64,000 nt of DNA, from assembly GCA_016783135.1 (NCBI GenBank), contig JADHXC010000007.1:1-64000 (forward strand). The letters run 5' to 3'. Position numbers and translations under genes: made by a program. The stretch is from Dehalococcoidales bacterium (GTDB taxonomy: Bacteria; Chloroflexota; Dehalococcoidia; Dehalococcoidales; Fen-1064). Below are positions 1 to 64,000 of this stretch, in pieces (position 1 is the first letter of the stretch; every line of letters starts with the position of its first letter). The notes beneath the pieces are model-generated. The model was not told the DNA's origin. It ran no database searches and was given only the letters and a program-made list of their open reading frames with translations.

Positions 1-413
1 TTAGCGACGTAGTCTTCGATAAGATGGACAACGACCTCGGTGTCCGTTTCCGAAACAAACTTGTGACGGGAATAGAGACGGTGGGCAAGTTCGCGATGGT
101 TCTCGATAATGCCGTTATGGACGATGGCAATCTCGTGTTTGCAGTCAAGGTGGGGGTGTGCGTTAGCTATGGTAACTGCGCCGTGAGTTGCCCAGCGGAC
201 ATGCCCGATGCCCACTTTTCCGGGAAGCTGGAGCAGATGGAGCTTCTCGCTCACCTCAGACAGTTTCCCGGTGTCCTTCCTGACAGACAGGCGGCTGTCG
301 TCTAAAGTCGCCATACCTGCGGAGTCATAGCCGCGATATTCCAGTTTATGCAGGGCATTCAGCATAATTCCAGCGGCCTGCCTATTGCCGATGTAGCCAA
401 CTATACTGCATAT
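1..413 (-). CDS. glmS: Glutamine-fructose-6-phosphate aminotransferase, N-terminal part (runs off window)
   Basis: Makes glucosamine-6-phosphate from fructose-6-phosphate and glutamine, the first step toward UDP-GlcNAc. Only about 137 residues of the glutaminase (class II amidotransferase) domain lie in the window. The reverse-strand reading gives [14 protein letters not shown], then [21 protein letters not shown] and [11 protein letters not shown], all classic GlmS motifs; the first Cys is the nucleophile that must become the N-terminus. The codon before that Cys is ATA (411-413), not ATG, and an in-frame TGA sits three codons further upstream (420-422), so no standard start exists. Either AUA is used or a G-to-A change or error hit the ATG. 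Identification is firm; the start is odd. Confidence 0.9.
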
Positions 414-578
414 GTCTGCTCATCAAGCATCCAGTACCCGTCTCTGCAGGCGTTCCTGCCCCTCCCACTCAAAGAAAAATTCTATGCCAGGCATGTGTGA
501 AAGTCAATGATGCGAATTGACTCATATAATTGAGCGTGCAATTGAGCCACTGCTTCGTCTTACCCAATTGCTTGCCGG

Positions 579-3500
579 TCACCAGGTATCGACGTTGGGG
601 CGTTTTTTGCCGGTGCGCGGTGGGGGTGGGGGTACCGACTTCAACGCGCGAACGATTATATTCCGGGATTCGGCCGGGTCGATGACATCATCTATCTCGA
701 AATGGCTTGCCATGTTGATAGCCTTGCCGTGCTCGTAAGCCCGGGCAACCATCCTGTCATATTCTGCCTTTCGTTCCACGGGGTCCTCGATGGCCATGAG
801 CTCCTTGCGGTATCCAAGCTTCACCTGCCCCTCGAGCCCCATACCGCCGTATTCCCCGGTAGGCCAGGAGACGGTAAGAAGTGGGGCATGGGAGCTGCCC
901 CCTTGCATGGCCTGGGCACCGAGTCCGTAGGATTTACGAATCACAATGGTGAAATACGGTACTGTCATATTGGCACCCACAACGAACATGCGGGTGGAGT
1001 GACGCACCAGGGCCGTTTTCTCAATCTCCGGCCCGACCATTATGCCCGGGCAATCACTGAGAAACAGTACGGGGATGTCGAAGGCATCGCACAATTGCAT
1101 GAGCCTTGCCGCTTTGTCCGCCCCGGGGCTATCGATGGCACCGGAGAGATGAGCGGGGTTATTGGCAATGACACCCAGGGGGCGACCTTCGATTCTAATG
1201 AAGGAAGTAATCATGCCGAAGCCGTAGTACCGACGCAACTCAAGCACGGACCCTGTGTCCGCCATGGTCTCAATTACTGACCGCATGTCATACACCCGCA
1301 GCCGGTTCTCCGGAACGATCCCCCGCAACAGTCGCTGGTCGGCACACTCCCACTTGTGGATTCGTCCCTGAAAGTAGGACAGATACTGTTTGGCCGCGCG
1401 CACCGCTTCAGCCTCATCCTTTACCGGAATATCTACCACACCGTTGGGGACCTGTACACTCATGGGACCAACTTCTTCCGGTGTGAATACACCAAGGGAG
1501 CCGCCTTCTATCATCGCGGGGCCGCCTACGCCGATACTGGAGTTTTCTTTCGCAATGATGACATCACAACAGCCAAGCAGGATGGCGTTTCCCGCGAAGC
1601 ACCTGCCGGCATTTACACCGACAAGGGGCACCAGTCCACTGAGCTTGGCAAACAGGTGAAATGCCATGACATCCTGACCGGCCACGCCGGTGGAGTCCGT
1701 ATCTCCCGGACGCCCGCCGCCTCCCTCGGTGAAGAATACCAGGGGAAGACGCGATTTTGCGGCGACCTCAAATATACGGTCTTTCTTTCTGTGATTCTGG
1801 TGACCCTGGGTGCCGGCAAGGACCATGTAATCGTATGACACTATCGCACACCGGGACTTTTCATCGCCAAACAGCTCGCTATTCACATTGCCGATGCCCG
1901 CAATCATGCCGTCAGCGGGTGTGTTTTGAATCAGGTCCTCCATAGAGCGCCGCCTTCGTTGTGCCGCAAGAGCCAGGCCGCCATACTCCGTGAATGTTCC
2001 GGGGTCGCAGATGTCAGCGATATTCTCCCGGGCGGTCCGCTGCCCGATTTTACGTCGTTTGGCGATGGCATCCGGGCGCGCGGCATCGAGCAGTATCTCA
2101 TGGCGATGGACTACTTCGGCAAGGTCGGGACGAATATAGTCCAGGTCAACCCTTTCCTGTACTTCTGTATCGGTTAAATCGGTCTCACCCGCCTTGATAA
2201 ACGCCAGGGGATGTCCCTCATATATCGTTTCTCCTACGGTCACGACCAGCCTGCGTATGATGCCGTTGACAGGAGACCGGACCACATGCTCCATTTTCAT
2301 GGCATTCATGACGAGGATTTCCTGGCCCTTTCTCACAGTATCACCATCGCTCACTGCGATGCTGACAATGGTACCCTGCATGGGTGCTTCCATGGTAACC
2401 GTGCCTTCCATTCCCGCCATGTCGTATGTCGGTGCTGGCGGTGTGGTATCGACCGTACCCTGCAGGAGCGAGGCTTCTCTGGCCTCCTGACCATAGTCCA
2501 GAACAGCCAGGGGGTCGATGCTGTCCACCGTTGCGCCAGCATTGGCAAAAGGTCGTGCCGATGGGGTGTCAAAAAAGAGACGCTGGTGTATCCTGCTACC
2601 GGTTTGGACCAACTCTTCGATGTGGTCGTCCACAAAACCGGTATAAATACGATTGGCGATGAAATCGGGATGCTGAAGCAGGCTCTGCAGAAATGGTATG
2701 TTGGTGGAAATCCCCTCAACCTTGAATTCGCAGAGGGCACGGTAGGTTCGAGTAACTGTATCGGCGAAATCGGTGGAATTGGAATGTCCGATACACTTTG
2801 CCAGGAGACTGTCATAATGGGGGCTGGTCTGATACCCCACATAACCGCAGGTGTCCACCCTGAGGCCACGGCCTGAAGGTACCTCGAATGCGGTCAGTTT
2901 TCCACCCGCCGGATAAGCAATGCCGTCTTGCCCCATGGTTTCCATATTGATTCGTGCCTGGATAGCATATCCTCGGGGCTCGGATATATTCTCCTGGTCA
3001 AGCCCGAGGTCCCCAAGGCTGCTTCCATCTGCGACCTGAAGCTGGGTCTTTACCAGGTCAATGTCCATCACTTCCTCTGTCACAGTGTGTTCGACCTGGA
3101 GTCTGGCGTTGACCTCTATAAACGCATAAGCGGCGTCATCTCCGGTCGCATCGGTGTTCACCATAAATTCGAAAGTGCCGGCATTCCGGTAGTTGGCCGC
3201 CTTTGCCAGCGCAACCGCATCCCTGGTAAGCCGTTGGCGCAAGTCCGGAGACACACCCGGGCTGGGTGCGAACTCCATCACTTTCTGGTGCTGCCTTTGG
3301 ATGCTGCACTCCCGTTCTCCAAGGTGGCTTACCCCACCGTACCCGTCACACATAATCTGCACTTCGATATGCCTGGCTCGCTGCATCAGCTCTTCTATGT
3401 ACAGTTCACCATTGCCGAAGGCCTGCAATGCTTCCGACTGGCAGCGAGTGTAAGCCTCCTCGAGTTCATCAAGACCGAACACTTGCCGCATGCCACGGCC

Positions 3501-3986
3501 ACCACCGCCGTAGACGGCCTTAATCATCAGGGCGCCGTTATTCCCCAGTGAATCGAGGAATTCTCTGGCCTGGTCCATGGTCACCGGTCCGGATGAGCCT
3601 TTCAATACTGGCACACCGCAACCCTCAGCCAGTTTTCGGGCCTGGACTTTATCACCGAATGCCTCGAGGTTTTCCACACGGGGGCCTACAAATATCAGGC
3701 CTTCCTCCTCACATCTCCGGGCAAATCCTGCGTTCTCACTCAAGAAGCCGTAGCCCGGATGGATGGCATCGCATTTAGATTCCTTTGCAACCGTAATAAT
3801 CTGCTCGATGTCCAGGTAGGCTGCAGCGCCTACACCTTTGAGGACGACAGACTTATCGGCTCTTTTTGTGTGGAGGGAGTTTACGTCATCTGCAGGGAAC
3901 ACCGCCACCGTAGGCATGTCCAGCTCAGCAGCCGCTCGCATGATACGGATGGCGATTTCTCCTCGATTAGCAATAAGTAATTTCAT
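579..3986 (-). CDS. Single-chain biotin-dependent acyl-CoA carboxylase (biotin carboxylase-BCCP-carboxyltransferase)
   Basis: Predicted to carboxylate an acyl-CoA with bicarbonate and ATP, with all activities on one 1135-residue chain. Residues 1-450 are biotin carboxylase (KLLIANRGEIAIR, GGGGRGMR, FIEVNARLQVEHTVTE). A biotinyl domain follows at about 530-600 with NAMKMEH, making Lys564 the biotin site. Carboxyltransferase fills about 620-1110 (GGGGRPGDTD, KSYGLGAQAMQGG). This order recalls the single-chain long-chain acyl-CoA carboxylases of Mycobacterium and Rhodopseudomonas; the substrate cannot be read from sequence. An AAGGAG-like site precedes the ATG by about 12 nt. It is divergent from an acyl-CoA ligase gene. 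The proline run and basic C-terminal tail (PPPPPRTGKKRP) is unusual. Function class is sure, substrate is not. Confidence 0.9.
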   Translation of the reverse strand: MKLLIANRGEIAIRIMRAAAELDMPTVAVFPADDVNSLHTKRADKSVVLKGVGAAAYLDIEQIITVAKESKCDAIHPGYGFLSENAGFARRCEEEGLIFVGPRVENLEAFGDKVQARKLAEGCGVPVLKGSSGPVTMDQAREFLDSLGNNGALMIKAVYGGGGRGMRQVFGLDELEEAYTRCQSEALQAFGNGELYIEELMQRARHIEVQIMCDGYGGVSHLGERECSIQRQHQKVMEFAPSPGVSPDLRQRLTRDAVALAKAANYRNAGTFEFMVNTDATGDDAAYAFIEVNARLQVEHTVTEEVMDIDLVKTQLQVADGSSLGDLGLDQENISEPRGYAIQARINMETMGQDGIAYPAGGKLTAFEVPSGRGLRVDTCGYVGYQTSPHYDSLLAKCIGHSNSTDFADTVTRTYRALCEFKVEGISTNIPFLQSLLQHPDFIANRIYTGFVDDHIEELVQTGSRIHQRLFFDTPSARPFANAGATVDSIDPLAVLDYGQEAREASLLQGTVDTTPPAPTYDMAGMEGTVTMEAPMQGTIVSIAVSDGDTVRKGQEILVMNAMKMEHVVRSPVNGIIRRLVVTVGETIYEGHPLAFIKAGETDLTDTEVQERVDLDYIRPDLAEVVHRHEILLDAARPDAIAKRRKIGQRTARENIADICDPGTFTEYGGLALAAQRRRRSMEDLIQNTPADGMIAGIGNVNSELFGDEKSRCAIVSYDYMVLAGTQGHQNHRKKDRIFEVAAKSRLPLVFFTEGGGGRPGDTDSTGVAGQDVMAFHLFAKLSGLVPLVGVNAGRCFAGNAILLGCCDVIIAKENSSIGVGGPAMIEGGSLGVFTPEEVGPMSVQVPNGVVDIPVKDEAEAVRAAKQYLSYFQGRIHKWECADQRLLRGIVPENRLRVYDMRSVIETMADTGSVLELRRYYGFGMITSFIRIEGRPLGVIANNPAHLSGAIDSPGADKAARLMQLCDAFDIPVLFLSDCPGIMVGPEIEKTALVRHSTRMFVVGANMTVPYFTIVIRKSYGLGAQAMQGGSSHAPLLTVSWPTGEYGGMGLEGQVKLGYRKELMAIEDPVERKAEYDRMVARAYEHGKAINMASHFEIDDVIDPAESRNIIVRALKSVPPPPPRTGKKRPNVDTW

Positions 3987-4336
3987 GGAAAATCCTGCTC
4001 TCCTTGTCTATCTGTGGTACATTAACGATGTATTCCACGTTTATTTTGATAGAAATTCTACTCACTCCATATAAAGTCGCTAAGCTCGCCAAGGCTTAAG
4101 GTGGACCCCATCCTCAGGACAGGGCCTATCCTGGGGATAGGGCAGGGGCTATATTAAGAGTGGGTACCGCTATCCTCAAGGGGGTCTGGTGTTAGTAATT
4201 CTACCATACCCGTACTGGTGGCTTCTACCGGGGTTGAGGCGAATACCCCGGCCGGTCCGGCTGTTGTTTCTTTGCCTTTTATGTATCGCTATTGCCCCAA
4301 TTTGGTGATATTGTTCTGACATCGAACAGGTCTCCG
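3987..4336. other. Divergent intergenic region with GC-rich palindromes
   Basis: No gene is visible here. The stretch separates the carboxylase (reverse) from the acyl-CoA ligase (forward). It holds a perfect 7-bp hairpin at 4125-4141 (CCTATCC, loop TGG, GGATAGG), nearby repeats of TATCCT, and a second potential stem (CCGGGGT...ACCCCGG) around 4234-4257. These may be operator or RNA structures; no function can be assigned. Confidence 0.4.
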
Positions 4337-4366
4337 TTGACAGCCTTCAGGCCAGACGGATAGAAT
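4337..4366 (+). promoter_or_regulatory. Sigma-70-type promoter for the acyl-CoA ligase operon
   Basis: TTGACA at 4337-4342, an 18-bp spacer and TAGAAT at 4361-4366 give a near-consensus promoter. It would start transcription about 35 nt before the ATG at 4409 and serve the ligase and the following amidohydrolase-like gene. Confidence 0.65.
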
Positions 4367-4408
4367 TGATACTAGTTTGCCTCGAAAAGAAGGGAGTATT
4401 AACAGACT

Positions 4409-5866
4409 ATGACTTGGAACCCGGAGATGGAAGTAGTATTTCACCCCAGGGTAGTGGCGATGGTGGGGGTCTCAGCACAGGCTACACGTAACAGCGGACG
4501 TGGTTTTGGAGGTGGGAATTTCATTAACAGCTTTGAGCAACTGAACTTCACCGGTCGTATTCACCCGGTCAACCCCAAGGCCACTGAAATAATGGGACGT
4601 AAAGCCTATCCCAGGGTATCCGACATTCCCGAACCGGTGGACCTGGTGGTTGTCTCGGTACCGGCTCAAGCTCTACCGGATGTGCTGGAGGACTGCATTA
4701 TAGCGAACGCCAGGAACATCCACGTCTTTACGGCCGGTTTTGAGGAGACGGGTCTGCCGGAGAGAATAGAGCTGGGACACCGGGTGCGTGAGATTGCCGT
4801 ACGCGGTGACCTGCGCATCATCGGTCCTAACTGTATGGGGCTGTATGTACCTGCATCCGGTGTCGGGACGTTTGATGGTTTGCCAAAGGAGAGCGGGCCG
4901 GTAGCCTTTGTCACCCAGAGCGGCGGGCACAGCAACTGGTTCACTCACAACGGCCCCAATTACGGGGTCTACTTCAGCAAGTCGATAAGCTTTGGAAATG
5001 CGTATGTTCTGGACAGCACGGACTACTTGGAGTACCTGGCGGATGACCCGGAGACCCGCATTATCTGTATGTACCTGGAAGGGGTCAAGGACGGCCGGAA
5101 GCTGCTCAGACAGGTGAAAGAGATTAACAGGACGAAGCCGGTTATCCTGTGGAAGGCGGGCCTGACCCAGGCGGGGTCGAGGGCTGTTGCCTCGCATACC
5201 GCTTCCCTGGCTGGCGAAGAGGCTATCTGGCGTGGCTTCTTTGCCCAGACCGGTGCCGTGGCGGTATCTTCACTGGAAGAGATGGCGGAAGCGGCGATGA
5301 CGTTCCAGTGTGTAAAGCCACCGGAGGGAAACCGGGTAGCCGTGATGGTCCTTGGTGGAGGCACCAGTGTGGCGGCCGCCGATATCTGTAGCAGGGAGGG
5401 GCTGGAAGTGCCCCATTTGACTGATGAGACCCAGGCCGAACTCAGAAAGTTCATTCCGCCTGCCGGGTCCAGTATACGGAACCCCCTCGATACCGGCCTG
5501 GTGTTTCGTGATATTGAGTTGCTGCAACGGGAAGTGAGTCTTGTCGCTGCCGACCCCAATATAGATATGCTGATTCTCCGACCGCACATGGATATGATAA
5601 ACTCGGCAGGGTCGGAGCAGGTGGACAAAGTAGTCGACTACCTGTCCGACTTCTGCAAGGGCAACGAGTACGGGAAGACGGCGGTGCTGGTCTTTCACTC
5701 CTTTGCCAATGAGTCCTGGGAGAGAGAGCTTCGCGCTAAGCTGGAGAGGGAGCTTCCCAAGAAAGGTGTACCCGTCTACACCTCGCTGGCAGCAGCCAGT
5801 CGTACCCTGGCCAGGTTGTACCGGTACCACCGGGTGCAGCGGGAGCTTTCCGCAGCGACATCCTGA
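4409..5866 (+). CDS. ADP-forming acyl-CoA ligase, alpha-type (CoA-binding) protein
   Basis: 485 residues matching the alpha side of ADP-forming acetyl/acyl-CoA synthetases, related to succinyl-CoA synthetase alpha. A CoA-binding Rossmann domain occupies about 8-140 (VVAMVGVSAQ, IHPVNPKATEIMG, RIIGPNCMGLY). Succinyl-CoA-ligase-like domains follow, with the expected phospho-histidine in ASHTASLAG (His263). The ATP-grasp beta part is absent from this chain and is not next door, so the full enzyme needs a partner encoded elsewhere, or this chain has another role. It has its own promoter and is followed 49 bp later by an amidohydrolase-like gene, suggesting a shared catabolic pathway. Substrate unknown. 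Confidence 0.85.
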   Translation: MTWNPEMEVVFHPRVVAMVGVSAQATRNSGRGFGGGNFINSFEQLNFTGRIHPVNPKATEIMGRKAYPRVSDIPEPVDLVVVSVPAQALPDVLEDCIIANARNIHVFTAGFEETGLPERIELGHRVREIAVRGDLRIIGPNCMGLYVPASGVGTFDGLPKESGPVAFVTQSGGHSNWFTHNGPNYGVYFSKSISFGNAYVLDSTDYLEYLADDPETRIICMYLEGVKDGRKLLRQVKEINRTKPVILWKAGLTQAGSRAVASHTASLAGEEAIWRGFFAQTGAVAVSSLEEMAEAAMTFQCVKPPEGNRVAVMVLGGGTSVAAADICSREGLEVPHLTDETQAELRKFIPPAGSSIRNPLDTGLVFRDIELLQREVSLVAADPNIDMLILRPHMDMINSAGSEQVDKVVDYLSDFCKGNEYGKTAVLVFHSFANESWERELRAKLERELPKKGVPVYTSLAAASRTLARLYRYHRVQRELSAATS

Positions 5867-5915
5867 GCACCATGTTTCTGAGTGACGGGTCGGGAAAGAA
5901 GGAGGCGCGTGGCTT

Positions 5916-6863
5916 ATGACAAAGGTTATCGACCTGGAACTGAATCTACCCCCTACGGTGGAGCAGACGGTAGACAGACTGATGGAATATGTGCTCCATC
6001 GGGATGAGAAGGGCCTGGCCAACTACGGCAATATCTTCGGAGCAGCCCGCGCCCGTGCCCTGGAGTTTACTCCGGAAGAACTGGAACTTATGCGGCGTGA
6101 GCTTTCATCGCAGGAGCTGGAAAGCAGGCTGCGGGAAAGGGCAGAGAAGGCGGTGGTACCCCTGCCGCAGTTTATCGGGCAGCTCGACGAGGCCGGGATT
6201 GAGTGGGGCGTAATCGACACCGACAGTCACGAAAAGACCGCCGAGATTGTATCGCAGTATCCGGACAGGTTTATCGGTGTGGCCGTTGTCGACCCTCGCG
6301 AGGGCATGAAGGCCGTCCGGGAGCTGGAGAGAGCGGTGAAAGAGCTTTACCTGAAGTGCTTCTACGCCACCCCTTTCCGGTTCGGCATCCGGGCCAACGA
6401 CAAGAAGTTCTACCCGCTGTATGCCAAGGCCGTGGAGCTGGATATCCCCGTTTTCGTATACACCACGATGACCTACCGTACCGACTTTCCCATGGACATC
6501 GGCCATCCCGTATACCTTGACGAAGTGGCCATGGACTTCCCCGAGTTGAGGATTATTGCCGGACTGGGCGGCTGGCCCTGGGTGCCGGAAATGGTTGGGG
6601 TGGCGCGACGCCACCGGAACGTCTACATCAGCACCGCCGGTCACCGGCCGAAGTACTTCGCCACCCCCGGCTCGGGGTGGGAGATGCTGATGCAGTTCGG
6701 CAATACGCTGCTGCAGGACCAGGTGGTCTTTGCCTCAAGCTGGTGGACCTATGACATGCCGATAGGGCAGGTCGTGGACGAGATGAAGGCCCTTCCCCTG
6801 AAAGACAGTGTAAAGGACAAGTGGCTCTACGAAAACGCACGTCGGCTATTTCGGGTGGAGTAG
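5916..6863 (+). CDS. Amidohydrolase-2-like TIM-barrel protein lacking the metal ligands
   Basis: 315 residues with the outline of the amidohydrolase_2 (ACMSD-like) family: a long helical N-terminal insert, then IGVAVVDPREG, HPVYLDEVAMDFPELRII and GGWPWVPEM. The family's usual metal ligands are not where expected. The N-terminal H-x-H after the first strand reads E-L-N (VIDLELNLP), the later G-H-x-G reads G-L-G-G, and the C-terminal G-S-D reads A-S-S (VVFASSWWTYD). It is therefore probably metal-independent or non-catalytic. Start ATG at 5916 is preceded by a GGAGG-type site. It is co-transcribed with the acyl-CoA ligase alpha gene. The fold is clear, the activity is not. Confidence 0.8.
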   Translation: MTKVIDLELNLPPTVEQTVDRLMEYVLHRDEKGLANYGNIFGAARARALEFTPEELELMRRELSSQELESRLRERAEKAVVPLPQFIGQLDEAGIEWGVIDTDSHEKTAEIVSQYPDRFIGVAVVDPREGMKAVRELERAVKELYLKCFYATPFRFGIRANDKKFYPLYAKAVELDIPVFVYTTMTYRTDFPMDIGHPVYLDEVAMDFPELRIIAGLGGWPWVPEMVGVARRHRNVYISTAGHRPKYFATPGSGWEMLMQFGNTLLQDQVVFASSWWTYDMPIGQVVDEMKALPLKDSVKDKWLYENARRLFRVE

Positions 6864-6994
6864 ATGCGGTAGCGGTACACGAGGTCGGTTAGCTTTCAGG
6901 ACAGCTTGGGGTTCTACAGGGCACCGTTGTCTTGAGTGTGCTAGAATACAATCCTCTAGGTGGATTCCTTGCGTGCAAAGTGGAGAGAAGACCA

Positions 6995-7954
6995 ATGACA
7001 GTGCATTGCAGGCTTGCGGTGCGGTTGATTCTAGTGCTATGGGTACTCTTGTGCGTACCTGTGGCTTGCAGGCCTGACAACGAGAAACCCATTGATGAGC
7101 CAGACGTGTACGTTCCAACTGGCCCGGTTGAGCTCACTGACAACGATTGGGCACGCAACCATCCTTGGAGCGAGGTATTGGCATTCCTAGAGAGAGACAC
7201 CATTGACGAGGATAGGTACGACCCTGAGCGAGGAACAGCCTACTTTGCTGAGAAGCTCCACAATAGGGCGGAGTACTATAGGATCAAGGCTGCCATCGTT
7301 GTCGTTCAATTCGAGAATGGGGAGCAGAGCGTGTTCAACGCGTTTGAGACGCTTGACTACGGATTGGTCTACGTGGATTGCACTGGAGACGGTTGCTTCG
7401 AGCGGGCGACTCCTGAGGACATAGAGTTTGTTGACTACCACAGGGTTCTGGACACGGCATACTTGGAAAGCGTAACGGCTATCGCCACATGGTACCAGTT
7501 GGACGATTACGATTACACTGCAGAGTTCCCGTCGCGGCGTCAAAGCTGGGACAAGGTCGTCTACCTAAGGGAAGGAAGGAAGATGATCCTGGTTGGCGCA
7601 GGGCACGCGAAACTAGACTCTGCCGACATGTGGGCGGTGCAATCGGAGATGATCCAGTCGACTGAAGATTTGTGGGAGGAGCTTCGCGTAGTTATCCGTA
7701 CTCACTACAGACGATTTAGCGAGTGGCTTGAGCATAACGGAGGTAAGAGCACTTCGCCTCAAGATTGGCCATTTGTGCTTGCGGAAGGATGGGTAGATGT
7801 GGAAGAGTTGCATAGAATATTGGCGGAACGCGCGGCTATCAGAGTTCTCATGGAGAACCTCGTGTCAGCAATTGAGGAGTCCGAGGTGGTGCTGCTGTAC
7901 TGGTGGGAGGAATCCGATTCCCTTGTGAAGTCCATAGAGACGTATTGGGAGTAG
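6995..7954 (+). CDS. Predicted lipoprotein of unknown function
   Basis: 319 residues, not recognised. The chosen ATG has GGAGAG about 9 nt upstream and opens a lipoprotein signal: basic start, hydrophobic stretch (LILVLWVLLC) and lipobox VPVAC, so Cys25 would be lipidated and the protein anchored outside the membrane. An upstream in-frame TTG (6932) would bury the signal and is less likely. The mature part is acidic and rich in Trp and Tyr, with no repeat or catalytic motif I can name. Codon use is less GC-biased than in the flanking metabolic genes. It starts the accessory stretch 6.9-9.7 kb. Confidence 0.7.
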   Translation: MTVHCRLAVRLILVLWVLLCVPVACRPDNEKPIDEPDVYVPTGPVELTDNDWARNHPWSEVLAFLERDTIDEDRYDPERGTAYFAEKLHNRAEYYRIKAAIVVVQFENGEQSVFNAFETLDYGLVYVDCTGDGCFERATPEDIEFVDYHRVLDTAYLESVTAIATWYQLDDYDYTAEFPSRRQSWDKVVYLREGRKMILVGAGHAKLDSADMWAVQSEMIQSTEDLWEELRVVIRTHYRRFSEWLEHNGGKSTSPQDWPFVLAEGWVDVEELHRILAERAAIRVLMENLVSAIEESEVVLLYWWEESDSLVKSIETYWE

Positions 7955-8169
7955 GCCTGCTTGCCCTGAGCGCCTAGGTTGGGCAGTGCGCTAGAGGGAG
8001 TGACCGTCAAGTATCCCCATGGACCCCATGACAGTAGCCACCAGAGTACAGATACCTGTCTAAGGATGGAATTGACTAGGATAGAGATAATGCTATGTGG
8101 TGTGCAGGACGACCTACGGGTACGCTGGGAGTGTACTGTTTCGGGACACCCTTCTGAAACTCATTCGCT

Positions 8170-8952
8170 CTAAGAACCTTCCGTATCAGGAGTTAACTGG
8201 CTGGCAAATCGTGAGCGAGGGAATTCCTTGCGATGGGGAGCACCCAAGGTATCCACTACAACGAGTGTCGGTCGTCTTTGGATGCTCTTTGGTTTCCAAA
8301 ACATATCGTCATCTAGGAACTCATAATAGCCTGTCACCGATTGGCGGGGACGTAAGTATTCATTCACCGTAAGCGGTCTACCAATGGCATTTGATGGGAA
8401 CGCTCGTCCATTTCTATCTGTGTCTGGCATTAGAGACAGGGCATATCTTCTAGTCTTCCCATCTCCCACAGGCCCGTCGATTATCAGTGACACGGTCTTC
8501 GTGCCTATATTCTGTGTGTCGGATTGGTTTGTCAGGATGACATTGAGGAGCCACTTGTATTGCTTGTGGCCAAACGGTGTATCGCCCCACAAGACACTCT
8601 CAAAACCAGAGCACTCCATACCCAGCGGCGTTTGAGATAACTTCTCCAGAGCATCCCGAGCCTCATTGCGTTGTCGATAAGGTGCTCTTTTCATGTTCCA
8701 GAGAAAGATAAGGAGGAAGACTAGAGCTAACCCTCCCAGGACACCAACCACACCACCAACGAGTGGGAAGATGAACGTAGTCTCTGGGAGCGCATCCTGT
8801 GGTGTCAGACGATAGCCAACCCATGCGCCAACTGCACCTAACACGACAGCCCCCACGCTCTCCCACCCGTAGAAGAAGCATCCTGAGTGACGTGCCTCTC
8901 GGGTGTCGTGCCACGCTCTCCGCCACGCTGATTCACTAAGAGGGCGTTCCAT
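8170..8952 (-). CDS. Membrane protein of unknown function with two TM helices
   Basis: 260 residues. Two hydrophobic helices lie near the N-terminus (about 32-48 and 60-85, the second GGVVGVLGGLALVFLLIF) and are followed by a roughly 170-residue soluble domain. The domain is beta-rich and contains LLNVILTNQSD, which resembles an immunoglobulin-like or interaction fold, but I do not recognise a family. The ATG start is clear of neighbours. It is convergent with the upstream lipoprotein gene; the two may belong to the same acquired segment, but that is inference. Confidence 0.65.
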   Translation of the reverse strand: MERPLSESAWRRAWHDTREARHSGCFFYGWESVGAVVLGAVGAWVGYRLTPQDALPETTFIFPLVGGVVGVLGGLALVFLLIFLWNMKRAPYRQRNEARDALEKLSQTPLGMECSGFESVLWGDTPFGHKQYKWLLNVILTNQSDTQNIGTKTVSLIIDGPVGDGKTRRYALSLMPDTDRNGRAFPSNAIGRPLTVNEYLRPRQSVTGYYEFLDDDMFWKPKSIQRRPTLVVVDTLGAPHRKEFPRSRFASQLTPDTEGS

Positions 8953-9042
8953 GCCCCTATTCTACCACTTCTATAGCGCTTGACAACTCTCCATCATACG
9001 ACCCTGAAGAAACTATCCACGTCAACCGAACAGCACCTGGAC

Positions 9043-9070
9043 TTGACAATGTGTAACAATATATGATAAC
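9043..9070 (+). promoter_or_regulatory. Promoter and possible operator for the small HTH gene
   Basis: TTGACA (9043-9048), a 16-bp spacer and GATAAC (9065-9070) lie in a strikingly AT-rich 70-bp stretch in otherwise GC-rich DNA. Two similar blocks, AACAATATATGATAACA and AACAATCGATAACAA, lie on either side of the -10 region and could be a binding site for the HTH protein encoded just downstream. That autoregulation is inference. Confidence 0.45.
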
Positions 9071-9118
9071 ATCGTATATCCTATTATATTATACAACAAT
9101 CGATAACAAGGCTATGAA

Positions 9119-9313
9119 GTGCCGTTCATAACAATCAAGCAGGCGGCAGAGATGCTGCGAGTGCATCCGAACACAATACGCAACTGGATAAGAGCCGGCA
9201 TCCTTCGACACTATCAAGTCGGCCGGGGCTACAAGGTCCTGTTGAAGACCGAGGATATAGAACGGGTTTTCAGGGAGACAGAGACAATGGAGCACACGGA
9301 CAGGGCAGGTTAG
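9119..9313 (+). CDS. Small excisionase/MerR-type helix-turn-helix protein
   Basis: 64 residues starting at GTG, nearly all a winged-helix DNA-binding domain of the HTH_17/excisionase type: FITIKQAAEMLRVHPNTIRN for the helix-turn-helix, then GYKVLLKTEDIERV for the wing and third helix. Such proteins act as excision factors of integrated elements or as small regulators. No integrase is next to it; a zinc-ribbon gene follows 43 bp later, likely in one transcript. Its AT-rich promoter differs from the surroundings and hints at foreign origin. Confidence 0.75.
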   Translation: MPFITIKQAAEMLRVHPNTIRNWIRAGILRHYQVGRGYKVLLKTEDIERVFRETETMEHTDRAG

Positions 9314-9356
9314 GTCCTCGCTGATTTCGACAGCGGTGCCATAAGGAGGTGCACTG

Positions 9357-9569
9357 ATGTACAGTACATACTTAAGACTGAAGGCTTGTCCCAAGTGCGG
9401 GGGAGACATACTGGTTGACAGAGTCGTTGAAGGTGATGATGTATGTATACAGTGTGGCTTTCGGGGATTCGCAAGAGTCGCAGACGATGAAGGTCCCGAG
9501 GGCCAACTGGAGAAGGCGGCCCCCCGCGCAAGAAGACAGACCAGCAGCAGGGCTACCAGCAAAGTATGA
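9357..9569 (+). CDS. Small zinc-ribbon protein
   Basis: 70 residues from an ATG with an excellent AAGGAGG site 7 nt upstream. CPKCGGD at residues 11-17 and CIQCG at about 31-35 form a four-cysteine zinc ribbon; the C-terminal half is charged and basic (APRARRQTSSRATSK) and probably disordered. It follows the HTH gene and probably shares its promoter. A nucleic-acid or protein-binding accessory role is plausible, but there is no family name. Confidence 0.65.
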   Translation: MYSTYLRLKACPKCGGDILVDRVVEGDDVCIQCGFRGFARVADDEGPEGQLEKAAPRARRQTSSRATSKV

Positions 9570-9677
9570 CGCGACGGTTACAACAGGCGGCTGATACTGC
9601 CGCATGACGACGGGTGTCTGCTATCAAAGGCTTGCGCAGGTAAGCAGGGCGTATGAGGGGATAGTGTGAGTCTGGTT

Positions 9678-10994
9678 CTACTCTGCGATAACCTTCCGGG
9701 ACACCTCCTGGGTACGCTTCGCAAGGTCGGAAATAGTGCACTCGGCGTAGCCGCGTACTGCGCTGAAGAGGCGGTCATTCAGGACGCCCACCCACTTCTG
9801 CGGCAGCGCATCGGCACCGAGCATCAGCCCGCAGATTGAACCGGCGGTAGCCCCGTTGCAGTCGGTATCCCATCCGCCACGCACGGCAGCAACAATGGTG
9901 GCCTCGTAGTACAGATTGCCCGTCATCAGCGCCATCACGACCAGCGCGGCGTTGTTGATGGTATGCACCGTGTGGTAATGCCCGTACTTCTCGTTGATTC
10001 TTACCCAGACCTTTTCCCATTCGGCCAGTTCCTTGCTCCATGCCACCGTGTCCCTGGTAGCTTCGGCAAGACGGCACTGCTCCGGAATCTCGGAAAGGCC
10101 GATACGTATTACCTCCTCGACATCATCGGTGACAAAGGCCGCGGCCAGCATTGCGGCAACGAACATCTCCCCGTATATGCCGTTCTTGACGTGGGAGACA
10201 ACAGCATCGCGGTAGGCGAACTCGGCGGCCTTCTCCGGCCAGCCGGGGCAGACATAGCCCAGGATATCGGCCCGAATCTGCGCACCTATCCACTCGCGGT
10301 AGGGATTGCGGTACGTGGCGGACTCCGGCGGCCAGACTTGGTTGACCAGGTTGCGGTAGGCCGCCCTTTCTGCGGTGTAGACAATGTAGTACGGCATCCG
10401 GCTGAGCCAGGTATTGGCTACGTTTCGTGATGTGAAATCCGGCCCGTGACTTTCCAGTATGTGAAGGCCCAGCACCGGGTAGTCCATGTCGTCGTCCCGG
10501 GCCATGTACTGGATTCTGCCCCGGGTGCAGTCCGCCATCCGGAGTTCGAGCCCGTCCGGATGATTGTCGACCAGGGGGAAGTAGTCATTGAGCGGCAGGG
10601 CATCGGCGAATTGCAGGTAGCTGTCAATCTGTTCCTTGTTCCAGCCCTCGACAGGCTTTCCCAGGATGCAGCCTGCCGCCCGGCCCAGCCAGGCCCCGTG
10701 AATGCGGTCGAACACCTGTTCATCGGTGAGGTCGCACTCCATGCGTCGCGGACCGTCCGGGCGTTGTGCCCGGATATCTTCCAGTGTGCACGGTTCTGTG
10801 TAGGGAAACGACTCCTCCGGTTGCAGGCCCTCGAGGCCGTGCAGGATGGCATAGAGTTCCACTCCCTTCAGACCGTCGTTCCTCTGTAATGCCTTCTCCA
10901 CCTGCTCCTCGATAGTTTCGATATCACAGCCTTCCTGCCGGCGCTGCACAATCTCATTGCGGATAAGGTCTGCCAGTTCCTCAAACGTTGCCAT
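9678..10994 (-). CDS. ADP-ribosylglycohydrolase family protein
   Basis: 438 residues. The family (DraG/ARH-like) hydrolyses ADP-ribosyl bonds or related N-glycosides using two Mg ions. Motifs seen: GAWLGRAAGCILGKPVEG, ARDDDMDYPVLG, and the signature GGWDTDCNGATAGS near the C-terminus, whose aspartates bind metal. The ATG at 10994 has GGAGG 9 nt upstream; a longer in-frame start would run into the upstream kinase gene. It is the last gene of a three-gene operon after a nucleoside hydrolase and a PfkB kinase (34-nt gap). Context favours breakdown of ADP-ribose or nucleoside glycosides rather than regulation of nitrogenase. Confidence 0.88.
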   Translation of the reverse strand: MATFEELADLIRNEIVQRRQEGCDIETIEEQVEKALQRNDGLKGVELYAILHGLEGLQPEESFPYTEPCTLEDIRAQRPDGPRRMECDLTDEQVFDRIHGAWLGRAAGCILGKPVEGWNKEQIDSYLQFADALPLNDYFPLVDNHPDGLELRMADCTRGRIQYMARDDDMDYPVLGLHILESHGPDFTSRNVANTWLSRMPYYIVYTAERAAYRNLVNQVWPPESATYRNPYREWIGAQIRADILGYVCPGWPEKAAEFAYRDAVVSHVKNGIYGEMFVAAMLAAAFVTDDVEEVIRIGLSEIPEQCRLAEATRDTVAWSKELAEWEKVWVRINEKYGHYHTVHTINNAALVVMALMTGNLYYEATIVAAVRGGWDTDCNGATAGSICGLMLGADALPQKWVGVLNDRLFSAVRGYAECTISDLAKRTQEVSRKVIAE

Positions 10995-11028
10995 TACATC
11001 TGTCCTCCATTGAGTAGCCATACCGTGA

Positions 11029-11946
11029 TTACACACTGTCCGGATTTGAGAGAAACCTGTCCACCTCGGCGGCGGTGGGCATCGAGGTCTGTGCTCCTCT
11101 GACACCGGCTGATAACGCCGCTGCCGCAGATGCCCTTCGTAATGCCTCTTTCACCGGTATGCCGAAGGACAGGCTACAGGCGAAGACCCCGCAGAAGCAG
11201 TCGCCCGTCCCGACGGTGTCGACGACGCTGACGGGAAAGGCTTCCTGGTGGTACGTCTCATGGTTGGTGACGAGTAGTGCCCCCTTTTTGCCAAGGGTTA
11301 CCAGGACGTTGGCAACCCCCCATTGCAGCAGCTCGTTGGCCAGTGCTTCGTTCTCACCGTCACCGACAATGGCCCTCAACTCAGGCTGATTGCAGATAAG
11401 ATATTCCACAGCCCGAAGTGTTTCTCCGGCCGGTCTTTCCTGGCAGGCCGGGGCCATATTCCACAGTACCGTCATCCTGCGCTTCTTACATTCGCGGATA
11501 ATGGCTTCGGTGCTTGCCTGCGGTACTTCGTTCTGAAAGAGGGATACCACCTTTTCGTCCGGGGAATGCTCCGGAAAGGTAACGTCGTCAGGGCCGAAGA
11601 GGAAGTTCGCTCCGGGAGTCACGGCAATCAGGTTTTCCCCATGCCTGTCCACGATTATCTGGGCGATGCCGGAATGGATACCCTTCTTCACGGTGACATT
11701 CCGCGCGGAGACACCCGCTTCTTCCAGGCTGGTCAGTCTATCGCGGCCGGGAGCATCATCACCCACGCAACCGTACATCTCGACGGCTGCTCCTGCCCGT
11801 GCTGCGGCCACTGCCTGGTTGGCACCCTTGCCACCGGGGAAGGTCTCAAAGCGGCCACCGGTCATCGTCTCTCCCGGCACAGGCAGGGTTTCGACATAGG
11901 TAACAAGGTCAGTATTGATGCTGCCGAAGACCAGTACTCGTCCCAC
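11029..11946 (-). CDS. PfkB-family sugar kinase, ribokinase-like
   Basis: 305 residues, GTG start with GGAG 8 nt upstream. The N-terminal ribokinase signature FPGGKGANQAVAAARAGA and the C-terminal DTVGTGDCFCGVFA (anion hole and catalytic Asp) are intact. Likely phosphorylates ribose released by the nucleoside hydrolase encoded 28 nt upstream, though other PfkB substrates such as nucleosides cannot be excluded. Middle gene of the nucleoside/ADP-ribose operon. Confidence 0.85.
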   Translation of the reverse strand: MGRVLVFGSINTDLVTYVETLPVPGETMTGGRFETFPGGKGANQAVAAARAGAAVEMYGCVGDDAPGRDRLTSLEEAGVSARNVTVKKGIHSGIAQIIVDRHGENLIAVTPGANFLFGPDDVTFPEHSPDEKVVSLFQNEVPQASTEAIIRECKKRRMTVLWNMAPACQERPAGETLRAVEYLICNQPELRAIVGDGENEALANELLQWGVANVLVTLGKKGALLVTNHETYHQEAFPVSVVDTVGTGDCFCGVFACSLSFGIPVKEALRRASAAAALSAGVRGAQTSMPTAAEVDRFLSNPDSV

Positions 11947-11974
11947 TGCCGTATATCTCCGCTGTACCTGCTGA

Positions 11975-12853
11975 CTACTTAAACACGGAGAAGTAGTGCT
12001 CGAAGAACCGCGCGCTGTCCACCTGCAGGGCTACATTATGCTTTCCGGTGTCGTCCGGTGTCCAGAGCGTCATTCCCGCCAGTTCCGGACTGGCAAGCTC
12101 TACCTCTATGGTTCCTCTCTCAAATCCACAGATACGGTCGTCAAAGATAGTCGTAGCTGCCAGAGGGTCATGAAAGGTGACGATTTCTCTTCCCTGGAAC
12201 CATACCTCCGCAAAGTCCAGTACGGGCCGGTGCAGGTCAGAGGTCAGTCTCTCCCGGAACTGCTGCACAGGCATGGTTACCTGGCGGGTTACATCAAGAC
12301 CGATAGAGCGGTGTATGTCGGGAGTAGCTCGATACACTATCGCCAGCGCGTGGGGGTCGCAGAGAGCATTCCACTCTCTCCGCGGGATACCAGCCTGTAG
12401 ATTACTGAACGACCCACACATCATCACCAGGCCTCTGAGGAGAGAGGGAATACCAGGGTCTATCTTGAAGAGGAGGCCGATATTGGTTAGTGGGCCGACA
12501 GCGAGTAGAGTAACCTCCCCGGGGTGTTCGCGGATTGTCCGCCGCAGGAACTCTACGGCCTGTCCCCGGGGGAACTCGCTGACATACTCCCATTTCTGGA
12601 GGGCGGCGGCCTGTGGTGACTGTTTCTGTTTCTGTGGAATGAGCAGGGGTTCCTCACAGCCGGGGTAGATGGGGACTTCCTTCCCGGCGACTTTGCAGAG
12701 GACGCTTGCCAGCATAGCCCGTCGGTCAGCTTCACCGGTAACCGTGGTTATGCCCAGGAGTTCGCATTCCGGCTGGGCAAGAAGATATGCCAGGCAGACG
12801 GCATCATCAATATCGGAGCCGATATCCGTATCAAAGAGGACCTTTACTGTCAC
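11975..12853 (-). CDS. Inosine-uridine-preferring nucleoside hydrolase family protein
   Basis: 292 residues. Hydrolyses ribonucleosides to base and ribose using a bound calcium. The N-terminal [18 protein letters not shown] carries the Ca-binding aspartates (canonical D-x-D-x-G-x-D-D), and [13 protein letters not shown] and FHDPLAA are further family motifs. First gene of the operon with the sugar kinase and ADP-ribosylglycohydrolase, fitting ribose recovery from nucleosides. Base preference cannot be read. Confidence 0.88.
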
Positions 12854-12935
12854 TGCATTGCCCCCTGTCCCTCCCGACTACGTGTGGCGTGCCCATCATT
12901 GATTACGAGGATGACCTGCGGGTGAACCGGGTCTG

Positions 12936-13012
12936 TGGCGTCCCTGGCAGGATTCGAACCTGCGACCCGCTGCTTAGAAGGCAGCCGCTCTATCCAGCTG
13001 AGCTACAGGGAC
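12936..13012 (-). tRNA. tRNA-Arg (anticodon TCT)
   Basis: The reverse strand folds as a complete tRNA: acceptor GTCCCTG/CAGGGAC, D arm GCTC...GAGC, anticodon stem GCTGC/GCAGC around loop CTTCTAA (anticodon TCT, reads AGA/AGG), T arm GCAGG TTCGAAT CCTGC, discriminator G and an encoded CCA. Confidence 0.95.
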
Positions 13013-13109
13013 AGGCTCATTGGTCAGTCTTAATGTACCATCGAGACGAAGTGCAGTCAAGGAACTGGCTGTTATCCTGTGTCCCTCAACAGTATGTTAC
13101 CGTTTCATT

Positions 13110-13607
13110 CTAACCTTGCCACATGCCATATAACGTAAGCCCGGACAGGGACAGGCAGGTGACAATCGCCCCGGCAATCAATACGCCGATGAAGATAGAC
13201 AGCATGGCATGTCTGAATCGCAGCCCGAAGAGAACGGCTGCCAGCGAACCGGTCCAGGCTCCGGTCACCGGCAGGGGAATGGCGACGAAAAGTACCAGGC
13301 CGATTCTTTTGTACTTTTCGATGATTCTTCCCCGTCGGCGCGTCCGTTCGAAGAGCCAGGTCAGGATACGGTCGAAGAAGGGCACTCTGCTGAGGTACCG
13401 GGTGGCTGAATTGAGGAAGAGCAGGATGAAGGGTATCGGCAGGAGATTGCCGATGACGGCCAGTAGCAGGGCGTAATACCATGGGAAGTCAAACAGGCCT
13501 ATTGCCACCGGGATACCACCGCGGAGTTCGAGGATTGGCAGGGCTGAAGTGACGAGGACTACCAGTTCTTTGGCGAAACCCAGGTTGAGAAGTTCTTCCG
13601 GGGACAC
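13110..13607 (-). CDS. Small multi-drug export family membrane protein (COG2426-like)
   Basis: 165 residues, GTG start with AAGGAG close upstream. Four or so hydrophobic segments and the family landmarks ALPILELRGGIPVAIG near the N-terminus and PLPVTGAWTGSLAA in the middle, which look like paired re-entrant motifs. The COG2426 family is annotated as small multi-drug export proteins, but transport has little direct support. It stands alone between tRNA-Arg and dxs. Confidence 0.8.
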   Translation of the reverse strand: MSPEELLNLGFAKELVVLVTSALPILELRGGIPVAIGLFDFPWYYALLLAVIGNLLPIPFILLFLNSATRYLSRVPFFDRILTWLFERTRRRGRIIEKYKRIGLVLFVAIPLPVTGAWTGSLAAVLFGLRFRHAMLSIFIGVLIAGAIVTCLSLSGLTLYGMWQG

Positions 13608-13931
13608 GTTTCTCCTTGGCGTTTCTGAAAGATAATTTCGCTATGTCGTCGGGCTATGGTCTTGGTGGAGTCTAACAAATGGAGTTTGGGTAGTCAAGTT
13701 GGTGGACTCGTCCGGTATACCAGTACTCAGTTGCAGAAATACAACGTAGTATGTTCCGCAGGATGAGACCCTTCGGCTTCGGCCTAAGCTCAGGGTGACA
13801 CATCATTGACATGTCATTGTAAGCCTCCTTACTTTGTCGTGTTACCCTTCTATCTGAACAAGAGCAGTCGGTTGGAGGAACGTATCTTGACATCAAAACA
13901 TGACGTTGCTAGTATGGAGTCAGGTTTAGAC
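13608..13931. other. Intergenic region upstream of dxs with a dispersed-repeat-like sequence
   Basis: No gene is seen. At 13761-13801 lies a short GC-rich imperfect inverted repeat, ACCCT...AGGGT around a run rich in TTCGGC, of the kind scattered between genes in many bacterial genomes; only this copy is in the window. TTGACA at 13806 could be a -35 element but its -10 partner is poor. Confidence 0.35.
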
Positions 13932-15833
13932 ATGAGCAAGTATCTGGACCGCATCAATAGCCCGGCGGACCTGAAGAAGCTGGCCGAACCCGAACTCAAG
14001 GAGTTAGCTTCCGAGATTCGCCAGAAGCTGGTATCGGTTGTCCTCGACAATGGAGGCCACCTGGCTTCCAATCTGGGCGTGGTCGAACTGACCATCGCAC
14101 TGCACCGTGTATACAATAGCCCACGAGACAAGATTGTCTGGGACGTTGGGCATCAGGCTTATCCCCACAAGCTGCTCACCGGCAGGAAGGATAGTTTTGC
14201 CACCCTGCGGCAGTTCGGTGGCTTGTCTGGTTTCACCTGTCGTGCTGAAAGCGAGCATGACCCGTTTGGTGCCGGTCACGCCAGTACCTCGATTTCGGCG
14301 GCTCTCGGAATGGCGGTTGCTCGCGACCTCTCCGGCGCCGATTACGATGTAGTCGCCGTTATTGGTGATGGCGCTGTGACCGGGGGGATGGCACTTGAGG
14401 GTCTGAATCAGGTGGGGCACCTGGCCTCACGGCTGGTCGTCATCCTTAATGATAACGGTATGTCGATATCACCCACCGTCGGTGCCCTAGCCAAGCTGCT
14501 TAGCCGGGTTCGATTTGACGACCGTTATACCCGGGCAAAGGAGAGGAGTAAGCGGCTTTTGGACCGTTTGCCCTGGGGCCAGAAGGTCTGGTGGGCAGGG
14601 AGACGGGTTGAGCACGGCATGAAGGGGCTGATGTTGCCAACGGTCCTCTGGGAGGAGCTTGGTTTCACTTATATGGGGCCGGCGGATGGCCACAACATTC
14701 ACGAGTTGGAGTCTGTGCTGGCTCAGGCAAGGGACTACCGCCGCAGGCCAATCTTGGTACATGTTGTTACTACCAAGGGGAAAGGACACCTTCCCGCTGA
14801 AGGTAATGCCGTTTACTTCCACGGCGTGTCGGCTAATAACACCACCGCTCACTCGACACCGACATACAGCGAGGTATTTGCTCAGACCACGCTCCGATTG
14901 GCTCGGGAAGAGCCCCGGCTGGTGGCGATTACTCCGGCGATGCCGGAGGGGAACCACCTGAGTATTGTTGCCGCTGAGTTCCCGGACCGGGTGTTTGATG
15001 TTGGCATCTGCGAGCAGCATGCCGTCACCTTTGCTGCCGGACTGGCCACTCAGGGCTACATCCCCGTGGTCGCCATATACTCCACTTTCCTGCAACGCTC
15101 CTTTGACCAGATAATCCATGATGTCTGCCTTCAGGACCTGCCGGTGGTGTTTGCCATCGACCGTGGTGGCATTGTTGGCGATGATGGCAAAACGCACCAG
15201 GGTACCTTTGATATCTCCTACCTGACAATGATACCGAATCTCATTGTTGCCGCTCCCAAGGATGAGAACGAGCTTCAGCACCTGCTCTATACGGCAACCA
15301 GGTCAGCGCACCCGATGGCAGTCCGGTACCCTCGAAGTACCGGGCTGGGAGTAGAAATGGACCAGGAGTTGCATATTATCCCCATCGGCAAGGGTGAGGT
15401 ACTGAAAGACGGAGATGATATCGCCATCGTGGCTATCGGGTCGATGGTAGCCCCGGCCATGAAAGCGGCTGAAAAACTGGCAGCCAGCGGCATTGAGGCT
15501 GCCGTAATCAATGCCCGCTTTGCCAAACCCCTGGACTCCAAGCTTCTGATTGATGTCGCCGGTCGGGTCAAGCGGGTTATCACTGTTGAAGAGAATGTTC
15601 TCAGCAGCGGCTTCGGCAGCAGCGTGGCCGACCTCTTTCAGAAGACAGGTATGGACGATGTCCAGGTCAGATGCATCGGGCTTCCTGACGAGTTTATTGA
15701 GCACGGCCCTCAGGCGGTGCTTCGCTCACGGTATGGGCTGGATGCCGAAGGGATAGGCCGGCAGGTGCTGGCCCTGTTCCCAGTGCTTCAGCAGAAGGCA
15801 GCATCAACACGGAGTATTGAGGCTATCCATTAA
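13932..15833 (+). CDS. dxs: 1-deoxy-D-xylulose-5-phosphate synthase
   Basis: Condenses pyruvate and glyceraldehyde-3-phosphate, the first step of the MEP isoprenoid pathway; TPP-dependent. From the ATG at 13932 the protein is 633 residues, the normal length, beginning YLDRINSPADLKKL as in homologues; longer in-frame starts add a non-homologous leader. TPP motif GDGAVTGGMALEG...NDNGMSIS, the DXS-typical DRGGIVGDDGKTHQG and EENVLSSGFGS are present. No other MEP gene is near; it precedes glycolytic genes, one of which (tpiA) supplies its triose substrate. Confidence 0.95.
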   Translation: MSKYLDRINSPADLKKLAEPELKELASEIRQKLVSVVLDNGGHLASNLGVVELTIALHRVYNSPRDKIVWDVGHQAYPHKLLTGRKDSFATLRQFGGLSGFTCRAESEHDPFGAGHASTSISAALGMAVARDLSGADYDVVAVIGDGAVTGGMALEGLNQVGHLASRLVVILNDNGMSISPTVGALAKLLSRVRFDDRYTRAKERSKRLLDRLPWGQKVWWAGRRVEHGMKGLMLPTVLWEELGFTYMGPADGHNIHELESVLAQARDYRRRPILVHVVTTKGKGHLPAEGNAVYFHGVSANNTTAHSTPTYSEVFAQTTLRLAREEPRLVAITPAMPEGNHLSIVAAEFPDRVFDVGICEQHAVTFAAGLATQGYIPVVAIYSTFLQRSFDQIIHDVCLQDLPVVFAIDRGGIVGDDGKTHQGTFDISYLTMIPNLIVAAPKDENELQHLLYTATRSAHPMAVRYPRSTGLGVEMDQELHIIPIGKGEVLKDGDDIAIVAIGSMVAPAMKAAEKLAASGIEAAVINARFAKPLDSKLLIDVAGRVKRVITVEENVLSSGFGSSVADLFQKTGMDDVQVRCIGLPDEFIEHGPQAVLRSRYGLDAEGIGRQVLALFPVLQQKAASTRSIEAIH

Positions 15834-15908
15834 TCACGAATATCGGACCAACTTAACCACAGTTCGCATAATAACAACCATCGGGAATCTTGCTGGCAAG
15901 GGTGAGAG

Positions 15909-17105
15909 ATGAACAAACTGACGGTCAGGGATATTGAAGTCAGGGACAAGCGGGTACTGGTTCGGGTGGACTTCAACGTGCCTCTGGATGAGAAGACCGG
16001 GGCGATTACTGACGACAGCCGTATCCGGGCAACACTTCCCACCATTCAGTACCTTATTGACCAGGGGGCCAGGGTTATTCTGGCCACTCACCTGGGACGA
16101 CCCGAGGGAAGGGTAGACAGTAAACTGCGGGTTACCGTGGTTGCCCAGCGGCTGTCACAGCTCCTAGGCAAGCAGGTAGGAGTAACCAATAACTGCATCG
16201 GTGCGGAAACGGAGAAATCGATAGAGACTCTCAGGAGCGGAGATGTCATCCTTCTGGAGAACCTGCGTTTCCATTCCTCCGAGGAGAGAGACAGCCCGGT
16301 CTTCGCCCGTGCTCTGGCAAGGTTTGCCGATCTGTATGTCAATGATGCCTTCGGCACATCGCACCGCAGCCATACCTCGATAGTGCGTATCAGCGAGCAT
16401 CTGCCTGCGGTTGCCGGTCTGCTTCTGGAGAAGGAGCTGAACACCCTCGGCGGTCTACTGGAGAACCCTGCACATCCCTTCGCCGCTCTTCTTGGTGGTG
16501 CCAAGGTTAGCGACAAGGTTGGTATGGTGGAGAACATACTGACCAAAGTAGACTGCCTTCTCATTGGCGGTGGCATGGCAGCTACCTTCCTGAAGGCCAG
16601 AGGGTATGAAGTAGGCAAGTCCCTCATCGAGGAAGACCGGCTTGAGACTGCAGCCAACCTGATGCAAAAGGCGTCCGATGGTGGAGTGCATCTCCTGTTG
16701 CCGGTCGATGTGGTTGTCGCCGATGACATTGATGCTGAGGCTGGTGTAGTGACAGTACAGGTTGAGAACATCGGTAAGACACAGCGGATTGCTGATATCG
16801 GTCCGCAGACAACGAAGGCCTTCTACGAGGAGCTACGCAGGTGCCGTACCATTTTCTGGAACGGGCCTATGGGTGTTTATGAGATACCACGGTTCGCTGA
16901 GGGTACGCGCGCCATGGCCAAGCTCCTTGCCGGTAGCCAGGCGGCGACTATCCTCGGCGGAGGCTCCACTGCCGAAATAGCGACAAACATGGGTCTGGCT
17001 GACCAGATGACCTTTATTTCCACTGGTGGTGGGGCTTCACTGAGATTCCTTGGAGGCGAGTCCTTGCCGGGAGTAGAGGCACTGCATGACAGGGAGGAAA
17101 CCTGA
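15909..17105 (+). CDS. pgk: Phosphoglycerate kinase
   Basis: 398 residues, full length. Interconverts 1,3-bisphosphoglycerate/ADP and 3-phosphoglycerate/ATP. RVLVRVDFNVPLDE (substrate site), ATHLGRPEG, LLGGAKVSDKVGMVEN and the C-terminal ATILGGGSTAEI are all present. First of a co-directional run pgk-apgM-tpiA-miaA; no glyceraldehyde-3-phosphate dehydrogenase gene is in the window. Confidence 0.96.
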   Translation: MNKLTVRDIEVRDKRVLVRVDFNVPLDEKTGAITDDSRIRATLPTIQYLIDQGARVILATHLGRPEGRVDSKLRVTVVAQRLSQLLGKQVGVTNNCIGAETEKSIETLRSGDVILLENLRFHSSEERDSPVFARALARFADLYVNDAFGTSHRSHTSIVRISEHLPAVAGLLLEKELNTLGGLLENPAHPFAALLGGAKVSDKVGMVENILTKVDCLLIGGGMAATFLKARGYEVGKSLIEEDRLETAANLMQKASDGGVHLLLPVDVVVADDIDAEAGVVTVQVENIGKTQRIADIGPQTTKAFYEELRRCRTIFWNGPMGVYEIPRFAEGTRAMAKLLAGSQAATILGGGSTAEIATNMGLADQMTFISTGGGASLRFLGGESLPGVEALHDREET

Positions 17106-17151
17106 GCATAAACGGGGTATCTGCGTATTAAGGAGGGGGTAAGGGGGTGAG

Positions 17152-18369
17152 GTGGGCACCAGAGTTGATAGTCTGGAGTTGATGAAACAGCTTTCCAGGT
17201 CTTCGCCCAGCAAGATAGTGCTGCTGGTTGTGGACGGTATCGGCGGGTTGCCCCGACCGGAGACCGGCAGGACAGAACTGGAGACAGCGCGGACACCGAA
17301 TCTTGATGCACTGGCGAGCAGAGGGGTGTCTGGTCTAGCTGACCCGGTTGGCCCCGGAATTACGCCGGGCAGTGCCCCGGGCCATACGGCTTTGTTCGGC
17401 TATGACCCGCTTACTGCCGACATTGGTCGTGGGATCCTTGAGGCGGTGGGGATAGATTTTGACCTGCAACCACAAGATGTGGCCGCCCGTGGGAACTTCT
17501 GCACCGTGGACAGTTCCGGGCTGGTTACGGACCGACGTGCCGGCCGCATATCCACCGAGGAGTGTACTGAGTTGTGCCAACAACTGGATGGCCTGACAGT
17601 CGATGGTGTGACTGTAATTGTGCGTCCGGTAAGGGAACACCGCTTCATAGCCGTGTTCCGCGGTGGAGGTCTTGTTCCTCAGGTGACAGAATCCGACCCT
17701 CAGCAGGTGGGACTTGCTCCGGTGACTATCACCGCTCTATCCCCAGCGGCCGGGAAGATGGCAGCGGTTGCTAACCGGTTCGCCGTTCGGGCAGGGGAAG
17801 TCCTTGCCGGTCATTATCCCGCCAACATGGTCCTCCTGCGCGGTTTCTCTGAGAAACCTCACTTTGAGACCATGACCGAGATATACAAGCTGAAACCGGC
17901 AGCGATTGCCTCTTACCCCATGTATCGCGGGCTGTCCAGGCTGGTGGGCATGGATGTTCTCGATACCGGGCCCACGATTGAGGACGAGTTCAGCACCTTG
18001 AAGCAGAGCTACGCTGCCTATGATTTCTTCTTTCTCCACGTGAAGGCGACCGATTCCGCCGGAGAAGATGGCGATTTCGACCGGAAGGTAAAGGTCATCG
18101 AGCAGGTCGATGAGGTATTACCGGAGTTGACCGGTCTGGAACCGGAAGTGATTGTGGTCACCGGAGACCACTCGACACCGGCCCTGCTGAAAGCGCATAG
18201 CTGGCATCCGGTACCGGTGCTGCTGTACTCACCGTGGTGTCGACCGGACCGTGCCACCGAGTTCTCGGAGTCGGCCTGTGTAGTTGGTGGACTGGGAAGA
18301 TTTCCGGCCACACAGATAATGCCCCTGGCGATGGCCCACGCTCTCAAGCTGGCCAAGTTCGGGGCATGA
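17152..18369 (+). CDS. apgM: 2,3-bisphosphoglycerate-independent phosphoglycerate mutase, archaeal type
   Basis: 405 residues of the alkaline-phosphatase superfamily; interconverts 3- and 2-phosphoglycerate with two metal ions. KIVLLVVDGIGGLPRPE carries the first metal Asp, GSAPGHTALFGYDP the catalytic Ser/Thr region, and VTGDHSTPALLKAHSWHPVP the C-terminal metal ligands. GTG start behind a run of G-rich Shine-Dalgarno sequence; an ATG ten codons later (17182) also has GGAG upstream. Lies 46 bp after pgk and before tpiA. Confidence 0.92.
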   Translation: MGTRVDSLELMKQLSRSSPSKIVLLVVDGIGGLPRPETGRTELETARTPNLDALASRGVSGLADPVGPGITPGSAPGHTALFGYDPLTADIGRGILEAVGIDFDLQPQDVAARGNFCTVDSSGLVTDRRAGRISTEECTELCQQLDGLTVDGVTVIVRPVREHRFIAVFRGGGLVPQVTESDPQQVGLAPVTITALSPAAGKMAAVANRFAVRAGEVLAGHYPANMVLLRGFSEKPHFETMTEIYKLKPAAIASYPMYRGLSRLVGMDVLDTGPTIEDEFSTLKQSYAAYDFFFLHVKATDSAGEDGDFDRKVKVIEQVDEVLPELTGLEPEVIVVTGDHSTPALLKAHSWHPVPVLLYSPWCRPDRATEFSESACVVGGLGRFPATQIMPLAMAHALKLAKFGA

Positions 18370-18446
18370 AGGTATTTTCCCTGTCAGTAATTGCCTGACG
18401 TTATGTGTAGCTGACCGGGGTAGTAAACTTATTCAGGAGGAACAGA

Positions 18447-19241
18447 ATGCGCTTGCCGATGATTGCCGGCAACTGGAAGATGAATACCACGGTGAGCGAG
18501 GCCGTCGAGCTGGTCAGTCAGGTGCGCAAGGGGCTCAGCGGGGCGTATGACGTGGAGGTTGTGGTCTGCCCGCCGTTTGTCTCTCTGGTGCCTGTGAAGG
18601 AGGCGCTCAAGGGGACTTCGATTAAGCTGGGTGCGCAGAATATATACTTCGAGGAGAAAGGGGCCTATACCGGCGAAATCTCTCCAGTGATGCTGGTCAG
18701 CCTCTGTGAGCATGTTATCATCGGGCACTCGGAGCGCCGGCAGTACTTTGGTGATTCGAATGATGTTGTGAACAAGAAGATGGGCGCGGCATTGGAGGCC
18801 GGTCTGAAGCCGATTCTGTGCGTTGGCGAGAAGCTGGAGGAAAACGAGGCTGGCAAGACCAATGATATCGTCACCGGACAACTGAGGTCTGCGCTGGCCG
18901 GACTGGACTGCTCCGGCGAACTGGTAGTTGCCTACGAGCCAATCTGGGCGATAGGAACGGGCAGGGCAGCCCATGGCAAGCAGGTCAATGACACTATCCG
19001 GATTATCCGGAGTACGCTGGCCGAGTTATACGGTCAGCAGATGGCCGATGAAGCCCGTGTTCTCTACGGCGGCAGTGTTACCGCGGACAACATCGCCGAG
19101 TTCATGGAGCAGTCTGAAATCGATGGTGCCCTGGTTGGTGGGGCCAGTCTGAAAGCGGACCAGTTCACCAACATCATCCGGCAGACGGAAGAGATATTCT
19201 TCCCGAATAACCCGCCAACCAAGGACCTCATACCCTGGTAG
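18447..19241 (+). CDS. tpiA: Triosephosphate isomerase
   Basis: 264 residues. Interconverts dihydroxyacetone phosphate and glyceraldehyde-3-phosphate. Catalytic residues visible: Lys11 (AGNWKMN), His94 (GHSERR) and Glu164 (AYEPIWAIGTG); phosphate-binding LYGGSV and GALVGGASL near the C-terminus. AGGAGG lies 5 to 8 nt before the ATG. The acidic-aromatic tail after residue 250 is slightly longer than usual. Confidence 0.96.
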   Translation: MRLPMIAGNWKMNTTVSEAVELVSQVRKGLSGAYDVEVVVCPPFVSLVPVKEALKGTSIKLGAQNIYFEEKGAYTGEISPVMLVSLCEHVIIGHSERRQYFGDSNDVVNKKMGAALEAGLKPILCVGEKLEENEAGKTNDIVTGQLRSALAGLDCSGELVVAYEPIWAIGTGRAAHGKQVNDTIRIIRSTLAELYGQQMADEARVLYGGSVTADNIAEFMEQSEIDGALVGGASLKADQFTNIIRQTEEIFFPNNPPTKDLIPW

Positions 19242-19263
19242 TCGGCAGGCTACCGGCAGGAGT

Positions 19264-20223
19264 ATGTGTCAGGGGAGCGGTGACGGATTGCCGGGACAGA
19301 GAATGAGGCGTCTCGTAGTCATAGTCGGCCCCACCGGAGTAGGCAAGAGCCGGCTGGGACTCGAATTGGCCGTGGAGTTCAGCGGGGAGATAGTCAGTGC
19401 CGATAGCCGCCAGGTATACCGGTACATGGATATCGGTACCGCCAAGCCCGGCCCGGGAGAGCAATCCCTCGTGCGGCACCATGTTCTTGACATAATCAAT
19501 CCCAACCAGGATTTCAGTCTTGCCCGGTATCAGCAGCTAGCCTGCGAAGCAATCGATGACATCCACAGTCGCGGACGGTTGCCATATATTGTTGGCGGGA
19601 GTGGTCTATATGTTCGGGCGGTAGTGGAAGGCTGGCGGATTCCGCGTGTCCCGCCGGATGCCGGGTTCCGTGAGGAAATGGAAAAGCGGGCGGTCGAATC
19701 AGGTGGCCACAACCTGTATGAGGAACTGCTCAAGATTGACCCTGTGGCCGCTCACAGGGTTGACCCGCGCAACGTCCGTCGTGTTATCAGGGCCCTCGAA
19801 GTCAGTCGAAGTACCTCAGCTTCTATATCGGAAATATACGATAAACAGGTGCCGCCTTATGAGACCCTCATAATCGGTTTGACCACTGACAGAGGTGAGT
19901 TGTACCGCCGGATTGACTCCAGGGTTGACACCATGATTGAGCGGGGGCTGATTGATGAGGTGAAGAAGCTGGTGGAAATGGGCTACGGCTCCGCTACTCC
20001 ACTCGTCTCCGGTATCGGTTACCGGCAGATTAACATGTACCTGAGGGGTGAACTGAGTCTCATCGAGGCTGTTCAGCAGATGAAGACCGAGACCCACCGG
20101 CTGGTGCGTCACCAGTATAGCTGGTTCCGGTTAAAGGATGAGCGTATCCACTGGTTTGATGTGCAGGAGGCGACCGGGGTGGATATCCGGGCACTGGTCA
20201 GCGAATTCATTGGCGCTGGCTGA
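19264..20223 (+). CDS. miaA: tRNA dimethylallyltransferase
   Basis: 319 residues (306 from the alternative ATG at 19303, which begins MRRLVVIVGPTGVGKSRL and fits the family start better). Adds dimethylallyl to A37 of tRNAs reading UNN codons. P-loop GPTGVGKS, SADSRQVYRYMDIGTAKP, VGGSGLYVRAV and the conserved RVDPRNVRRVIRALEV are intact. Convergent with panC, with only 15 bp between the stop codons. It uses the DMAPP whose synthesis starts with Dxs upstream. Confidence 0.94.
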   Translation: MCQGSGDGLPGQRMRRLVVIVGPTGVGKSRLGLELAVEFSGEIVSADSRQVYRYMDIGTAKPGPGEQSLVRHHVLDIINPNQDFSLARYQQLACEAIDDIHSRGRLPYIVGGSGLYVRAVVEGWRIPRVPPDAGFREEMEKRAVESGGHNLYEELLKIDPVAAHRVDPRNVRRVIRALEVSRSTSASISEIYDKQVPPYETLIIGLTTDRGELYRRIDSRVDTMIERGLIDEVKKLVEMGYGSATPLVSGIGYRQINMYLRGELSLIEAVQQMKTETHRLVRHQYSWFRLKDERIHWFDVQEATGVDIRALVSEFIGAG

Positions 20224-20238
20224 ATATTAGGGACAGGA

Positions 20239-21087
20239 CTATTTACTCTGGTCGGGTTCCAGCACCACATTGTCAAGCAGCCGGGTCTTCCCAAATCTGA
20301 CCGCCAGCGATACCAGGGCTGTTGAGGTGATTGTGTCCAGTTCTTCAAGTGTCAGTGTGTCAGCTACACTGATATAATCGATTTGCCCCTCCGGCTGCCG
20401 CTCAATGAGTTGCCGCATCTCTCTGCGGATACGCTCGGCATTACGTTCGCCGTCTGCCCACAGTCGCTCGGCCAGCTTGAGCGATTGCGATAGTACCACC
20501 GCTGACCGGCGTTGTTCCGGTGTGAGGTAGATATTCCGACTGCTCATTGCCAGGCCATCGGGTTCCCGAATCGTAGGGCAGACAATGACATCAAGGTTCA
20601 TATTGAGGTCGGTAGCCATTTTCTGGATAACGATAGCCTGCTGGGCGTCCTTTTGCCCGAAGTAGGCACGGGTTGGCTGTACGATGTTGAACAGCTTGGC
20701 GACCACGGTGGTGACCCCCCGGAAATGGGTCGGCCGGGCGGCCCCTTCGAGTCGTTCCGTTAGCCTGGTAACCTCTACCCATGTATTGAACTGCGGTGGG
20801 TAGACCTCGTCCGGCGACGGCATGAAGACAACATCCGTATCCAGTTCCTCCAGCATTGTCAGGTCACGCTTGATGTCACACGGGTAGTCTTCAAGGTCTT
20901 CGCAGGGGCCGAACTGGGTGGGATTCACGAATATGCTTACCACGACGGTTGCATTGTCCTTACGGGCCTGTTTCACCAGTGACAGGTGACCCTCGTGAAG
21001 GTAGCCCATGGTCGGTACAAAGCCTACCGGTTCGGCCAGGGTACGGCGTAGCTTCCTTATTCCGTCCACCGTCTCGATGACCTTCAT
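20239..21087 (-). CDS. panC: Pantothenate synthetase
   Basis: Joins pantoate and beta-alanine with ATP. From the ATG at 21087 it is 282 residues and begins MKVIETVDGIRKL as in homologues, with AGAAGGG 7 nt upstream. A GGAGGG-preceded ATG at 21177 would add 30 residues of non-family sequence and cannot be excluded. Motifs: VPTMGYLHEGHLSLV (HIGH-like), FVNPTQFGPCEDLEDYP, FRGVTTVVAKLFNIV and GQKDAQQ. Last gene of the pantothenate operon. Confidence 0.95.
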   Translation of the reverse strand: MKVIETVDGIRKLRRTLAEPVGFVPTMGYLHEGHLSLVKQARKDNATVVVSIFVNPTQFGPCEDLEDYPCDIKRDLTMLEELDTDVVFMPSPDEVYPPQFNTWVEVTRLTERLEGAARPTHFRGVTTVVAKLFNIVQPTRAYFGQKDAQQAIVIQKMATDLNMNLDVIVCPTIREPDGLAMSSRNIYLTPEQRRSAVVLSQSLKLAERLWADGERNAERIRREMRQLIERQPEGQIDYISVADTLTLEELDTITSTALVSLAVRFGKTRLLDNVVLEPDQSK

Positions 21088-21213
21088 GTCAGGACCCTTC
21101 TTCCCGCTATTATCTCTGGAAGTGTGACCATGCCATAGTATCGACGCACCAGTCTGTTCCCCCTGTACGATGCTCATAACCACCCTCCGGTTTAAGGATA
21201 CCGCTCGGCCTTC

Positions 21214-22047
21214 CTATTTTGCCTTGAGCTCTGCCAGTACGCTTTCGTCTATGGAGGAGCCGTGCTTCTTCGTGGGAAAAGTGCTGGCGCGCACCTCTTT
21301 GTAATATTCGGTGAGCGCACCGGAGATTATATCAGCCAGCTTGGCATACTGCTTGGCGTGCCGCGGGACGAAGTCCGTGTACGAACCCAGCAGGTCGTTG
21401 ATAACCTGCACCTGACCGCTGCAGCCGGGCCCGGCGCCGATGCCGATGGTGGGGATGCTGATTTTCTCCGTTATCAGGCTTGCCAGTTGGGCCGGGACCG
21501 TCTCCAGTACCACGGCAAATGCACCGGCTTGTTCAAGGGCCCTGGCGTCGTCGAGTATCTTTACCGCGGCTTCCGGGGTTTTCCCCTGGGCCTTGTGCCC
21601 GCCGATCTGGTTGATGGACTGTGGCGTAAGCCCGATGTGTCCCATCACCGGGATACCGCACTCCACGATGCGCTTCACCTTATCGGCGACGGTAACTCCA
21701 CCCTCCAGCTTGACTGCCTGGGCACCTGCCTCCTGTATAAAGCGTGCCGCATTCCGCATTGCGTCCTCGGTGCTGGTGTGATAGGTCATGAAGGGCATGT
21801 CACCAACCACCAGTGCCTGTTTGGTGCCCCTGACTACCGCCTTGGTGTGGTGCAGCATGATGTCCAGCGTCACCGGGATGGTAGACTCGTAGCCCAGCAC
21901 CACCATGCCAAGACTGTCGCCTACCAGGATAAGTGGTATTCCCACCTGGTCTACAATCTTGGCGGTCGAGTAGTCGTAGGCCGTCACCATGGTGATTATC
22001 TCACCCTTTTCCTTCAGCTCCCTGATGTCATTGATTGTTATGCGCAT
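21214..22047 (-). CDS. panB: 3-methyl-2-oxobutanoate hydroxymethyltransferase
   Basis: 277 residues. Transfers a hydroxymethyl group from methylene-tetrahydrofolate to ketoisovalerate to give ketopantoate. Motifs MVTAYDYSTAKIVDQ, LVGDSLGMVVLGY, HIGLTPQSINQIGG and PTIGIGAGPGCSGQVQV are classic. Start ATG follows AGGAGG. Sits between panD (11-nt gap) and panC. Confidence 0.96.
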   Translation of the reverse strand: MRITINDIRELKEKGEIITMVTAYDYSTAKIVDQVGIPLILVGDSLGMVVLGYESTIPVTLDIMLHHTKAVVRGTKQALVVGDMPFMTYHTSTEDAMRNAARFIQEAGAQAVKLEGGVTVADKVKRIVECGIPVMGHIGLTPQSINQIGGHKAQGKTPEAAVKILDDARALEQAGAFAVVLETVPAQLASLITEKISIPTIGIGAGPGCSGQVQVINDLLGSYTDFVPRHAKQYAKLADIISGALTEYYKEVRASTFPTKKHGSSIDESVLAELKAK

Positions 22048-22058
22048 TGTCCTCCTCC

Positions 22059-22430
22059 TTAGACGGACGCAGTCTCGGCGAGGCGTCCGGCTGATATACT
22101 GACGTTATCAGCATTAACAAAGACCAGCCTGGGCTCGAAGTCCGGGATATCTTCGTCACTGACCTGGCAGTAGGAGAGGATGATAACCAGGTCTCCGATT
22201 GAAACCAGTCTGGCTGCTGCTCCATTAAGGCATATTTCGTCCTCACCACCCTCGATAGCGTAGGTGACCAGGCGAGAGCCGTTATTGATATCCAGCACAT
22301 GGACCTGCTCATATGGCAGGATATCCGCCTCTTGCATGAGCTTGCGGTCAATGGTGATACTGCCTTCGTAGTTGATGTCAGCACCGGTTACCCGGGCCCG
22401 GTGAATCTTGCTCTTAAGCATGAAACGCAT
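22059..22430 (-). CDS. panD: Aspartate 1-decarboxylase precursor
   Basis: 123 residues. Makes beta-alanine from aspartate using a pyruvoyl group produced by self-cleavage. From the ATG at 22430 (AAGGAG about 10 nt upstream) the protein begins like E. coli PanD, and the cleavage site YEGSITID places the future pyruvoyl Ser at residue 24. [19 protein letters not shown] and the conserved [10 protein letters not shown] are intact. A longer in-frame start would overlap the lipoprotein gene and adds unrelated residues. Confidence 0.95.
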
Positions 22431-22488
22431 CAGGCTTATACTCCTTGTGGATAGTGTGAACCGGCCTGGTCTAAACCGGCCAGTCAGG

Positions 22489-22950
22489 CTATTCAGTTCC
22501 CCCCAGGTCCAGCAGATTGCCAAGCACCGTATTTATTGCGAATACCCCCGCATAATCGAGCCATTCTATCGCAATAATCTGCCTGTCCTTGAGAAAGACC
22601 GCGAAGTACATGTTGTCACCAGGGTCCGGCTCGATTACGATGGCCAGGCAGGGGGCATCGGTGTCCCCGGGACTACCACCCTCCTTGGCCTTGAATGTCC
22701 AGTTGCCACTCTCCTGTTTCTCGATAGCCTGCGCTGGATATATCGTCATTCTGTCCTTCAGTGCGTCTGTCATCAACTCCTGGAACTGGTCGAAAGTCTG
22801 ACCAACCTGTGTCAGTTCCTGGAGGTGTTTTATGCTGTCCACCGGTGGACTGGGTGTTCCACCGCATCCTGTCAGCAGCGTTCCGATGATTGACAGTACG
22901 ACCAGGGGAAGTAATGCCCTGTATTTCAATGTTCTATTTGCCTCCTTCAT
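22489..22950 (-). CDS. Small predicted lipoprotein inside the pantothenate operon
   Basis: 153 residues, family not recognised. Signal: basic start, hydrophobic [11 protein letters not shown], lipobox LLTGC, so Cys29 should be lipidated. The mature part predicts a small alpha/beta domain ([19 protein letters not shown] region) with no catalytic motif; the amphipathic helix near [18 protein letters not shown] is suggestive of an interaction surface. Its start overlaps the stop of the upstream DUF2520 gene by 4 nt (ATGA type), so it is translationally coupled to it, and panD follows 59 bp later. An exported lipoprotein in a cytosolic vitamin pathway is unexpected; uptake or sensing of a precursor is only a guess. 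Confidence 0.75.
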
Positions 22951-23834
22951 CCGGTTTTCTGATCTTTTCCCGGAGGATTGTCCGTGAGCAGAGCCAGTAG
23001 CTCTTCAGCCTGTTTATTGTCTATTTTCCCTTTAGCCAGGGCGATAGGAACGGTCTGGCGGCCGAGGTCGCAGTATGTGGGAAGCACGGTGGGAGCCGCT
23101 TTCTCCAGGGCCTCCAGGTGTTTCCTGATAGTACCGGTATCGCCACGGGCAATCGGTCCGGTCAGGCCCTGCGGTATCCCTACGCGGTCGATATTGGCAA
23201 TGGTCCCCCGCAGCAACGGGAGCAGTGCCTGTGTAGCCTCATCCGGTGCTACGTCAAAGGTCTGCCACAGATCGGTAGACAGCTTGACCAGGGTCACCAG
23301 GTAGTTGCAGGCAATAACGGCGGCGGTATGATAGAGCACTTTGGCCCCCGGTTTGAGTTCTATGGGATGTCCGTCCAGGGCATGGGCCAGTTCCTTGAGC
23401 GTGCTCAGCAGGGGTTCCTCAGCCTCGAGGGCAAAGGTGGAACCGGCTATATTGCTGATGGCCTGCTCCACGCTGGCAAAGGTCTGCAAGGGGTGAAAAG
23501 CACCGATGCCGGCACCCTGTTTCCTGGCCGTCTCCAGCGTGTCCACAGAATCAGCACCGCTGCAGTGGACCACGCTCTGGCCGGGATGCCACTCTATTCC
23601 GGCTACCACCGGACCGACGGCGTCGTCGGGCGTGGTGATGAAGATAAGCTCAGCGACATCGGCCACCGCCTGACCGCTCTCAACCGCCTGACAACCGTCC
23701 ACCGCCCGGGCAAGCCTGTTTGTGGAGTCCGGGGTACGGCTGAAGACGGCGACCACGGGATATCGCCTCTCGCTCAATCTTCTTGCCAGCGCCGTGCCCA
23801 CAGTTCCTGCCCCGATGAAACCCAGCTTCAGCAT
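22947..23834 (-). CDS. Rossmann/DUF2520 dehydrogenase, candidate ketopantoate reductase
   Basis: 295 residues from the ATG at 23834 (GGAGGAAGG upstream). The N-terminus is an NAD(P)-binding Rossmann fold (KLGFIGAGTVGTALARRL, VVAVFSRT, IFITTPDDAV), then VHCSGADSVDTL, GAFHPLQTFASV and the helical DUF2520 domain (ALLPLLRGTIANI, GLTGPIARGDTGTI). It is first in an operon with panD, panB and panC, which lacks any panE or ilvC. This makes it a strong candidate for the missing ketopantoate reductase; I recall a PanG-type reductase of similar architecture in other bacteria but cannot verify it here. An upstream in-frame start would overlap the leader terminator. Confidence 0.8.
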   Translation of the reverse strand: MLKLGFIGAGTVGTALARRLSERRYPVVAVFSRTPDSTNRLARAVDGCQAVESGQAVADVAELIFITTPDDAVGPVVAGIEWHPGQSVVHCSGADSVDTLETARKQGAGIGAFHPLQTFASVEQAISNIAGSTFALEAEEPLLSTLKELAHALDGHPIELKPGAKVLYHTAAVIACNYLVTLVKLSTDLWQTFDVAPDEATQALLPLLRGTIANIDRVGIPQGLTGPIARGDTGTIRKHLEALEKAAPTVLPTYCDLGRQTVPIALAKGKIDNKQAEELLALLTDNPPGKDQKTG

Positions 23835-24015
23835 GGCTGCCTTCCTCCAGTCCATCCCCAGTAAAAATGCCCTCTCCGGTACAACCAGAGAAGGCATTCG
23901 TGTATCACCGATATTCCTGCCGTCTCGGTCGTATCCGATCCAAGCGACCAGCTACATTGCCGGGGGTTCTTATTGGTGGACTCACCGCAATGTCGATGGT
24001 CCGCATCCCCCCTGC
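23835..24015 (-). ncRNA. Structured 5' leader of the pantothenate operon, candidate riboswitch (pan-motif position)
   Basis: About 180 nt lie between the promoter and the first operon gene. The RNA can form an ACATTGC/GCAATGT stem (23987-23993 with 23954-23960), a GGTG/CACC hairpin inside it, a GGTCG/CGACC stem, and ends with a strong intrinsic terminator only 29 nt before the start codon. That is the layout of a transcription-attenuating riboswitch. The pan RNA motif is known to precede panB/panC/panD operons in Chloroflexi and Firmicutes; whether this leader matches its consensus needs a covariance search. Confidence 0.6.
23863..23897 (-). terminator. Intrinsic terminator in the pantothenate leader
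   Basis: Reverse-strand RNA forms a 13-bp stem (AUGCCUUCUCUGG with CCGGAGAGGGCAU, two G-U pairs) with a UUGUA loop followed by UUUUU. It sits inside the 5' leader, between promoter and gene, so it must be conditional if the operon is expressed. Confidence 0.85.
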
Positions 24016-24021
24016 AACTGG

Positions 24022-24050
24022 ATTCTAACAAGGGGGTAGTGTTTTGTCAA
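24022..24050 (-). promoter_or_regulatory. Sigma-70 promoter of the pantothenate operon
   Basis: On the reverse strand TTGACA (24050-24045), a 17-bp spacer and TAGAAT (24027-24022). Near-consensus; transcription would begin near 24015 and run through the leader and terminator into the DUF2520 gene. Confidence 0.75.
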
Positions 24051-24168
24051 TAGATTTATGGTTGTAGTTGTCAAGGAACGTTCTCAGAGTAAGTTCTCCA
24101 GCCTTAGACCGGATGAATAAACCGTGTGCCATTTGTTTCCGTACAGAGTATTATTAGCAATATTCCAG

Positions 24169-24177
24169 TGGTATAAT
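24169..24177 (+). promoter_or_regulatory. Extended -10 promoter for the AmmeMemoRadiSam operon
   Basis: TGGTATAAT is a perfect extended -10 (TG-n-TATAAT) with no good -35, 28 nt before the chosen ATG at 24206. It is divergent from the pantothenate promoter. Confidence 0.55.
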
Positions 24178-24205
24178 TGTGCCGAGTCCGTGGCCGGAGG
24201 TAGGA

Positions 24206-25246
24206 ATGCCAGAGGCGATGCTCTTTGAGAAGCTTTCCGGTTCCAGGGTCAGGTGCGGTACCTGTCAGTGGCGCTGCAGCATCAACCCGGGACGGTTCGG
24301 GGTCTGCCGGATGTACCAGAACGTGGGCGGTACCCTGCAGAATCTCAGCTACGCCCGGGTCTCTTCCATGACTGCCGACCCGATTGAAAAAAAACCGCTG
24401 TTTCATTTCTTCCCTGGCACCCAGGCTTTCTCGGTCGGTGGCTGGGGCTGCAATTTCCAGTGTCGGGGATGTCAGAACTGGCAGATTTCTTCCGTCCGTA
24501 ACCATAACCAGGCGTACGGCGCGCGGGAAATCCTGCCGGAGCAACTTATAGAGTTAACCGAACGTAATAACTGCCAGGGTATTGCCTGGACTTACAACGA
24601 GCCGGGTATCTGGTTCGAGTACACGCTTGACGGGGCCCGGCTGGCTAAAGAGAAGGGCCTGTATACGGTCTACGTGACCAATGGCTATCTTACTCCTGAA
24701 GCGCTGGACATCATCGGGCCGTATCTGGACGCCTGGCGAGTGGATGTCAAGGGCTTTACCGATTCTGTCTACCGCCGACTGGCCAGGATAACTCACTGGC
24801 GGGAGATACTGGAGGTCGCCGAACGTGCTAAAACAAAGTGGAACATGCACGTTGAGGTTATTACCAATATCATACCCACGTTGAATGACGATGATGAGCA
24901 GCTTCAGGGTATCGCCCGGTGGATACATGATGGCCTGGGTGAACTGACGCCGTGGCATGTGACCAGATTCCATCCCCAGTACCAGATGACAGAACTTCCG
25001 TCGACTCCAATCGCAACCCTGGAACATGCCTACGATATCGGGCGGGCTGCCGGTCTACGGTTCGTCTACCTGGGAAACGTTCCCGGCCACGAGAGTGAGA
25101 GCACGGTCTGCTATTCCTGCGGGAAGCTGGTTGTGGCCAGGTCCGGTTACCAGACCAACGTGGTGGCACTGAACGGTTCGAAGTGTGGATACTGCGGGGC
25201 GGAGCTTGGCTTCAGGATGCCCGGTGGAGGTGGACATAATGATTAG
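24206..25246 (+). CDS. amrS: AmmeMemoRadiSam system radical SAM enzyme
   Basis: 346 residues from the ATG at 24206, which has GGAGG 6 nt upstream. Radical SAM CxxxCxxC motif is present as GWGCNFQCRGCQNWQ (Cys82, 86, 89), preceded by an N-terminal cysteine set (CGTCQWRC, GVCRMY) and followed by a C-terminal zinc-ribbon-like pair (CYSCGK, CGYCG). This is the PflA-like radical SAM member of the widely conserved AMMECR1/Memo/radical-SAM trio, whose substrate is unknown to me. It overlaps the Memo-AMMECR1 gene by 8 nt, so the two are coupled. Confidence 0.9.
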   Translation: MPEAMLFEKLSGSRVRCGTCQWRCSINPGRFGVCRMYQNVGGTLQNLSYARVSSMTADPIEKKPLFHFFPGTQAFSVGGWGCNFQCRGCQNWQISSVRNHNQAYGAREILPEQLIELTERNNCQGIAWTYNEPGIWFEYTLDGARLAKEKGLYTVYVTNGYLTPEALDIIGPYLDAWRVDVKGFTDSVYRRLARITHWREILEVAERAKTKWNMHVEVITNIIPTLNDDDEQLQGIARWIHDGLGELTPWHVTRFHPQYQMTELPSTPIATLEHAYDIGRAAGLRFVYLGNVPGHESESTVCYSCGKLVVARSGYQTNVVALNGSKCGYCGAELGFRMPGGGGHND

Positions 25247-26552
25247 GCAATCGGTGGTCGCGGGACGGTTCTATCCCGGCAGTCCTGACCGGCTGCGGAA
25301 GATTATCGGCAGTATGGTCGATGAGAGGGCTGAAAAAGAAGACGTTATCGGCGTGGTGATGCCTCATGCCGGCTACGAGTACTCCGGGCCGGTAGCCGGG
25401 GCAACTATATCACGGGTCAGGTTCAAAGATACTTTTGTCATCATGGGACCGAGCCACACCGGGATGGGGGAGCCTTTCAGCATCATGACGGAGGGGACAT
25501 GGAGAACTCCGCTGGGGGATGTCGAACTCGACGCCGAGTTGGGTAAGAAGGTCCTGGGCCTGTCCGGCATCTTGAAAGAGGACTATCTGGCCCACTTGCA
25601 GGAGCATGCCGTTGAAGTACAGTTGCCTTTCCTTCAGTATTTCAAGCCGGATGTCAGGATTGTGCCCATTATCCTTGCTTCCGCTGATGTTTCCACGTAC
25701 CGGGAAATCGGGCAGGCCCTGGCCGCGGCAGTCAAAGAGCTGGAAAGGGACGTAGTCATCATTGCCTCCGGTGACATGACCCACTACGAACCGCAGCAAT
25801 CGGCAGAGCGGAAGGACAGAGAGGGGATAGCGGCGATACTGGAGCTGGATGAAGAGAAGCTGTTGAAGCGGGTGCGGGAACTGAGTATATCAATGTGTGC
25901 TTACGCACCGGCGGCTACTATGATTGCCGCTGCTAAAGGACTGGGTGCCGGAGACACGGAACTGGTAAGATACCAGACCAGCGGCGACACCACCAGGGAC
26001 TACTCGGCCGTCGTCGGATACGCCGGGATAATTATCAGGGCCGGCGGAATGTCGCCACTGGTGCGACTGGCCAAACAGACCGTCGAGATGTATGTCCGTG
26101 AAGGAAAGAGGCTCCGACCGGAGAACTTGGTGCAGGAGATGGAACAGAAGGCCGGTGTCTTTGTGTCCCTTCACATGCATCACGAGCTGCGTGGCTGTAT
26201 CGGGACATTTGAACCGGCAGAGAACAATATCGCCGAAGAGATTGTCACCAACGCCATCAGTTCCGCCACCAGGGACCCGCGCTTCCTGCCGGTCGGCGCA
26301 GATGAACTCGACAGTCTTGAGTACAGTGTTGATGTTCTGACGACACCGGAACGTATTGACAGGACCGACTGTCTTGACCCGAAACGTTACGGGGTTATTG
26401 TTGAGGCCGGTTGGCGACGGGGCCTGCTGCTACCCGACCTTGAAGGAGTGGATAGCGTAAAGAGGCAGATTGAGATTTGCCGCATGAAGGCGGGCATAGG
26501 CCCCGAAGAAGCGGTCAATCTGTACCGTTTTGAGGTGAAGAGGCACAAATAA
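25239..26552 (+). CDS. amrB: AmmeMemoRadiSam proteins B and A fused (Memo-like plus AMMECR1)
   Basis: 437 residues. About 1-265 is a Memo-like domain (extradiol-dioxygenase fold) keeping the pocket residues of human MEMO1: His43 (PHAGYEYSG), His73 (GPSHTG), Asp179 and His182 (GDMTHY) and Cys220. About 272-437 is an AMMECR1 domain with the invariant LRGCIG (317-322). Start ATG at 25239 follows GGTGGAGG; a longer in-frame reading lies inside amrS. Fusion of the two partners confirms that they act together with the radical SAM enzyme. Metal (iron or copper) binding is reported for human MEMO1; here it is inference. Confidence 0.9.
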   Translation: MIRQSVVAGRFYPGSPDRLRKIIGSMVDERAEKEDVIGVVMPHAGYEYSGPVAGATISRVRFKDTFVIMGPSHTGMGEPFSIMTEGTWRTPLGDVELDAELGKKVLGLSGILKEDYLAHLQEHAVEVQLPFLQYFKPDVRIVPIILASADVSTYREIGQALAAAVKELERDVVIIASGDMTHYEPQQSAERKDREGIAAILELDEEKLLKRVRELSISMCAYAPAATMIAAAKGLGAGDTELVRYQTSGDTTRDYSAVVGYAGIIIRAGGMSPLVRLAKQTVEMYVREGKRLRPENLVQEMEQKAGVFVSLHMHHELRGCIGTFEPAENNIAEEIVTNAISSATRDPRFLPVGADELDSLEYSVDVLTTPERIDRTDCLDPKRYGVIVEAGWRRGLLLPDLEGVDSVKRQIEICRMKAGIGPEEAVNLYRFEVKRHK

Positions 26553-26601
26553 TCCCGGTTTACTCAGCAAACCGAGTTCGGAAACAGACAAGGAGCTTGA
26601 C

Positions 26602-27171
26602 ATGATAAGAGACCTGGTAATGAAGAACCGGAGCTACAGGCGTTTCTATCAGGATGTTCCCATTGAGCAGGAGACACTGAAGGAGTTGGTTGACCTGGCG
26701 AGGTGCTCTGCGTCAGGGGCTAACCGGCAGACCCTGAAATATGTCCTTTCCTGCACTCCGGAGAGAAATGCCCGGGTGTTCTCCACCCTCGGTTGGGCGG
26801 GAGCCCTGCCGGACTGGCCCGGCCCGCCGGAGGGGGAGCGGCCCTCAGGCTACATCATCATCCTGGGAGACACGGAGATAAGTAAGAACGCCGGTGTCGA
26901 CCACGGTATAGCCGCGCAGAGTATTCTCCTCGGTGCCGTGGACAAAGGTCTGGGCGGGTGTATGCTGGCTTCGGTAAAACGTGACGAACTGCGTAAGCTT
27001 CTGGACATCCCGGAGCAGTACGAGATTCTCCTCGTGCTGGCTCTGGGCAAACCGAAGGAGCGTGTAGTAATGGAGACCCTGGAGCCGGGCGGCGATGTCC
27101 GCTACTGGCGCGATGAGGACCAGGTGCACCATGTCCCCAAGCGGCGACTTGAGGATATAATTGTGGGCTAA
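26602..27171 (+). CDS. Nitroreductase-family flavoprotein
   Basis: 189 residues. FMN-dependent reductase fold: RNRSYRRF-like N-terminus (MKNRSYRRFYQDVPI), ASGANRQTLKYV, DHGIAAQSILLGAVDKGLGG and LVLALGKPKE all match the family. The substrate may be a quinone, nitro compound or enone and cannot be read. ATG preceded by AAGGAG, 49 bp after the AMMECR1 fusion, so possibly co-transcribed with it. Confidence 0.88.
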   Translation: MIRDLVMKNRSYRRFYQDVPIEQETLKELVDLARCSASGANRQTLKYVLSCTPERNARVFSTLGWAGALPDWPGPPEGERPSGYIIILGDTEISKNAGVDHGIAAQSILLGAVDKGLGGCMLASVKRDELRKLLDIPEQYEILLVLALGKPKERVVMETLEPGGDVRYWRDEDQVHHVPKRRLEDIIVG

Positions 27172-27213
27172 CGTTTTCAGAACGCTGCGCCGGATGGTGG
27201 GTATACTGAGACC

Positions 27214-28665
27214 ATGAGAAACGTATCAAAGAATGTGTTCCTGAATGCGCTGACCTGTCCCTTTCTGGGGTGGATGCTGCGTACCGGAGAGGCACCGAAG
27301 CCGCGCCTGACTCTGGGAGACAGGTTCCGGTTTGAGCAGGGCCGGGAGATAGGCCGGAGGGCCAGGATGTTATATCCGGATGGCTTGATGGTAGCGGACG
27401 TGAACCTGTCTTCTGCTGCCAGGAAGACTACCGACGCTCTCCACTCCCCGGTTCCAGCCATTTTTGAGGGTGCTTTCATGAAGGACGGCTTTGTCACCAG
27501 GGCAGATGTACTTGAACAGAAAGCCGAAGGCTGGCACCTTATCGAGGTAAAGTCTGGCACAAATAACAGGGCAGAGTATATTGACGACATGGCACATACC
27601 TACATGGTGGCGGATTCCTGTGGGCTGAAAATAGGCGGGGTATCCTTACTTTTGGTGTCCCGTGATTTCCGCCTGGGAATGGCGGATGATGCACTCTTCG
27701 CGCGAATCGACCACACTGACGAAGTCCTGGCACGCGTTGAGGAGCTTGAAATCATCCGGCGGGAAATCGAGGAGATAACCAGGGCAGAGGAAAAACCACA
27801 ACCGCAACTCATCATGGAATGTCGTCACTGTGACCTCTTCCGGAGCTGTGTGGGCAAAGGGATAAAGAACCATATCTTCGACCTTCCGAGGCTGAGTCAG
27901 GCCAGGTTTGGCGAATTGGTGGCGCATGGTATTGTACGTATCGAGGACATCCCCGACGGGTTTGACCTGACGGAGAACCAGGCCCGTGTTAAGGACTGCG
28001 TTCAGTGTGGCGAGTCGTACGTTGGTGAAGAGTTAAGAACGGAGTTGGCGACCATCGAGTGGCCGGCGTACTACCTGGACTTTGAAACAATGATGACGGC
28101 GATACCGCTGTATCCCGATATTGCCCCGTACACTCAGCTCCCAACACAATACTCTGTACACGTGTGTTCTGATGTCGGCAGGGTTATTGAGCACCGTGAG
28201 TACCTGGCGGACCCTGCCGGAGACTGCCGCCGGGAGCTTGCTGAATGTCTACTCCGCGACCTGGGGGAGCAGGGCAGCATCATCGCCTATTCCAGCTTTG
28301 AGAATGGGGTCATTAACGGCCTGGCGCAGCTGTTCCCTGACCTGTCGGATGCATTGTGTGCCCTGGGAGAGCGCATCGTGGACCTGGAGGCCATAATCAG
28401 GCGGAACTACTACCACCCCGAATTTCACGGTAGCACCTCGATAAAGGCGACCTTGCCGGCACTTGTTTCGGGAATGTCGTATAAGGGCATGGAAATCGGT
28501 GAGGGTGATTCCGCATCGGCAGCTTTTGCTTACCTGGCTATGGGCACCTACTGGAAGCCGGATGAGGTTGAAACGGTCAAGCAGAATCTGCTTAAATACT
28601 GCAAACAGGATACCCTCGCCATGGTGAAGCTCCACGAGAAGCTGACGGACGTGGTGAAGCCCTGA
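27214..28665 (+). CDS. TM0106-type RecB/Cas4-like nuclease fused to a DEDD exonuclease-like domain (DUF2779)
   Basis: 483 residues. The N-terminal domain has a PD-(D/E)xK core, Asp98 and Glu111-x-Lys113 (RADVLEQK, LIEVKSG), and four cysteines (Cys15 and CRHCDLFRSC at 203-212) placed as in Fe-S nucleases such as Cas4. The C-terminal half starts YYLDFETMM (DFE at 289-291), an RNase H-like DEDD exonuclease start, with HSTSIKATLPAL-type motifs later. So two potential nuclease centres lie on one chain. There are no cas genes nearby. A DNA repair or defence role is inference. Confidence 0.82.
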   Translation: MRNVSKNVFLNALTCPFLGWMLRTGEAPKPRLTLGDRFRFEQGREIGRRARMLYPDGLMVADVNLSSAARKTTDALHSPVPAIFEGAFMKDGFVTRADVLEQKAEGWHLIEVKSGTNNRAEYIDDMAHTYMVADSCGLKIGGVSLLLVSRDFRLGMADDALFARIDHTDEVLARVEELEIIRREIEEITRAEEKPQPQLIMECRHCDLFRSCVGKGIKNHIFDLPRLSQARFGELVAHGIVRIEDIPDGFDLTENQARVKDCVQCGESYVGEELRTELATIEWPAYYLDFETMMTAIPLYPDIAPYTQLPTQYSVHVCSDVGRVIEHREYLADPAGDCRRELAECLLRDLGEQGSIIAYSSFENGVINGLAQLFPDLSDALCALGERIVDLEAIIRRNYYHPEFHGSTSIKATLPALVSGMSYKGMEIGEGDSASAAFAYLAMGTYWKPDEVETVKQNLLKYCKQDTLAMVKLHEKLTDVVKP

Positions 28666-28680
28666 GAGAAGGGAGTCATA

Positions 28681-28757
28681 GAGGGGGCGCCCCTAAGAAG
28701 GGGCGAAGCCCCTCTAACCCAATCTCTCCCCCTCTCCTTCAAAGGAGAGGGGATACA
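28681..28757. repeat. Cluster of palindromes between the nuclease and AlbA_2 genes
   Basis: Contains AGGGGCGAAGCCCCT (28699-28713), shared exactly with the cluster at 34516-34530, and a perfect 11-bp stem with a 2-nt loop, CCCCTCTCCTT/AAGGAGAGGGG (28729-28752). It lacks a T-tract, so it looks like a dispersed palindromic repeat rather than a simple terminator. It marks the left edge of the AT-rich gene that follows. Confidence 0.6.
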
Positions 28758-28772
28758 GTGGGTGAGGATGAC

Positions 28773-29942
28773 ATGATTGAAAAAGAAGAAGATTTACAAG
28801 CTCTGGTAGATAACTCGGTATTAGAAAGCAAAACCATAGAGTACAAGCAATCACTTCCGAGCAATTCCGATAAGGATAAGAAAGAATTCCTTGCAGATGT
28901 TTCTTCCTTCGCAAACGCAAGTGGCGGCGACCTAATATTTGGCATAATTGCGGACAAAAAAACGGGAGTTCCAAAATCGTTGGGGGGGTTGATTATTGAG
29001 AACATTGACCAAGAAGTATTGAGATTAGAGAACATGATAAGGGATGGGATTGCGACGAGAATACCATCTGTAACAACTGAGCCAATTAAGCTATCAAATT
29101 CAAAATTCGCTTTAGTTATAAGAATCCCCAAAAGCTGGGTAAGCCCCCATCGTGTCATTTTGGGAGGGCATGATAAGTTTTATTCAAGAAGTTCAAATGG
29201 AAAATACCCTTTAGACGTTGGCGAGTTGCGGGTTGCTTTCAACTTGTCGGAGACAATAACGGAAAGAATCCGAAACTTCAGACAGGACAGGATATCAAAA
29301 ATAGTTGCTAATGAAACCCCTGTGTCCTTTTATGAGAATGCAAAAATAGTGCTTCATCTGATACCGATTCTTTCATTTAACCCTGCTCAGGCTTATAACA
29401 TAGGTAAGATAGCTTCTCATCCTGCAAGTATGCCACCCATTTATTGTAGTGGATGGAATAACAGGTACAATCTTGATGGGTTCTTAACTTATTCTGGCGG
29501 AAGAGAAGAGAAATCACATTCTTATGTTCAACTTTTCAGAAACGGGGTTATTGAGGCTGTAGAAGGATTACTCCTTGAGCCTTATCACAAGGGAGAGAGG
29601 TTAATAATCCCTAGTGGCGCTTACGAAAAAGAATTGATTAGCTCCCTTACTGATTATCTTTCTATTCTTAAGACATTAAATATTGAGCCGCCGATTTTCG
29701 TCTTCTTAACTTTACTTGGAGTCAGAGATTATTCAATGGCAATTGATACGTCGAGATTTTGGATTAACGAGGTCTATATAATTGACAGAGATATTTTGGT
29801 ATTACCAGAAGTCATCATAGAAAATTATGATGACCAACCAGCAAGTATTCTAAAACCATGTTTTGATTCTATTTGGAATGCATGTGGCTTTCCGAGGTCG
29901 TTCAACTATAATGATGAAGGAGAATGGGCTCCGAAAGGATAA
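28773..29942 (+). CDS. AlbA_2 (Schlafen-type) domain protein
   Basis: 389 residues. The N-terminal 150 or so match the AlbA_2 domain: ESKTIEYKQSL, KEFLADVSSFANASGGDLIFG and IRIPKSW...YSRSSNGKYPLDVGEL. The family binds nucleic acids or nucleotides and often occurs in regulators and defence genes. The remainder is not recognised. ATG at 28773 (an upstream GTG at 28758 is possible). The gene is clearly more AT-rich than both neighbours, with codons such as TTA, AGA and AAA, and has a palindrome cluster at its left edge, so it is probably a recent arrival. Confidence 0.75.
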   Translation: MIEKEEDLQALVDNSVLESKTIEYKQSLPSNSDKDKKEFLADVSSFANASGGDLIFGIIADKKTGVPKSLGGLIIENIDQEVLRLENMIRDGIATRIPSVTTEPIKLSNSKFALVIRIPKSWVSPHRVILGGHDKFYSRSSNGKYPLDVGELRVAFNLSETITERIRNFRQDRISKIVANETPVSFYENAKIVLHLIPILSFNPAQAYNIGKIASHPASMPPIYCSGWNNRYNLDGFLTYSGGREEKSHSYVQLFRNGVIEAVEGLLLEPYHKGERLIIPSGAYEKELISSLTDYLSILKTLNIEPPIFVFLTLLGVRDYSMAIDTSRFWINEVYIIDRDILVLPEVIIENYDDQPASILKPCFDSIWNACGFPRSFNYNDEGEWAPKG

Positions 29943-29954
29943 ACAAGCACCATC

Positions 29955-31970
29955 ATGGACATGTTTGAACAGAAGTCTGAGGAGCAGAAGAAGAAGGAGG
30001 CACCCCTCGCCGCCCGGATGAGACCGGCCAGTCTCCATGTATTTGTCGGGCAGGAGCACCTGGTAGGCAAGGGGCACGTGCTCAGGACCGCTATCGAGTC
30101 CGGCCGGATTCCCTCCATCATTCTCTGGGGCCCGCCGGGCAGCGGCAAGACCACCCTGGCCAGTATCATTGCCAACTCCACCGATTCCTATTTCAGTTCG
30201 GTGAGTGCTGTCAGTGCCGGCGTTGCCGACCTGCGCCGTATCATTGAAGAGGCCAGGGAGCGCCGCAAGCTCTACCAGCGAAAGACCATCCTGTTCATCG
30301 ATGAGATTCATCGTTTCAATAAGGCCCAGCAGGATACCGTGCTGCCCTACGTGGAGGATGGTACCGTTACCCTGATAGGCGCTACCACTGAAAATCCCTC
30401 ATTCGAAGTCATTGCGCCATTGCTATCGCGGTGCCAGTTGCTGACGCTCAACCCTCTCAGCGAAGACGAAATCCGTATCATTATCCTCAGGGCATTGAAG
30501 GACCAGCTAAATGGTCTCGGCCATATAGACATCGAGCTTGAAGACGAGGCCATGCTCCACCTGGTGATGATGTCGGACCACGACGCCCGGATTGCTCTCA
30601 ATGCCCTGGAACTGGCCGTCATGACGACATCACCGGATGCTGACGGAAAACGTACTATTACTCTGCCGGTGGTTGAGGACGCCGTGCAGCAGAGAGCACT
30701 TCTCTACGATAAGTCCGGAGAACAGCACTACGATATTATTTCAGCGTTGCATAAGTCGATGCGTGGTTCCGACCCGGATGCTTCTCTCTACTGGCTGGGC
30801 AGGATGCTTGAGGGAGGAGAGGGACCACTCTACGTTGCCCGTCGTCTGGTACGGTTTGCTTCTGAGGATGTTGGCATGGCAGACCCGCAGGCACTGGTGG
30901 TCGCCATGGCCGCCCAGCAGGCAGTGCACTTCATCGGTATGCCGGAAGGTAGCCTTGCCCTTGCTGAAGCGGTAGTCTACCTGGCTACTGCCCCCAAGAG
31001 TAACTCCCTCTACCGGGCTTATGGAGCCGTGCAGGCGCAGATTCAGCAGGGACCCAACGACCCTGTACCGCTTCACCTGCGGAACGCGGTGACGTCGCTG
31101 ATGAGGGAGGTCGGCTACGGTAAAGGATATAAGTATGCCCATGACCACCCGGAGCACTTCGTTAAGCAACAGAATCTGCCGGATTCGCTTCAGGGAAAGC
31201 GCTTCTACACCCCTGGTGACCAGGGCTATGAGCAAGAGGTAGCTGCCCGACTAAAGGAGTGGTGGGCTGAGGTGAAAGAGCAGGAGCAGGAAGACGAAAG
31301 GAGTGAGAAAGTGAAGTCCATCCATGTGGAGTTTCCCTGCGGAGATATCACTCTTGAAGGTGAATGGCACCTGCCTGAAAGGGAAGCAACTTTCCCTGCG
31401 GTAGTCGTTTGCCATCCACACTCGCTCTACGGTGGTAACATGAACAATAACGTAGTCGTTTCCATCTGTGAAGCATTAAGCCAGCAGGGGATAGCCGCCC
31501 TCCGTTTCAATTTCCGTGGAGTGGGTAGCAGTGGTGGTCAGTTCGGTGGCGGAGTCAACGAGAGGGATGATGTCCGGGCAGCCCTGGGGTTTCTCTCCGG
31601 CGAGGCCGATGTGGACCAGGAGAGAATCGGGCTGGCCGGGTACTCTTTCGGTGGTGGTGTTGCTCTACCGGTTGCACTTGAAGAGGAGAGCGTCGCCTGT
31701 CTTGCCCTGGTGTCACCGGCACTGACTGACAGCGGGTGGGTAGAACTGGAGAAACTCACCAGGCCAAAGCTGATTATCGTGGGTGGTATCGACTCGGTAA
31801 TCCAGATGGACCGCTTCCAGCAGTATCTCAAGGCGGCTCGTCACCCCACCGAGTACCATGTCGTGCCGGGGGCAGACCATTTCTGGGGCGACCATGGGGA
31901 CGAGTTATTCGGCGAAGTGGTTGCCTTCTTTGCCGCTAGATTCGCCGTAGACGTTCCGGAAGAGGGCTGA
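29955..31970 (+). CDS. rarA: RarA/MgsA-type AAA+ ATPase fused to an alpha/beta hydrolase
   Basis: 671 residues. About 1-440 is a complete replication-associated recombination protein A: Walker A GPPGSGKTT (59-67), Walker B LFIDEIHRFNKAQQD, sensor GATTENPSFEV and the C-terminal tetramerisation part (GSDPDASLYWLGRML, YGKGYKYAHDHPEHF). From about 455 an alpha/beta hydrolase of the COG2945 type follows: VVCHPHSLYGGNMNNNVV, LRFNFRGVGSSGG, nucleophile GYSFGG, acid IVGGIDSVI and ADHFWGDH. The two are in frame without a stop. An AAAGGAG site and GTG at 31311 lie exactly at the junction, so the hydrolase might also be made alone. Confidence 0.88.
   Translation: MDMFEQKSEEQKKKEAPLAARMRPASLHVFVGQEHLVGKGHVLRTAIESGRIPSIILWGPPGSGKTTLASIIANSTDSYFSSVSAVSAGVADLRRIIEEARERRKLYQRKTILFIDEIHRFNKAQQDTVLPYVEDGTVTLIGATTENPSFEVIAPLLSRCQLLTLNPLSEDEIRIIILRALKDQLNGLGHIDIELEDEAMLHLVMMSDHDARIALNALELAVMTTSPDADGKRTITLPVVEDAVQQRALLYDKSGEQHYDIISALHKSMRGSDPDASLYWLGRMLEGGEGPLYVARRLVRFASEDVGMADPQALVVAMAAQQAVHFIGMPEGSLALAEAVVYLATAPKSNSLYRAYGAVQAQIQQGPNDPVPLHLRNAVTSLMREVGYGKGYKYAHDHPEHFVKQQNLPDSLQGKRFYTPGDQGYEQEVAARLKEWWAEVKEQEQEDERSEKVKSIHVEFPCGDITLEGEWHLPEREATFPAVVVCHPHSLYGGNMNNNVVVSICEALSQQGIAALRFNFRGVGSSGGQFGGGVNERDDVRAALGFLSGEADVDQERIGLAGYSFGGGVALPVALEEESVACLALVSPALTDSGWVELEKLTRPKLIIVGGIDSVIQMDRFQQYLKAARHPTEYHVVPGADHFWGDHGDELFGEVVAFFAARFAVDVPEEG
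31297..31313 (+). promoter_or_regulatory. Internal ribosome binding site and GTG at the RarA-hydrolase junction
   Basis: AAAGGAG (31297-31303), 7 nt, then GTG (31311-31313) in the reading frame, exactly where the hydrolase homology starts. It looks like the former start of a separate gene and may still give a second, shorter product. Confidence 0.5.
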
Positions 31971-32023
31971 AGGGTCTGTTTCACGGTGAACGTGTGTCCG
32001 TGTAATATTCGGGAGGTCATGAC

Positions 32024-34363
32024 ATGGCGTTAACGCCGGAAAAGCTCAAGAAGCGTGGACTGCCCAAAATTAAGGGAAGGGTATGGGCAGACGGTCTTCA
32101 CAAGTCCGTGTCCGTGATACGTGACCTCTGGGGGTGCCCTCACATCACGGCGAGCAATGAGCATGATATCTGGTTTGCCCAGGGCTTTTGCCATGCTCAG
32201 GACAGGCTGTGGCAGATGGAGCGGACACGGCGTTTCGCCCGGGGGACGCTCTCAGAGATACTTGGTGAGTCTCTGATACGAATAGACCGGTACTACCGTC
32301 GACTTGGTATACAGCGTGTCGCTGAGCGCGATTATCCCCAGCTAAATCAGGAAGCGCAGGATATTCTCCAGGCGTTCAGCGATGGCGTCAACGCGGCAAT
32401 TGCTTCGATGCGACAGTTGCCGCCGGAGTTTGCCGTCCTGGACCTGGAGCCGGAACCGTGGTCTCCTACTGACAGCATTGCCCTCTGGAAAGTCATCTTC
32501 CTCACCCAGACCGCTGATTTCAATATAAAGCTCCTTCGTGCCGCGATTGCGCGTGAACTGGGTCCGGAAGCTGCAGTCCTCCTTGAACCGGACGTACCTG
32601 AGGAATCACCGGTGGTATGTCCTCCCGGCAGCACCGGAAAGGGGCTGGGAAAAGAGCTGGCTGAGATGAGTGCTCTGGCCGCGAAACTGGCACCGATTTC
32701 TTCACCGGAAGGCGGCTCCAACAATTGGGCGGTAGATGGCAGCCTGAGTGCTTCGGGGAAACCGCTGCTTGCCGGGGACCCGCACGCCGTCATTCAGACC
32801 GCACCCGTGTGGTACATAAACCACCTGAGGACGTCGGAGTGGGAAATGACCGGTGTGAGTACCCCCGGGGTGCCTGGTATGTTTCTCTACGGGCACAACG
32901 GCCATGTCGGCTGGACGGTGACCAATGCACTGGCGGATATCGACGACCTGTTCGTGGAGCGTTTTGACGAGAGCGGACGGAAATACCTGTACCGGGACCG
33001 GTGGCTCGAAGCAGAGATGCGGCACGAAGAAATCCGGGTCAAAGGGCGCAGTGAGCCGGTGGTCGAGGAAATACCGGTCACGGTGCACGGTCCGCTGGTA
33101 AGTGGAGGGACTCTTGGACCCGGAGTGCCACTCGCCTGGCAGTGGACGGCTCACGGAGTGGTCAGTACCTTCGAGTGTATCCCGGGAATGGCCCGGGCAA
33201 AGGATGTCGACGAGTTCCGAGAGTCCCAGCGTAACTGGGCCGGCCCACCCATGAACCGGATAACGGCTGACGATTCCGGCAATATCGCCTACCAGCTCCT
33301 CGGTGATATTCCGGTGCGTGCTCACGGCGGGGCTAACGCCGTGCCTGCGCCGGGGTGGACCGGAGAGTATGACTGGATTGGATTCATACCGTTTGAGGAA
33401 CTGCCCCGGGCGAAGAACCCGGACCGTCATTTCATTGCCAGTGCCAATAACCGGGTAGTTCCTGCCGGATACAAGTATCACGTGAATGTGCCCACCATTA
33501 CCTATCGGGCGTGGCGTATAGAAGATATGCTGCGTGGTAAAGACAGCTTCACAATAAAGGACTTCATGGCCATCCAGGGTGACCGCTATTGCCGACCGGC
33601 GGCAGACATCGTCCGGATGCTGGGGAAAACGGAGCCAACGAACGAGCTTCGGGCTACTGTGGAACTGCTGCGGTCATGGGACTGCATACTATCGCCGGAT
33701 GCACCGGCATCTGCCATGTACGAGGTATTCATGCAAAAGCTCCTGGCACGGGTCTTCTCTTGTCTCACCGGACTTCCGGGTGCGGCTAGCGCACTTGACC
33801 GCTGGCAGAGCTGTTACCTGCCCCGACTCCTCCGCCAGATGGAAGAAAACGACCGCGCCATCCTGGAACTGAACGAGGCCACCCGGGGGATGACGTGGCA
33901 GCAGGTGATGCGGGCATCGCTCAAGGAAGCGCAGGACTTCCTCACTGAGAACCAGGGGGCCGATTCTGCAAAGTGGAACTGGGGCAAGCTGCACCGGCAG
34001 ACCTTTATTCACAACCTGGGACGGACGCCGCCATACGATGAAACCTTCAATATACCGCCGGTTGGTATTGGTGGCGATGGCACTACGGTGTTCAATGCCG
34101 CACCGGGCTACCGGACGGGCTTTGCCACCAATACGGGTGTCTCGTTCCGGATGATAGTGGATTTCACCGACGTTGACAGCGCGGTGTGGATACTGCCACC
34201 GGGACAGTCCGGGCATCCCGGTAGTCCGCACTACAGTGATAACATCCAGCCCTGGCTCAATCTTGAGTACCGCCAGATGCTCTGGAATTGGGACCGCATC
34301 AGGGAGAACCAGGAGGGGACTCTCTGGCTCCTGCCGGTGAAAAGGGAGGAGGACGAAAGCTAG
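32024..34363 (+). CDS. Penicillin-acylase-family Ntn hydrolase
   Basis: 779 residues. Predicted amide hydrolase made as a precursor and self-cleaved before Ser232 (GGSNNW), the nucleophile. Other landmarks: RDLWGCPHITA, AQGFCHAQDRLWQMERTRR, ATHG-like HGPLVSGG, ASANNRV and PGQSGHPGSPHY. Relatives include penicillin G acylase and acyl-homoserine-lactone acylases. The N-terminus (ALTPEKLKKRGLPKIKG) has no signal peptide, so it would be cytoplasmic, unlike most exported relatives. Substrate unknown. Follows rarA by 53 bp. Confidence 0.88.
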   Translation: MALTPEKLKKRGLPKIKGRVWADGLHKSVSVIRDLWGCPHITASNEHDIWFAQGFCHAQDRLWQMERTRRFARGTLSEILGESLIRIDRYYRRLGIQRVAERDYPQLNQEAQDILQAFSDGVNAAIASMRQLPPEFAVLDLEPEPWSPTDSIALWKVIFLTQTADFNIKLLRAAIARELGPEAAVLLEPDVPEESPVVCPPGSTGKGLGKELAEMSALAAKLAPISSPEGGSNNWAVDGSLSASGKPLLAGDPHAVIQTAPVWYINHLRTSEWEMTGVSTPGVPGMFLYGHNGHVGWTVTNALADIDDLFVERFDESGRKYLYRDRWLEAEMRHEEIRVKGRSEPVVEEIPVTVHGPLVSGGTLGPGVPLAWQWTAHGVVSTFECIPGMARAKDVDEFRESQRNWAGPPMNRITADDSGNIAYQLLGDIPVRAHGGANAVPAPGWTGEYDWIGFIPFEELPRAKNPDRHFIASANNRVVPAGYKYHVNVPTITYRAWRIEDMLRGKDSFTIKDFMAIQGDRYCRPAADIVRMLGKTEPTNELRATVELLRSWDCILSPDAPASAMYEVFMQKLLARVFSCLTGLPGAASALDRWQSCYLPRLLRQMEENDRAILELNEATRGMTWQQVMRASLKEAQDFLTENQGADSAKWNWGKLHRQTFIHNLGRTPPYDETFNIPPVGIGGDGTTVFNAAPGYRTGFATNTGVSFRMIVDFTDVDSAVWILPPGQSGHPGSPHYSDNIQPWLNLEYRQMLWNWDRIRENQEGTLWLLPVKREEDES

Positions 34364-34420
34364 CAGGGTGATGAAAACCCTTTCGACCAACCCCCGTGCG
34401 GCCCAGATGGGCCGTCTTCC

Positions 34421-34530
34421 CCTTCCTGGCCAGGAAGGAGCCTTCTGCGGAAGGGGGGAAAGATTATGCCTGGGGATACCCCCAGGTCTGGGGGACACCC
34501 CCAGACCCCTGCCAGAGGGGCGAAGCCCCT
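34421..34530. repeat. Cluster of four palindromes between convergent genes
   Basis: CCTTCCTGGCCAGGAAGG (34421-34438), CCTGGGG/CCCCAGG (about 34470-34486), a perfect 10-bp stem GGTCTGGGGG/CCCCCAGACC with loop ACA (34485-34507), and AGGGGCGAAGCCCCT (34516-34530), the last identical to 28699-28713. The position between convergent penicillin-acylase and crotonase genes would let them act as bidirectional terminators, but they lack T-tracts. Confidence 0.6.
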
Positions 34531-34563
34531 ATGGACTACCCTTATTCAGCATCCTGCTAGAGG

Positions 34564-35346
34564 CTAATCCTTGAAATCGGCCTCGCGTTTCTCAACGAAG
34601 GCCCTGGTGCCTTCCCTGATATCATCGTTGGTTTCCGCCAGGGAACGCAGGGCAACGGTGATATCAAACGCCGTCCGTTCGTAGGCGGCCGTGGCCTGAT
34701 TGATGGCTGCCTTTGCCAGCCTCACTGCCGCCGGGCTCTTGTCAGCTATCTTTCGGGCCAGTTCCCGGGCGGCAGGCATCAGTTGGTCGTGGGAGACTAC
34801 CCGGTTCACCAGCCCGATACGCTCGGCAACATCCGCCGTGATGGTATCTCCGCCAAGGAGCAATTCCATTGCCCAACCCTTACCGACAAGGGGGGCCAGC
34901 CGCCAGGTAGCCCCGCCGCCGGGAAAGAAACCGCGGCGTATCTCAAAGAGTCCGAAAGTGGCATTCTCCGAGGCAATGCGAATGTCACAGGCCAGGGCAA
35001 GCTCCAGGCCACCGGCGATAGCAAAGCCATTGATGGCGGCGATGGTCGGTTGGGGCATTCCGGCCACACCGGAGTTCTCGCCTGATTGCACACGCCTCTC
35101 CCAGTCTTCAATGGGCGTGGACTTGTACTCACTGTACTCCTTGAGGTCTCTACCGGCGGAGAATGCCCGGTCTCCGGCACCGGTGATTATTACTACCCGG
35201 ACCGTCCTGTCACTCTTCAATTCCTGCAGCGTCGTCCTGAGTTCCTGGTTCAGCCGGGTGTTCAACGCATTGAGCACTTCAGGGCGGTTAAGAGTAACGA
35301 TGGCTATACCATTCTCCCGGGCGACCAGAACAGTCTTACCGGTCAT
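34564..35346 (-). CDS. Enoyl-CoA hydratase/isomerase family protein
   Basis: 260 residues, the usual crotonase length, from the ATG at 35346 with AGGAGG 7 nt upstream (a longer frame would overlap the next gene). Oxyanion-hole sequences GDRAFSAGRDLKE and INGFAIAGGLELALACD are present, and ATFGLFEIRRGFFPGGGATWRL holds the Glu expected for catalysis. Could be a hydratase or isomerase of acyl-CoA breakdown; the exact reaction is not fixed by sequence. Confidence 0.9.
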   Translation of the reverse strand: MTGKTVLVARENGIAIVTLNRPEVLNALNTRLNQELRTTLQELKSDRTVRVVIITGAGDRAFSAGRDLKEYSEYKSTPIEDWERRVQSGENSGVAGMPQPTIAAINGFAIAGGLELALACDIRIASENATFGLFEIRRGFFPGGGATWRLAPLVGKGWAMELLLGGDTITADVAERIGLVNRVVSHDQLMPAARELARKIADKSPAAVRLAKAAINQATAAYERTAFDITVALRSLAETNDDIREGTRAFVEKREADFKD

Positions 35347-35380
35347 TTCCTGCCTCCTCGGGTCGTTCTGCCTAGGCGGG

Positions 35381-36073
35381 CTATAGCGAGCCTTTACCCA
35401 TTCGCTCAAGCTCTACTCTGGCTTCATCGGGGAAGTCGGTGATTATGCCGTCCACGCCCAGGTCAAGGGCTATGCGGACCTGGGTCATGTCGGCAAAACC
35501 CCACACGAAGATGGGTAGGCCAGCCTCATCGGCCTCGCGGACGAGGTCGGCGTTCACGCTGGGGAACATCACGATGAGCATATCCGCCCCTGTCTCCCGG
35601 ACCAGGGTGACGTGGTCTTCCATCGGGGTGGCGGTGATGACGCCCCGCCGTATATCGGGAGCCAGATTGGCCAGTTCCAGCACAAGGTCCCTGTTGAATG
35701 AGGTCAGGAACACCTCGTCCGGTTGTATACCCTCCCGCAGGACGTCAAGGAAACGGGCCAGAGAATCTACCCGCTTGACTTCGACGTTCAGCCTGACCCG
35801 TTCGTGGCACAGGTCCAGGGTTTCTTCGAGGGTCGGTATTCGGAATCGGTCACGAAGCCGGGCCTCCTTGATTTCAGATAGTGACAGACGGCCTATGTCC
35901 CGGCCGGACAACTCGGCGTCGTGGTATATAACGAACCGGCCGTCGGCGGTCTCCCGAACGTCACACTCGATTGCATCGACCGGTATCCGGATGGCGGCTT
36001 CAAAAGATTCCAAGGTATTGTCCGGGAAATCCCTGGTAAAGCCCCGGTGGGCTACGTTGAGGACCTGCTTCAT
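35381..36073 (-). CDS. Glycerophosphodiester phosphodiesterase
   Basis: 230 residues. Hydrolyses glycerophosphodiesters to glycerol-3-phosphate and an alcohol, metal-dependent. VAHRGFTRDFPDNTLESF (catalytic His and Glu), DAIECDVRETADG, HDAEL, NVEVK and IITDFPDEA cover the family motifs. No signal peptide, so cytoplasmic. ATG with GGAGGAGGG upstream; lies 34 bp from the crotonase start. Confidence 0.92.
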   Translation of the reverse strand: MKQVLNVAHRGFTRDFPDNTLESFEAAIRIPVDAIECDVRETADGRFVIYHDAELSGRDIGRLSLSEIKEARLRDRFRIPTLEETLDLCHERVRLNVEVKRVDSLARFLDVLREGIQPDEVFLTSFNRDLVLELANLAPDIRRGVITATPMEDHVTLVRETGADMLIVMFPSVNADLVREADEAGLPIFVWGFADMTQVRIALDLGVDGIITDFPDEARVELERMGKGSL

Positions 36074-36109
36074 GATTTTGCCCTCCTCCTGGCGTGGTGG
36101 CCCCGTCGG

Positions 36110-36511
36110 TCAGGTAATCTCCCAGTCGTGGTAGCCTTGTTGGATTACCGCCAGGTACTCCCGCGAGGGTTGTGTCTCTTCCGACTGCTCCCGCTTGATA
36201 TAGGCGACTGCCCGGACGGCCTCACCGTCCTCGGTGATGACCAGCACGTTTATATGGTCATAGACGGTGGGGTAACCTTCGTGTTTGTCCAGTCGTTTCA
36301 GGCACAACTCTGATATCTCGTAGACCGCTCCCGGGACTTTTTCTCCCTGGAAGGGCTTGATACTGGCGGTCCCACTCCGCCACTGCCTTGACCATCCGGT
36401 GAATATCAGCTTGTAGTTGGGCAGTACGGCGCGAAACCTGGGCTGGTTGTCAGGACAGCGCTCCGCCATCTGCTTTCGGCTCAGATTGCTGGCATAGGCA
36501 AAGTAGTACAT
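36110..36511 (-). CDS. Gamma-glutamylcyclotransferase-like (AIG2 fold) protein
   Basis: 133 residues. YYFAYASNLS at the N-terminus is the substrate-loop motif, and the catalytic acid is the Glu in LDKHEGYPTVYD. Family members cleave gamma-glutamyl peptides or amines to 5-oxoproline; the precise substrate is open. ATG preceded by GGAGAG; upstream gene of the pair with the glycerophosphodiesterase. Confidence 0.88.
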   Translation of the reverse strand: MYYFAYASNLSRKQMAERCPDNQPRFRAVLPNYKLIFTGWSRQWRSGTASIKPFQGEKVPGAVYEISELCLKRLDKHEGYPTVYDHINVLVITEDGEAVRAVAYIKREQSEETQPSREYLAVIQQGYHDWEIT

Positions 36512-36638
36512 CCTACACTCTCCGGTTGATTACTGAGATGTATTATACACCATCAGGCGCAGGACACCATGTTGTATATCACAAACGGCAGGGGTGCACC
36601 TTCTGCGGAGGCGCCGCCTCTTCTGAGAGGCGCTTCCT

Positions 36639-36668
36639 TTGCTATCCTCTCCGGCAAAAGGCTACAAT
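36639..36668 (+). promoter_or_regulatory. Probable promoter of the flavin-reductase gene
   Basis: TTGCTA (36639-36644), 18-bp spacer, TACAAT (36663-36668), 50 bp before the ATG at 36719. It follows a palindromic GC-rich stretch (GAGGCGCCGCCTC, about 36608-36620). Confidence 0.45.
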
Positions 36669-36718
36669 TCTATCGGGGTGGAGCACTGATACTTCGCCCG
36701 GATAAGAGGAGGGATGCT

Positions 36719-37297
36719 ATGGCAAAGGTACAGCTTGGTCCGGAGACGCTGGTCTATCCCATGCCGGTATTTCTGGTGGGAGCAAACGTCGGCGGGAAGC
36801 CGAATTTCATGGCAGTTGCCTGGGGTGGAATTGTCAACGGTTCACCGCCGATGGTTTCCGTGGCGATAGTCTCTCAGAGGTACACCTTCAAGGGTATTCG
36901 TGAGAACATGACGTTTTCGGTTAACATACCATCGGTCGACATGGTAAAGGAGGTGGATTACTGCGGTATTGCTTCCGGTTCCAGGGTTGATAAGGTCTCT
37001 GTCTGCGGCTTTCGTGTGTTCTACGGCAAGCTGGAGACCGCCCCACTCATCGAGCAGTGTCCCGTCAACCTGGAGTGCCGTGTGGTGCACATCATGGATA
37101 TGGGGAGCAATTTGCTGGTTGTCGGCAGAATCGAAGAGACCCACGTTTCCGAGGACTGCCTTACCGATGGCAAACCGGATGTGACCAGGATTCGGCCGTT
37201 TGCCTACGTTACATCGCCGGCACAGCAGTACCAGGCTCTTGGCGACATCATTGCGGATGCGTTCAGTGTTGGTCGTGGGCTCGGGGAGAAGGTATAG
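36719..37297 (+). CDS. Flavin reductase family protein
   Basis: 192 residues from the ATG at 36719 with GGAGGG upstream; an upstream in-frame ATG at 36569 lies ahead of the promoter. FMN-binding split barrel: YPMPVFLVGANVGGKPNFMAVAWGG, PPMVSVAIVSQRYT, TFSVNIPS and the late DCLTDGKPDVTRIRPF. Proteins of this type occur widely in anaerobes and may pass electrons to another partner; the role is not known. Confidence 0.9.
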   Translation: MAKVQLGPETLVYPMPVFLVGANVGGKPNFMAVAWGGIVNGSPPMVSVAIVSQRYTFKGIRENMTFSVNIPSVDMVKEVDYCGIASGSRVDKVSVCGFRVFYGKLETAPLIEQCPVNLECRVVHIMDMGSNLLVVGRIEETHVSEDCLTDGKPDVTRIRPFAYVTSPAQQYQALGDIIADAFSVGRGLGEKV

Positions 37298-37374
37298 GTG
37301 CTAAGGTTGAGAAAGGGAGAGCAGTCTGGCATAATCTTGATTGTGTAACGGAGAAGGAGATGGGATAGGGTTCG

Positions 37375-38391
37375 ATGATAATTGGAATGGCGAAGGGTGC
37401 CAGCCGGGAAGCGGTGGATAACGTCGTTAAAAGGGCTGAGTCGTTGGGTCTGGGGGTCCAGTTGAACCTCGGTACGGACAGGACGGTGGTTGCTATCTTA
37501 GGGAGCACCACCGGTCAGATTTCCACGGATGTTTTCGCCGTGCTTCCCGAGGTCGAAAGTGTCACCCGCATCATGAAGCCTTACAAGCTGGCGGCTCGGG
37601 AGTTCAAGGGCAGGGACAGCCTAGTATCGGTTGACGGTGTGGAGGTCGGTGGCAAGCGTATAGTTGTCATGGCCGGGCCCTGTGCTGTGGAGAGTGAGGA
37701 ACAACTCATGGAGGCAGCCCGGGCAGTGAAGGCATCCGGGGCAAGTATTCTGCGCGGCGGTGCCTTCAAGCCGAGAACATCACCTTTCAGTTTTCACGGC
37801 TTGGAGGAAAAAGGTCTGGAGTTGCTGGTCAGGGCACGTGAGGCCTTCGGAATGCCGGTGGTAACTGAAGTAGTCGACCCGCAGGCCGTCGACATGGTGG
37901 CCAGGTCCGCCAGTATCCTCCAGGTCGGTTCCCGTAACATGCAGAACTTCGCCCTGCTGACCAACGTCGGTAAGAGCAAGCGCCCCGTCGTTCTGAAGCG
38001 CGGATTTTCCTGCACCATCACCGAATGGCTTACCGCTGCCGACTACCTGCTGGCGGAAGGAAACGAGCAGGTAATCCTGTGCGAGCGGGGAATAAGGACC
38101 TTTGAGGACAGCACGCGGTTCTCGCTGGACATCTCGGCGATACCGGTGATTAAAAAGGCCAGTCACCTGCCGATAATTGTCGACCCCAGCCACGCCGCCG
38201 GTCACTACTCGCTGGTACCGGCGATAGCCAGGGCGGCAGTGGCCGCCGGTGCTGATGGACTTCTCATCGAGGTGCATCCCAATCCAAAGGAAGCCCTGGT
38301 AGACGGGCTGCAATCATTGACGCCGTCGGACTTTGCCAGGTTGATGGACCAGTTGCGAGCAGTAGCGGAGTCGGTGGGCAGGTATATCTAA
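37375..38391 (+). CDS. aroF: 3-deoxy-7-phosphoheptulonate (DAHP) synthase, type I-beta with N-terminal regulatory domain
   Basis: 338 residues. Condenses phosphoenolpyruvate with erythrose-4-phosphate, the first shikimate step. Residues 1-70 form a ferredoxin-like domain as in Thermotoga-type enzymes, where it mediates tyrosine/phenylalanine inhibition. The barrel holds VMAGPCAVESEEQL, RGGAFKPRTSPFSFHG, QVGSRNMQNF, VLKRGFSCTITEWL, LCERGIRTF and VDPSHAAGH. It stands alone, with no other aro gene in the window. Confidence 0.94.
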   Translation: MIIGMAKGASREAVDNVVKRAESLGLGVQLNLGTDRTVVAILGSTTGQISTDVFAVLPEVESVTRIMKPYKLAAREFKGRDSLVSVDGVEVGGKRIVVMAGPCAVESEEQLMEAARAVKASGASILRGGAFKPRTSPFSFHGLEEKGLELLVRAREAFGMPVVTEVVDPQAVDMVARSASILQVGSRNMQNFALLTNVGKSKRPVVLKRGFSCTITEWLTAADYLLAEGNEQVILCERGIRTFEDSTRFSLDISAIPVIKKASHLPIIVDPSHAAGHYSLVPAIARAAVAAGADGLLIEVHPNPKEALVDGLQSLTPSDFARLMDQLRAVAESVGRYI

Positions 38392-38555
38392 TGATGAGCG
38401 CTGCACGACTCCAGTGCAGGGCAGGACTGAGATTATCCGGTGAGAGGTCTATCGCCATTATCAGAAGGAACGAGTATATTCGGTATCTTACACCGATAGC
38501 ATAGCGAGGTTGGCGGCGTGCAGTCAGCCGTCTCAACAAGACAGAAGGAGGGTAT

Positions 38556-38933
38556 ATGATACAAGGTATCCATCACGTAGGGATTGCAGTGCAGAGTATT
38601 GACACGGTAGCAGCTTTTCTCAAGGAGATGTTCGGGGCGGAGTTCGTCGGCGAGCGTGGCCTTGAGACCCCGGAGTTCCTGTCACGCATGGTCAAGATTG
38701 GTGGCAGTCTTTTCGAGCTTCTCGAGCCGAGGGGACAGGGTGGCCTTATCGAGCGGTACCTCAGCAGCCGCGGCGAAGGAATCCACCACTACAGCCTGCA
38801 GGTGGACGACCCGGAAGAGGTCTTCAAGCTCTGTGACGAGAAGGGAATGAAGGTGCTCGCACGCCGTTTTATTCATCCCAAGAGTGCCCACGGTATGCTG
38901 ATTGAGATTATCGGTACCAACGAGAGGTTTTAA
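38556..38933 (+). CDS. mce: Methylmalonyl-CoA epimerase-like VOC protein
   Basis: 125 residues of the glyoxalase/VOC fold: IHHVGIAVQSIDTV at the start (first metal His), GGSLFELLEP, GIHHYSLQVDD (second His) and MLIEII (Glu). This matches methylmalonyl-CoA epimerase, which interconverts R and S isomers in propionyl-CoA metabolism. Ends slightly short of some homologues (HPKSAHGMLIEIIGT). ATG follows AGAAGGAGG. Neighbouring carboxylase and thiolase genes fit acyl-CoA catabolism. Confidence 0.85.
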   Translation: MIQGIHHVGIAVQSIDTVAAFLKEMFGAEFVGERGLETPEFLSRMVKIGGSLFELLEPRGQGGLIERYLSSRGEGIHHYSLQVDDPEEVFKLCDEKGMKVLARRFIHPKSAHGMLIEIIGTNERF

Positions 38934-38949
38934 TCGCAATACCGGTCAA

Positions 38950-38979
38950 TTGGACGGCGAAAGATGGTATTGCTATAAT
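38950..38979 (+). promoter_or_regulatory. Promoter of the OB-fold/thiolase pair
   Basis: TTGGAC (38950-38955), 18-bp spacer, perfect TATAAT (38974-38979), about 97 bp before the ATG at 39076. Confidence 0.6.
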
Positions 38980-39075
38980 TGGTGAGACCGGAGCAGGAGT
39001 TCCCGGATAAGTAGAAGTCGTTACCTTTTCCGGGGATAAGGGCCGGGTATTCAGGTAGCATCAGAAAGGAGAATT

Positions 39076-39510
39076 ATGATGAGTGAAGCCACAACCGGTA
39101 AAAAACGGCTCCCCTTGAGGCGGGCAGGGTTCGTCATACCGGAGGACCCCAAGGCAGAACCATACCTTGTTGGCTGTAAGTGTGGTAACTGCGGTAAGTA
39201 CTTCTCACCTCCGAGAGTCATTTGCCTCAACTGCGCGGAGCAGCAAATGGAGCCGGCGGCTCTGAGTGGTAAGGGCACGGTATATAGCTACACGATTGTC
39301 CACCAGCAGCTTCCCTTCTCCGTGGTTCAGGTACCGTACGCGATTGTTATCGTAGCCCTGGAAGAGGGATGCCAGACTCACGGGGTAGTCACCGTTAATC
39401 TGGATTCTGTGGCAGTGGGTGCGCCTATTGAGGTCTACTTTGAGAAGGTCAGAGAAGACGACGAAGGCAACGACCTGATAGTGAACAAGTTCCGTATTGT
39501 ACAGAAATAA
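39076..39510 (+). CDS. Zn-ribbon/OB-fold protein (DUF35 type), thiolase partner
   Basis: 144 residues. Rubredoxin-like zinc ribbon with GCKCGNCGKYFSPP and CLNCAEQQ, then the OB-fold (SGKGTVYSYTIVHQQ, PYAIVIVALEEG). Such proteins bind SCP2-type thiolases or aldolases and are needed for their activity on CoA thioesters. The thiolase is the next gene, 27 bp later. AAAGGAG precedes the ATG pair. Confidence 0.88.
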   Translation: MMSEATTGKKRLPLRRAGFVIPEDPKAEPYLVGCKCGNCGKYFSPPRVICLNCAEQQMEPAALSGKGTVYSYTIVHQQLPFSVVQVPYAIVIVALEEGCQTHGVVTVNLDSVAVGAPIEVYFEKVREDDEGNDLIVNKFRIVQK

Positions 39511-39537
39511 TAGGAGTGTTTCGGAGGATAAGAAGTC

Positions 39538-40695
39538 ATGAGTACTCTTGAAGCCTGGAAGAACATGAGAGAGGTTTGCATCGTCGGTATCGGGATGCAC
39601 AAGTTCGGCCGCTGGCCGGACAAGAGTCCGGGTGACCTGGTGCGTGAAGCTGCCCTGGCCGCATTTGAAGACGCCGGATGTACGTTCAAGGATATCGAGG
39701 TTGGTTTCAGCGGCCGGGTGCAGTCGGTCACCGGTACCGGCCAGTACGTCTTCGGTGAATTAGGCCAGAGCGGTATCCTCATCGACAACGTGGAGAAAGC
39801 CTGCGCCAGTGCCTCGACGGCCATCCGGGTAGCCACCTGGGTGGTGGGTGCCGGCCTCTACGATGTCGCCCTGTGCACAGGGGTGGAGAAGATGCAGCGG
39901 GGTCTGCTGGGAGCACCGATGAGTGAAGCCTCGGCAAGCTACTCGCAGTTGATGGGTCTGGGCATAATGCCCGGGGAGTATGCCATGAGGGCCAGACGGC
40001 ACATGAGTGAGTACGGCTCCACCCGGGAGATGTATGCCCAGGTAGCGGTGAAAAGTCACAAGAACGGGGCCTTGAACCCCTATGCCCAGTACCAGACACC
40101 GGTTACACTGGAAGAGGTGCTCAATGCACGCATGATTGCCGACCCACTCACCCTGTACCAGTGTTCCCCGTCCAGTGATGGAGCGGCGGCGACAGTGATA
40201 TGTGCAAGGGAAGTAGCGCACCGCTTTCGTGGTAAACCGATAACCATTGCCGGTTGGGGCAGCGGTACCCCGTCCTACAGTCCGGTAGGGATTGGTGGTG
40301 ATGTTGCCGAGGGATTCATTGCCAAAGTGAGCAAGGAAGCCTATGAGAGGGCCGGAGTCGGTCCCGAGGACGTTAATGTCTGCCAGGTGCACGATGCCTT
40401 CAGTGCCGGTGAGGTCTTTGCCGTGGAGGAACTCGGGTTCTGTCCCACCGGTGAAGGCGGCCAGTTCATCTGGGAAGGTCGGGCGGACATCGGTGGTGAT
40501 AAGCCGGTTAATACCGATGGCGGTCTGGAGAGTCGGGGACATCCGATGGGGGCGACCGGTATTGCCCAGGCAATAGAGATTGTCCACCAGCTAAGGGGTG
40601 ATGCCGGACCGAGGCAGGTACCGGGAAACCCCACGGTAGGCCTGCAGCACAACGTGGGCGTTGGCGGTTGTAATATCCTTATATATAAGAAATAG
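39538..40695 (+). CDS. SCP2-type thiolase
   Basis: 385 residues. Thiolase fold with Cys89 in VEKACASAST as nucleophile, VHDAFSAGEVFAVEELGF for the active-site His, and a C-terminal ESRGHPMGATG with the second His; the terminal Cys region reads GVGGCNILIYK. Non-decarboxylating acyl-CoA thiolase or related C-C lyase; forms a complex with the preceding OB-fold protein in known cases. Substrate open. Confidence 0.9.
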   Translation: MSTLEAWKNMREVCIVGIGMHKFGRWPDKSPGDLVREAALAAFEDAGCTFKDIEVGFSGRVQSVTGTGQYVFGELGQSGILIDNVEKACASASTAIRVATWVVGAGLYDVALCTGVEKMQRGLLGAPMSEASASYSQLMGLGIMPGEYAMRARRHMSEYGSTREMYAQVAVKSHKNGALNPYAQYQTPVTLEEVLNARMIADPLTLYQCSPSSDGAAATVICAREVAHRFRGKPITIAGWGSGTPSYSPVGIGGDVAEGFIAKVSKEAYERAGVGPEDVNVCQVHDAFSAGEVFAVEELGFCPTGEGGQFIWEGRADIGGDKPVNTDGGLESRGHPMGATGIAQAIEIVHQLRGDAGPRQVPGNPTVGLQHNVGVGGCNILIYKK

Positions 40696-40745
40696 ATGGA
40701 TTTGCTCCGGACCCCATGTCCCATCTGAATATAAGGGAGAATAGG

Positions 40746-40781
40746 CGCAGCCGACCGTAAGGTCGGCTGCGTTGATACTTT
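40746..40781 (+). terminator. Probable terminator after the thiolase
   Basis: Perfect 11-bp stem CGCAGCCGACC/GGTCGGCTGCG with GTAA tetraloop (40746-40771), followed by TTGATACTTT, a weak U-rich tail. Lies between thiolase and the aspS promoter. Confidence 0.65.
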
Positions 40782-40797
40782 ACGCAAGCGTGACAGG

Positions 40798-40827
40798 TTG
40801 AAGGACGTACGTCTCGTAAGCTATACT
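40798..40827 (+). promoter_or_regulatory. Promoter of the aspS-tig-clpP operon
   Basis: TTGAAG (40798-40803), 18-bp spacer, TATACT (40822-40827), about 54 bp upstream of the TTG start of aspS. Confidence 0.5.
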
Positions 40828-40880
40828 TAGCTTAGGTAGACTCAACTTGTGCATTTTCTCATTTTGCCCAGGAGAATGGA

Positions 40881-42674
40881 TTGCTTAAGACTCACAATTG
40901 CGGTGAACTCCGAAAGGAGCACGTCGGGAGCAAGGTAACACTGGCCGGCTGGGTCGACCGACGTCGGGACCATGGCGGACTTATTTTCATTGACCTGCGA
41001 GACCGTGAAGGGATTGTGCAGGTCGTCTTTAATCCCGACGTATCCCGCTCCAGCCACGAAACAGCGAACGACATGCGCAGCGAATACGTGGTGCAGGTTA
41101 CCGGTGAGGTAGCACTGCGTCCCGCCGGTACCGAGAACAGCCAGATGCCTACCGGAGAAGTAGAGGTGATTGTCGATAGTACGACCATTCTTAATACCTC
41201 TGAGACGCCGCCGTTTTACATAAACAGGGATATAGATATTGATGAGAACCTGCGTCTCCAGTACCGCTATCTTGACCTCCGCCGCAACCGGATGACGAAG
41301 AACCTCATTCTCCGGCATCAGATAGTAAAGTACATTCGTGACTTCCTCGATACACGAGGCTTTATTGAGGTTGAGACCCCGATTTTGATAAAGAGTACAC
41401 CGGAAGGGGCGCGTGACTACCTGGTGCCGAGCCGGGTCCATCCGGGTAAGTTCTACGCACTACCGCAGTCGCCCCAGCAGCTCAAGCAGTTGCTGATGGT
41501 GGCCGGTGTGGAAAAGTACTTCCAGATAGCGAAGTGCTTCCGGGATGAAGACACCCGTGCAGACCGGCAGCCGGAACATACCCAGCTCGACCTTGAAATG
41601 AGCTTCGTAGAAGAGGAAGACATTCTCCAACTGATGGAAGAATTGTTTACGTCACTGGTAGAAACGGTGACTCCCGAGAAGAAGATTATCAAACCGTGGC
41701 CTCGTCTGTCTTATGAAGACGCCATGGAGCGCTATGGTAGTGACAAACCTGACCTGCGCTTCGGTCTGGAACTTGGTGACCTGTCTGATATAGTAGCCGA
41801 CTCGGAGTTTGGCGTATTCCGCGATGCTGTTGCCGGAGGCGGTAGGGTAAAAGGTATCCGCGCTCCTGGATGTGGCGGGTACAGCCGGAACCAGCTTGAA
41901 GAATTTAACAAGCTGGCAAAGAATTCCGGAGCACGAGGGTTGTTGACTATATCGCTCGGCAGCGAGTCCGGTGACCTTGATTCGCTCACTATGGATATGG
42001 TGAAATCGGTCGCTGCCAGATTTCTTACCCTGGACCAGGTAAAGGAAATAGCGCGGAAACTGGGCGCGAGCAGGGGAGACCTTCTACTGATTGCCGCCGG
42101 GGATATAAAGATGGTCGGTCGTGTCCTGAGTGATTTACGACTCGAGGTGGGCCGTCGACTTAACCTTGCCGACCCGGATACACTGGTGTTTGCCTTTGTG
42201 CAGAGCTTTCCGTTATTCAGGTGGGATGAGACTGCAGGACGCTGGGACTCGGAGCACCATCCCTTTACCGCACCAATAGATGAGGATATCCCCCTGCTGG
42301 ATACTGCGCCGGGTGAGATGCACTCCAAGCACTATGATATCGTCTGTAATGGACTGGAGCTTGCCAGCGGCAGTATCAGGATTCACCGGAGTGACATACA
42401 GCGGAAGGTGTTCCAGCTGCTGGGTTATACCGACGATGAGATTGAGGAGCGTTTCGGACACATGCTTGAAGCCTTCGGGTACGGCGCGCCTCCTCATGGG
42501 GGTATCGCCCCGGGCATTGACCGCTTTGTGATGATACTTGCTGGAGAGGAGACAATCCGGGAAGTGATTGCATTCCCCAAGAATCAGAACGCCGCAGACC
42601 TTACGCTTAATGCTCCTGCACCGGTTAGCGAAGAGCAACTGGCTGAACTGCACCTGCGGCTGCGTGAGGAATGA
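40881..42674 (+). CDS. aspS: Aspartyl-tRNA synthetase (bacterial type)
   Basis: 597 residues, TTG start with CAGGAG 7 nt upstream; the nearby ATG is out of frame. Contains the anticodon-binding OB domain (VTLAGWVDRRRDHGG), class II motifs (VETPILIKSTPEGARDY, FRDEDTRADRQPEHTQLD, GGIAPGIDRFVMIL) and the bacterial GAD insertion. The His in RRRDHGG occupies the position reported as His in non-discriminating AspRS and Leu in discriminating enzymes, so it may also charge tRNA-Asn. First gene of an operon with tig and clpP. Confidence 0.94.
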   Translation: MLKTHNCGELRKEHVGSKVTLAGWVDRRRDHGGLIFIDLRDREGIVQVVFNPDVSRSSHETANDMRSEYVVQVTGEVALRPAGTENSQMPTGEVEVIVDSTTILNTSETPPFYINRDIDIDENLRLQYRYLDLRRNRMTKNLILRHQIVKYIRDFLDTRGFIEVETPILIKSTPEGARDYLVPSRVHPGKFYALPQSPQQLKQLLMVAGVEKYFQIAKCFRDEDTRADRQPEHTQLDLEMSFVEEEDILQLMEELFTSLVETVTPEKKIIKPWPRLSYEDAMERYGSDKPDLRFGLELGDLSDIVADSEFGVFRDAVAGGGRVKGIRAPGCGGYSRNQLEEFNKLAKNSGARGLLTISLGSESGDLDSLTMDMVKSVAARFLTLDQVKEIARKLGASRGDLLLIAAGDIKMVGRVLSDLRLEVGRRLNLADPDTLVFAFVQSFPLFRWDETAGRWDSEHHPFTAPIDEDIPLLDTAPGEMHSKHYDIVCNGLELASGSIRIHRSDIQRKVFQLLGYTDDEIEERFGHMLEAFGYGAPPHGGIAPGIDRFVMILAGEETIREVIAFPKNQNAADLTLNAPAPVSEEQLAELHLRLREE

Positions 42675-42693
42675 ATCACAGTCCGGCGGAACA

Positions 42694-44010
42694 ATGAAAG
42701 TAACCAACGAGAAGACAGAGAACAACGAGACCTATTTGACCGTCGAGATGGATTCTGCTGAGGTGGAAGAGTCCTCGGCGAACGTCTACCGTCGGCTGGT
42801 CAAGCAGGTAAACATTCCCGGTTTCCGTAAGGGAAAGGCGCCGCGTCCGATACTGGAGCGGTTTGTCGGCCAGGAACGTCTGGTCAATGATATGCTGGAA
42901 GACCTGGTACCCCGGGCTTACGAGAAGGCCATTGAGGAGCAGCAGCTTGAAGCTATTGCTCAACCGAAGATTGAAGTAATCGAAACCGACCCGGTGAAGT
43001 TCCAGGCGGTGGTGCCGCTGAAGCCGGTGGTCAACCTGGGCGACTATCACCAGATTCAGGTCACCGAAGAGCCGGTGGAGGTAACCGAAGAGACCGTTGA
43101 CCGGGTGATTGAAGACCTGCGCCACCAGTATGCCACCTGGGAACCGGTGGAGCGTGCTGCACAGATGGATGACCTGCTGAATCTGGACGTTGAGAGCACG
43201 ATTGACGGAGAGCCGTATATCAACCAGAAGGGTGCCCGGTATCGCCTGATAGCCGATTCACAGACCCCGGCACCGGGATTTGCCGAGCAGCTCGTGGGGA
43301 TGAACAAAGGTGACGAGAAGGAGTTCAATCTCCAGTTCCCTGAAGACTACTCGCAGAGTGAACTGGTTGGTAAAGAGGTTGTTTTTAAGGTAAGCGTTTC
43401 GGAGATTAAAGAGGAGAACCTGCCGGAGGTGACCGACGAGTTTGCTGCACAGGTTGAGGCTGAGATAGGGGGCGTGGAGGAGTTGCGCAACCGGATTCGT
43501 AGCGACCTCCAGAGCAGGGCTGAAGACAGGACCAGGATGGACTTCGAACAACGGGCAATCGAAGCTGTGGTGGAGGTAAGCGAGGTAGAGTTCCCGCCCG
43601 TGCTGGTGGAGACGGAGATTCACCGGCTGATGGAAGACCAGGCAAGGACTCTCCAGATGCAGGGACTTTCGTTTGAGCAGTACCTCAGGAGTGCCGGGAA
43701 GACGGAAGAGGAACTGCACGAGGAACTACACCCGACAGCAAAAAAGAGGGTGGCCGAATCGCTTGCCCTTATGAAACTCTCGGAAGAGGAGAACATCTTG
43801 GTGGAGGAGGCGGATATCGATGCTGAGATTTCCCGGGTGACCGAGGACACTGCTGAGGACAGAAAAGAACAACTGCACAAGATGCTGAATACACCGCAGA
43901 TGCGGGAATCAATAAAAACGACACTGCTTACCCGGAAGACCGTGGAGAAACTGGTGGAAATCGTGCGGGATTCGGGGGAGACCGAAGCGTCGCAGAAGGA
44001 GGAGAAATGA
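42694..44010 (+). CDS. tig: Trigger factor
   Basis: 438 residues from the ATG at 42694 (GGCGGA upstream; a longer frame lies inside aspS). Ribosome-associated chaperone and peptidyl-prolyl isomerase. The ribosome-docking signature is [15 protein letters not shown], near residue 38; a diverged FKBP domain follows ([35 protein letters not shown]) and then a long helical, charged C-terminal chaperone domain. Overlaps clpP by 4 nt. Confidence 0.94.
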
Positions 44011-44636
44011 ACACCAATCCGATGAATGTTATCCCGATGGTCATTGAGACCGGGACTAGAGGAGAACGCGCTTTTGACATATACTCGCTGCTTCTGAGAG
44101 AGCGTATCGTCATGCTCGGTATGCCGATAAACGACCAGGTAGCCAACGTGGTTATTGCTCAGCTACTCTATCTGGAGCGTGAGGACCCGGACAAGGACAT
44201 CAGTCTTTATATCCACTGTCCCGGTGGCATAATCAGTGCCGGACTGGCGATTTACGATACCATGCAGCTTATCCGCCCCGATGTCTCAACCATATGCGTC
44301 GGACTGGCGGCCAGCATGGGAACCCTGTTACTCTGTTCCGGAGCCAAGGGGAAACGTTTTGCCTTACCCAACTCCACCATTCACATGCACCAGGCGGCTG
44401 GTGGTGCGCAGGGACAGGCGTCGGATATTGAGATTGCTGCCCGTGAGATAATGCGGATGCAGGAGTTGATTCGGGGTATAATAGCGAAGCACACGGGGCA
44501 GACGATGGAAAAGATAGTCCACGATACCGACCGTGATTTCTACCTCGACCCCGCGCAGGCAGTCGAGTACGGGATAGTCGATGAAATCCTGACCAAGCCG
44601 AGCGTGGACAAGGACAAGGAAAAGGCCAAGAAATAG
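44007..44636 (+). CDS. clpP: ATP-dependent Clp protease proteolytic subunit
   Basis: 209 residues. Serine protease ring of the Clp complex. Catalytic triad Ser103 (GLAASMGT), His128 (IHMHQAAGG) and Asp177 (DTDRDFYLD). Start ATGA overlaps the tig stop, so translation is coupled. The short propeptide before [13 protein letters not shown] is as usual. The lysine-rich tail (DKDKEKAKK) is a little longer than average. No clpX follows in the window. Confidence 0.96.
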
Positions 44637-44687
44637 TCACAGAAGGTATTACGCCAAGATGCCGGTGGGCTTGACTACACGGCAGCC

Positions 44688-45287
44688 TTATACTTCGCGT
44701 AACTCGGTGCTCGGCAGGGTCTCCCCGGGTAAAAGCTGGTCTACCCTGTACTGAAGCTCTTCAAACTCGTGCCGGACAGCCTTAATCTCCCCCCGGTCCT
44801 CAGTGGGCTTCGTTATCTCGTAGCTACTATTCTTATCGGGTTCACCAGCCAGAATATCCAGCGTAATCCTGGCGTCGGCAGCGACGTCGAGCACTTCCGA
44901 TGCGTGGCTGCTCCTCATGTCGGCTCCCCGGGTACGGTAGACCTCACCCTCGACACTAATCCTGGCCCACGTCCTCACCATCCGCGTCCGGCTCCTTATC
45001 AGCGGCATCCCCAGTGGAATCAGTAGTATCGTCACGCAGAGCAGGGTGCCCACCAGAATACGGAGGAACCAGAACGAAGACAGCCTCTGACGGTCCTTGT
45101 GGCCAACGAGCCAGTCGCTGAAGGTAGCCGTGCCCTCGATGGGACTCTCAGCAAGTAGCAGTTCATGGTATTCATGGGCAAAGCCGCTGTCCTCCAGAAA
45201 ATCATGGAGCGACCGCCACAACTTTCTCGGGGAGCCGGTCCGTACATCCCATCTGCCGGAGAATGGGGTCACTATTCGTTCGGACAT
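44688..45287 (-). CDS. Membrane protein of unknown function
   Basis: 199 residues, family not recognised. ATG with AAGGAG 6 nt upstream. A hydrophobic hairpin (FWFLRILVGTLLCVTILLIPLGMPLI) sits at about 73-98; soluble parts lie on both sides, and the C-terminal part is charged (EIKAVRHEFEELQYRVDQL) and may form a short coiled coil. Probably anchored to the membrane with a cytoplasmic domain. It ends the long reverse-strand gene run that starts at dprA. Confidence 0.65.
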   Translation of the reverse strand: MSERIVTPFSGRWDVRTGSPRKLWRSLHDFLEDSGFAHEYHELLLAESPIEGTATFSDWLVGHKDRQRLSSFWFLRILVGTLLCVTILLIPLGMPLIRSRTRMVRTWARISVEGEVYRTRGADMRSSHASEVLDVAADARITLDILAGEPDKNSSYEITKPTEDRGEIKAVRHEFEELQYRVDQLLPGETLPSTELREV

Positions 45288-45334
45288 GATATTCTCCTTG
45301 CCGTGCCCGCTGGCATAGTCAGGTTATGCACCTG

Positions 45335-46165
45335 TCAGCCGGTACTCCCGGCTACAAGCTCGTCAATCTCGGAGGTCAGGTCATAGCCGTCGATAACATT
45401 ACCTTCGGCGTCCGTGATTTTATGGTTCGGACCTATCCTGACCTTTCCCTGGCTGAATGCCCGGATGGTGGACAGTACCAGTGGGACCTCACGGACAACC
45501 CCGTTCTGCCGTATGAGCTTGAATAAGGGGTTGTTCTCACCCTGCGTAGCGCGTACCTCGCCGAGGGAGCGCTGCCTGGTATCCCGCCAGTGTTCGTCGA
45601 AGTCGCCGCCCTTTATCGGGAACTTGCAGTAGGTTACCACCGGCCCTTCGTCCAGCTCGGGGATGGCCAGGTGCATCATCGCCCCGGTCTCGTCGGCCCC
45701 GGTCTCGATGAGCTTCCAGATAACGTCCTGCCACATCAGGCCGAGAGGTCCATCCGGGGCTGCCGGATGAAGATTGATTATATTATACCTGCGGGCTATT
45801 TCTTTACCGAGGATAAGCAGGTAACCGGCCAGCACACAAAGGTCGGGTTGGAAGTCCCTCAGGCGGGCCATACTCTCTTTATCGTAGTCGAGCCGCCACT
45901 GCGGCATCGGCGACCCCGGTGGTGGAGTGCGCTCGCCCCTGGCACGGCGGTATTTCTGGTAGGAGAAACAGACCAGGGGAATCCCGTAGTCCTCGACCAT
46001 CCGGAGAAACTGGTCGGTAGGTTCGGTCTCACCACGTTCACGGCTGCAGAAGACGAACTCTATCTCTGCTTCGAGTTCACCCGAGGTTATGGCAGACTGT
46101 GCAGCCCGGAGAAGCCCCTTAGAACCTTCACCTCTGCCCGTGGAGAACCAGCCCAGTTTGTACAT
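45335..46165 (-). CDS. Formyltransferase-fold protein related to PurN
   Basis: 276 residues. Formyl transferase core with catalytic Asn-His-Asp: PDLCVLAGYLLIL, INLHPAAPDGPLG (Asn and His), and GADETGAMMHLAIPELDEGPV (Asp). Resembles phosphoribosylglycinamide formyltransferase but is about 80 residues longer, with an insertion near 70-100 and a C-terminal extension (TIRAFSQGKVRIGPNHK). It may be a purine enzyme or a formyltransferase for another substrate. ATG with AAGGAGG upstream. Confidence 0.82.
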   Translation of the reverse strand: MYKLGWFSTGRGEGSKGLLRAAQSAITSGELEAEIEFVFCSRERGETEPTDQFLRMVEDYGIPLVCFSYQKYRRARGERTPPPGSPMPQWRLDYDKESMARLRDFQPDLCVLAGYLLILGKEIARRYNIINLHPAAPDGPLGLMWQDVIWKLIETGADETGAMMHLAIPELDEGPVVTYCKFPIKGGDFDEHWRDTRQRSLGEVRATQGENNPLFKLIRQNGVVREVPLVLSTIRAFSQGKVRIGPNHKITDAEGNVIDGYDLTSEIDELVAGSTG

Positions 46166-46220
46166 CTCCGTCCTCCTTCGAAATACCCCTGTAAGGAGGC
46201 CCTCCTTGAGAAGCCTGTCC

Positions 46221-46865
46221 TCAGAAGGCCCTCATGAGTTTAGCCCAGAGGGTGCGGAAGTGGACGAGAGGATTTGACCGGAATCCTCGTATCTTGCCTT
46301 TTGCCAGTGCCCGGAGGTACCCTTCCTTGTCACTGAATTCGGGCATTTCCACATATGCGTTGCCTATCTCTGCCGGGGAATGAGCATCGCTGCCGGCAGA
46401 TTTAACAATACCATGTCTGTCAGCAAATGTTGTTGCCTTTGTTGTCGGCCAGGGAAAAGGGCATCTGGCGTTGAAGGCTTCGATAATGTCTATCTCACCC
46501 ACAAGCTCTTCGACTTCTCTCTGGTTCATTCTCAGACCACGAAAGGTATCGAATGGGTGCGGTATGCAGACCAGGGCATCCTGCGCACGGATACGCTCTA
46601 TTGCCTCCCTGGCCGATTTGCAAGTGGGTATGGTCTGCTTGAGAAAGACGCCCATTATTTCACCTTGTGGGGTCAGAATCTCCTCGGCAACCAGCACTGT
46701 AAAGGGGGCTAACTCCTGCATCTGCAGTGCCCCCTCGACGGTGCCATGGTCGGCAATGGCAATGCAGTTTATGCCCAGTTCATTACAGCGAGTGATGATA
46801 CTCTCCAGCGGTGTATTGCAGTCCATGGAATACTTGGTGTGAATATGCAGGTCAGCTTTAAGCAA
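46221..46865 (-). CDS. PHP-domain metal-dependent phosphoesterase
   Basis: 214 residues from a TTG one base after the efp stop codon, which places the first motif close to the N-terminus; an ATG at 46934 would overlap efp by 68 nt. PHP motifs are all present: LKADLHIHTKYSMD, AIADHGTVEGA, CIPHPFD and SAGSDAHSPAE. Members cleave phosphate esters such as nucleotides or act on DNA; the substrate is unknown. Last member of the dprA-topA-xerC-pepQ-efp series. Confidence 0.85.
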   Translation of the reverse strand: MLKADLHIHTKYSMDCNTPLESIITRCNELGINCIAIADHGTVEGALQMQELAPFTVLVAEEILTPQGEIMGVFLKQTIPTCKSAREAIERIRAQDALVCIPHPFDTFRGLRMNQREVEELVGEIDIIEAFNARCPFPWPTTKATTFADRHGIVKSAGSDAHSPAEIGNAYVEMPEFSDKEGYLRALAKGKIRGFRSNPLVHFRTLWAKLMRAF

Positions 46866-46866
46866 C

Positions 46867-47424
46867 TCAAGCAGCCCTTTCCAGATAGACCCCCGTTCGG
46901 GTGTCCACCTTGATAACATCTCCCTGATTAACAAATAGAGGTACCTGGACGGTGATACCCGTTTCCAGCGTGGCGGGCTTGGTGCCCGAGGTTGCGGTAT
47001 CTCCCTTGAAACCGGGGTCGGTAGCTGTTACCTCAAGCTCAATCGTAATCGGCAATTCGACACCAATCACCTGTCCTTTGTAGTTCGACATCTGGAGTGA
47101 CATACCCTCCTTCATGTAGTTGATGGCATCACCAAGCTGGTCGGTACCAAGGGAGGTCTGCTCATAGTTCTCCTGGTCCATGAAGTAGTGGATGTCCCCA
47201 TCCTGGTACAGGTATTGCATTTCCCGAAGTTCGATGCGTGCCCGGACCAGTTTATCGGCCGATTGAAAAGACCGTTCAAAGGTATGTCCACCCTGGACAT
47301 CACGCAATTTCACCTTTGCCAGGGCGGTCCGTTTCTGCTTGATGTGCTGGTAGTCCATTACCTGGTAGAGCTTCCCGTCCAGTTCAATAACTACGCCCTT
47401 TCTCAATTCGGAACCGCTTATCAT
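46867..47424 (-). CDS. efp: Elongation factor P
   Basis: 185 residues, the standard length. Relieves ribosome stalling at polyproline stretches. KOW-like N-terminal domain with KGVVIELDGKLYQVMDYQHIK, then two OB-like domains ending TGVYLERAA. The tip normally modified on Lys/Arg reads HIKQKRTALAK, so the modification type is not obvious. ATG with GGAGGG upstream. Between pepQ and the PHP gene. Confidence 0.95.
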   Translation of the reverse strand: MISGSELRKGVVIELDGKLYQVMDYQHIKQKRTALAKVKLRDVQGGHTFERSFQSADKLVRARIELREMQYLYQDGDIHYFMDQENYEQTSLGTDQLGDAINYMKEGMSLQMSNYKGQVIGVELPITIELEVTATDPGFKGDTATSGTKPATLETGITVQVPLFVNQGDVIKVDTRTGVYLERAA

Positions 47425-47432
47425 ATCAGACT

Positions 47433-48524
47433 TTACCCTCCGGTCATATTCAGTTTCATTGCCCTGGAAAGCAGCCTTGCCTTACCGTTTTCCATGACTG
47501 CCAGGTCTTCAATTCTCACCCCTCCCCAGCCGGTGAGATAGATTCCGGGTTCAATGCTGAAGACCATGTTCGCTCCCAGTGCACCGGTGGTGTTCGGACC
47601 GAGACGTGGCTCCTCGTGTGCCGCCAGCCCGACGCCGTGGCCGAGGGAGTGCCCGAATGCTTCACCATATCCTGCTTGCTCGATTACCTTGCGAGAAATG
47701 TTGTCCGCTTCGTGGCCACTGATGCCTTCCCGGATGCCCTCGATTGCTGCCATCTGGGCTTCCAGAACGGTATTGTAGACCCGCCTGAAAGTATCATCCG
47801 GCGTGCCCAGGCAGAGTGTACGGCTGAGGTCGCTGCAATAGCCGCCGACTCTGGCCCCCATGTCGATGACTATCGGTTCGCCTGCCTGAATCCGGCGGTC
47901 GGAAGGGTGGTGGTGGGGCAGGGCGGCATTGGGGCCGGAGGCGACAATGATACTGAACGGCATTCCTTCGCTGCCGGACTCCCGCATGGACTTCTCCAGT
48001 TCCCAGGCGACCTCCTTCTCCGTTATCCCCGGTTGCATTCTGTCCGCAACCTGTTCAAGGGCGTTATCGGATATCGCAGCGGCTTGAGATATTGTATCAA
48101 TCTCGGCGGGTTCCTTGGTAGCCCGTAGCGACTCCACCATTCCGTCGACAGGGGCAAGGTCAAGGTCTGGGTTGGTCTCAGCCAGCACTTCGGTCAGTTG
48201 TCGGTGCAGGACGAAGCTGACATCCCTGGCCTCAAAACCGAGCTTGCCGGAGTCCACCTCGGCAACAAGCCCGGGAAGCCAGGCGGATATCGGGCCGGTT
48301 ATCTGGAAGATGCTGAAGTCAGGTGCTTGCCTTTCCGCCTGCTCTGTGTAACGGAAGTCGGTGGCCAGGGTTGCGCCGTCGGCAGTGACTAGCAGGTAGC
48401 CCGCCGAGCCATCGAATCCGGACAGGTAGAACCGGTTCTCTGGCTGCGAGACAAGAATGGCAACAAGCTCCTGCCCGGCAAGCTCCCGGCGGAGGTTAGT
48501 TAATCTGCTGTTCAACCTGTTCAT
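47433..48524 (-). CDS. pepQ: Xaa-Pro peptidase (M24 family)
   Basis: 363 residues. Metal-dependent cleavage of the bond next to proline (prolidase or aminopeptidase P type). Creatinase-like N-terminal domain (LVSQPENRFYLSGFDGSAGY) followed by the pita-bread fold with metal ligands in IVIDMGARVGGYCSDLSRTL, GHSLGHGVGLAAHEEP, FSIEPGIYL and GVRIEDLAV. Starts inside the 3' end of xerC (29-nt overlap). The gene precedes efp, as in many bacteria. Confidence 0.93.
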   Translation of the reverse strand: MNRLNSRLTNLRRELAGQELVAILVSQPENRFYLSGFDGSAGYLLVTADGATLATDFRYTEQAERQAPDFSIFQITGPISAWLPGLVAEVDSGKLGFEARDVSFVLHRQLTEVLAETNPDLDLAPVDGMVESLRATKEPAEIDTISQAAAISDNALEQVADRMQPGITEKEVAWELEKSMRESGSEGMPFSIIVASGPNAALPHHHPSDRRIQAGEPIVIDMGARVGGYCSDLSRTLCLGTPDDTFRRVYNTVLEAQMAAIEGIREGISGHEADNISRKVIEQAGYGEAFGHSLGHGVGLAAHEEPRLGPNTTGALGANMVFSIEPGIYLTGWGGVRIEDLAVMENGKARLLSRAMKLNMTGG

Positions 48525-49452
48525 CCTCTTTCTGAGGTTTCGCCAGCGGGTGGGCTGAGAGATATACCTTCCGGGCTTGACTCTTACTAACTTGAGTGTA
48601 TATCTGTGTAGAAGAAAGGTCGGCGTGTCCCAGAAGCTCCTGGACTACCCTGAGGTCGGCACCACCATCCAGCATATGGGTGGCGAAGGTATGACGCAGT
48701 ATGTGAGGGTGTACCCTCCGGCCAATACCGGCGGCACGGGTATACTTCTCCAGTATCTTCTGTACCATTCTTTCAGTAAGCCGTTCTCCCTGGCGACTCA
48801 CGAAAAGGGCATTTCCGCTCTTCTCGCCTGGAAGCTCCGGCCTGCCGTAGTCAAGGTAAGCCGTAAGGGCCCGGGCGGCCGGTTTCCCAATGAGGACCAT
48901 ACGTACCTTCGAACCCTTACCCTGCACTTGGATTTCATTCGTGGCAAAGTCGACCTGTTCGCGGTCAAGGTTTGCCACCTCACTGACCCGGAGTCCCGAG
49001 GCATAGAGCAACTCCAGCAGGGCGCGGTCGCGTAATCCTTCGGCCTTTGACAGGTCCGGCGCTTCCAGGAGCCGCACTACTTCCTCGACAGATAGGATTG
49101 AGGGCAGGTATTGGTCACGCTTGGACGAGATAATCATCTCAGCAGGATTTGATGGGAGAATTTCCTCCCGTACAAGGTACTTGAAGAAAGACTTTATTGC
49201 CGATAGTCTCCGGTTAATACTGTTTCTGACGACACCCTGCTCCATCAACCAGCCGAGGTAGTCACGAATGACCTGTCTGTCAACCTGGTCCAGTGTATCC
49301 ACATTCTTCAGCCTGAGAAACTGGAAGAAGCCTTTCTGTCCTTTCTCGGTGGTACCGCCGAGCAGGTCGGTTGCATAGTTGCGCACCGTATACCGGGAGG
49401 CGTTCTTCTCCGCGGTCAGGTAGTCGATGTATCGGTCAAAGATTTGTTGCAT
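48496..49452 (-). CDS. xerC: Site-specific tyrosine recombinase XerC/XerD
   Basis: 318 residues. Resolves chromosome dimers at dif. SAM-like N-terminal core-binding domain (NASRYTVRNYATDL) and catalytic domain with Arg in YASGLRVSEVANL, Lys in GKGSKVRMVLIG, HILRHTFATHM, LGHADLSSTQIYTQV (His and nucleophile Tyr). Context within the topA operon and the standard length point to the housekeeping Xer enzyme rather than a phage integrase; XerC versus XerD is not decided. Overlaps topA by 17 nt. Confidence 0.92.
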   Translation of the reverse strand: MQQIFDRYIDYLTAEKNASRYTVRNYATDLLGGTTEKGQKGFFQFLRLKNVDTLDQVDRQVIRDYLGWLMEQGVVRNSINRRLSAIKSFFKYLVREEILPSNPAEMIISSKRDQYLPSILSVEEVVRLLEAPDLSKAEGLRDRALLELLYASGLRVSEVANLDREQVDFATNEIQVQGKGSKVRMVLIGKPAARALTAYLDYGRPELPGEKSGNALFVSRQGERLTERMVQKILEKYTRAAGIGRRVHPHILRHTFATHMLDGGADLRVVQELLGHADLSSTQIYTQVSKSQARKVYLSAHPLAKPQKEDEQVEQQIN

Positions 49453-51583
49453 GTATCCGGTCCTGCGGCAGCTTCTCTCTATGCCCGCACTTGGTACATT
49501 TTGCCTCGGTATTCCGGTATTCGGTCATGATGGAACCGCATTGCGGACACGGCGTGGGGAGTGGTTTCACGAATATGGCGAAGTCACATTTCGGGTAGTT
49601 AGAGCAGCCGTAAAAAGTGCGTCCTTTCTTGCTTCTTCTCTCCACCAGGTCACCGCCGCACTTGGGGCACTCAACCCCGGTCTTTTTTTGATAGGACTTG
49701 GTATGTTTGCAGTCAGGGTAACCGGTGCAGGCCAGGAACTTCCCGAAACGACCGGTCTTCACCGCCAGTGGTTTGCCGCATTTAGGGCAGGTCTCCTCGG
49801 TCAACTCTACGGGAAGCTCCACCCGCTCCATGACCTGCGAGGCATTGCTGAGACTCTTTTCGAAGGGGGTATAAAAGCCCTGGACGACATCTACCCAGTT
49901 GCCTTTGTCGCTGGCTATTTCGTCGAGTTCGTCCTCCATACGGGCGGTGAACTCAATGTCGACGATATCCGGGAAATGCTGACTTACCAGGTCGCTGACT
50001 ATCATGCCCAGTTCGGTGGGCTGGAGTATCCCCCTGGTCCTGGTGACATACTCGCGTGTCTGGATGGTGGAGAGTGTGGGAGCGTAGGTACTGGGACGCC
50101 CGATGCCGTACTGCTCCATCATCCTGATTAGGCTGGCCTCGGTGAAACGCGGTGGCGGCTGTGTGAAGTGCTGTTCCGGGAACAACCCGAGCAGGTCCAG
50201 CGCATCCCCCTTTTTCAGGGTGAGCAGGGGAGAACTGGCCACAGGTTCCTCTTCGTCCCTGTCTTTCTCCTCGGTATAGAGAACGGTAAAGCCGGCAAAC
50301 CGGTTCACCGAACAGGAAGCCCGCATTAGATAGCTCGTCCGGTACTCGCGACAATCAGCCTGTATATCAACCGTGGTACTGTCGTAGACGGCTGCTGCCA
50401 TCTGGCTGGCGACCATCCTTTTCCAGATAAGCTCATATAGTTTGTACTGGTTGCTGGTGAGGTACTGCTTGACACGGGACGGTTCCCGGTGAATCCTGGT
50501 GGGACGGATTGCCTCGTGTGCCTCCTGCGCTCCCTTGACCCTTCGGGAGAAGGAGCGGGCGTGCGGCGGAAGGAAGTCAGCACCATATCGACTGCTGATG
50601 AATTCCCTGGTCTCGACCACCGCCGGACGGGCTACCTGGACGGAGTCGGTACGCATGTATGTTATCAGCCCCACACTTCCTTCGTCACCAATCGGGAGAC
50701 CTTCGTAGAGCTGCTGTGCCAGGGCCATTGTCTGTTTTGCGCTGTATCTGAGTTTGTGGTAGGCTTCCTGCTGGAGCGTACTGGTTATGAAGGGAGGTGC
50801 AGGCTGGCGGGTCACCTTCCTGGACTTTGTCTTGTGGACGCAATAGTCACTATGTTCAAGTCGGGAGCCGAGTTTATCGGCTTCGTCCTTGGTGTGTATG
50901 TCCAGTTTGGTGCCATCCAGAAGGCCCGCCAGCGCTGCCCGAAAGATGTTCTCTTTCTTAGCTTTGCCGTTGCTTCGGTGCAGTTCAGCTTCAATGCTCC
51001 AGTATTCTACCGGGTCGAAGTTCTCAATCTCCCGTTCCCGGTCAACTATCATTCGTAGTGCCACCGATTGCACCCTGCCGGCTGACAGGCCACGCCTGAC
51101 CGTTTTCCAGAGTAACGGGCTTATCTTGTAGCCTACCAGACGGTCCATGATGCGCCTGGCCTGCTGGGCGTTTACCAGATGCATATCAATCGTGCGGGGA
51201 TGCTTGAAGGCTTGCTTGATAGCGTCTTCTGTGATTTCGTGGAAGACAACGCGGTGTAAGGGTTTATTATTCGACTGTATAACTGAAGCCAGGTGCCAGG
51301 ATATGGCCTCACCTTCACGGTCGGGGTCGGTAGCCAGATACACCGTAGTTGCCTTCCTGGTGGCGTCCTTGAGTTCCTTTACCGTCTTGCTCTTGTCCCG
51401 GGGCACTACGTACTTCGGCTCGAAGCCGTTTTCCACGTCCACACCCAGGCGGCTCTTAGGCAGGTCCCGGATATGACCCAGGGACGCCTTGAGTTCATAG
51501 TCGCTGCCCAGTATTCTGCCCAGGGTCCTGGCTTTGGCCGGCGATTCTACTATGACAAGGTTTATCTTTTTCTGTTTACTCAA
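49436..51583 (-). CDS. topA: DNA topoisomerase I
   Basis: 715 residues, TTG start overlapping the dprA stop by 8 nt. Relaxes negatively supercoiled DNA by single-strand passage. Toprim domain (NLVIVESPAKARTLGRIL, LATDPDREGEAI), catalytic Tyr309 in VGLITYMRTDS, and three C-terminal zinc fingers (CPKCGKPLAVKTG, CPKCGGDLVERRSKK, CPQCGSIMTEY). Transcribed with dprA and xerC. Confidence 0.96.
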   Translation of the reverse strand: MSKQKKINLVIVESPAKARTLGRILGSDYELKASLGHIRDLPKSRLGVDVENGFEPKYVVPRDKSKTVKELKDATRKATTVYLATDPDREGEAISWHLASVIQSNNKPLHRVVFHEITEDAIKQAFKHPRTIDMHLVNAQQARRIMDRLVGYKISPLLWKTVRRGLSAGRVQSVALRMIVDREREIENFDPVEYWSIEAELHRSNGKAKKENIFRAALAGLLDGTKLDIHTKDEADKLGSRLEHSDYCVHKTKSRKVTRQPAPPFITSTLQQEAYHKLRYSAKQTMALAQQLYEGLPIGDEGSVGLITYMRTDSVQVARPAVVETREFISSRYGADFLPPHARSFSRRVKGAQEAHEAIRPTRIHREPSRVKQYLTSNQYKLYELIWKRMVASQMAAAVYDSTTVDIQADCREYRTSYLMRASCSVNRFAGFTVLYTEEKDRDEEEPVASSPLLTLKKGDALDLLGLFPEQHFTQPPPRFTEASLIRMMEQYGIGRPSTYAPTLSTIQTREYVTRTRGILQPTELGMIVSDLVSQHFPDIVDIEFTARMEDELDEIASDKGNWVDVVQGFYTPFEKSLSNASQVMERVELPVELTEETCPKCGKPLAVKTGRFGKFLACTGYPDCKHTKSYQKKTGVECPKCGGDLVERRSKKGRTFYGCSNYPKCDFAIFVKPLPTPCPQCGSIMTEYRNTEAKCTKCGHREKLPQDRIHATNL

Positions 51584-52703
51584 CTTTTATCCTGTATTCC
51601 TGCCTTGCTTCCCGAGCAAGGACATATTTCATACTTCCTATTGTCCTGACCAGACCCTTCAACTCCATCATCGCCAGGGTGCTACTGACTGTTGAAACAG
51701 GCAGACCGCTGGCACGGCAGACCTCGTCAACATGCGTGGGCTCGGCGGACAGTTGCTTGAGAAGGAGCGACTCGGTATCCGATTCCGGCAGGACCTCTTT
51801 CATCTCAATCTGCTGGGCAACCGCCCCGAGGTTCAGTTCCTCCAGTATGTCCCGGTAGTCGCGGACCAGCTTGGCACCCTCCTGGATGAGGCGGTTGGTA
51901 CCCCGGCTGGCCGGAGAAAGTATGCTACCGGGGACAGCCAGGACCTCCCTGTTCTGCTCCAGTGCCATGTTGGCGGTGATAAGGGCACCACTGGTCGTTC
52001 CCGCCTCGACGACGAGGACGCCGAGACTAATACCGCTGATAATCCGGTTGCGACGCGGGAAATACTCCGGTTTTGGCCGTGTGCCCAGCGGGAACTCGCT
52101 GATGAGTGCACCATGCTGTGCGATTCGTCGGGCTAGGCTGGTGTTCTCAATGGGGTACACAATATCCAGTCCGTGAGCAAAGACGGCGATACTTCTACCA
52201 CCGGCATCAAGGGCGCTGCGGTGCGCTATGGAATCTATTCCCTTGGCAAGACCGCTGGCAACGGTAATGCGGCTCCCGGCCAGGTCAGCCACAATCTCCT
52301 CGGTCACCTGTCTCCCGTATGCACTCGCCCGCCGGGTACCGACAACCGCCAGGCACCACTCGTCCTCGGGGAGCAGGGAGCCATGGATATAGAGTACCGG
52401 GGGATAGTCATGGATTTCCTTCAAACGAGAAGGGTAAAGTGCGTCGTGCCAGGTGAGTACCTGTACCCCGTACCGCTCCAGCTTCTCCATCTCTGCTTCC
52501 AGGTCAACTCTTGGGCGCCAGGACACGATGGCACGCACCACGTTCTTGTCGAGTCCGGCCCGGATATACTCGTCGGGTCCCGCTTTCCAGGCATCTTCCA
52601 GGTTGCCAAAGTGGGCTTCCAGCCGGTTGAGCCGGACACGACCAATGCTGGGGATGAAGCTGAAGCCTATCCAGTACTTGATATCTTTCTTGCTGATTTC
52701 CAA
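51576..52703 (-). CDS. dprA: DNA processing protein DprA
   Basis: 375 residues. Binds single-stranded DNA and loads RecA during natural transformation or recombination. Rossmann-like DprA core: CLAVVGTRRASAYG, SGLAKGIDSIAHRSAL, FPRRNRIISGIS, EAGTTSGALITA. N-terminal HhH-like part (IPSIGRVRLNRLEAHFG) and a C-terminal winged helix (PTHVDEVCRASGLPVSTV). Starts at TTG only a few nt after the predicted transcription start. First gene of the housekeeping operon. Confidence 0.94.
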   Translation of the reverse strand: MEISKKDIKYWIGFSFIPSIGRVRLNRLEAHFGNLEDAWKAGPDEYIRAGLDKNVVRAIVSWRPRVDLEAEMEKLERYGVQVLTWHDALYPSRLKEIHDYPPVLYIHGSLLPEDEWCLAVVGTRRASAYGRQVTEEIVADLAGSRITVASGLAKGIDSIAHRSALDAGGRSIAVFAHGLDIVYPIENTSLARRIAQHGALISEFPLGTRPKPEYFPRRNRIISGISLGVLVVEAGTTSGALITANMALEQNREVLAVPGSILSPASRGTNRLIQEGAKLVRDYRDILEELNLGAVAQQIEMKEVLPESDTESLLLKQLSAEPTHVDEVCRASGLPVSTVSSTLAMMELKGLVRTIGSMKYVLAREARQEYRIKVE

Positions 52704-52712
52704 AGCATAATT

Positions 52713-52741
52713 ATTCTAGCACAGGGGGTAAGTGACGGCAA
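52713..52741 (-). promoter_or_regulatory. Promoter of the dprA-topA-xerC operon, very close to the start codon
   Basis: Reverse-strand TTGCCG (52741-52736), 17-bp spacer, TAGAAT (52718-52713). The start codon at 52703 lies about 10 nt after the -10 box, leaving room for only a few nucleotides of leader. Confidence 0.5.
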
Positions 52742-52770
52742 TTGACTCATGGTCAGGGTGCTGACCAGGC

Positions 52771-53958
52771 CTAGTCCCTGCTTCTCCGTATGAACAACGC
52801 ACAAATGATTGTGACCGCCACCATTGTTACCGCAACCACGCTATAACCTGTCTGGAAGCCAAAATTGTCGAAAAGGTAGCCCATGACGGGCATGATAAGG
52901 CCGGGTCCTCCGCGGCTGGCAAAGTAGTAGAAGCCCAGTACCGTAGAGCGATTGCGCTTTGAGGTGTGGGCGATAATGTAGGACTCCGAGACCGGCATAC
53001 CGATGTACTGGCAGGTGCCCATCAGCAGTAGCACCAGCGACAGGCCCCAGCCAAAGGATACATAGTTGAGCAGGTAGATAGCCGGTCCGGCAATCAGGCA
53101 CACTGTCAGCATGACCGGCAATTTGCCAAGTCGGTCCGAGAGGTAACCGCCCAGGGGACCGGCCACGAGTCCGGCGAAATGGGCCACAGCCAGAAGACCG
53201 GCGGCGGCTTCGTTGCTGGCTCCCAGACGGTCCACAGCATAGACCGGAGTGAAAGAAATCGAAGAGAAAAGCAGTACCTGGAGAACTACGCCGAGTGCTG
53301 TGAAGGGCAGCAGGTGTCGCATACCACCCTTAGCAGACGATGTATCCACAGAGTCGTCGGTCGCTCCTGGTTGCGGTCTGCCCGTGTATCCCCGCCGGCC
53401 CAGGAGCACGTACAGTACGATGCCGAAAACAAGTGTGGGAATGGAAAGCGAAATAAAGGTGCCCCGCCAGCCGATGGCACCGGCAATACCGGCAGCGATA
53501 AGCGGAGTCAGAAAGAAACTGGCTGTGCCTCCTATCTGGTGGATGCCCAGGGCACTGCCACGGTTTCTCTCGTCAACCGATGCTGATACCAGGGGTGAGG
53601 CGGCGGGGTGGTAGCCGCCTCCAGTCAGTCCCAGCAATACCAGGCCGATGGCTATAAACACGTAGGTCGGCGAGAAACCGGTAAGTAGACCGGCGGCAGC
53701 CACACCGGAGATGCCCACAACAATCAGGTTACGGGGGCCGATACGGTCAGCCAGCCAGCCTCCGGGCAACTGGCCGATGCCGTAGGGCAGGTTGTAGGCT
53801 GAACCCAGAAACCCAAGTTGCATCTTGGTGAGAACGAAATCGTCCCGAATGAAGGGCAGGAGCGGTGTCAGCAGCGCCCCCACAACGTGATGGCTGAAGT
53901 GCGCCAGCACAAAGAGGGGCACCAGGCCGGTAAAAAATGAGCGGAGACGGGGCCCCAA
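52771..53958 (-). CDS. Major facilitator superfamily transporter
   Basis: 395 residues with about 12 hydrophobic helices. MFS signature between helices 2 and 3: GGWLADRIGPRNLIVVG, repeated in the second half as GGYLSDRLGKLPVM. Substrate cannot be inferred. The start is unclear: the only standard start between the tRNA-Ser gene and the first helix is TTG at 53958, which has no ribosome site. An ATA at 53994 has AAAGGA 8 nt upstream and may be used. A longer reading would start inside the tRNA. Confidence 0.85.
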   Translation of the reverse strand: MGPRLRSFFTGLVPLFVLAHFSHHVVGALLTPLLPFIRDDFVLTKMQLGFLGSAYNLPYGIGQLPGGWLADRIGPRNLIVVGISGVAAAGLLTGFSPTYVFIAIGLVLLGLTGGGYHPAASPLVSASVDERNRGSALGIHQIGGTASFFLTPLIAAGIAGAIGWRGTFISLSIPTLVFGIVLYVLLGRRGYTGRPQPGATDDSVDTSSAKGGMRHLLPFTALGVVLQVLLFSSISFTPVYAVDRLGASNEAAAGLLAVAHFAGLVAGPLGGYLSDRLGKLPVMLTVCLIAGPAIYLLNYVSFGWGLSLVLLLMGTCQYIGMPVSESYIIAHTSKRNRSTVLGFYYFASRGGPGLIMPVMGYLFDNFGFQTGYSVVAVTMVAVTIICALFIRRSRD

Positions 53959-54025
53959 CCGGGAAAGAAATGAACGATTGTCAGTGTTCTCTATCGCGGG
54001 TATCCTTTCAGAACAGTTCCGTGGG

Positions 54026-54115
<90 letters not shown>

Positions 54116-54155
54116 TCGACTGAAAGCCCATACGATAATCGCTGTACCGACACCA

Positions 54156-54245
54156 TGGCGGAGAGGGTGGGATTCGAACCCACGCTGCGCTTGCGCACAG
54201 ACCGCTTTTCGAGAGCGGCACCATGAACCACTCGGACACCTCTCC
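54156..54245 (-). tRNA. tRNA-Ser (anticodon CGA)
   Basis: Second serine tRNA, same acceptor and T arm as its neighbour, anticodon stem CCGCT/AGCGG around CTCGAAA (CGA), variable arm TGCGC/GCGCA, discriminator G and encoded CCA. Lies 40 bp upstream of tRNA-Ser(GGA) on the same strand. Confidence 0.95.
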
Positions 54246-54311
54246 ATGCCTGCTCTAGAAGCTGATATTACCCTTATGAGACCTTTCGTAAGTAGACATA
54301 ACTAATAATTG

Positions 54312-54675
54312 CTAATAAAGCTTTTCAACAGGCTCATTTTCACTAGTGTTAGTATACTTGGGGGATACCAGTTTATCAAACTGAGCGGCGGCAGCCTCTG
54401 GAAGTCCAGGGGATACGTGGCTGTAGGTATCAAGAGTTATCTGTATGCTGGCATGGCCTAACCGCTCCTGGACTATCTTAGGGTGTACGCCTTGCTTGAG
54501 CATTAAAGAGGCATGGGTGTGTCTACCATCATGGAAGCGGATCGGGCGGACACCAGCACGGGCGGCCAGCATAGTCCAGGCACGACTAACTGTATTAGGA
54601 CGTAAAGGCTTACCTTCCAGGGTACTGAATACTAGGTTATCATCTTTTAGTGGTACTCCCAGCTTGGCCCAGGTT
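54312..54675 (-). pseudogene. Truncated tyrosine recombinase (phage/ICE integrase C-terminus)
   Basis: Roughly 121 codons remain. The catalytic C-terminal half shows FHDGRHTHASLMLKQG (His-x-x-Arg), ERLGHASIQITLDTYSH (second His and the nucleophile Tyr) and, before it, LVFSTLEGKPLRPNTVSRAW, typical of integrases. The reading frame is cut at its 5' side by the end of an IS3 element at 54676, so the core-binding and arm-binding domains are lost. It lies 66 bp from a tRNA-Ser gene, a common integration site. Certainly a remnant. Confidence 0.8.
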
Positions 54676-55146
54676 TGACCTGCCCCCTGAAAACCGGTCC
54701 AGGTAAAATGTTAGAGTTGGACGGGTTTGGACTTGCCCCCATTACTGTACCACCTGCAATGTTAGTTTTGCGGGTTCTACGGCCATTTTAGCCGCAGCGA
54801 ACTCCAGTGGAGCCAGGTTGCCCAAGGCTCCATGGGGCCGCTCCCTATTATAGTGCTCTCGCCACGATTCTGCTTTCTCCTGGGCATCTTCAAGCGACAG
54901 GAACCAGTTCTCATTGAGGCACTCCTGCCGGAAGCGCCCGTTGAATGACTCGATGAAGGCATTGTCCGTAGGCTTCCCAGGCCGGCTGAAATCAAGCTCA
55001 ACACCATTCAGGTATGCCCACTGATCAAGTATCCTCGAGGTGAACTCAGGTCCGTTGTCCACCTTGATCGTCCCGGGCAAGCCTCTTTCCTCGGCGACCC
55101 TCCGCAGTACCTCCGCCACCCGATGCACGCCGATGCTCATCGCCAC
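54676..55146 (-). mobile_element. IS3-family insertion sequence remnant
   Basis: One end is recognisable as TGACCTGCCCCC (54676-54687), typical of IS3-family terminal repeats, interrupting the integrase fragment. It holds the 3' part of the transposase gene; the other end and the 5' half of the transposase are missing. Confidence 0.75.
54742..55146 (-). pseudogene. IS3-family transposase (OrfB), 5'-truncated
   Basis: About 134 codons of the DDE integrase core: KVDNGPEFTSRILDQWA (second Asp), DNAFIESFNGRFRQECLNE (Glu) and EHYNRERPHGALG. The first catalytic Asp and the N-terminal part are missing, and the sequence upstream of 55146 no longer codes for transposase, so the element is inactive by itself. 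Confidence 0.85.
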
Positions 55147-55240
55147 CTATTCCATAACTGGAAGTCACCATTTCGCGAGAGAGGGCTAGCCGGGCGTAAC
55201 AGACGAGCATAAGAAGCACAATAGCAAGCTGAGAATGGTT

Positions 55241-55294
55241 CCTTTTTGTCTCTTAATCTCACGCCTAGCCGTCACACGTGACATTGAGCGGACC
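55241..55294. repeat. Left inverted repeat bounding the amino-acid ABC transporter
   Basis: 54 bp matching 58034-58087 in inverse orientation with two differences; the 43 bp from 55252 to 55294 are identical. The core contains its own palindrome GTCACACGTGAC. The pair frames 2.8 kb holding the complete transporter. The 343-bp gap from 55147 to 55489 otherwise has only a gene scrap and a promoter. Confidence 0.9.
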
Positions 55295-55389
55295 CTTTTT
55301 CGTGGCTTTCACGGGAGACTCCTTCGCTTGACGTCCTTAGCTACCAGTCATAGACTGTGGGCACTGAAACAGTACGAGGGGCGTTCGCA

Positions 55390-55428
55390 ATGAAGTGTCC
55401 AAAGTGCCAGATAGAGAACCCGGAAGGC
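55390..55428 (+). pseudogene. N-terminal scrap of a zinc-ribbon gene
   Basis: An ATG opens MKCPKCQIENPEG, the start of the zinc ribbon found at the head of many multi-domain proteins (normally followed by KFC-x-x-CG). The second cysteine pair is missing and the frame runs into unrelated DNA, so only about 13 codons of a once larger gene remain next to the island boundary. Confidence 0.5.
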
Positions 55429-55431
55429 GTA

Positions 55432-55460
55432 TGGACAGTGTCCTCCGAGTATGGTAGACT
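55432..55460 (+). promoter_or_regulatory. Promoter of the amino-acid ABC transporter operon
   Basis: TGGACA (55432-55437), 17-bp spacer, TAGACT (55455-55460), 29 bp before the ATG, which has TAGGAGG 6 nt upstream. The promoter lies inside the inverted repeats, so the segment carries its own expression signals. Confidence 0.5.
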
Positions 55461-55489
55461 TGCACAAAATACAGGATTAGGAGGAACAT

Positions 55490-56239
55490 ATGAAACGGCT
55501 TTCTCTCTGTATCGTTGTCATGGTGGCGTTGGCGGTACTCGGCCTGCTGGCCGGCTGCGCCCAGGAGACGGAAACGATACGTGTCGCCACTGATGCCACT
55601 TGGCCGCCCTTCGAGTCTGTCAACGAACAGACCAAGGAGATTGAGGGATTCGACATTGACCTGATGAAGGCCATCGCTGAAGAGGCCAATCTGGAAATCG
55701 AGTTCGTCAACGTGGGGTGGGACCCGCTTCTGGCCGGAATGGCCCAGTGCCAGTATGACGCTGCCATCTCCGCAATGACCATCACCGAGGAACGCGCGAA
55801 GGAGTTTCTCTTCTCAGATCCCTACTTCAACGCGGGCCAGCTGGTGACGGTGCAGAAGAGCAACACCGACATAAGCAGCAAGGATGACCTGGGTGGCAAA
55901 GTCGTCGGGGCACAGATCGGGACGACCGGGTCCTTTGAGGTGGAGAAGATAACGGGCGCGACCCTCAAGACCTACGATGATATCGGTCTGGCTTATCAGG
56001 ACTTGATGAACGGGCAGATCGATGCGGTCATCGCTGACAACCCGCTGGCTCTGGAATACGTGGGCACGAACCCGACCAAGCTCAAGGCCGTCGGCGAGGT
56101 CTTCACCGACGAGAGCTACGGTATCGCGATCTGCAAGACCAAGGGAGACTTGCAGACGAAGATCAACTCCGGCTTGAAAGCCGTTATGGCGCAAGGCCTG
56201 ATTGACGAACTGATCGAGAAGTGGCTTTCGGGCGACTAG
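55490..56239 (+). CDS. Polar amino-acid ABC transporter, substrate-binding lipoprotein
   Basis: 249 residues. Signal with lipobox LLAGC (Cys23 or so), so membrane-anchored outside the cell. Periplasmic-binding-protein family 3: IRVATDATWPPFESV, GFDIDLMKAIAEEANLEIE, AISAMTITEERAKEFLFSDPY, and TTGSFEVEK with the conserved dipole near the end. Likely binds glutamine, arginine or a related polar amino acid. First gene of an SBP-permease-ATPase operon. Codons end more often in C or G than in the neighbouring genome. Confidence 0.92.
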   Translation: MKRLSLCIVVMVALAVLGLLAGCAQETETIRVATDATWPPFESVNEQTKEIEGFDIDLMKAIAEEANLEIEFVNVGWDPLLAGMAQCQYDAAISAMTITEERAKEFLFSDPYFNAGQLVTVQKSNTDISSKDDLGGKVVGAQIGTTGSFEVEKITGATLKTYDDIGLAYQDLMNGQIDAVIADNPLALEYVGTNPTKLKAVGEVFTDESYGIAICKTKGDLQTKINSGLKAVMAQGLIDELIEKWLSGD

Positions 56240-56253
56240 GCCAATAGGATACG

Positions 56254-56278
56254 GGTAGGCCCCCGAGAGGGGCCTACC
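56254..56278 (+). promoter_or_regulatory. Hairpin between substrate-binding protein and permease genes
   Basis: Perfect 10-bp stem GGTAGGCCCC/GGGGCCTACC with a 5-nt loop, no T-tract. In transporter operons such stem-loops often protect the upstream mRNA and so raise the level of the binding protein over the permease; here that role is inferred. Confidence 0.6.
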
Positions 56279-56297
56279 GAGCTACTCCAAACAGTCT

Positions 56298-57125
56298 ATG
56301 ACAGAACAACCGAAGCCCAGTTCCAGCGGAAGCAAGCTGACCTACGCCCCTGGTGCCGAGCCGACCATGCGCATTGACCCCTGGTGGGGTCTGGTGGCCC
56401 TCGTGGTCGTCTTGATTGTGGTTCTGGTCACGGTCAGTGCTGACCCCTTCAGGAACATCCTCCTCTTCGTGCGCGATGGAATCGCCGTCACCGTTCTCAT
56501 AACGGTGGCGGCATTCGTTCTCGTCCTGATATTGGGACTGTTCGGGGGACTGGGTCGGCTCTCGCGGAGCCGCTTCATCTATGCGGCCGCCACGTTCTAC
56601 GTCGAGGTGGTGCGGGGCATCCCTCTTCTCGTACAGCTGATCTGGTGGTACTTCGCGTTTCCCGTCGTGATCCAGCAGACTGGGCGTTGGCTCGGTATCT
56701 CTGCCCTGGAGAACTACCATGCCAACGCAATCTTCACCGCCATCCTCGCTATGACTGTGTGCTACGGGGCCTACATGAGCGAGATCTACCGCGCTGGTAT
56801 TCAAAGCATTCCCAGAGGACAGATGGAAGCCGCCCGTAGCCTGGGAATGACATACTTCCAGGCCATGCGACACGTCATCCTGCCACAGGCAGTCCGCATC
56901 GTTCTGCCGCCGGTCGGCAATGAGTTCATTGCCCTGCTCAAGGATTCTTCCCTGGTTAGCGTGGTAGCTGTGAGCGATTTGACCCGTCGCGGGCGTGAGT
57001 TCATGGCTACACACTTCAACCCCATCGAGGTCTGGACAATGGTTGCCCTGCTGTATCTAGTGATGACTTTGCTATCAGGACGTGGCGTAGCCTGGTTGGA
57101 GAAAAGGACTCGGTTTGAGAGATGA
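56298..57125 (+). CDS. Polar amino-acid ABC transporter, permease
   Basis: 275 residues, about five transmembrane helices after a 30-residue hydrophilic head. HisMQ-type permease: [38 protein letters not shown], and the EAA loop [23 protein letters not shown] that docks the ATPase. Single permease, so presumably a homodimer. Overlaps the ATPase gene by 4 nt. Confidence 0.92.
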
Positions 57126-57862
57126 ATTCACCAGAACCCATTATCCATATTGAGGATGTTCACAAGCACTTCGGCAGAGTCCATGCACTTCGAGGAGTGA
57201 GTCTCGATGTGCATAGAGGGGAGGTCGTCGTGGTGATCGGTCCCTCCGGGTCAGGTAAGTCCACCCTGCTGCGCTGCATTAACCGTCTCGAGGAATACGA
57301 TGCCGGAAGAATAGTCGTGGACGGCGTTGTCCTCGATGAGGCTCAGAGCATCAACACCACGCGCCAGGAGATCGGAATGGTATTCCAGTCGTTCAACCTC
57401 TTCGCCCATCTGACGGCGATGGAGAACCTGACTCTGGCACAACGCGTGGTGCGCAAGCGTCCCAAAGAGGAAGCACGGAGGACTGCACTTGACCTCCTGG
57501 CCAAGGTCGGAATCCCGGACAAGGCCTCGGCTCACCCTATCCAGCTCTCCGGAGGCCAGCAGCAGCGCGTAGCTATCGCGCGGGCCCTGGCCATGAATCC
57601 CAAGATCATGCTGTTCGACGAGCCAACCAGCGCACTCGACCCCGAGATGATCAAAGAGGTCCTGGATGTTATGTTGAGTCTGGCCCGCGAGGGGATGACC
57701 ATGGTTGTCGTCTCGCACGAGATGGGGTTCGCACGCGCCGCCGCCGACCGCATGATTCTCATGGATGAGGGTGAGATCATCGAAGAAGCCACGCCCGAGA
57801 AGCTGCTTGCCTCCACCCACGAGCGCACGAAGCTGTTTCTCAGTAAGGTGCTCCACATGTAG
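57122..57862 (+). CDS. Polar amino-acid ABC transporter, ATP-binding protein
   Basis: 246 residues of the GlnQ/HisP class. Walker [13 protein letters not shown]-loop [16 protein letters not shown], signature [15 protein letters not shown], Walker [15 protein letters not shown]-loop SHEMGFAR. Completes a functional importer in one operon. The stop lies about 172 bp from the right inverted repeat. Confidence 0.94.
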
Positions 57863-58033
57863 ACTGTCACCGTGAATGGTGCGGTCTTGAGTCATTCCAG
57901 GGGCATCGCCCGTGCCCATACAACGGAACCTGTACTTATCCTGACCTGCCCCCAAGATGTGGAGCTGACTGGATAGCTACAGGAGCTGGTGGCTGGTAGC
58001 CTTTGGCTGAGTGCGGTCGGTGTCCAGAGAAAA
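57863..58033. other. Intergenic stretch between transporter and right inverted repeat, with an IS3-type end
   Basis: No gene. At 57942-57953 TGACCTGCCCCC repeats exactly the terminal sequence of the IS3 remnant at 54676, in the same orientation, but the adjoining sequence differs, so it is the end of another, related element. The remainder up to 58033 shows nothing recognisable. Confidence 0.5.
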
Positions 58034-58087
58034 GGTCCGCTCAATGTCACGTGTGACGGCTAGGCGTGAGATTAAGAAATAAAAAGG
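58034..58087. repeat. Right inverted repeat bounding the amino-acid ABC transporter
   Basis: Reverse complement of 55241-55294 with two differences; 58034-58076 is exact. The A-rich outer end (AAATAAAAAGG) matches CCTTTTTGTCT on the left side except for two bases. From here to 58266 there is no gene. Confidence 0.9.
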
Positions 58088-58266
58088 GAATCTTTTTCTC
58101 TGAGGTAACAATCCGCTACTTTGTGCAGTCGGATTATTTCAGAGTGGCTCAAGGCTTAACAGGATGAGTTCTTGCGTAATACCCTAAACAGTCTGACGAG
58201 CAATATCGAATGCAGCCCTCTAATCAGAGTACTCTCCCAGAATACTTTCATTCCTCTTTGTTAGCT

Positions 58267-58959
58267 TTAGACACCAACGTATCGTCCGCAGCCAAAGCCT
58301 TCGCCCAGTTTGCACCACACGCAGCTACCTAGTATCTCGTCGGCGAGCATAAGCTGCGATTCGCATTTGCCGCAGAGGTATTCTTCACCGGGTCTCATGG
58401 GACCGTCGCAGGGAGGAATGGTCATAGGGCAAATCTGGACGCAGTTACCGCATTGCTTGCAGAAATCGGGGTGTATACCGAAGGGATAGTCCACGTGGCG
58501 GTCCTTGCCTCGCCCGACAAAGCCGATCGCTCGGGCTTGCCAGACCTCGGTGCAAACCCGAACGCAGCGTCCGCATAAAACACAGTCCTCGTTCCGAAAT
58601 GGATACCGGACCTCCTTGACGCCACAGCGTAGGGCAATGTCCTGAATGGCACGGGAGTTAGGGGCTTGGGCTACCAGCAACTCCGCTAGGTTGCGGCGTA
58701 GTTTCCGGATTTTATCCGTATTAGTCATAATCACCATGCCTTCCTTCACATTCAAGGTGCAAGAAGCGGTGACCTTGGAATATCCGTTGACCACGTGTTC
58801 GACAATGCACAGCCGGCATGCACCGATGTCAGACAGATAAGGAACATGACACAGATGGGGAATGCAGATGCCATATTCGATGGCTGTGTCGAGCACACTA
58901 GTCCCCTTGACCGCGTGAATGATTGCCCCGTCTATGTTAACGTTGACATGTTGCTGCAT
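58267..58959 (-). CDS. Diaphorase iron-sulfur subunit, HoxU/NuoG N-terminal-like
   Basis: 230 residues. N-terminal [2Fe-2S] ferredoxin domain (Cys37, 48, 51, 67; GACRLCIVEHV) followed by two [4Fe-4S] sites (CVLCGRCVRVC and CKQCGNCVQICP) and a C-terminal cysteine group (LCGKCE, CVWCKLGEGFGC). The His-Cys cluster motif usual after the 2Fe-2S domain in NuoG is replaced by LLVAQAPNSRAIQDIA. The protein ends before any catalytic subunit. ATG with GAGG upstream, 17 bp after the NuoF-like gene. Confidence 0.85.
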   Translation of the reverse strand: MQQHVNVNIDGAIIHAVKGTSVLDTAIEYGICIPHLCHVPYLSDIGACRLCIVEHVVNGYSKVTASCTLNVKEGMVIMTNTDKIRKLRRNLAELLVAQAPNSRAIQDIALRCGVKEVRYPFRNEDCVLCGRCVRVCTEVWQARAIGFVGRGKDRHVDYPFGIHPDFCKQCGNCVQICPMTIPPCDGPMRPGEEYLCGKCESQLMLADEILGSCVWCKLGEGFGCGRYVGV

Positions 58960-58976
58960 CTTAATACCTCGTTTTC

Positions 58977-60830
58977 TCAGGCGACTTGAATCGCATCAAA
59001 CTTGCACTCGCTTCGGCAGATCCCGCATTTCTGACAGAGTTCGGCATCAATAACATGAACCTGTTTTTTCTCACCGGTGATCGCCCCGTGGACACATCCG
59101 CTTATACAGACACCGCAGCCAGTACATTTGTCCGGATCAATCGAGTATGTAATTAGGGCCTTGCACACCCCGGCCGGACATTTCTTTTCGTCGATGTGTG
59201 CCTCGTATTCCGGGCGGAAATAGCGTAAGGTGGTGAGTACTGGATTGGGCGCGGTCTTGCCTAGCCCGCACAGGGCAGTCTGTGAAACAGTAGCAGCCAA
59301 CTCCTCCAGGAGATCAAACTGCTCCGGTTTCCCCCGGCCTTCGGTGATGTCTGTGATTATCTCAAGCATACGGTCAATCCCCAGCCGGCATGGTAAGCAC
59401 TTGCCGCACGACTCGTCCTGCAGGAAGGTTAGAAAATACTTGGCTACGTCCACCATGCAGGTCTCATCATCCATTACCACCATACCACCCGAGCCGACCA
59501 TAGAGCCGGCTTCGGAAAGTGCGTCGAAGTCGACCGCCAGGTCAAACTTATCCACCGGAAGACACCCGCCTGATGGTCCGCCGATCTGAACCGCCTTGAT
59601 AAGATTGCCGTTGACCGCACCCCCGCCGATGTCAAACACCACCTCGCGGATAGTTGTGCCCATGGCTACTTCAACCAGACCAGTGTTCTTGATGCGGCCG
59701 GTTAGAGCGAGGATCTTGGTACCTTTACTCCCTTGTGTTCCCTTCGAGGCAAACCATGATGAACCATTCAAGAGGATGGCTGGGACGTTAGCCCAGGTCT
59801 CGACGTTGTTGAGGGTTGTTGGCTTGTGATAAAGACCGTCCACAACCGTATGGACATCCTTGGCTCGGGGCTCGCCGACTTTGCCTTCTATGGAAGCCAT
59901 CAGAGCTGTTGATTCTCCGCAGACAAAGGCTCCTCCACCCCGAGCAATGTCCACATCGAATGAAAAGGAAGAACCCAGGATACTGTCTCCGAGAAGGCCG
60001 AGTTCGCGGGCTTGCTCAACGGCAATTTGAGAATGCTTAACCGTGAGTGGATATTCGTTGCGTACGTAGATGTATCCCTTACGAGCGCCGACAGCCTGGG
60101 CCCCAATCATCATGCCTTCCAAAACAAGGTGCGGATTACCCTCGAGTACGCCCCGGTCCATATAAGCCCCGGGGTCGCCCTCGTCCGCGTTGCAGATTAC
60201 GTACTTTTCGTCCCCGGGCGCCTCCCAACACTCTTCCCACTTGCGCCCGGTCGGGAAACCGCCGCCACCACGTCCCCTTAGTCCCGAGGACTTGATTTCA
60301 TTGATAATCTCCTCCGGAGTCACACCGTTAAGCACTCTGGCGAGAGTAGAATATCCGCCGGCCACGATGTAATCCTCGATTGAGCACGGATCAACCATGC
60401 GGTTCTGGGACAGGATCTGCTGGTCCTGCGCCCGGTAAAAGGGAATCTCCGCCTCAGTTCGAATTCTTTCGCCCGAAACTGGGTCCATATAAAGCAGGCG
60501 CTCAACCAACTCGCCCTTCATTACGGTCTGGTATACTATCTCAAAAGCATCCTCCGGCGAGACCTTGCAATAAAACACATTGCCCGGCTCGATGACCATG
60601 ACGGGACCTTGCTCACAAAAACCGTGGCATCCGGTGACACACAGGCGCACGCTCTGGTCCAGTCCCTGCCGGGATAATTCGTCCCTGACCGCGTTAATTA
60701 CGGCCTGGGACCCGGAGGGCTGACAGCCAGGCCCTCCGCACACCATCACCGTCGTAGTAATGCTTTGCCGTTGCTCCCGGAGTTGCTCACGTAAGTGTTC
60801 AAGTTCGCGGTAACTATTGAGCCTTGACAT
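58977..60830 (-). CDS. NADH-binding diaphorase subunit, NuoF/HydB/HoxF-like
   Basis: 617 residues from the ATG at 60830 (GGAGG 9 nt upstream; a longer frame overlaps the NuoE-like gene further). Thioredoxin-like 2Fe-2S domain (CGGPGCQPSGS, CVTGCHGFCEQ), then the NuoF core with FMN/NADH sites (SGLRGRGGGGFPTGRKW, CNADEGDPGAYMD, CGESTALMASIEG), [4Fe-4S] ESCGKCLPCRLG and two C-terminal [4Fe-4S] ferredoxin motifs (CTGCGVCISGC, CQKCGICRSEC). This is the architecture of bifurcating hydrogenase subunit HydB. Oxidises or reduces NAD(H) and passes electrons to the 58267 subunit. Confidence 0.92.
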   Translation of the reverse strand: MSRLNSYRELEHLREQLREQRQSITTTVMVCGGPGCQPSGSQAVINAVRDELSRQGLDQSVRLCVTGCHGFCEQGPVMVIEPGNVFYCKVSPEDAFEIVYQTVMKGELVERLLYMDPVSGERIRTEAEIPFYRAQDQQILSQNRMVDPCSIEDYIVAGGYSTLARVLNGVTPEEIINEIKSSGLRGRGGGGFPTGRKWEECWEAPGDEKYVICNADEGDPGAYMDRGVLEGNPHLVLEGMMIGAQAVGARKGYIYVRNEYPLTVKHSQIAVEQARELGLLGDSILGSSFSFDVDIARGGGAFVCGESTALMASIEGKVGEPRAKDVHTVVDGLYHKPTTLNNVETWANVPAILLNGSSWFASKGTQGSKGTKILALTGRIKNTGLVEVAMGTTIREVVFDIGGGAVNGNLIKAVQIGGPSGGCLPVDKFDLAVDFDALSEAGSMVGSGGMVVMDDETCMVDVAKYFLTFLQDESCGKCLPCRLGIDRMLEIITDITEGRGKPEQFDLLEELAATVSQTALCGLGKTAPNPVLTTLRYFRPEYEAHIDEKKCPAGVCKALITYSIDPDKCTGCGVCISGCVHGAITGEKKQVHVIDAELCQKCGICRSECKFDAIQVA

Positions 60831-61305
60831 CTTGGTTATCCTCCGTTTCTTGGCTGCTAAGGGTCTCAATTACTTTACGGAGCTTCCCGGGTGTCATATG
60901 GTGATGATAGGACCCGTTTTCCGTGACGATTGGTCCCAGCGCGCAAGCACCCAGGCAATTAACATGCTCGACAGAGAAAAGACCATCGGAGGTTACCTCG
61001 CCTGGTCTTACTCCAAGTTGCCCGGTAGCCTGGTCGAGGAGAAGGCGGGCGCCACGTACATGACAGGCTGTGCCCATGCACATAGTAAGGACATTCTTGC
61101 CGGATGGTTTCAATCGAAAAGCCCTATAAAAAGAAGCTACCCGGTAGACTTCTATGAGCGGCACACCTAGATCCTGGGACACGGTCTGTATGGCCTCTTT
61201 GGAAATGTAACCGTAGTCTTTCTGAACGTCCTGAAGCACTTCAATGAGTTGATTCGGTTGACTGCGACGTCCTTCCACGATTTGATCGAGCGTTCGGGGC
61301 GGCAT
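60814..61305 (-). CDS. Diaphorase [2Fe-2S] subunit, NuoE/HydC/HoxE-like
   Basis: 163 residues from the ATG at 61305 with AAGGAGG 6 nt upstream; an upstream ATG gives a non-homologous 28-residue extension. Helical N-terminus (LIEVLQDVQKDYGYIS, EVYRVASFYRAF) and a thioredoxin-like 2Fe-2S centre with CMGTACHVRGA and NCLGACALGP. Forms the electron-transfer pair with the NuoF-like protein, whose gene overlaps its end by 17 nt. First gene of the operon, divergent from a regulator. Confidence 0.92.
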   Translation of the reverse strand: MPPRTLDQIVEGRRSQPNQLIEVLQDVQKDYGYISKEAIQTVSQDLGVPLIEVYRVASFYRAFRLKPSGKNVLTMCMGTACHVRGARLLLDQATGQLGVRPGEVTSDGLFSVEHVNCLGACALGPIVTENGSYHHHMTPGKLRKVIETLSSQETEDNQDVKAQ

Positions 61306-61480
61306 AATGACCTCCTTCGTTCCGGAGTCTGCTTGATAATTATCAAGATACCTGATAGGATCAACGATGTGAATACGGAATAAATGCACCCATACTACCT
61401 ACGCTAACTAGGCATTATCCTTGGCGTATCCATACCCGGTAGCTGCTCGTCCAGAAAACGCAGGCAAGCGGAGGTATCCA

Positions 61481-62470
61481 ATGGTGAATAGAAGGACTTC
61501 TCCGGCTCCAGAAGACAGTCAGCGTCTGCCTTTCCCCTCGAAAGACCTGGCGCTCTTGTGGCGAATCCCGTTTCCCACCGAGACCGAGCCCGACAGAATC
61601 GAGTTCGCGCTGCGCGAGCGCATCAAGGAGTTGAACTGCCTTTATGGGGTTTCTCAACTGGCCGAGCGCAATCTTTATTCTATTGACGATCTGCTGCAGG
61701 AGCTTGTGAATTTTCTTCCCTATTCATGGCAGTATCCGGAAATCACCTGCACCCGGATCTTCTTTAAGGGAAAAACATTCACGAGCGGTAAATTCAAAAT
61801 GACCAACTGGCGGCAGTCATCTCGGATTTACTTGTACCACGAGGCCGTAGGTGAAGTCAGCATTTTCTACCTGGAAGAATGCCCGCCGGCTGATGAAGGT
61901 CCTTTTCTGCAAGAGGAACGGGTATTGCTGGACACAGTGGCTGAACAGATCGGCACCATTGCCACCCGGATATCGGCAGATTTGGAATTGCAGGAGACGA
62001 ACCAACAATTAACCCTGGAGCGCAAAGCTTTACAGGAAGCTAACACCGCTTTGCGGCTAGTCCTGACCCGCATTGAGCAGGAGAAACAGGAAATCCACCG
62101 GGACATTAAAACGAACGTCGAGAAAATCTTGATGCCGATCCTGGATGCTCTGGCTCTCCAACTACCGCCGTTCCAGAAAAAATATGTTGAGATGCTCCAG
62201 ACTAACCTCGAGGACATCACCTCGCCGTTCATCAGTCAATTATCCCTCTCCTACCATTCGATGACACGAACCGAAATCGTCATCTGCAACATGATCCGGA
62301 ATGGAATGCGCACTAAAGAAATCGCCGAGATGCGTGGCGTATCCGAGGCAACCATCAACCGCCACAGAGAAAAGATCCGACGCAAACTCAAGATTACTAA
62401 CCAGGATATTAATCTCGCGACTTTCTTAGAATCAAACATGTGGAGAGGAAAACGGGTAGTAACAGATTAG
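61481..62470 (+). CDS. GAF/coiled-coil LuxR-type transcription regulator
   Basis: 329 residues from the ATG at 61481 with GGAGG 7 nt upstream. A sensor-like N-terminal region (about 55-190, containing YSIDDLLQELVNFLPYSWQ and a hydrophobic core resembling GAF domains) is followed by a coiled coil (QETNQQLTLERKALQEANTA) and a C-terminal LuxR-type HTH (MRTKEIAEMRGVSEATINRH). No receiver domain or kinase. Divergent from the diaphorase operon with 175 bp between starts, so it probably regulates it; the signal is unknown. Confidence 0.82.
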   Translation: MVNRRTSPAPEDSQRLPFPSKDLALLWRIPFPTETEPDRIEFALRERIKELNCLYGVSQLAERNLYSIDDLLQELVNFLPYSWQYPEITCTRIFFKGKTFTSGKFKMTNWRQSSRIYLYHEAVGEVSIFYLEECPPADEGPFLQEERVLLDTVAEQIGTIATRISADLELQETNQQLTLERKALQEANTALRLVLTRIEQEKQEIHRDIKTNVEKILMPILDALALQLPPFQKKYVEMLQTNLEDITSPFISQLSLSYHSMTRTEIVICNMIRNGMRTKEIAEMRGVSEATINRHREKIRRKLKITNQDINLATFLESNMWRGKRVVTD

Positions 62471-62520
62471 GATAGTCTATCTATCGGAATATTCTTGAGG
62501 GCAACAATCGGATACTCTTA

Positions 62521-62552
62521 CGTCTCTCCAAAGTGGGGAGGCGTTTCTTTCT
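62521..62552 (+). terminator. Terminator of the LuxR-type regulator gene
   Basis: 9-bp stem CGTCTCTCC/GGGGAGGCG (G-U pairs allowed) with loop AAAGT, followed by TTTCTTTCT, 50 bp after the stop codon. Confidence 0.75.
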
Positions 62553-62570
62553 GCCATAATCACCGATTCC

Positions 62571-63290
62571 TCAGGTGGGTGATAATCTAGCCCGTTCTTG
62601 ATATTTTGTCTTCTGACTCTTTGCCGGATGGCAAGATTGCACAAATGTCAGGATTGTGTAGCCGAGTCCCCTTCCCCCATGACGCCCAGCGCTCAACCTG
62701 AGCACTGGGATGTATGATGGGACCAGATGTCCAAGAATCTTGTGTGACTCTCCGAGGATGACCCAGCCAGTCAACTCGCTTTGGATTGTGCGGCTGACAG
62801 GCCTCAAGCCAAACGCCTCCTCGAAGCTCCTGGCGTTGAACAGTTTCTTCTTTAGTCCCTAGTCCCTCATATGGCGGAAAGTCTCCACCGCATCAGATCA
62901 CCCGCCTTGCCTTAGCCACCATTTCGAGTTGTTCCGTTGTCCAATGAGGCGGAGCATAGCTGTCTTTGGTGCAAGGTTCCAGAGGCTGGTATCTCACAGG
63001 ATAGGCGACTACACCCCACGTGACAAGGTCTCTAACCCTATCCAAGAAGGCATCGGGGGTGTCCAGATAGCCGTAGAGACAGTAGACTATGATTCCTCGT
63101 TCGCTTCGCGTGCGCATAATCGCCAGAAGTCAAGGCAGTCTTCAGGACTACCTGTCAGGCTGTGGTGCGCAGGTAAGCCGTTCGTTCATTTCCTCTTCCC
63201 GTATGAGCACCCCGGACGGGTATTCAAGGTTAGGACAGATTGTGGAACATTCAAGACCTGACGTGTCATTCAATCCCCCCCGACATGCTC
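62571..63290 (-). pseudogene. Decayed radical-SAM-like gene
   Basis: Three in-series pieces of one protein can be read on the reverse strand in shifting frames: CPNLEYPSGVLIREEEMNER (about 63170-63235), then GIIVYCLYGYLDTPDAFLDR, DLVTWGVVAYPVRYQPL and TTEQLEMVAKARRVI (62893-63117), an in-frame TGA, CGGDFPPYEGLG, and after a frameshift FNARSFEEAFGL (near 62571-62858). The wording resembles the C-terminal part of radical SAM proteins, but I cannot name the family with certainty. The stop codons and frameshift mean it is not expressed as one protein. Downstream of 63290 to 63419 nothing is seen. Confidence 0.5.
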
Positions 63291-63419
63291 CAGGATGAAT
63301 GCACTCAGACCTTCTTCATAATGCCTGCCCGATGTGATGGACCCTATATTTTGCGGGACTACACTAACTCATGGGAAGAAACTACAAGACGGCTGGACGT
63401 ACTCGCGCTGTTTTCCAGC

Positions 63420-63761
63420 CTATTCCAGTTGTGCCTCTTCTAACCCGAAGAAGTGCCCCACCTCGTGAAGTACTGTGAGACGCACCTCAGCCTCGATGTC
63501 CTCCTCAGTATGGCAGGTTCGCTCAATAGGTCCCTTGAATATCGTTATCACGTCGGGCAAGGTGACATCCTCCAGTGAGCGTTCTGTGAGAGGTACTCCC
63601 TCATAGAGCCCTAGGGTGTCAGGCATGTCTTCTGGGGGCTCATCCTCTATCACTACCGCCACATTCTCCAGTCTGCCCCGGAATTCCTCTGGCAGAGTTG
63701 CCAGCGCCCTCCTCACCAGGCGCTCAAACCTTCGACGAGACAAGCTACTTCTTCCTACCAT
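63420..63761 (-). CDS. Small HExxH metallopeptidase-like (zincin) protein
   Basis: 113 residues from the ATG at 63761 (AGGAGGG about 12 nt upstream; an in-frame ATG at 63800 has no ribosome site). The C-terminal VRLTVLHEVGHFFGLEEAQLE is the HExGHxxGL zincin motif, and SRRRFERLVRRALATLPEEF followed by NVAVVIEDEPP matches the COG3824-type family of short predicted metallopeptidases. Substrate unknown; no signal peptide, so cytoplasmic. Confidence 0.85.
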   Translation of the reverse strand: MVGRSSLSRRRFERLVRRALATLPEEFRGRLENVAVVIEDEPPEDMPDTLGLYEGVPLTERSLEDVTLPDVITIFKGPIERTCHTEEDIEAEVRLTVLHEVGHFFGLEEAQLE

Positions 63762-63800
63762 ATCGGGTTTGTCCCTCCTGATTCTTAATTGTGTCTGCAT

Positions 63801-63916
63801 TATGGGGGATAGTCAACACGATGTATGGCGGCACCAGGAGGAAAGGTCCGCCCGTTCTTACGCGTGAAGGGCAGGCGTGGGAGTGCCCCTGGAATTAAGG
63901 ATTGTGATGATTTCGC
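63801..63916. other. Short intergenic stretch, nothing recognised
   Basis: No feature is visible apart from scattered GC-rich sequence between two reverse-strand genes. Confidence 0.4.
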
Positions 63917-64000
63917 TCAAACATCAACCCCTAACTCGGCGAGCAATTCCCGTACCAATTCACCGAATTCAGGCTCTGCAATCATCCCCTGACGCCGGGG
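63917..64000 (-). CDS. C-terminal end of an unidentified gene (runs off window)
   Basis: The last 27 codons of a reverse-strand reading frame: GMIAEPEFGELVRELLAE, then LGVDV and a TGA at 63917-63919. The helical, acidic tail shows no family signature. Confidence 0.4.
   Translation of the reverse strand, partial: PRRQGMIAEPEFGELVRELLAELGVDV

Follow-up and report, generated by a model that had tools for sequence, protein, structure and literature searches.

A diverged pan RNA in front of a pantothenate operon, with a predicted antiterminator that overlaps its second hairpin

In the pyr attenuators a hairpin bound by PyrR acts as an anti-antiterminator. Its 3' arm otherwise pairs with the 5' arm of the terminator, and the outcome is feedback on biosynthesis. 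The TPP and SAM-I riboswitches with terminator platforms also depend on leader folds that compete, antiterminator against terminator, in front of vitamin and cofactor genes. The pan motif (Rfam RF01749) is a pair of hairpins in tandem that lies ahead of panB, panC or panD operons, and two bulged As are conserved in each hairpin (Weinberg et al. 2010, PMC2864571). RNA-seq in Paenibacillus riograndensis places a pan-bearing 5' UTR ahead of panB-panC-panD (PMC5670726). The main text of the pan motif paper describes no expression platform (PMC2864571); the antiterminator overlap described below is a proposal of the present analysis. The literature searched reports no pan effector or mechanism past the 2010 description. 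CoA is a major cofactor, and a 2022 review names it as one without a known riboswitch (PMC9971707).

We argue that the leader of a pantothenate operon in a Dehalococcoidales genome is a pan-family RNA that controls its operon by transcription attenuation, with the second pan hairpin, P2, as the anti-antiterminator. We give this reading a probability of roughly three in four. Family membership, the structure of the two hairpins P1 and P2, the position of the promoter and a conserved, mutually exclusive pairing all come from sequence analysis. From these we infer the switch itself, its polarity and its effector. The window is the whole stretch of DNA analysed, 64,000 nucleotides long, and its relevant features are collected in Table 1.

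Table 1. Features of the leader and the operon behind it, in window positions
Feature	Start	End	Strand	Basis
Promoter: TTGACA (24050-24045), 17-nt spacer, TAGAAT (24027-24022)	24022	24050	-	sequence, promoter scan
Pan hairpin P1, GGACCAUCGACAUUGCGGUGAGUCC	23978	24002	-	Rfam and R2 matches, covariation
Pan hairpin P2, GUCGCUUGGAUCGGAUACGACCGAGACGGC	23919	23948	-	Rfam, R2, alignment; RNAalifold gives the identical helix
Predicted antiterminator strand 1, P2 3' arm, GACCGAGACGGCA	23918	23930	-	duplex with 23883-23896
Predicted antiterminator strand 2, terminator 5' arm, UGCCUUCUCUGGUU	23883	23896	-	conservation, pairing with P2 3' arm
Intrinsic terminator hairpin and U5 run (23867-23863)	23863	23897	-	sequence, folding
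Shine-Dalgarno-like GGAGG ahead of the first gene	23844	23848	-	sequence
First gene, Rossmann/DUF2520 oxidoreductase, alternative ketopantoate reductase type	22947	23834	-	PF10728, E 2.1e-35
Lipoprotein-like ORF, 153 aa, between the DUF2520 gene and panD	22489	22950	-	ORF
panD (start inferred)	22059	22430	-	PF02261, E 6.2e-46
panB	21214	22047	-	PF02548, E 2.1e-115
panC (true start probably 21087)	20239	21183	-	PF02569, E 1.8e-106

The leader and its membership in the pan family

A first-pass annotation made from the letters alone had described a near-consensus promoter, about 180 nt of foldable leader and a terminator just before the first gene. The promoter is there, with 11 of 12 consensus matches and a TG preceding the -10, and it is the best promoter-like site across 22000-28000 (24050-24022, minus strand). 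Its position would put the transcription start at about 24015, which makes the leader about 182 nt long up to the ATG at 23834. The leader folds at -75.8 kcal/mol; dinucleotide shuffles have a mean of -57.3 (sd 3.9), which gives z -4.8, and none of 200 shuffles folds equally low. The terminator reads AUGCCUUCUCUGGU-UGU-ACCGGAGAGGGCAU followed by the U5 run. The hairpin and its five Us stand as annotated, while the stem of 13 bp becomes 14 pairs in RNAfold (-22.1 kcal/mol) and the distance of 29 nt to the gene becomes 28 nt from the end of the U run to the ATG. With these two counts adjusted, the sequence observations of that annotation are all confirmed. A simple terminator scan missed the hairpin at 23897-23863, probably because its stem runs on into the U run.

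The annotation had also asked whether transcription might start downstream of the terminator. To the extent that sequence can tell, the promoter of related leaders lies 5' of the element and not 3' of the terminator. Among 161 of them the best promoter directly 5' of P1 scores at least 10 in 83% (0.8% for shuffles), and a strong promoter 3' of P2 is found in 0%. The end of the -10 lies a median of 10 nt upstream of the 5-bp helix of P1.

Directly downstream of the leader come the DUF2520 gene, the ORF, panD, panB and panC, so the element sits 5' of a panB/panC/panD operon. DUF2520 proteins have been discussed as a stand-in for the ketopantoate reductase PanE (PMC4572677), so this operon may be a complete pantothenate pathway. 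The 153-aa ORF has no match in Pfam or NCBIfam, and a scan of viral contigs with the first gene gave no relative.

The suggestion that a pan motif precedes this operon is supported by covariance models. The Rfam model matches the leader over its full length at 24001-23916 with 28.2 bits, below the gathering score of 36.2 (E 0.0062 when 421 nt are searched and 0.0082 in the genome run). A second model, R2, from which the window's genus was left out and which uses RNAalifold's own structure, gives 65.0 bits and E 1.3e-14, and this is its sole match in the 64 kb. R2 also matches 8 of 14 tested pan loci of the Bacillales (the order of Shouchella clausii) and the Desulfuromonadia (the class of a Desulfuromonadaceae genome); most of these loci exceed the Rfam cut-off. 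DNA similarity finds homologous leaders in 46 of 61 relatives. The window copy has the tandem hairpins with bulged As and the pan-operon location in common with RF01749, and differs in its sub-cut-off score, which comes mainly from a P1 that has diverged to an inner helix of 1 bp and a loop of 3 nt. Taken together, these models make the leader in all likelihood a genuine, diverged pan RNA in which P1 appears to have drifted. A separate model of the clade has matches in 229 of the 393 genomes sampled from the class and in 79 of the 400 sampled from the phylum; the Rfam cut-off is exceeded in 10 of 301 phylum genomes. This suggests that the Rfam cut-off overlooks most pan members of the window's clade. 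A pattern scan of the genome collection for further pan elements returned mostly chance matches in coding DNA and few real ones.

An alignment of 49 elements gives both hairpins a common design. Going inwards, each has an outer helix, then a bulged A in the 3' strand, a helix of 5 bp, a bulged A in the 5' strand and finally a short inner helix. In P1 the 5-bp helix is thus flanked by one bulged A per strand. Pairing holds in 97.8% of cells and two-sided changes occur in 12 of the 21 pairs; none of 500 shuffles reaches either measure. The covarying stems that had been proposed for homologous leaders are present, and RNAalifold recovers the identical two-hairpin structure. All nine pairs of P1 have two-sided changes. 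P2 has them in 3 of 12 pairs, its core being too invariant for more, and this invariance is partly selected for, as the leaders were gathered through the conserved P2 sequence. The bulged As are invariant at columns A9 and A20 and at both P2 positions. The linker between the hairpins varies from 22 to 39 nt. It must be noted that two leaders of one genus in the same order (g3; L027 and L030) have no recognisable P1 and carry a compensatory G-C to U-A change beside the P2 bulged A (UUGUAUCC...GGAACGAG). These are single-hairpin pan variants.

A pairing between P2 and the terminator

The first-pass annotation presumed the terminator to be conditional. We agree, because a specific predicted antiterminator overlaps P2. 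The 3' arm of P2 and the 5' arm of the terminator form a duplex of 12 pairs with one bulged U and one C-U mismatch at -16.3 kcal/mol. Among 142 control terminators of the same loci, 3 are equally strong. In the predicted structures this antiterminator and the terminator are mutually exclusive, with P2 as anti-antiterminator. The literature searched, which left most subscription papers and all supplements out of reach, contains no prior description of the overlap, and as far as it shows the overlap is new.

The pairing is not peculiar to the window. Pan terminators pair with this P2 3' arm at a mean of -14.5, against -9.4 (sd 3.1) for the 142 other terminators of the same loci. Across 82 representatives the mean is -13.9 with their own partners, -9.4 with shuffled arms and -13.0 (sd 0.19) with permuted partners. 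Cognate pairing beats permuted partners in 20000 of 20000 permutations, a result that shared ancestry possibly inflates. Relatives keep the terminator 5' arm as GCC[C/U]UCUC(GG), with divergence in the linker and the loop. The core position of this arm that varies most freely is C in 31 cases and U in 43, and the P2 base opposite is unpaired in the antiterminator. Two variable positions flank the core pairing, and within the phylum they show no covariation (43 vs 40.2 expected), so the within-phylum case rests on conserved complementarity.

One can imagine a scenario where the terminator is unconditional, or where the hairpins ahead of the operon are there by chance. Terminator-like hairpins are common, and a plain scan shows no regional excess of them. 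However, promoter, pan element and terminator recur jointly before pan genes, P1 covaries, and the 5' arm of the terminator has kept its sequence next to a diverging linker and loop. The R2 match contradicts this scenario as well, and we regard it as very improbable. A generic chance terminator was rejected on covariation, on the cognate-pairing test and on promoter conservation upstream of P1.

Attenuation through P2 would proceed as follows. P1 and P2 would fold once transcribed, both with their two bulged As. An effector that reports sufficiency of pantothenate or CoA would hold P1-P2 folded, and P2 would stay closed. With P2 closed the terminator could form and transcription would end before the first gene. 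Without the effector the P2 3' arm would re-pair with the terminator 5' arm, and this antiterminator would exclude both P2 and the terminator. Polymerase would then read into the DUF2520 gene, panD, panB and panC. The genes are probably off when a sufficiency signal keeps P2 shut.

The layout of other leaders fits this polarity. Some leaders of the window's phylum have no terminator. By eye, the end of P2 lies at the start codon or no more than about 8 nt away in three leaders (L019, L164, L193); in two more (L024, L184) a hairpin with a 5' arm of the same type ends in a Shine-Dalgarno-like stretch with no U run. Both layouts are consistent with a closed P2 meaning that the genes are off.

The opposite polarity would have the effector stabilise the antiterminator or open P2, and so turn the operon on. 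It is compatible with the folding of the growing window transcript, in which the antiterminator is the predicted equilibrium state during part of transcription: P2 is folded until the transcript reaches about 127 nt, the antiterminator takes over at 131-141 nt, and from 143 nt P2 and the terminator are predicted. Against it, the conserved bulged As and P1 are features of the P1-P2 fold, and this fold and the antiterminator cannot coexist. A closed P2 at the start codon, as in some leaders, should block translation, and feedback repression is what one expects of a biosynthetic operon. An effector that switches the operon on is therefore improbable. What speaks against the attenuation scheme itself is that, before the terminator 3' arm exists, the antiterminator is favoured at equilibrium in only 25 of 82 leaders, although this is far more often than with swapped terminators (33 of 492). 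On that count of 25 of 82, equilibrium folding was rejected as a demonstration that the default state is ON.

The attenuation proposed for the window can also be looked for outside its phylum. In the Bacillales the 3' side of P2 with its tail (GACAGAGGGAU) can form a duplex with the 5' arm of the terminator (AUCCUUCUGUC), with up to 11 contiguous bp in the best cases, and the sequence differs from that of the window's phylum. The mean is -15.1 against -9.5 for shuffled arms. Swapping arms between the window's phylum and the Bacillales weakens the pairing, from -13.9 and -15.1 to -8.3 and -10.8. The permutation test within the Bacillales is weak, with 584 of 10000 permutations equally good. Complementarity in the Desulfuromonadia is also weak, being significant in 3 of 16 leaders.

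Two further observations concern the Bacillales. In L318, L325, L328 and other leaders the tail of P2, GAGGGUCGAAAC, has its complement in GUUUCGUCUCCUC, directly before the start codon and past the terminator; the two may make up an outer helix, or else a layer of translational control. The terminator loop of four leaders (L322, L324, L326, L336) contains a structured insert that is conserved (GAUAAGGUAACCCCUGUCAGCCG-like), and with this insert the initial round of terminator detection failed for them.

The genes behind pan RNAs and the likely signal

Behind 159 elements of the phylum the first gene is DUF2520 in 90, an S58 peptidase in about 40 and panD in 8, followed by coaX and ECF-transporter ATPases. 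One genome (G136) has a pan element heading ECF genes, coaX, coaBC and an S58 gene, and another (G019) has one heading ECF genes. PanC is absent from both and from a third pan-bearing genome (G760). G019 also has no PanB or DUF2520, and G136 has no DUF2520. Seven of the genomes sampled from the Bacillales and Desulfuromonadia have no DUF2520 either. In genomes that show no complete de novo pathway, the pan RNA also stands before genes for uptake and CoA assembly.

Since PanB, PanC and DUF2520 are each missing from some pan-bearing genomes, these three obvious protein candidates are disfavoured as the obligate regulator. Kinase and CoaBC genes would be repressed together with synthesis and uptake, so the signal is most sensibly CoA or a late intermediate. 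The wider pan gene set, with import and CoA assembly in genomes that lack PanC, points to CoA status as the signal and narrows it accordingly.

What carries this signal to the RNA is a separate matter, and two alternatives compete. An RNA-binding protein, perhaps dimeric, could sense CoA status and bind both hairpins, much like PyrR on pyr leaders, which would change the effector and nothing else in the scheme. The hairpins are two, simple, and share the same bulged-A pair across a variable linker of 22-39 nt, and one genus does without a recognisable P1. The discoverers of the motif favoured a dimeric protein-binding motif (PMC2864571). Against it, no candidate protein emerged from the three that were checked, PanB, PanC and DUF2520, none of which is universal in pan-bearing genomes. 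We put it at about even odds.

Alternatively, P1-P2 could bind a small molecule with no protein, most plausibly CoA or a late CoA intermediate. Pan RNAs stand ahead of genes for pantothenate synthesis, of the pantothenate kinase gene coaX, of coaBC and of genes for ECF transporters, which is the pattern of end-product feedback, and the P2 core is strongly constrained. However, the antiterminator accounts for part of that constraint, the structure is simple for an aptamer, and the literature searched reports no pan ligand. A direct metabolite riboswitch is a possibility we hold only tentatively. We lean slightly towards a protein because the hairpins are simple, alike and loosely spaced.

Several pan loci have unusual neighbours. 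The S58 peptidase (DmpA/BapA-type) is a frequent first gene (L381, L382, L384 and about 40 loci) and also stands beside ECF, coaX and coaBC genes in genomes that lack PanC. Its role could be to release pantothenate from pantetheine for salvage, or to provide beta-alanine. At L383 and L384, in genomes without PanC, the pan RNA precedes an ECF transporter with a PF12822 S component, a candidate importer of pantothenate or a precursor.

In two genomes (G343 and G057) the main pan operon (L387, L388) has no panB and reads DUF2520-panD-panC. A second pan RNA (L379 at G343:C52, L380 at G057:C8) lies immediately 5' of the gene for a 453-aa aldolase in which a HUMPS (hexulose-6-phosphate-synthase type) part and an RraA-like part are fused. 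No PF02548 protein at all occurs in G057, which is 98% complete, and the sole one in G343 is diverged and without the usual VGDSLG motif. The fusion occurs in 1 of 197 class genomes at E <1e-60. It may be a non-orthologous replacement of PanB, e.g. a formaldehyde-using ketopantoate synthase. Two other genomes carry a pan operon and, additionally, a second pan RNA (L377 at G390:C95, L378 at G472:C16) that precedes a formate-dehydrogenase-like molybdopterin oxidoreductase, then SfsA, endonuclease III-like, HMG-CoA-synthase-like and thiolase-like genes.

Comparison with known attenuators

The proposed pairing gives the pan motif a concrete switch that is testable by compensatory mutations. Direct sensing of CoA, or of a late intermediate on the way to it, would make pan RNAs the missing CoA riboswitch, working as an anti-antiterminator over genes for pantothenate synthesis, pantothenate uptake and CoA assembly. 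We consider this unlikely. The pan leader has the competition between antiterminator and terminator before vitamin or cofactor genes in common with the TPP and SAM-I riboswitches, but it has no multi-helix junction aptamer. In logic it parallels the pyr system, where PyrR holds the anti-antiterminator. The pan leader would work alike without being a member of that system, since the RNA is unrelated and the pan side uses tandem hairpins.
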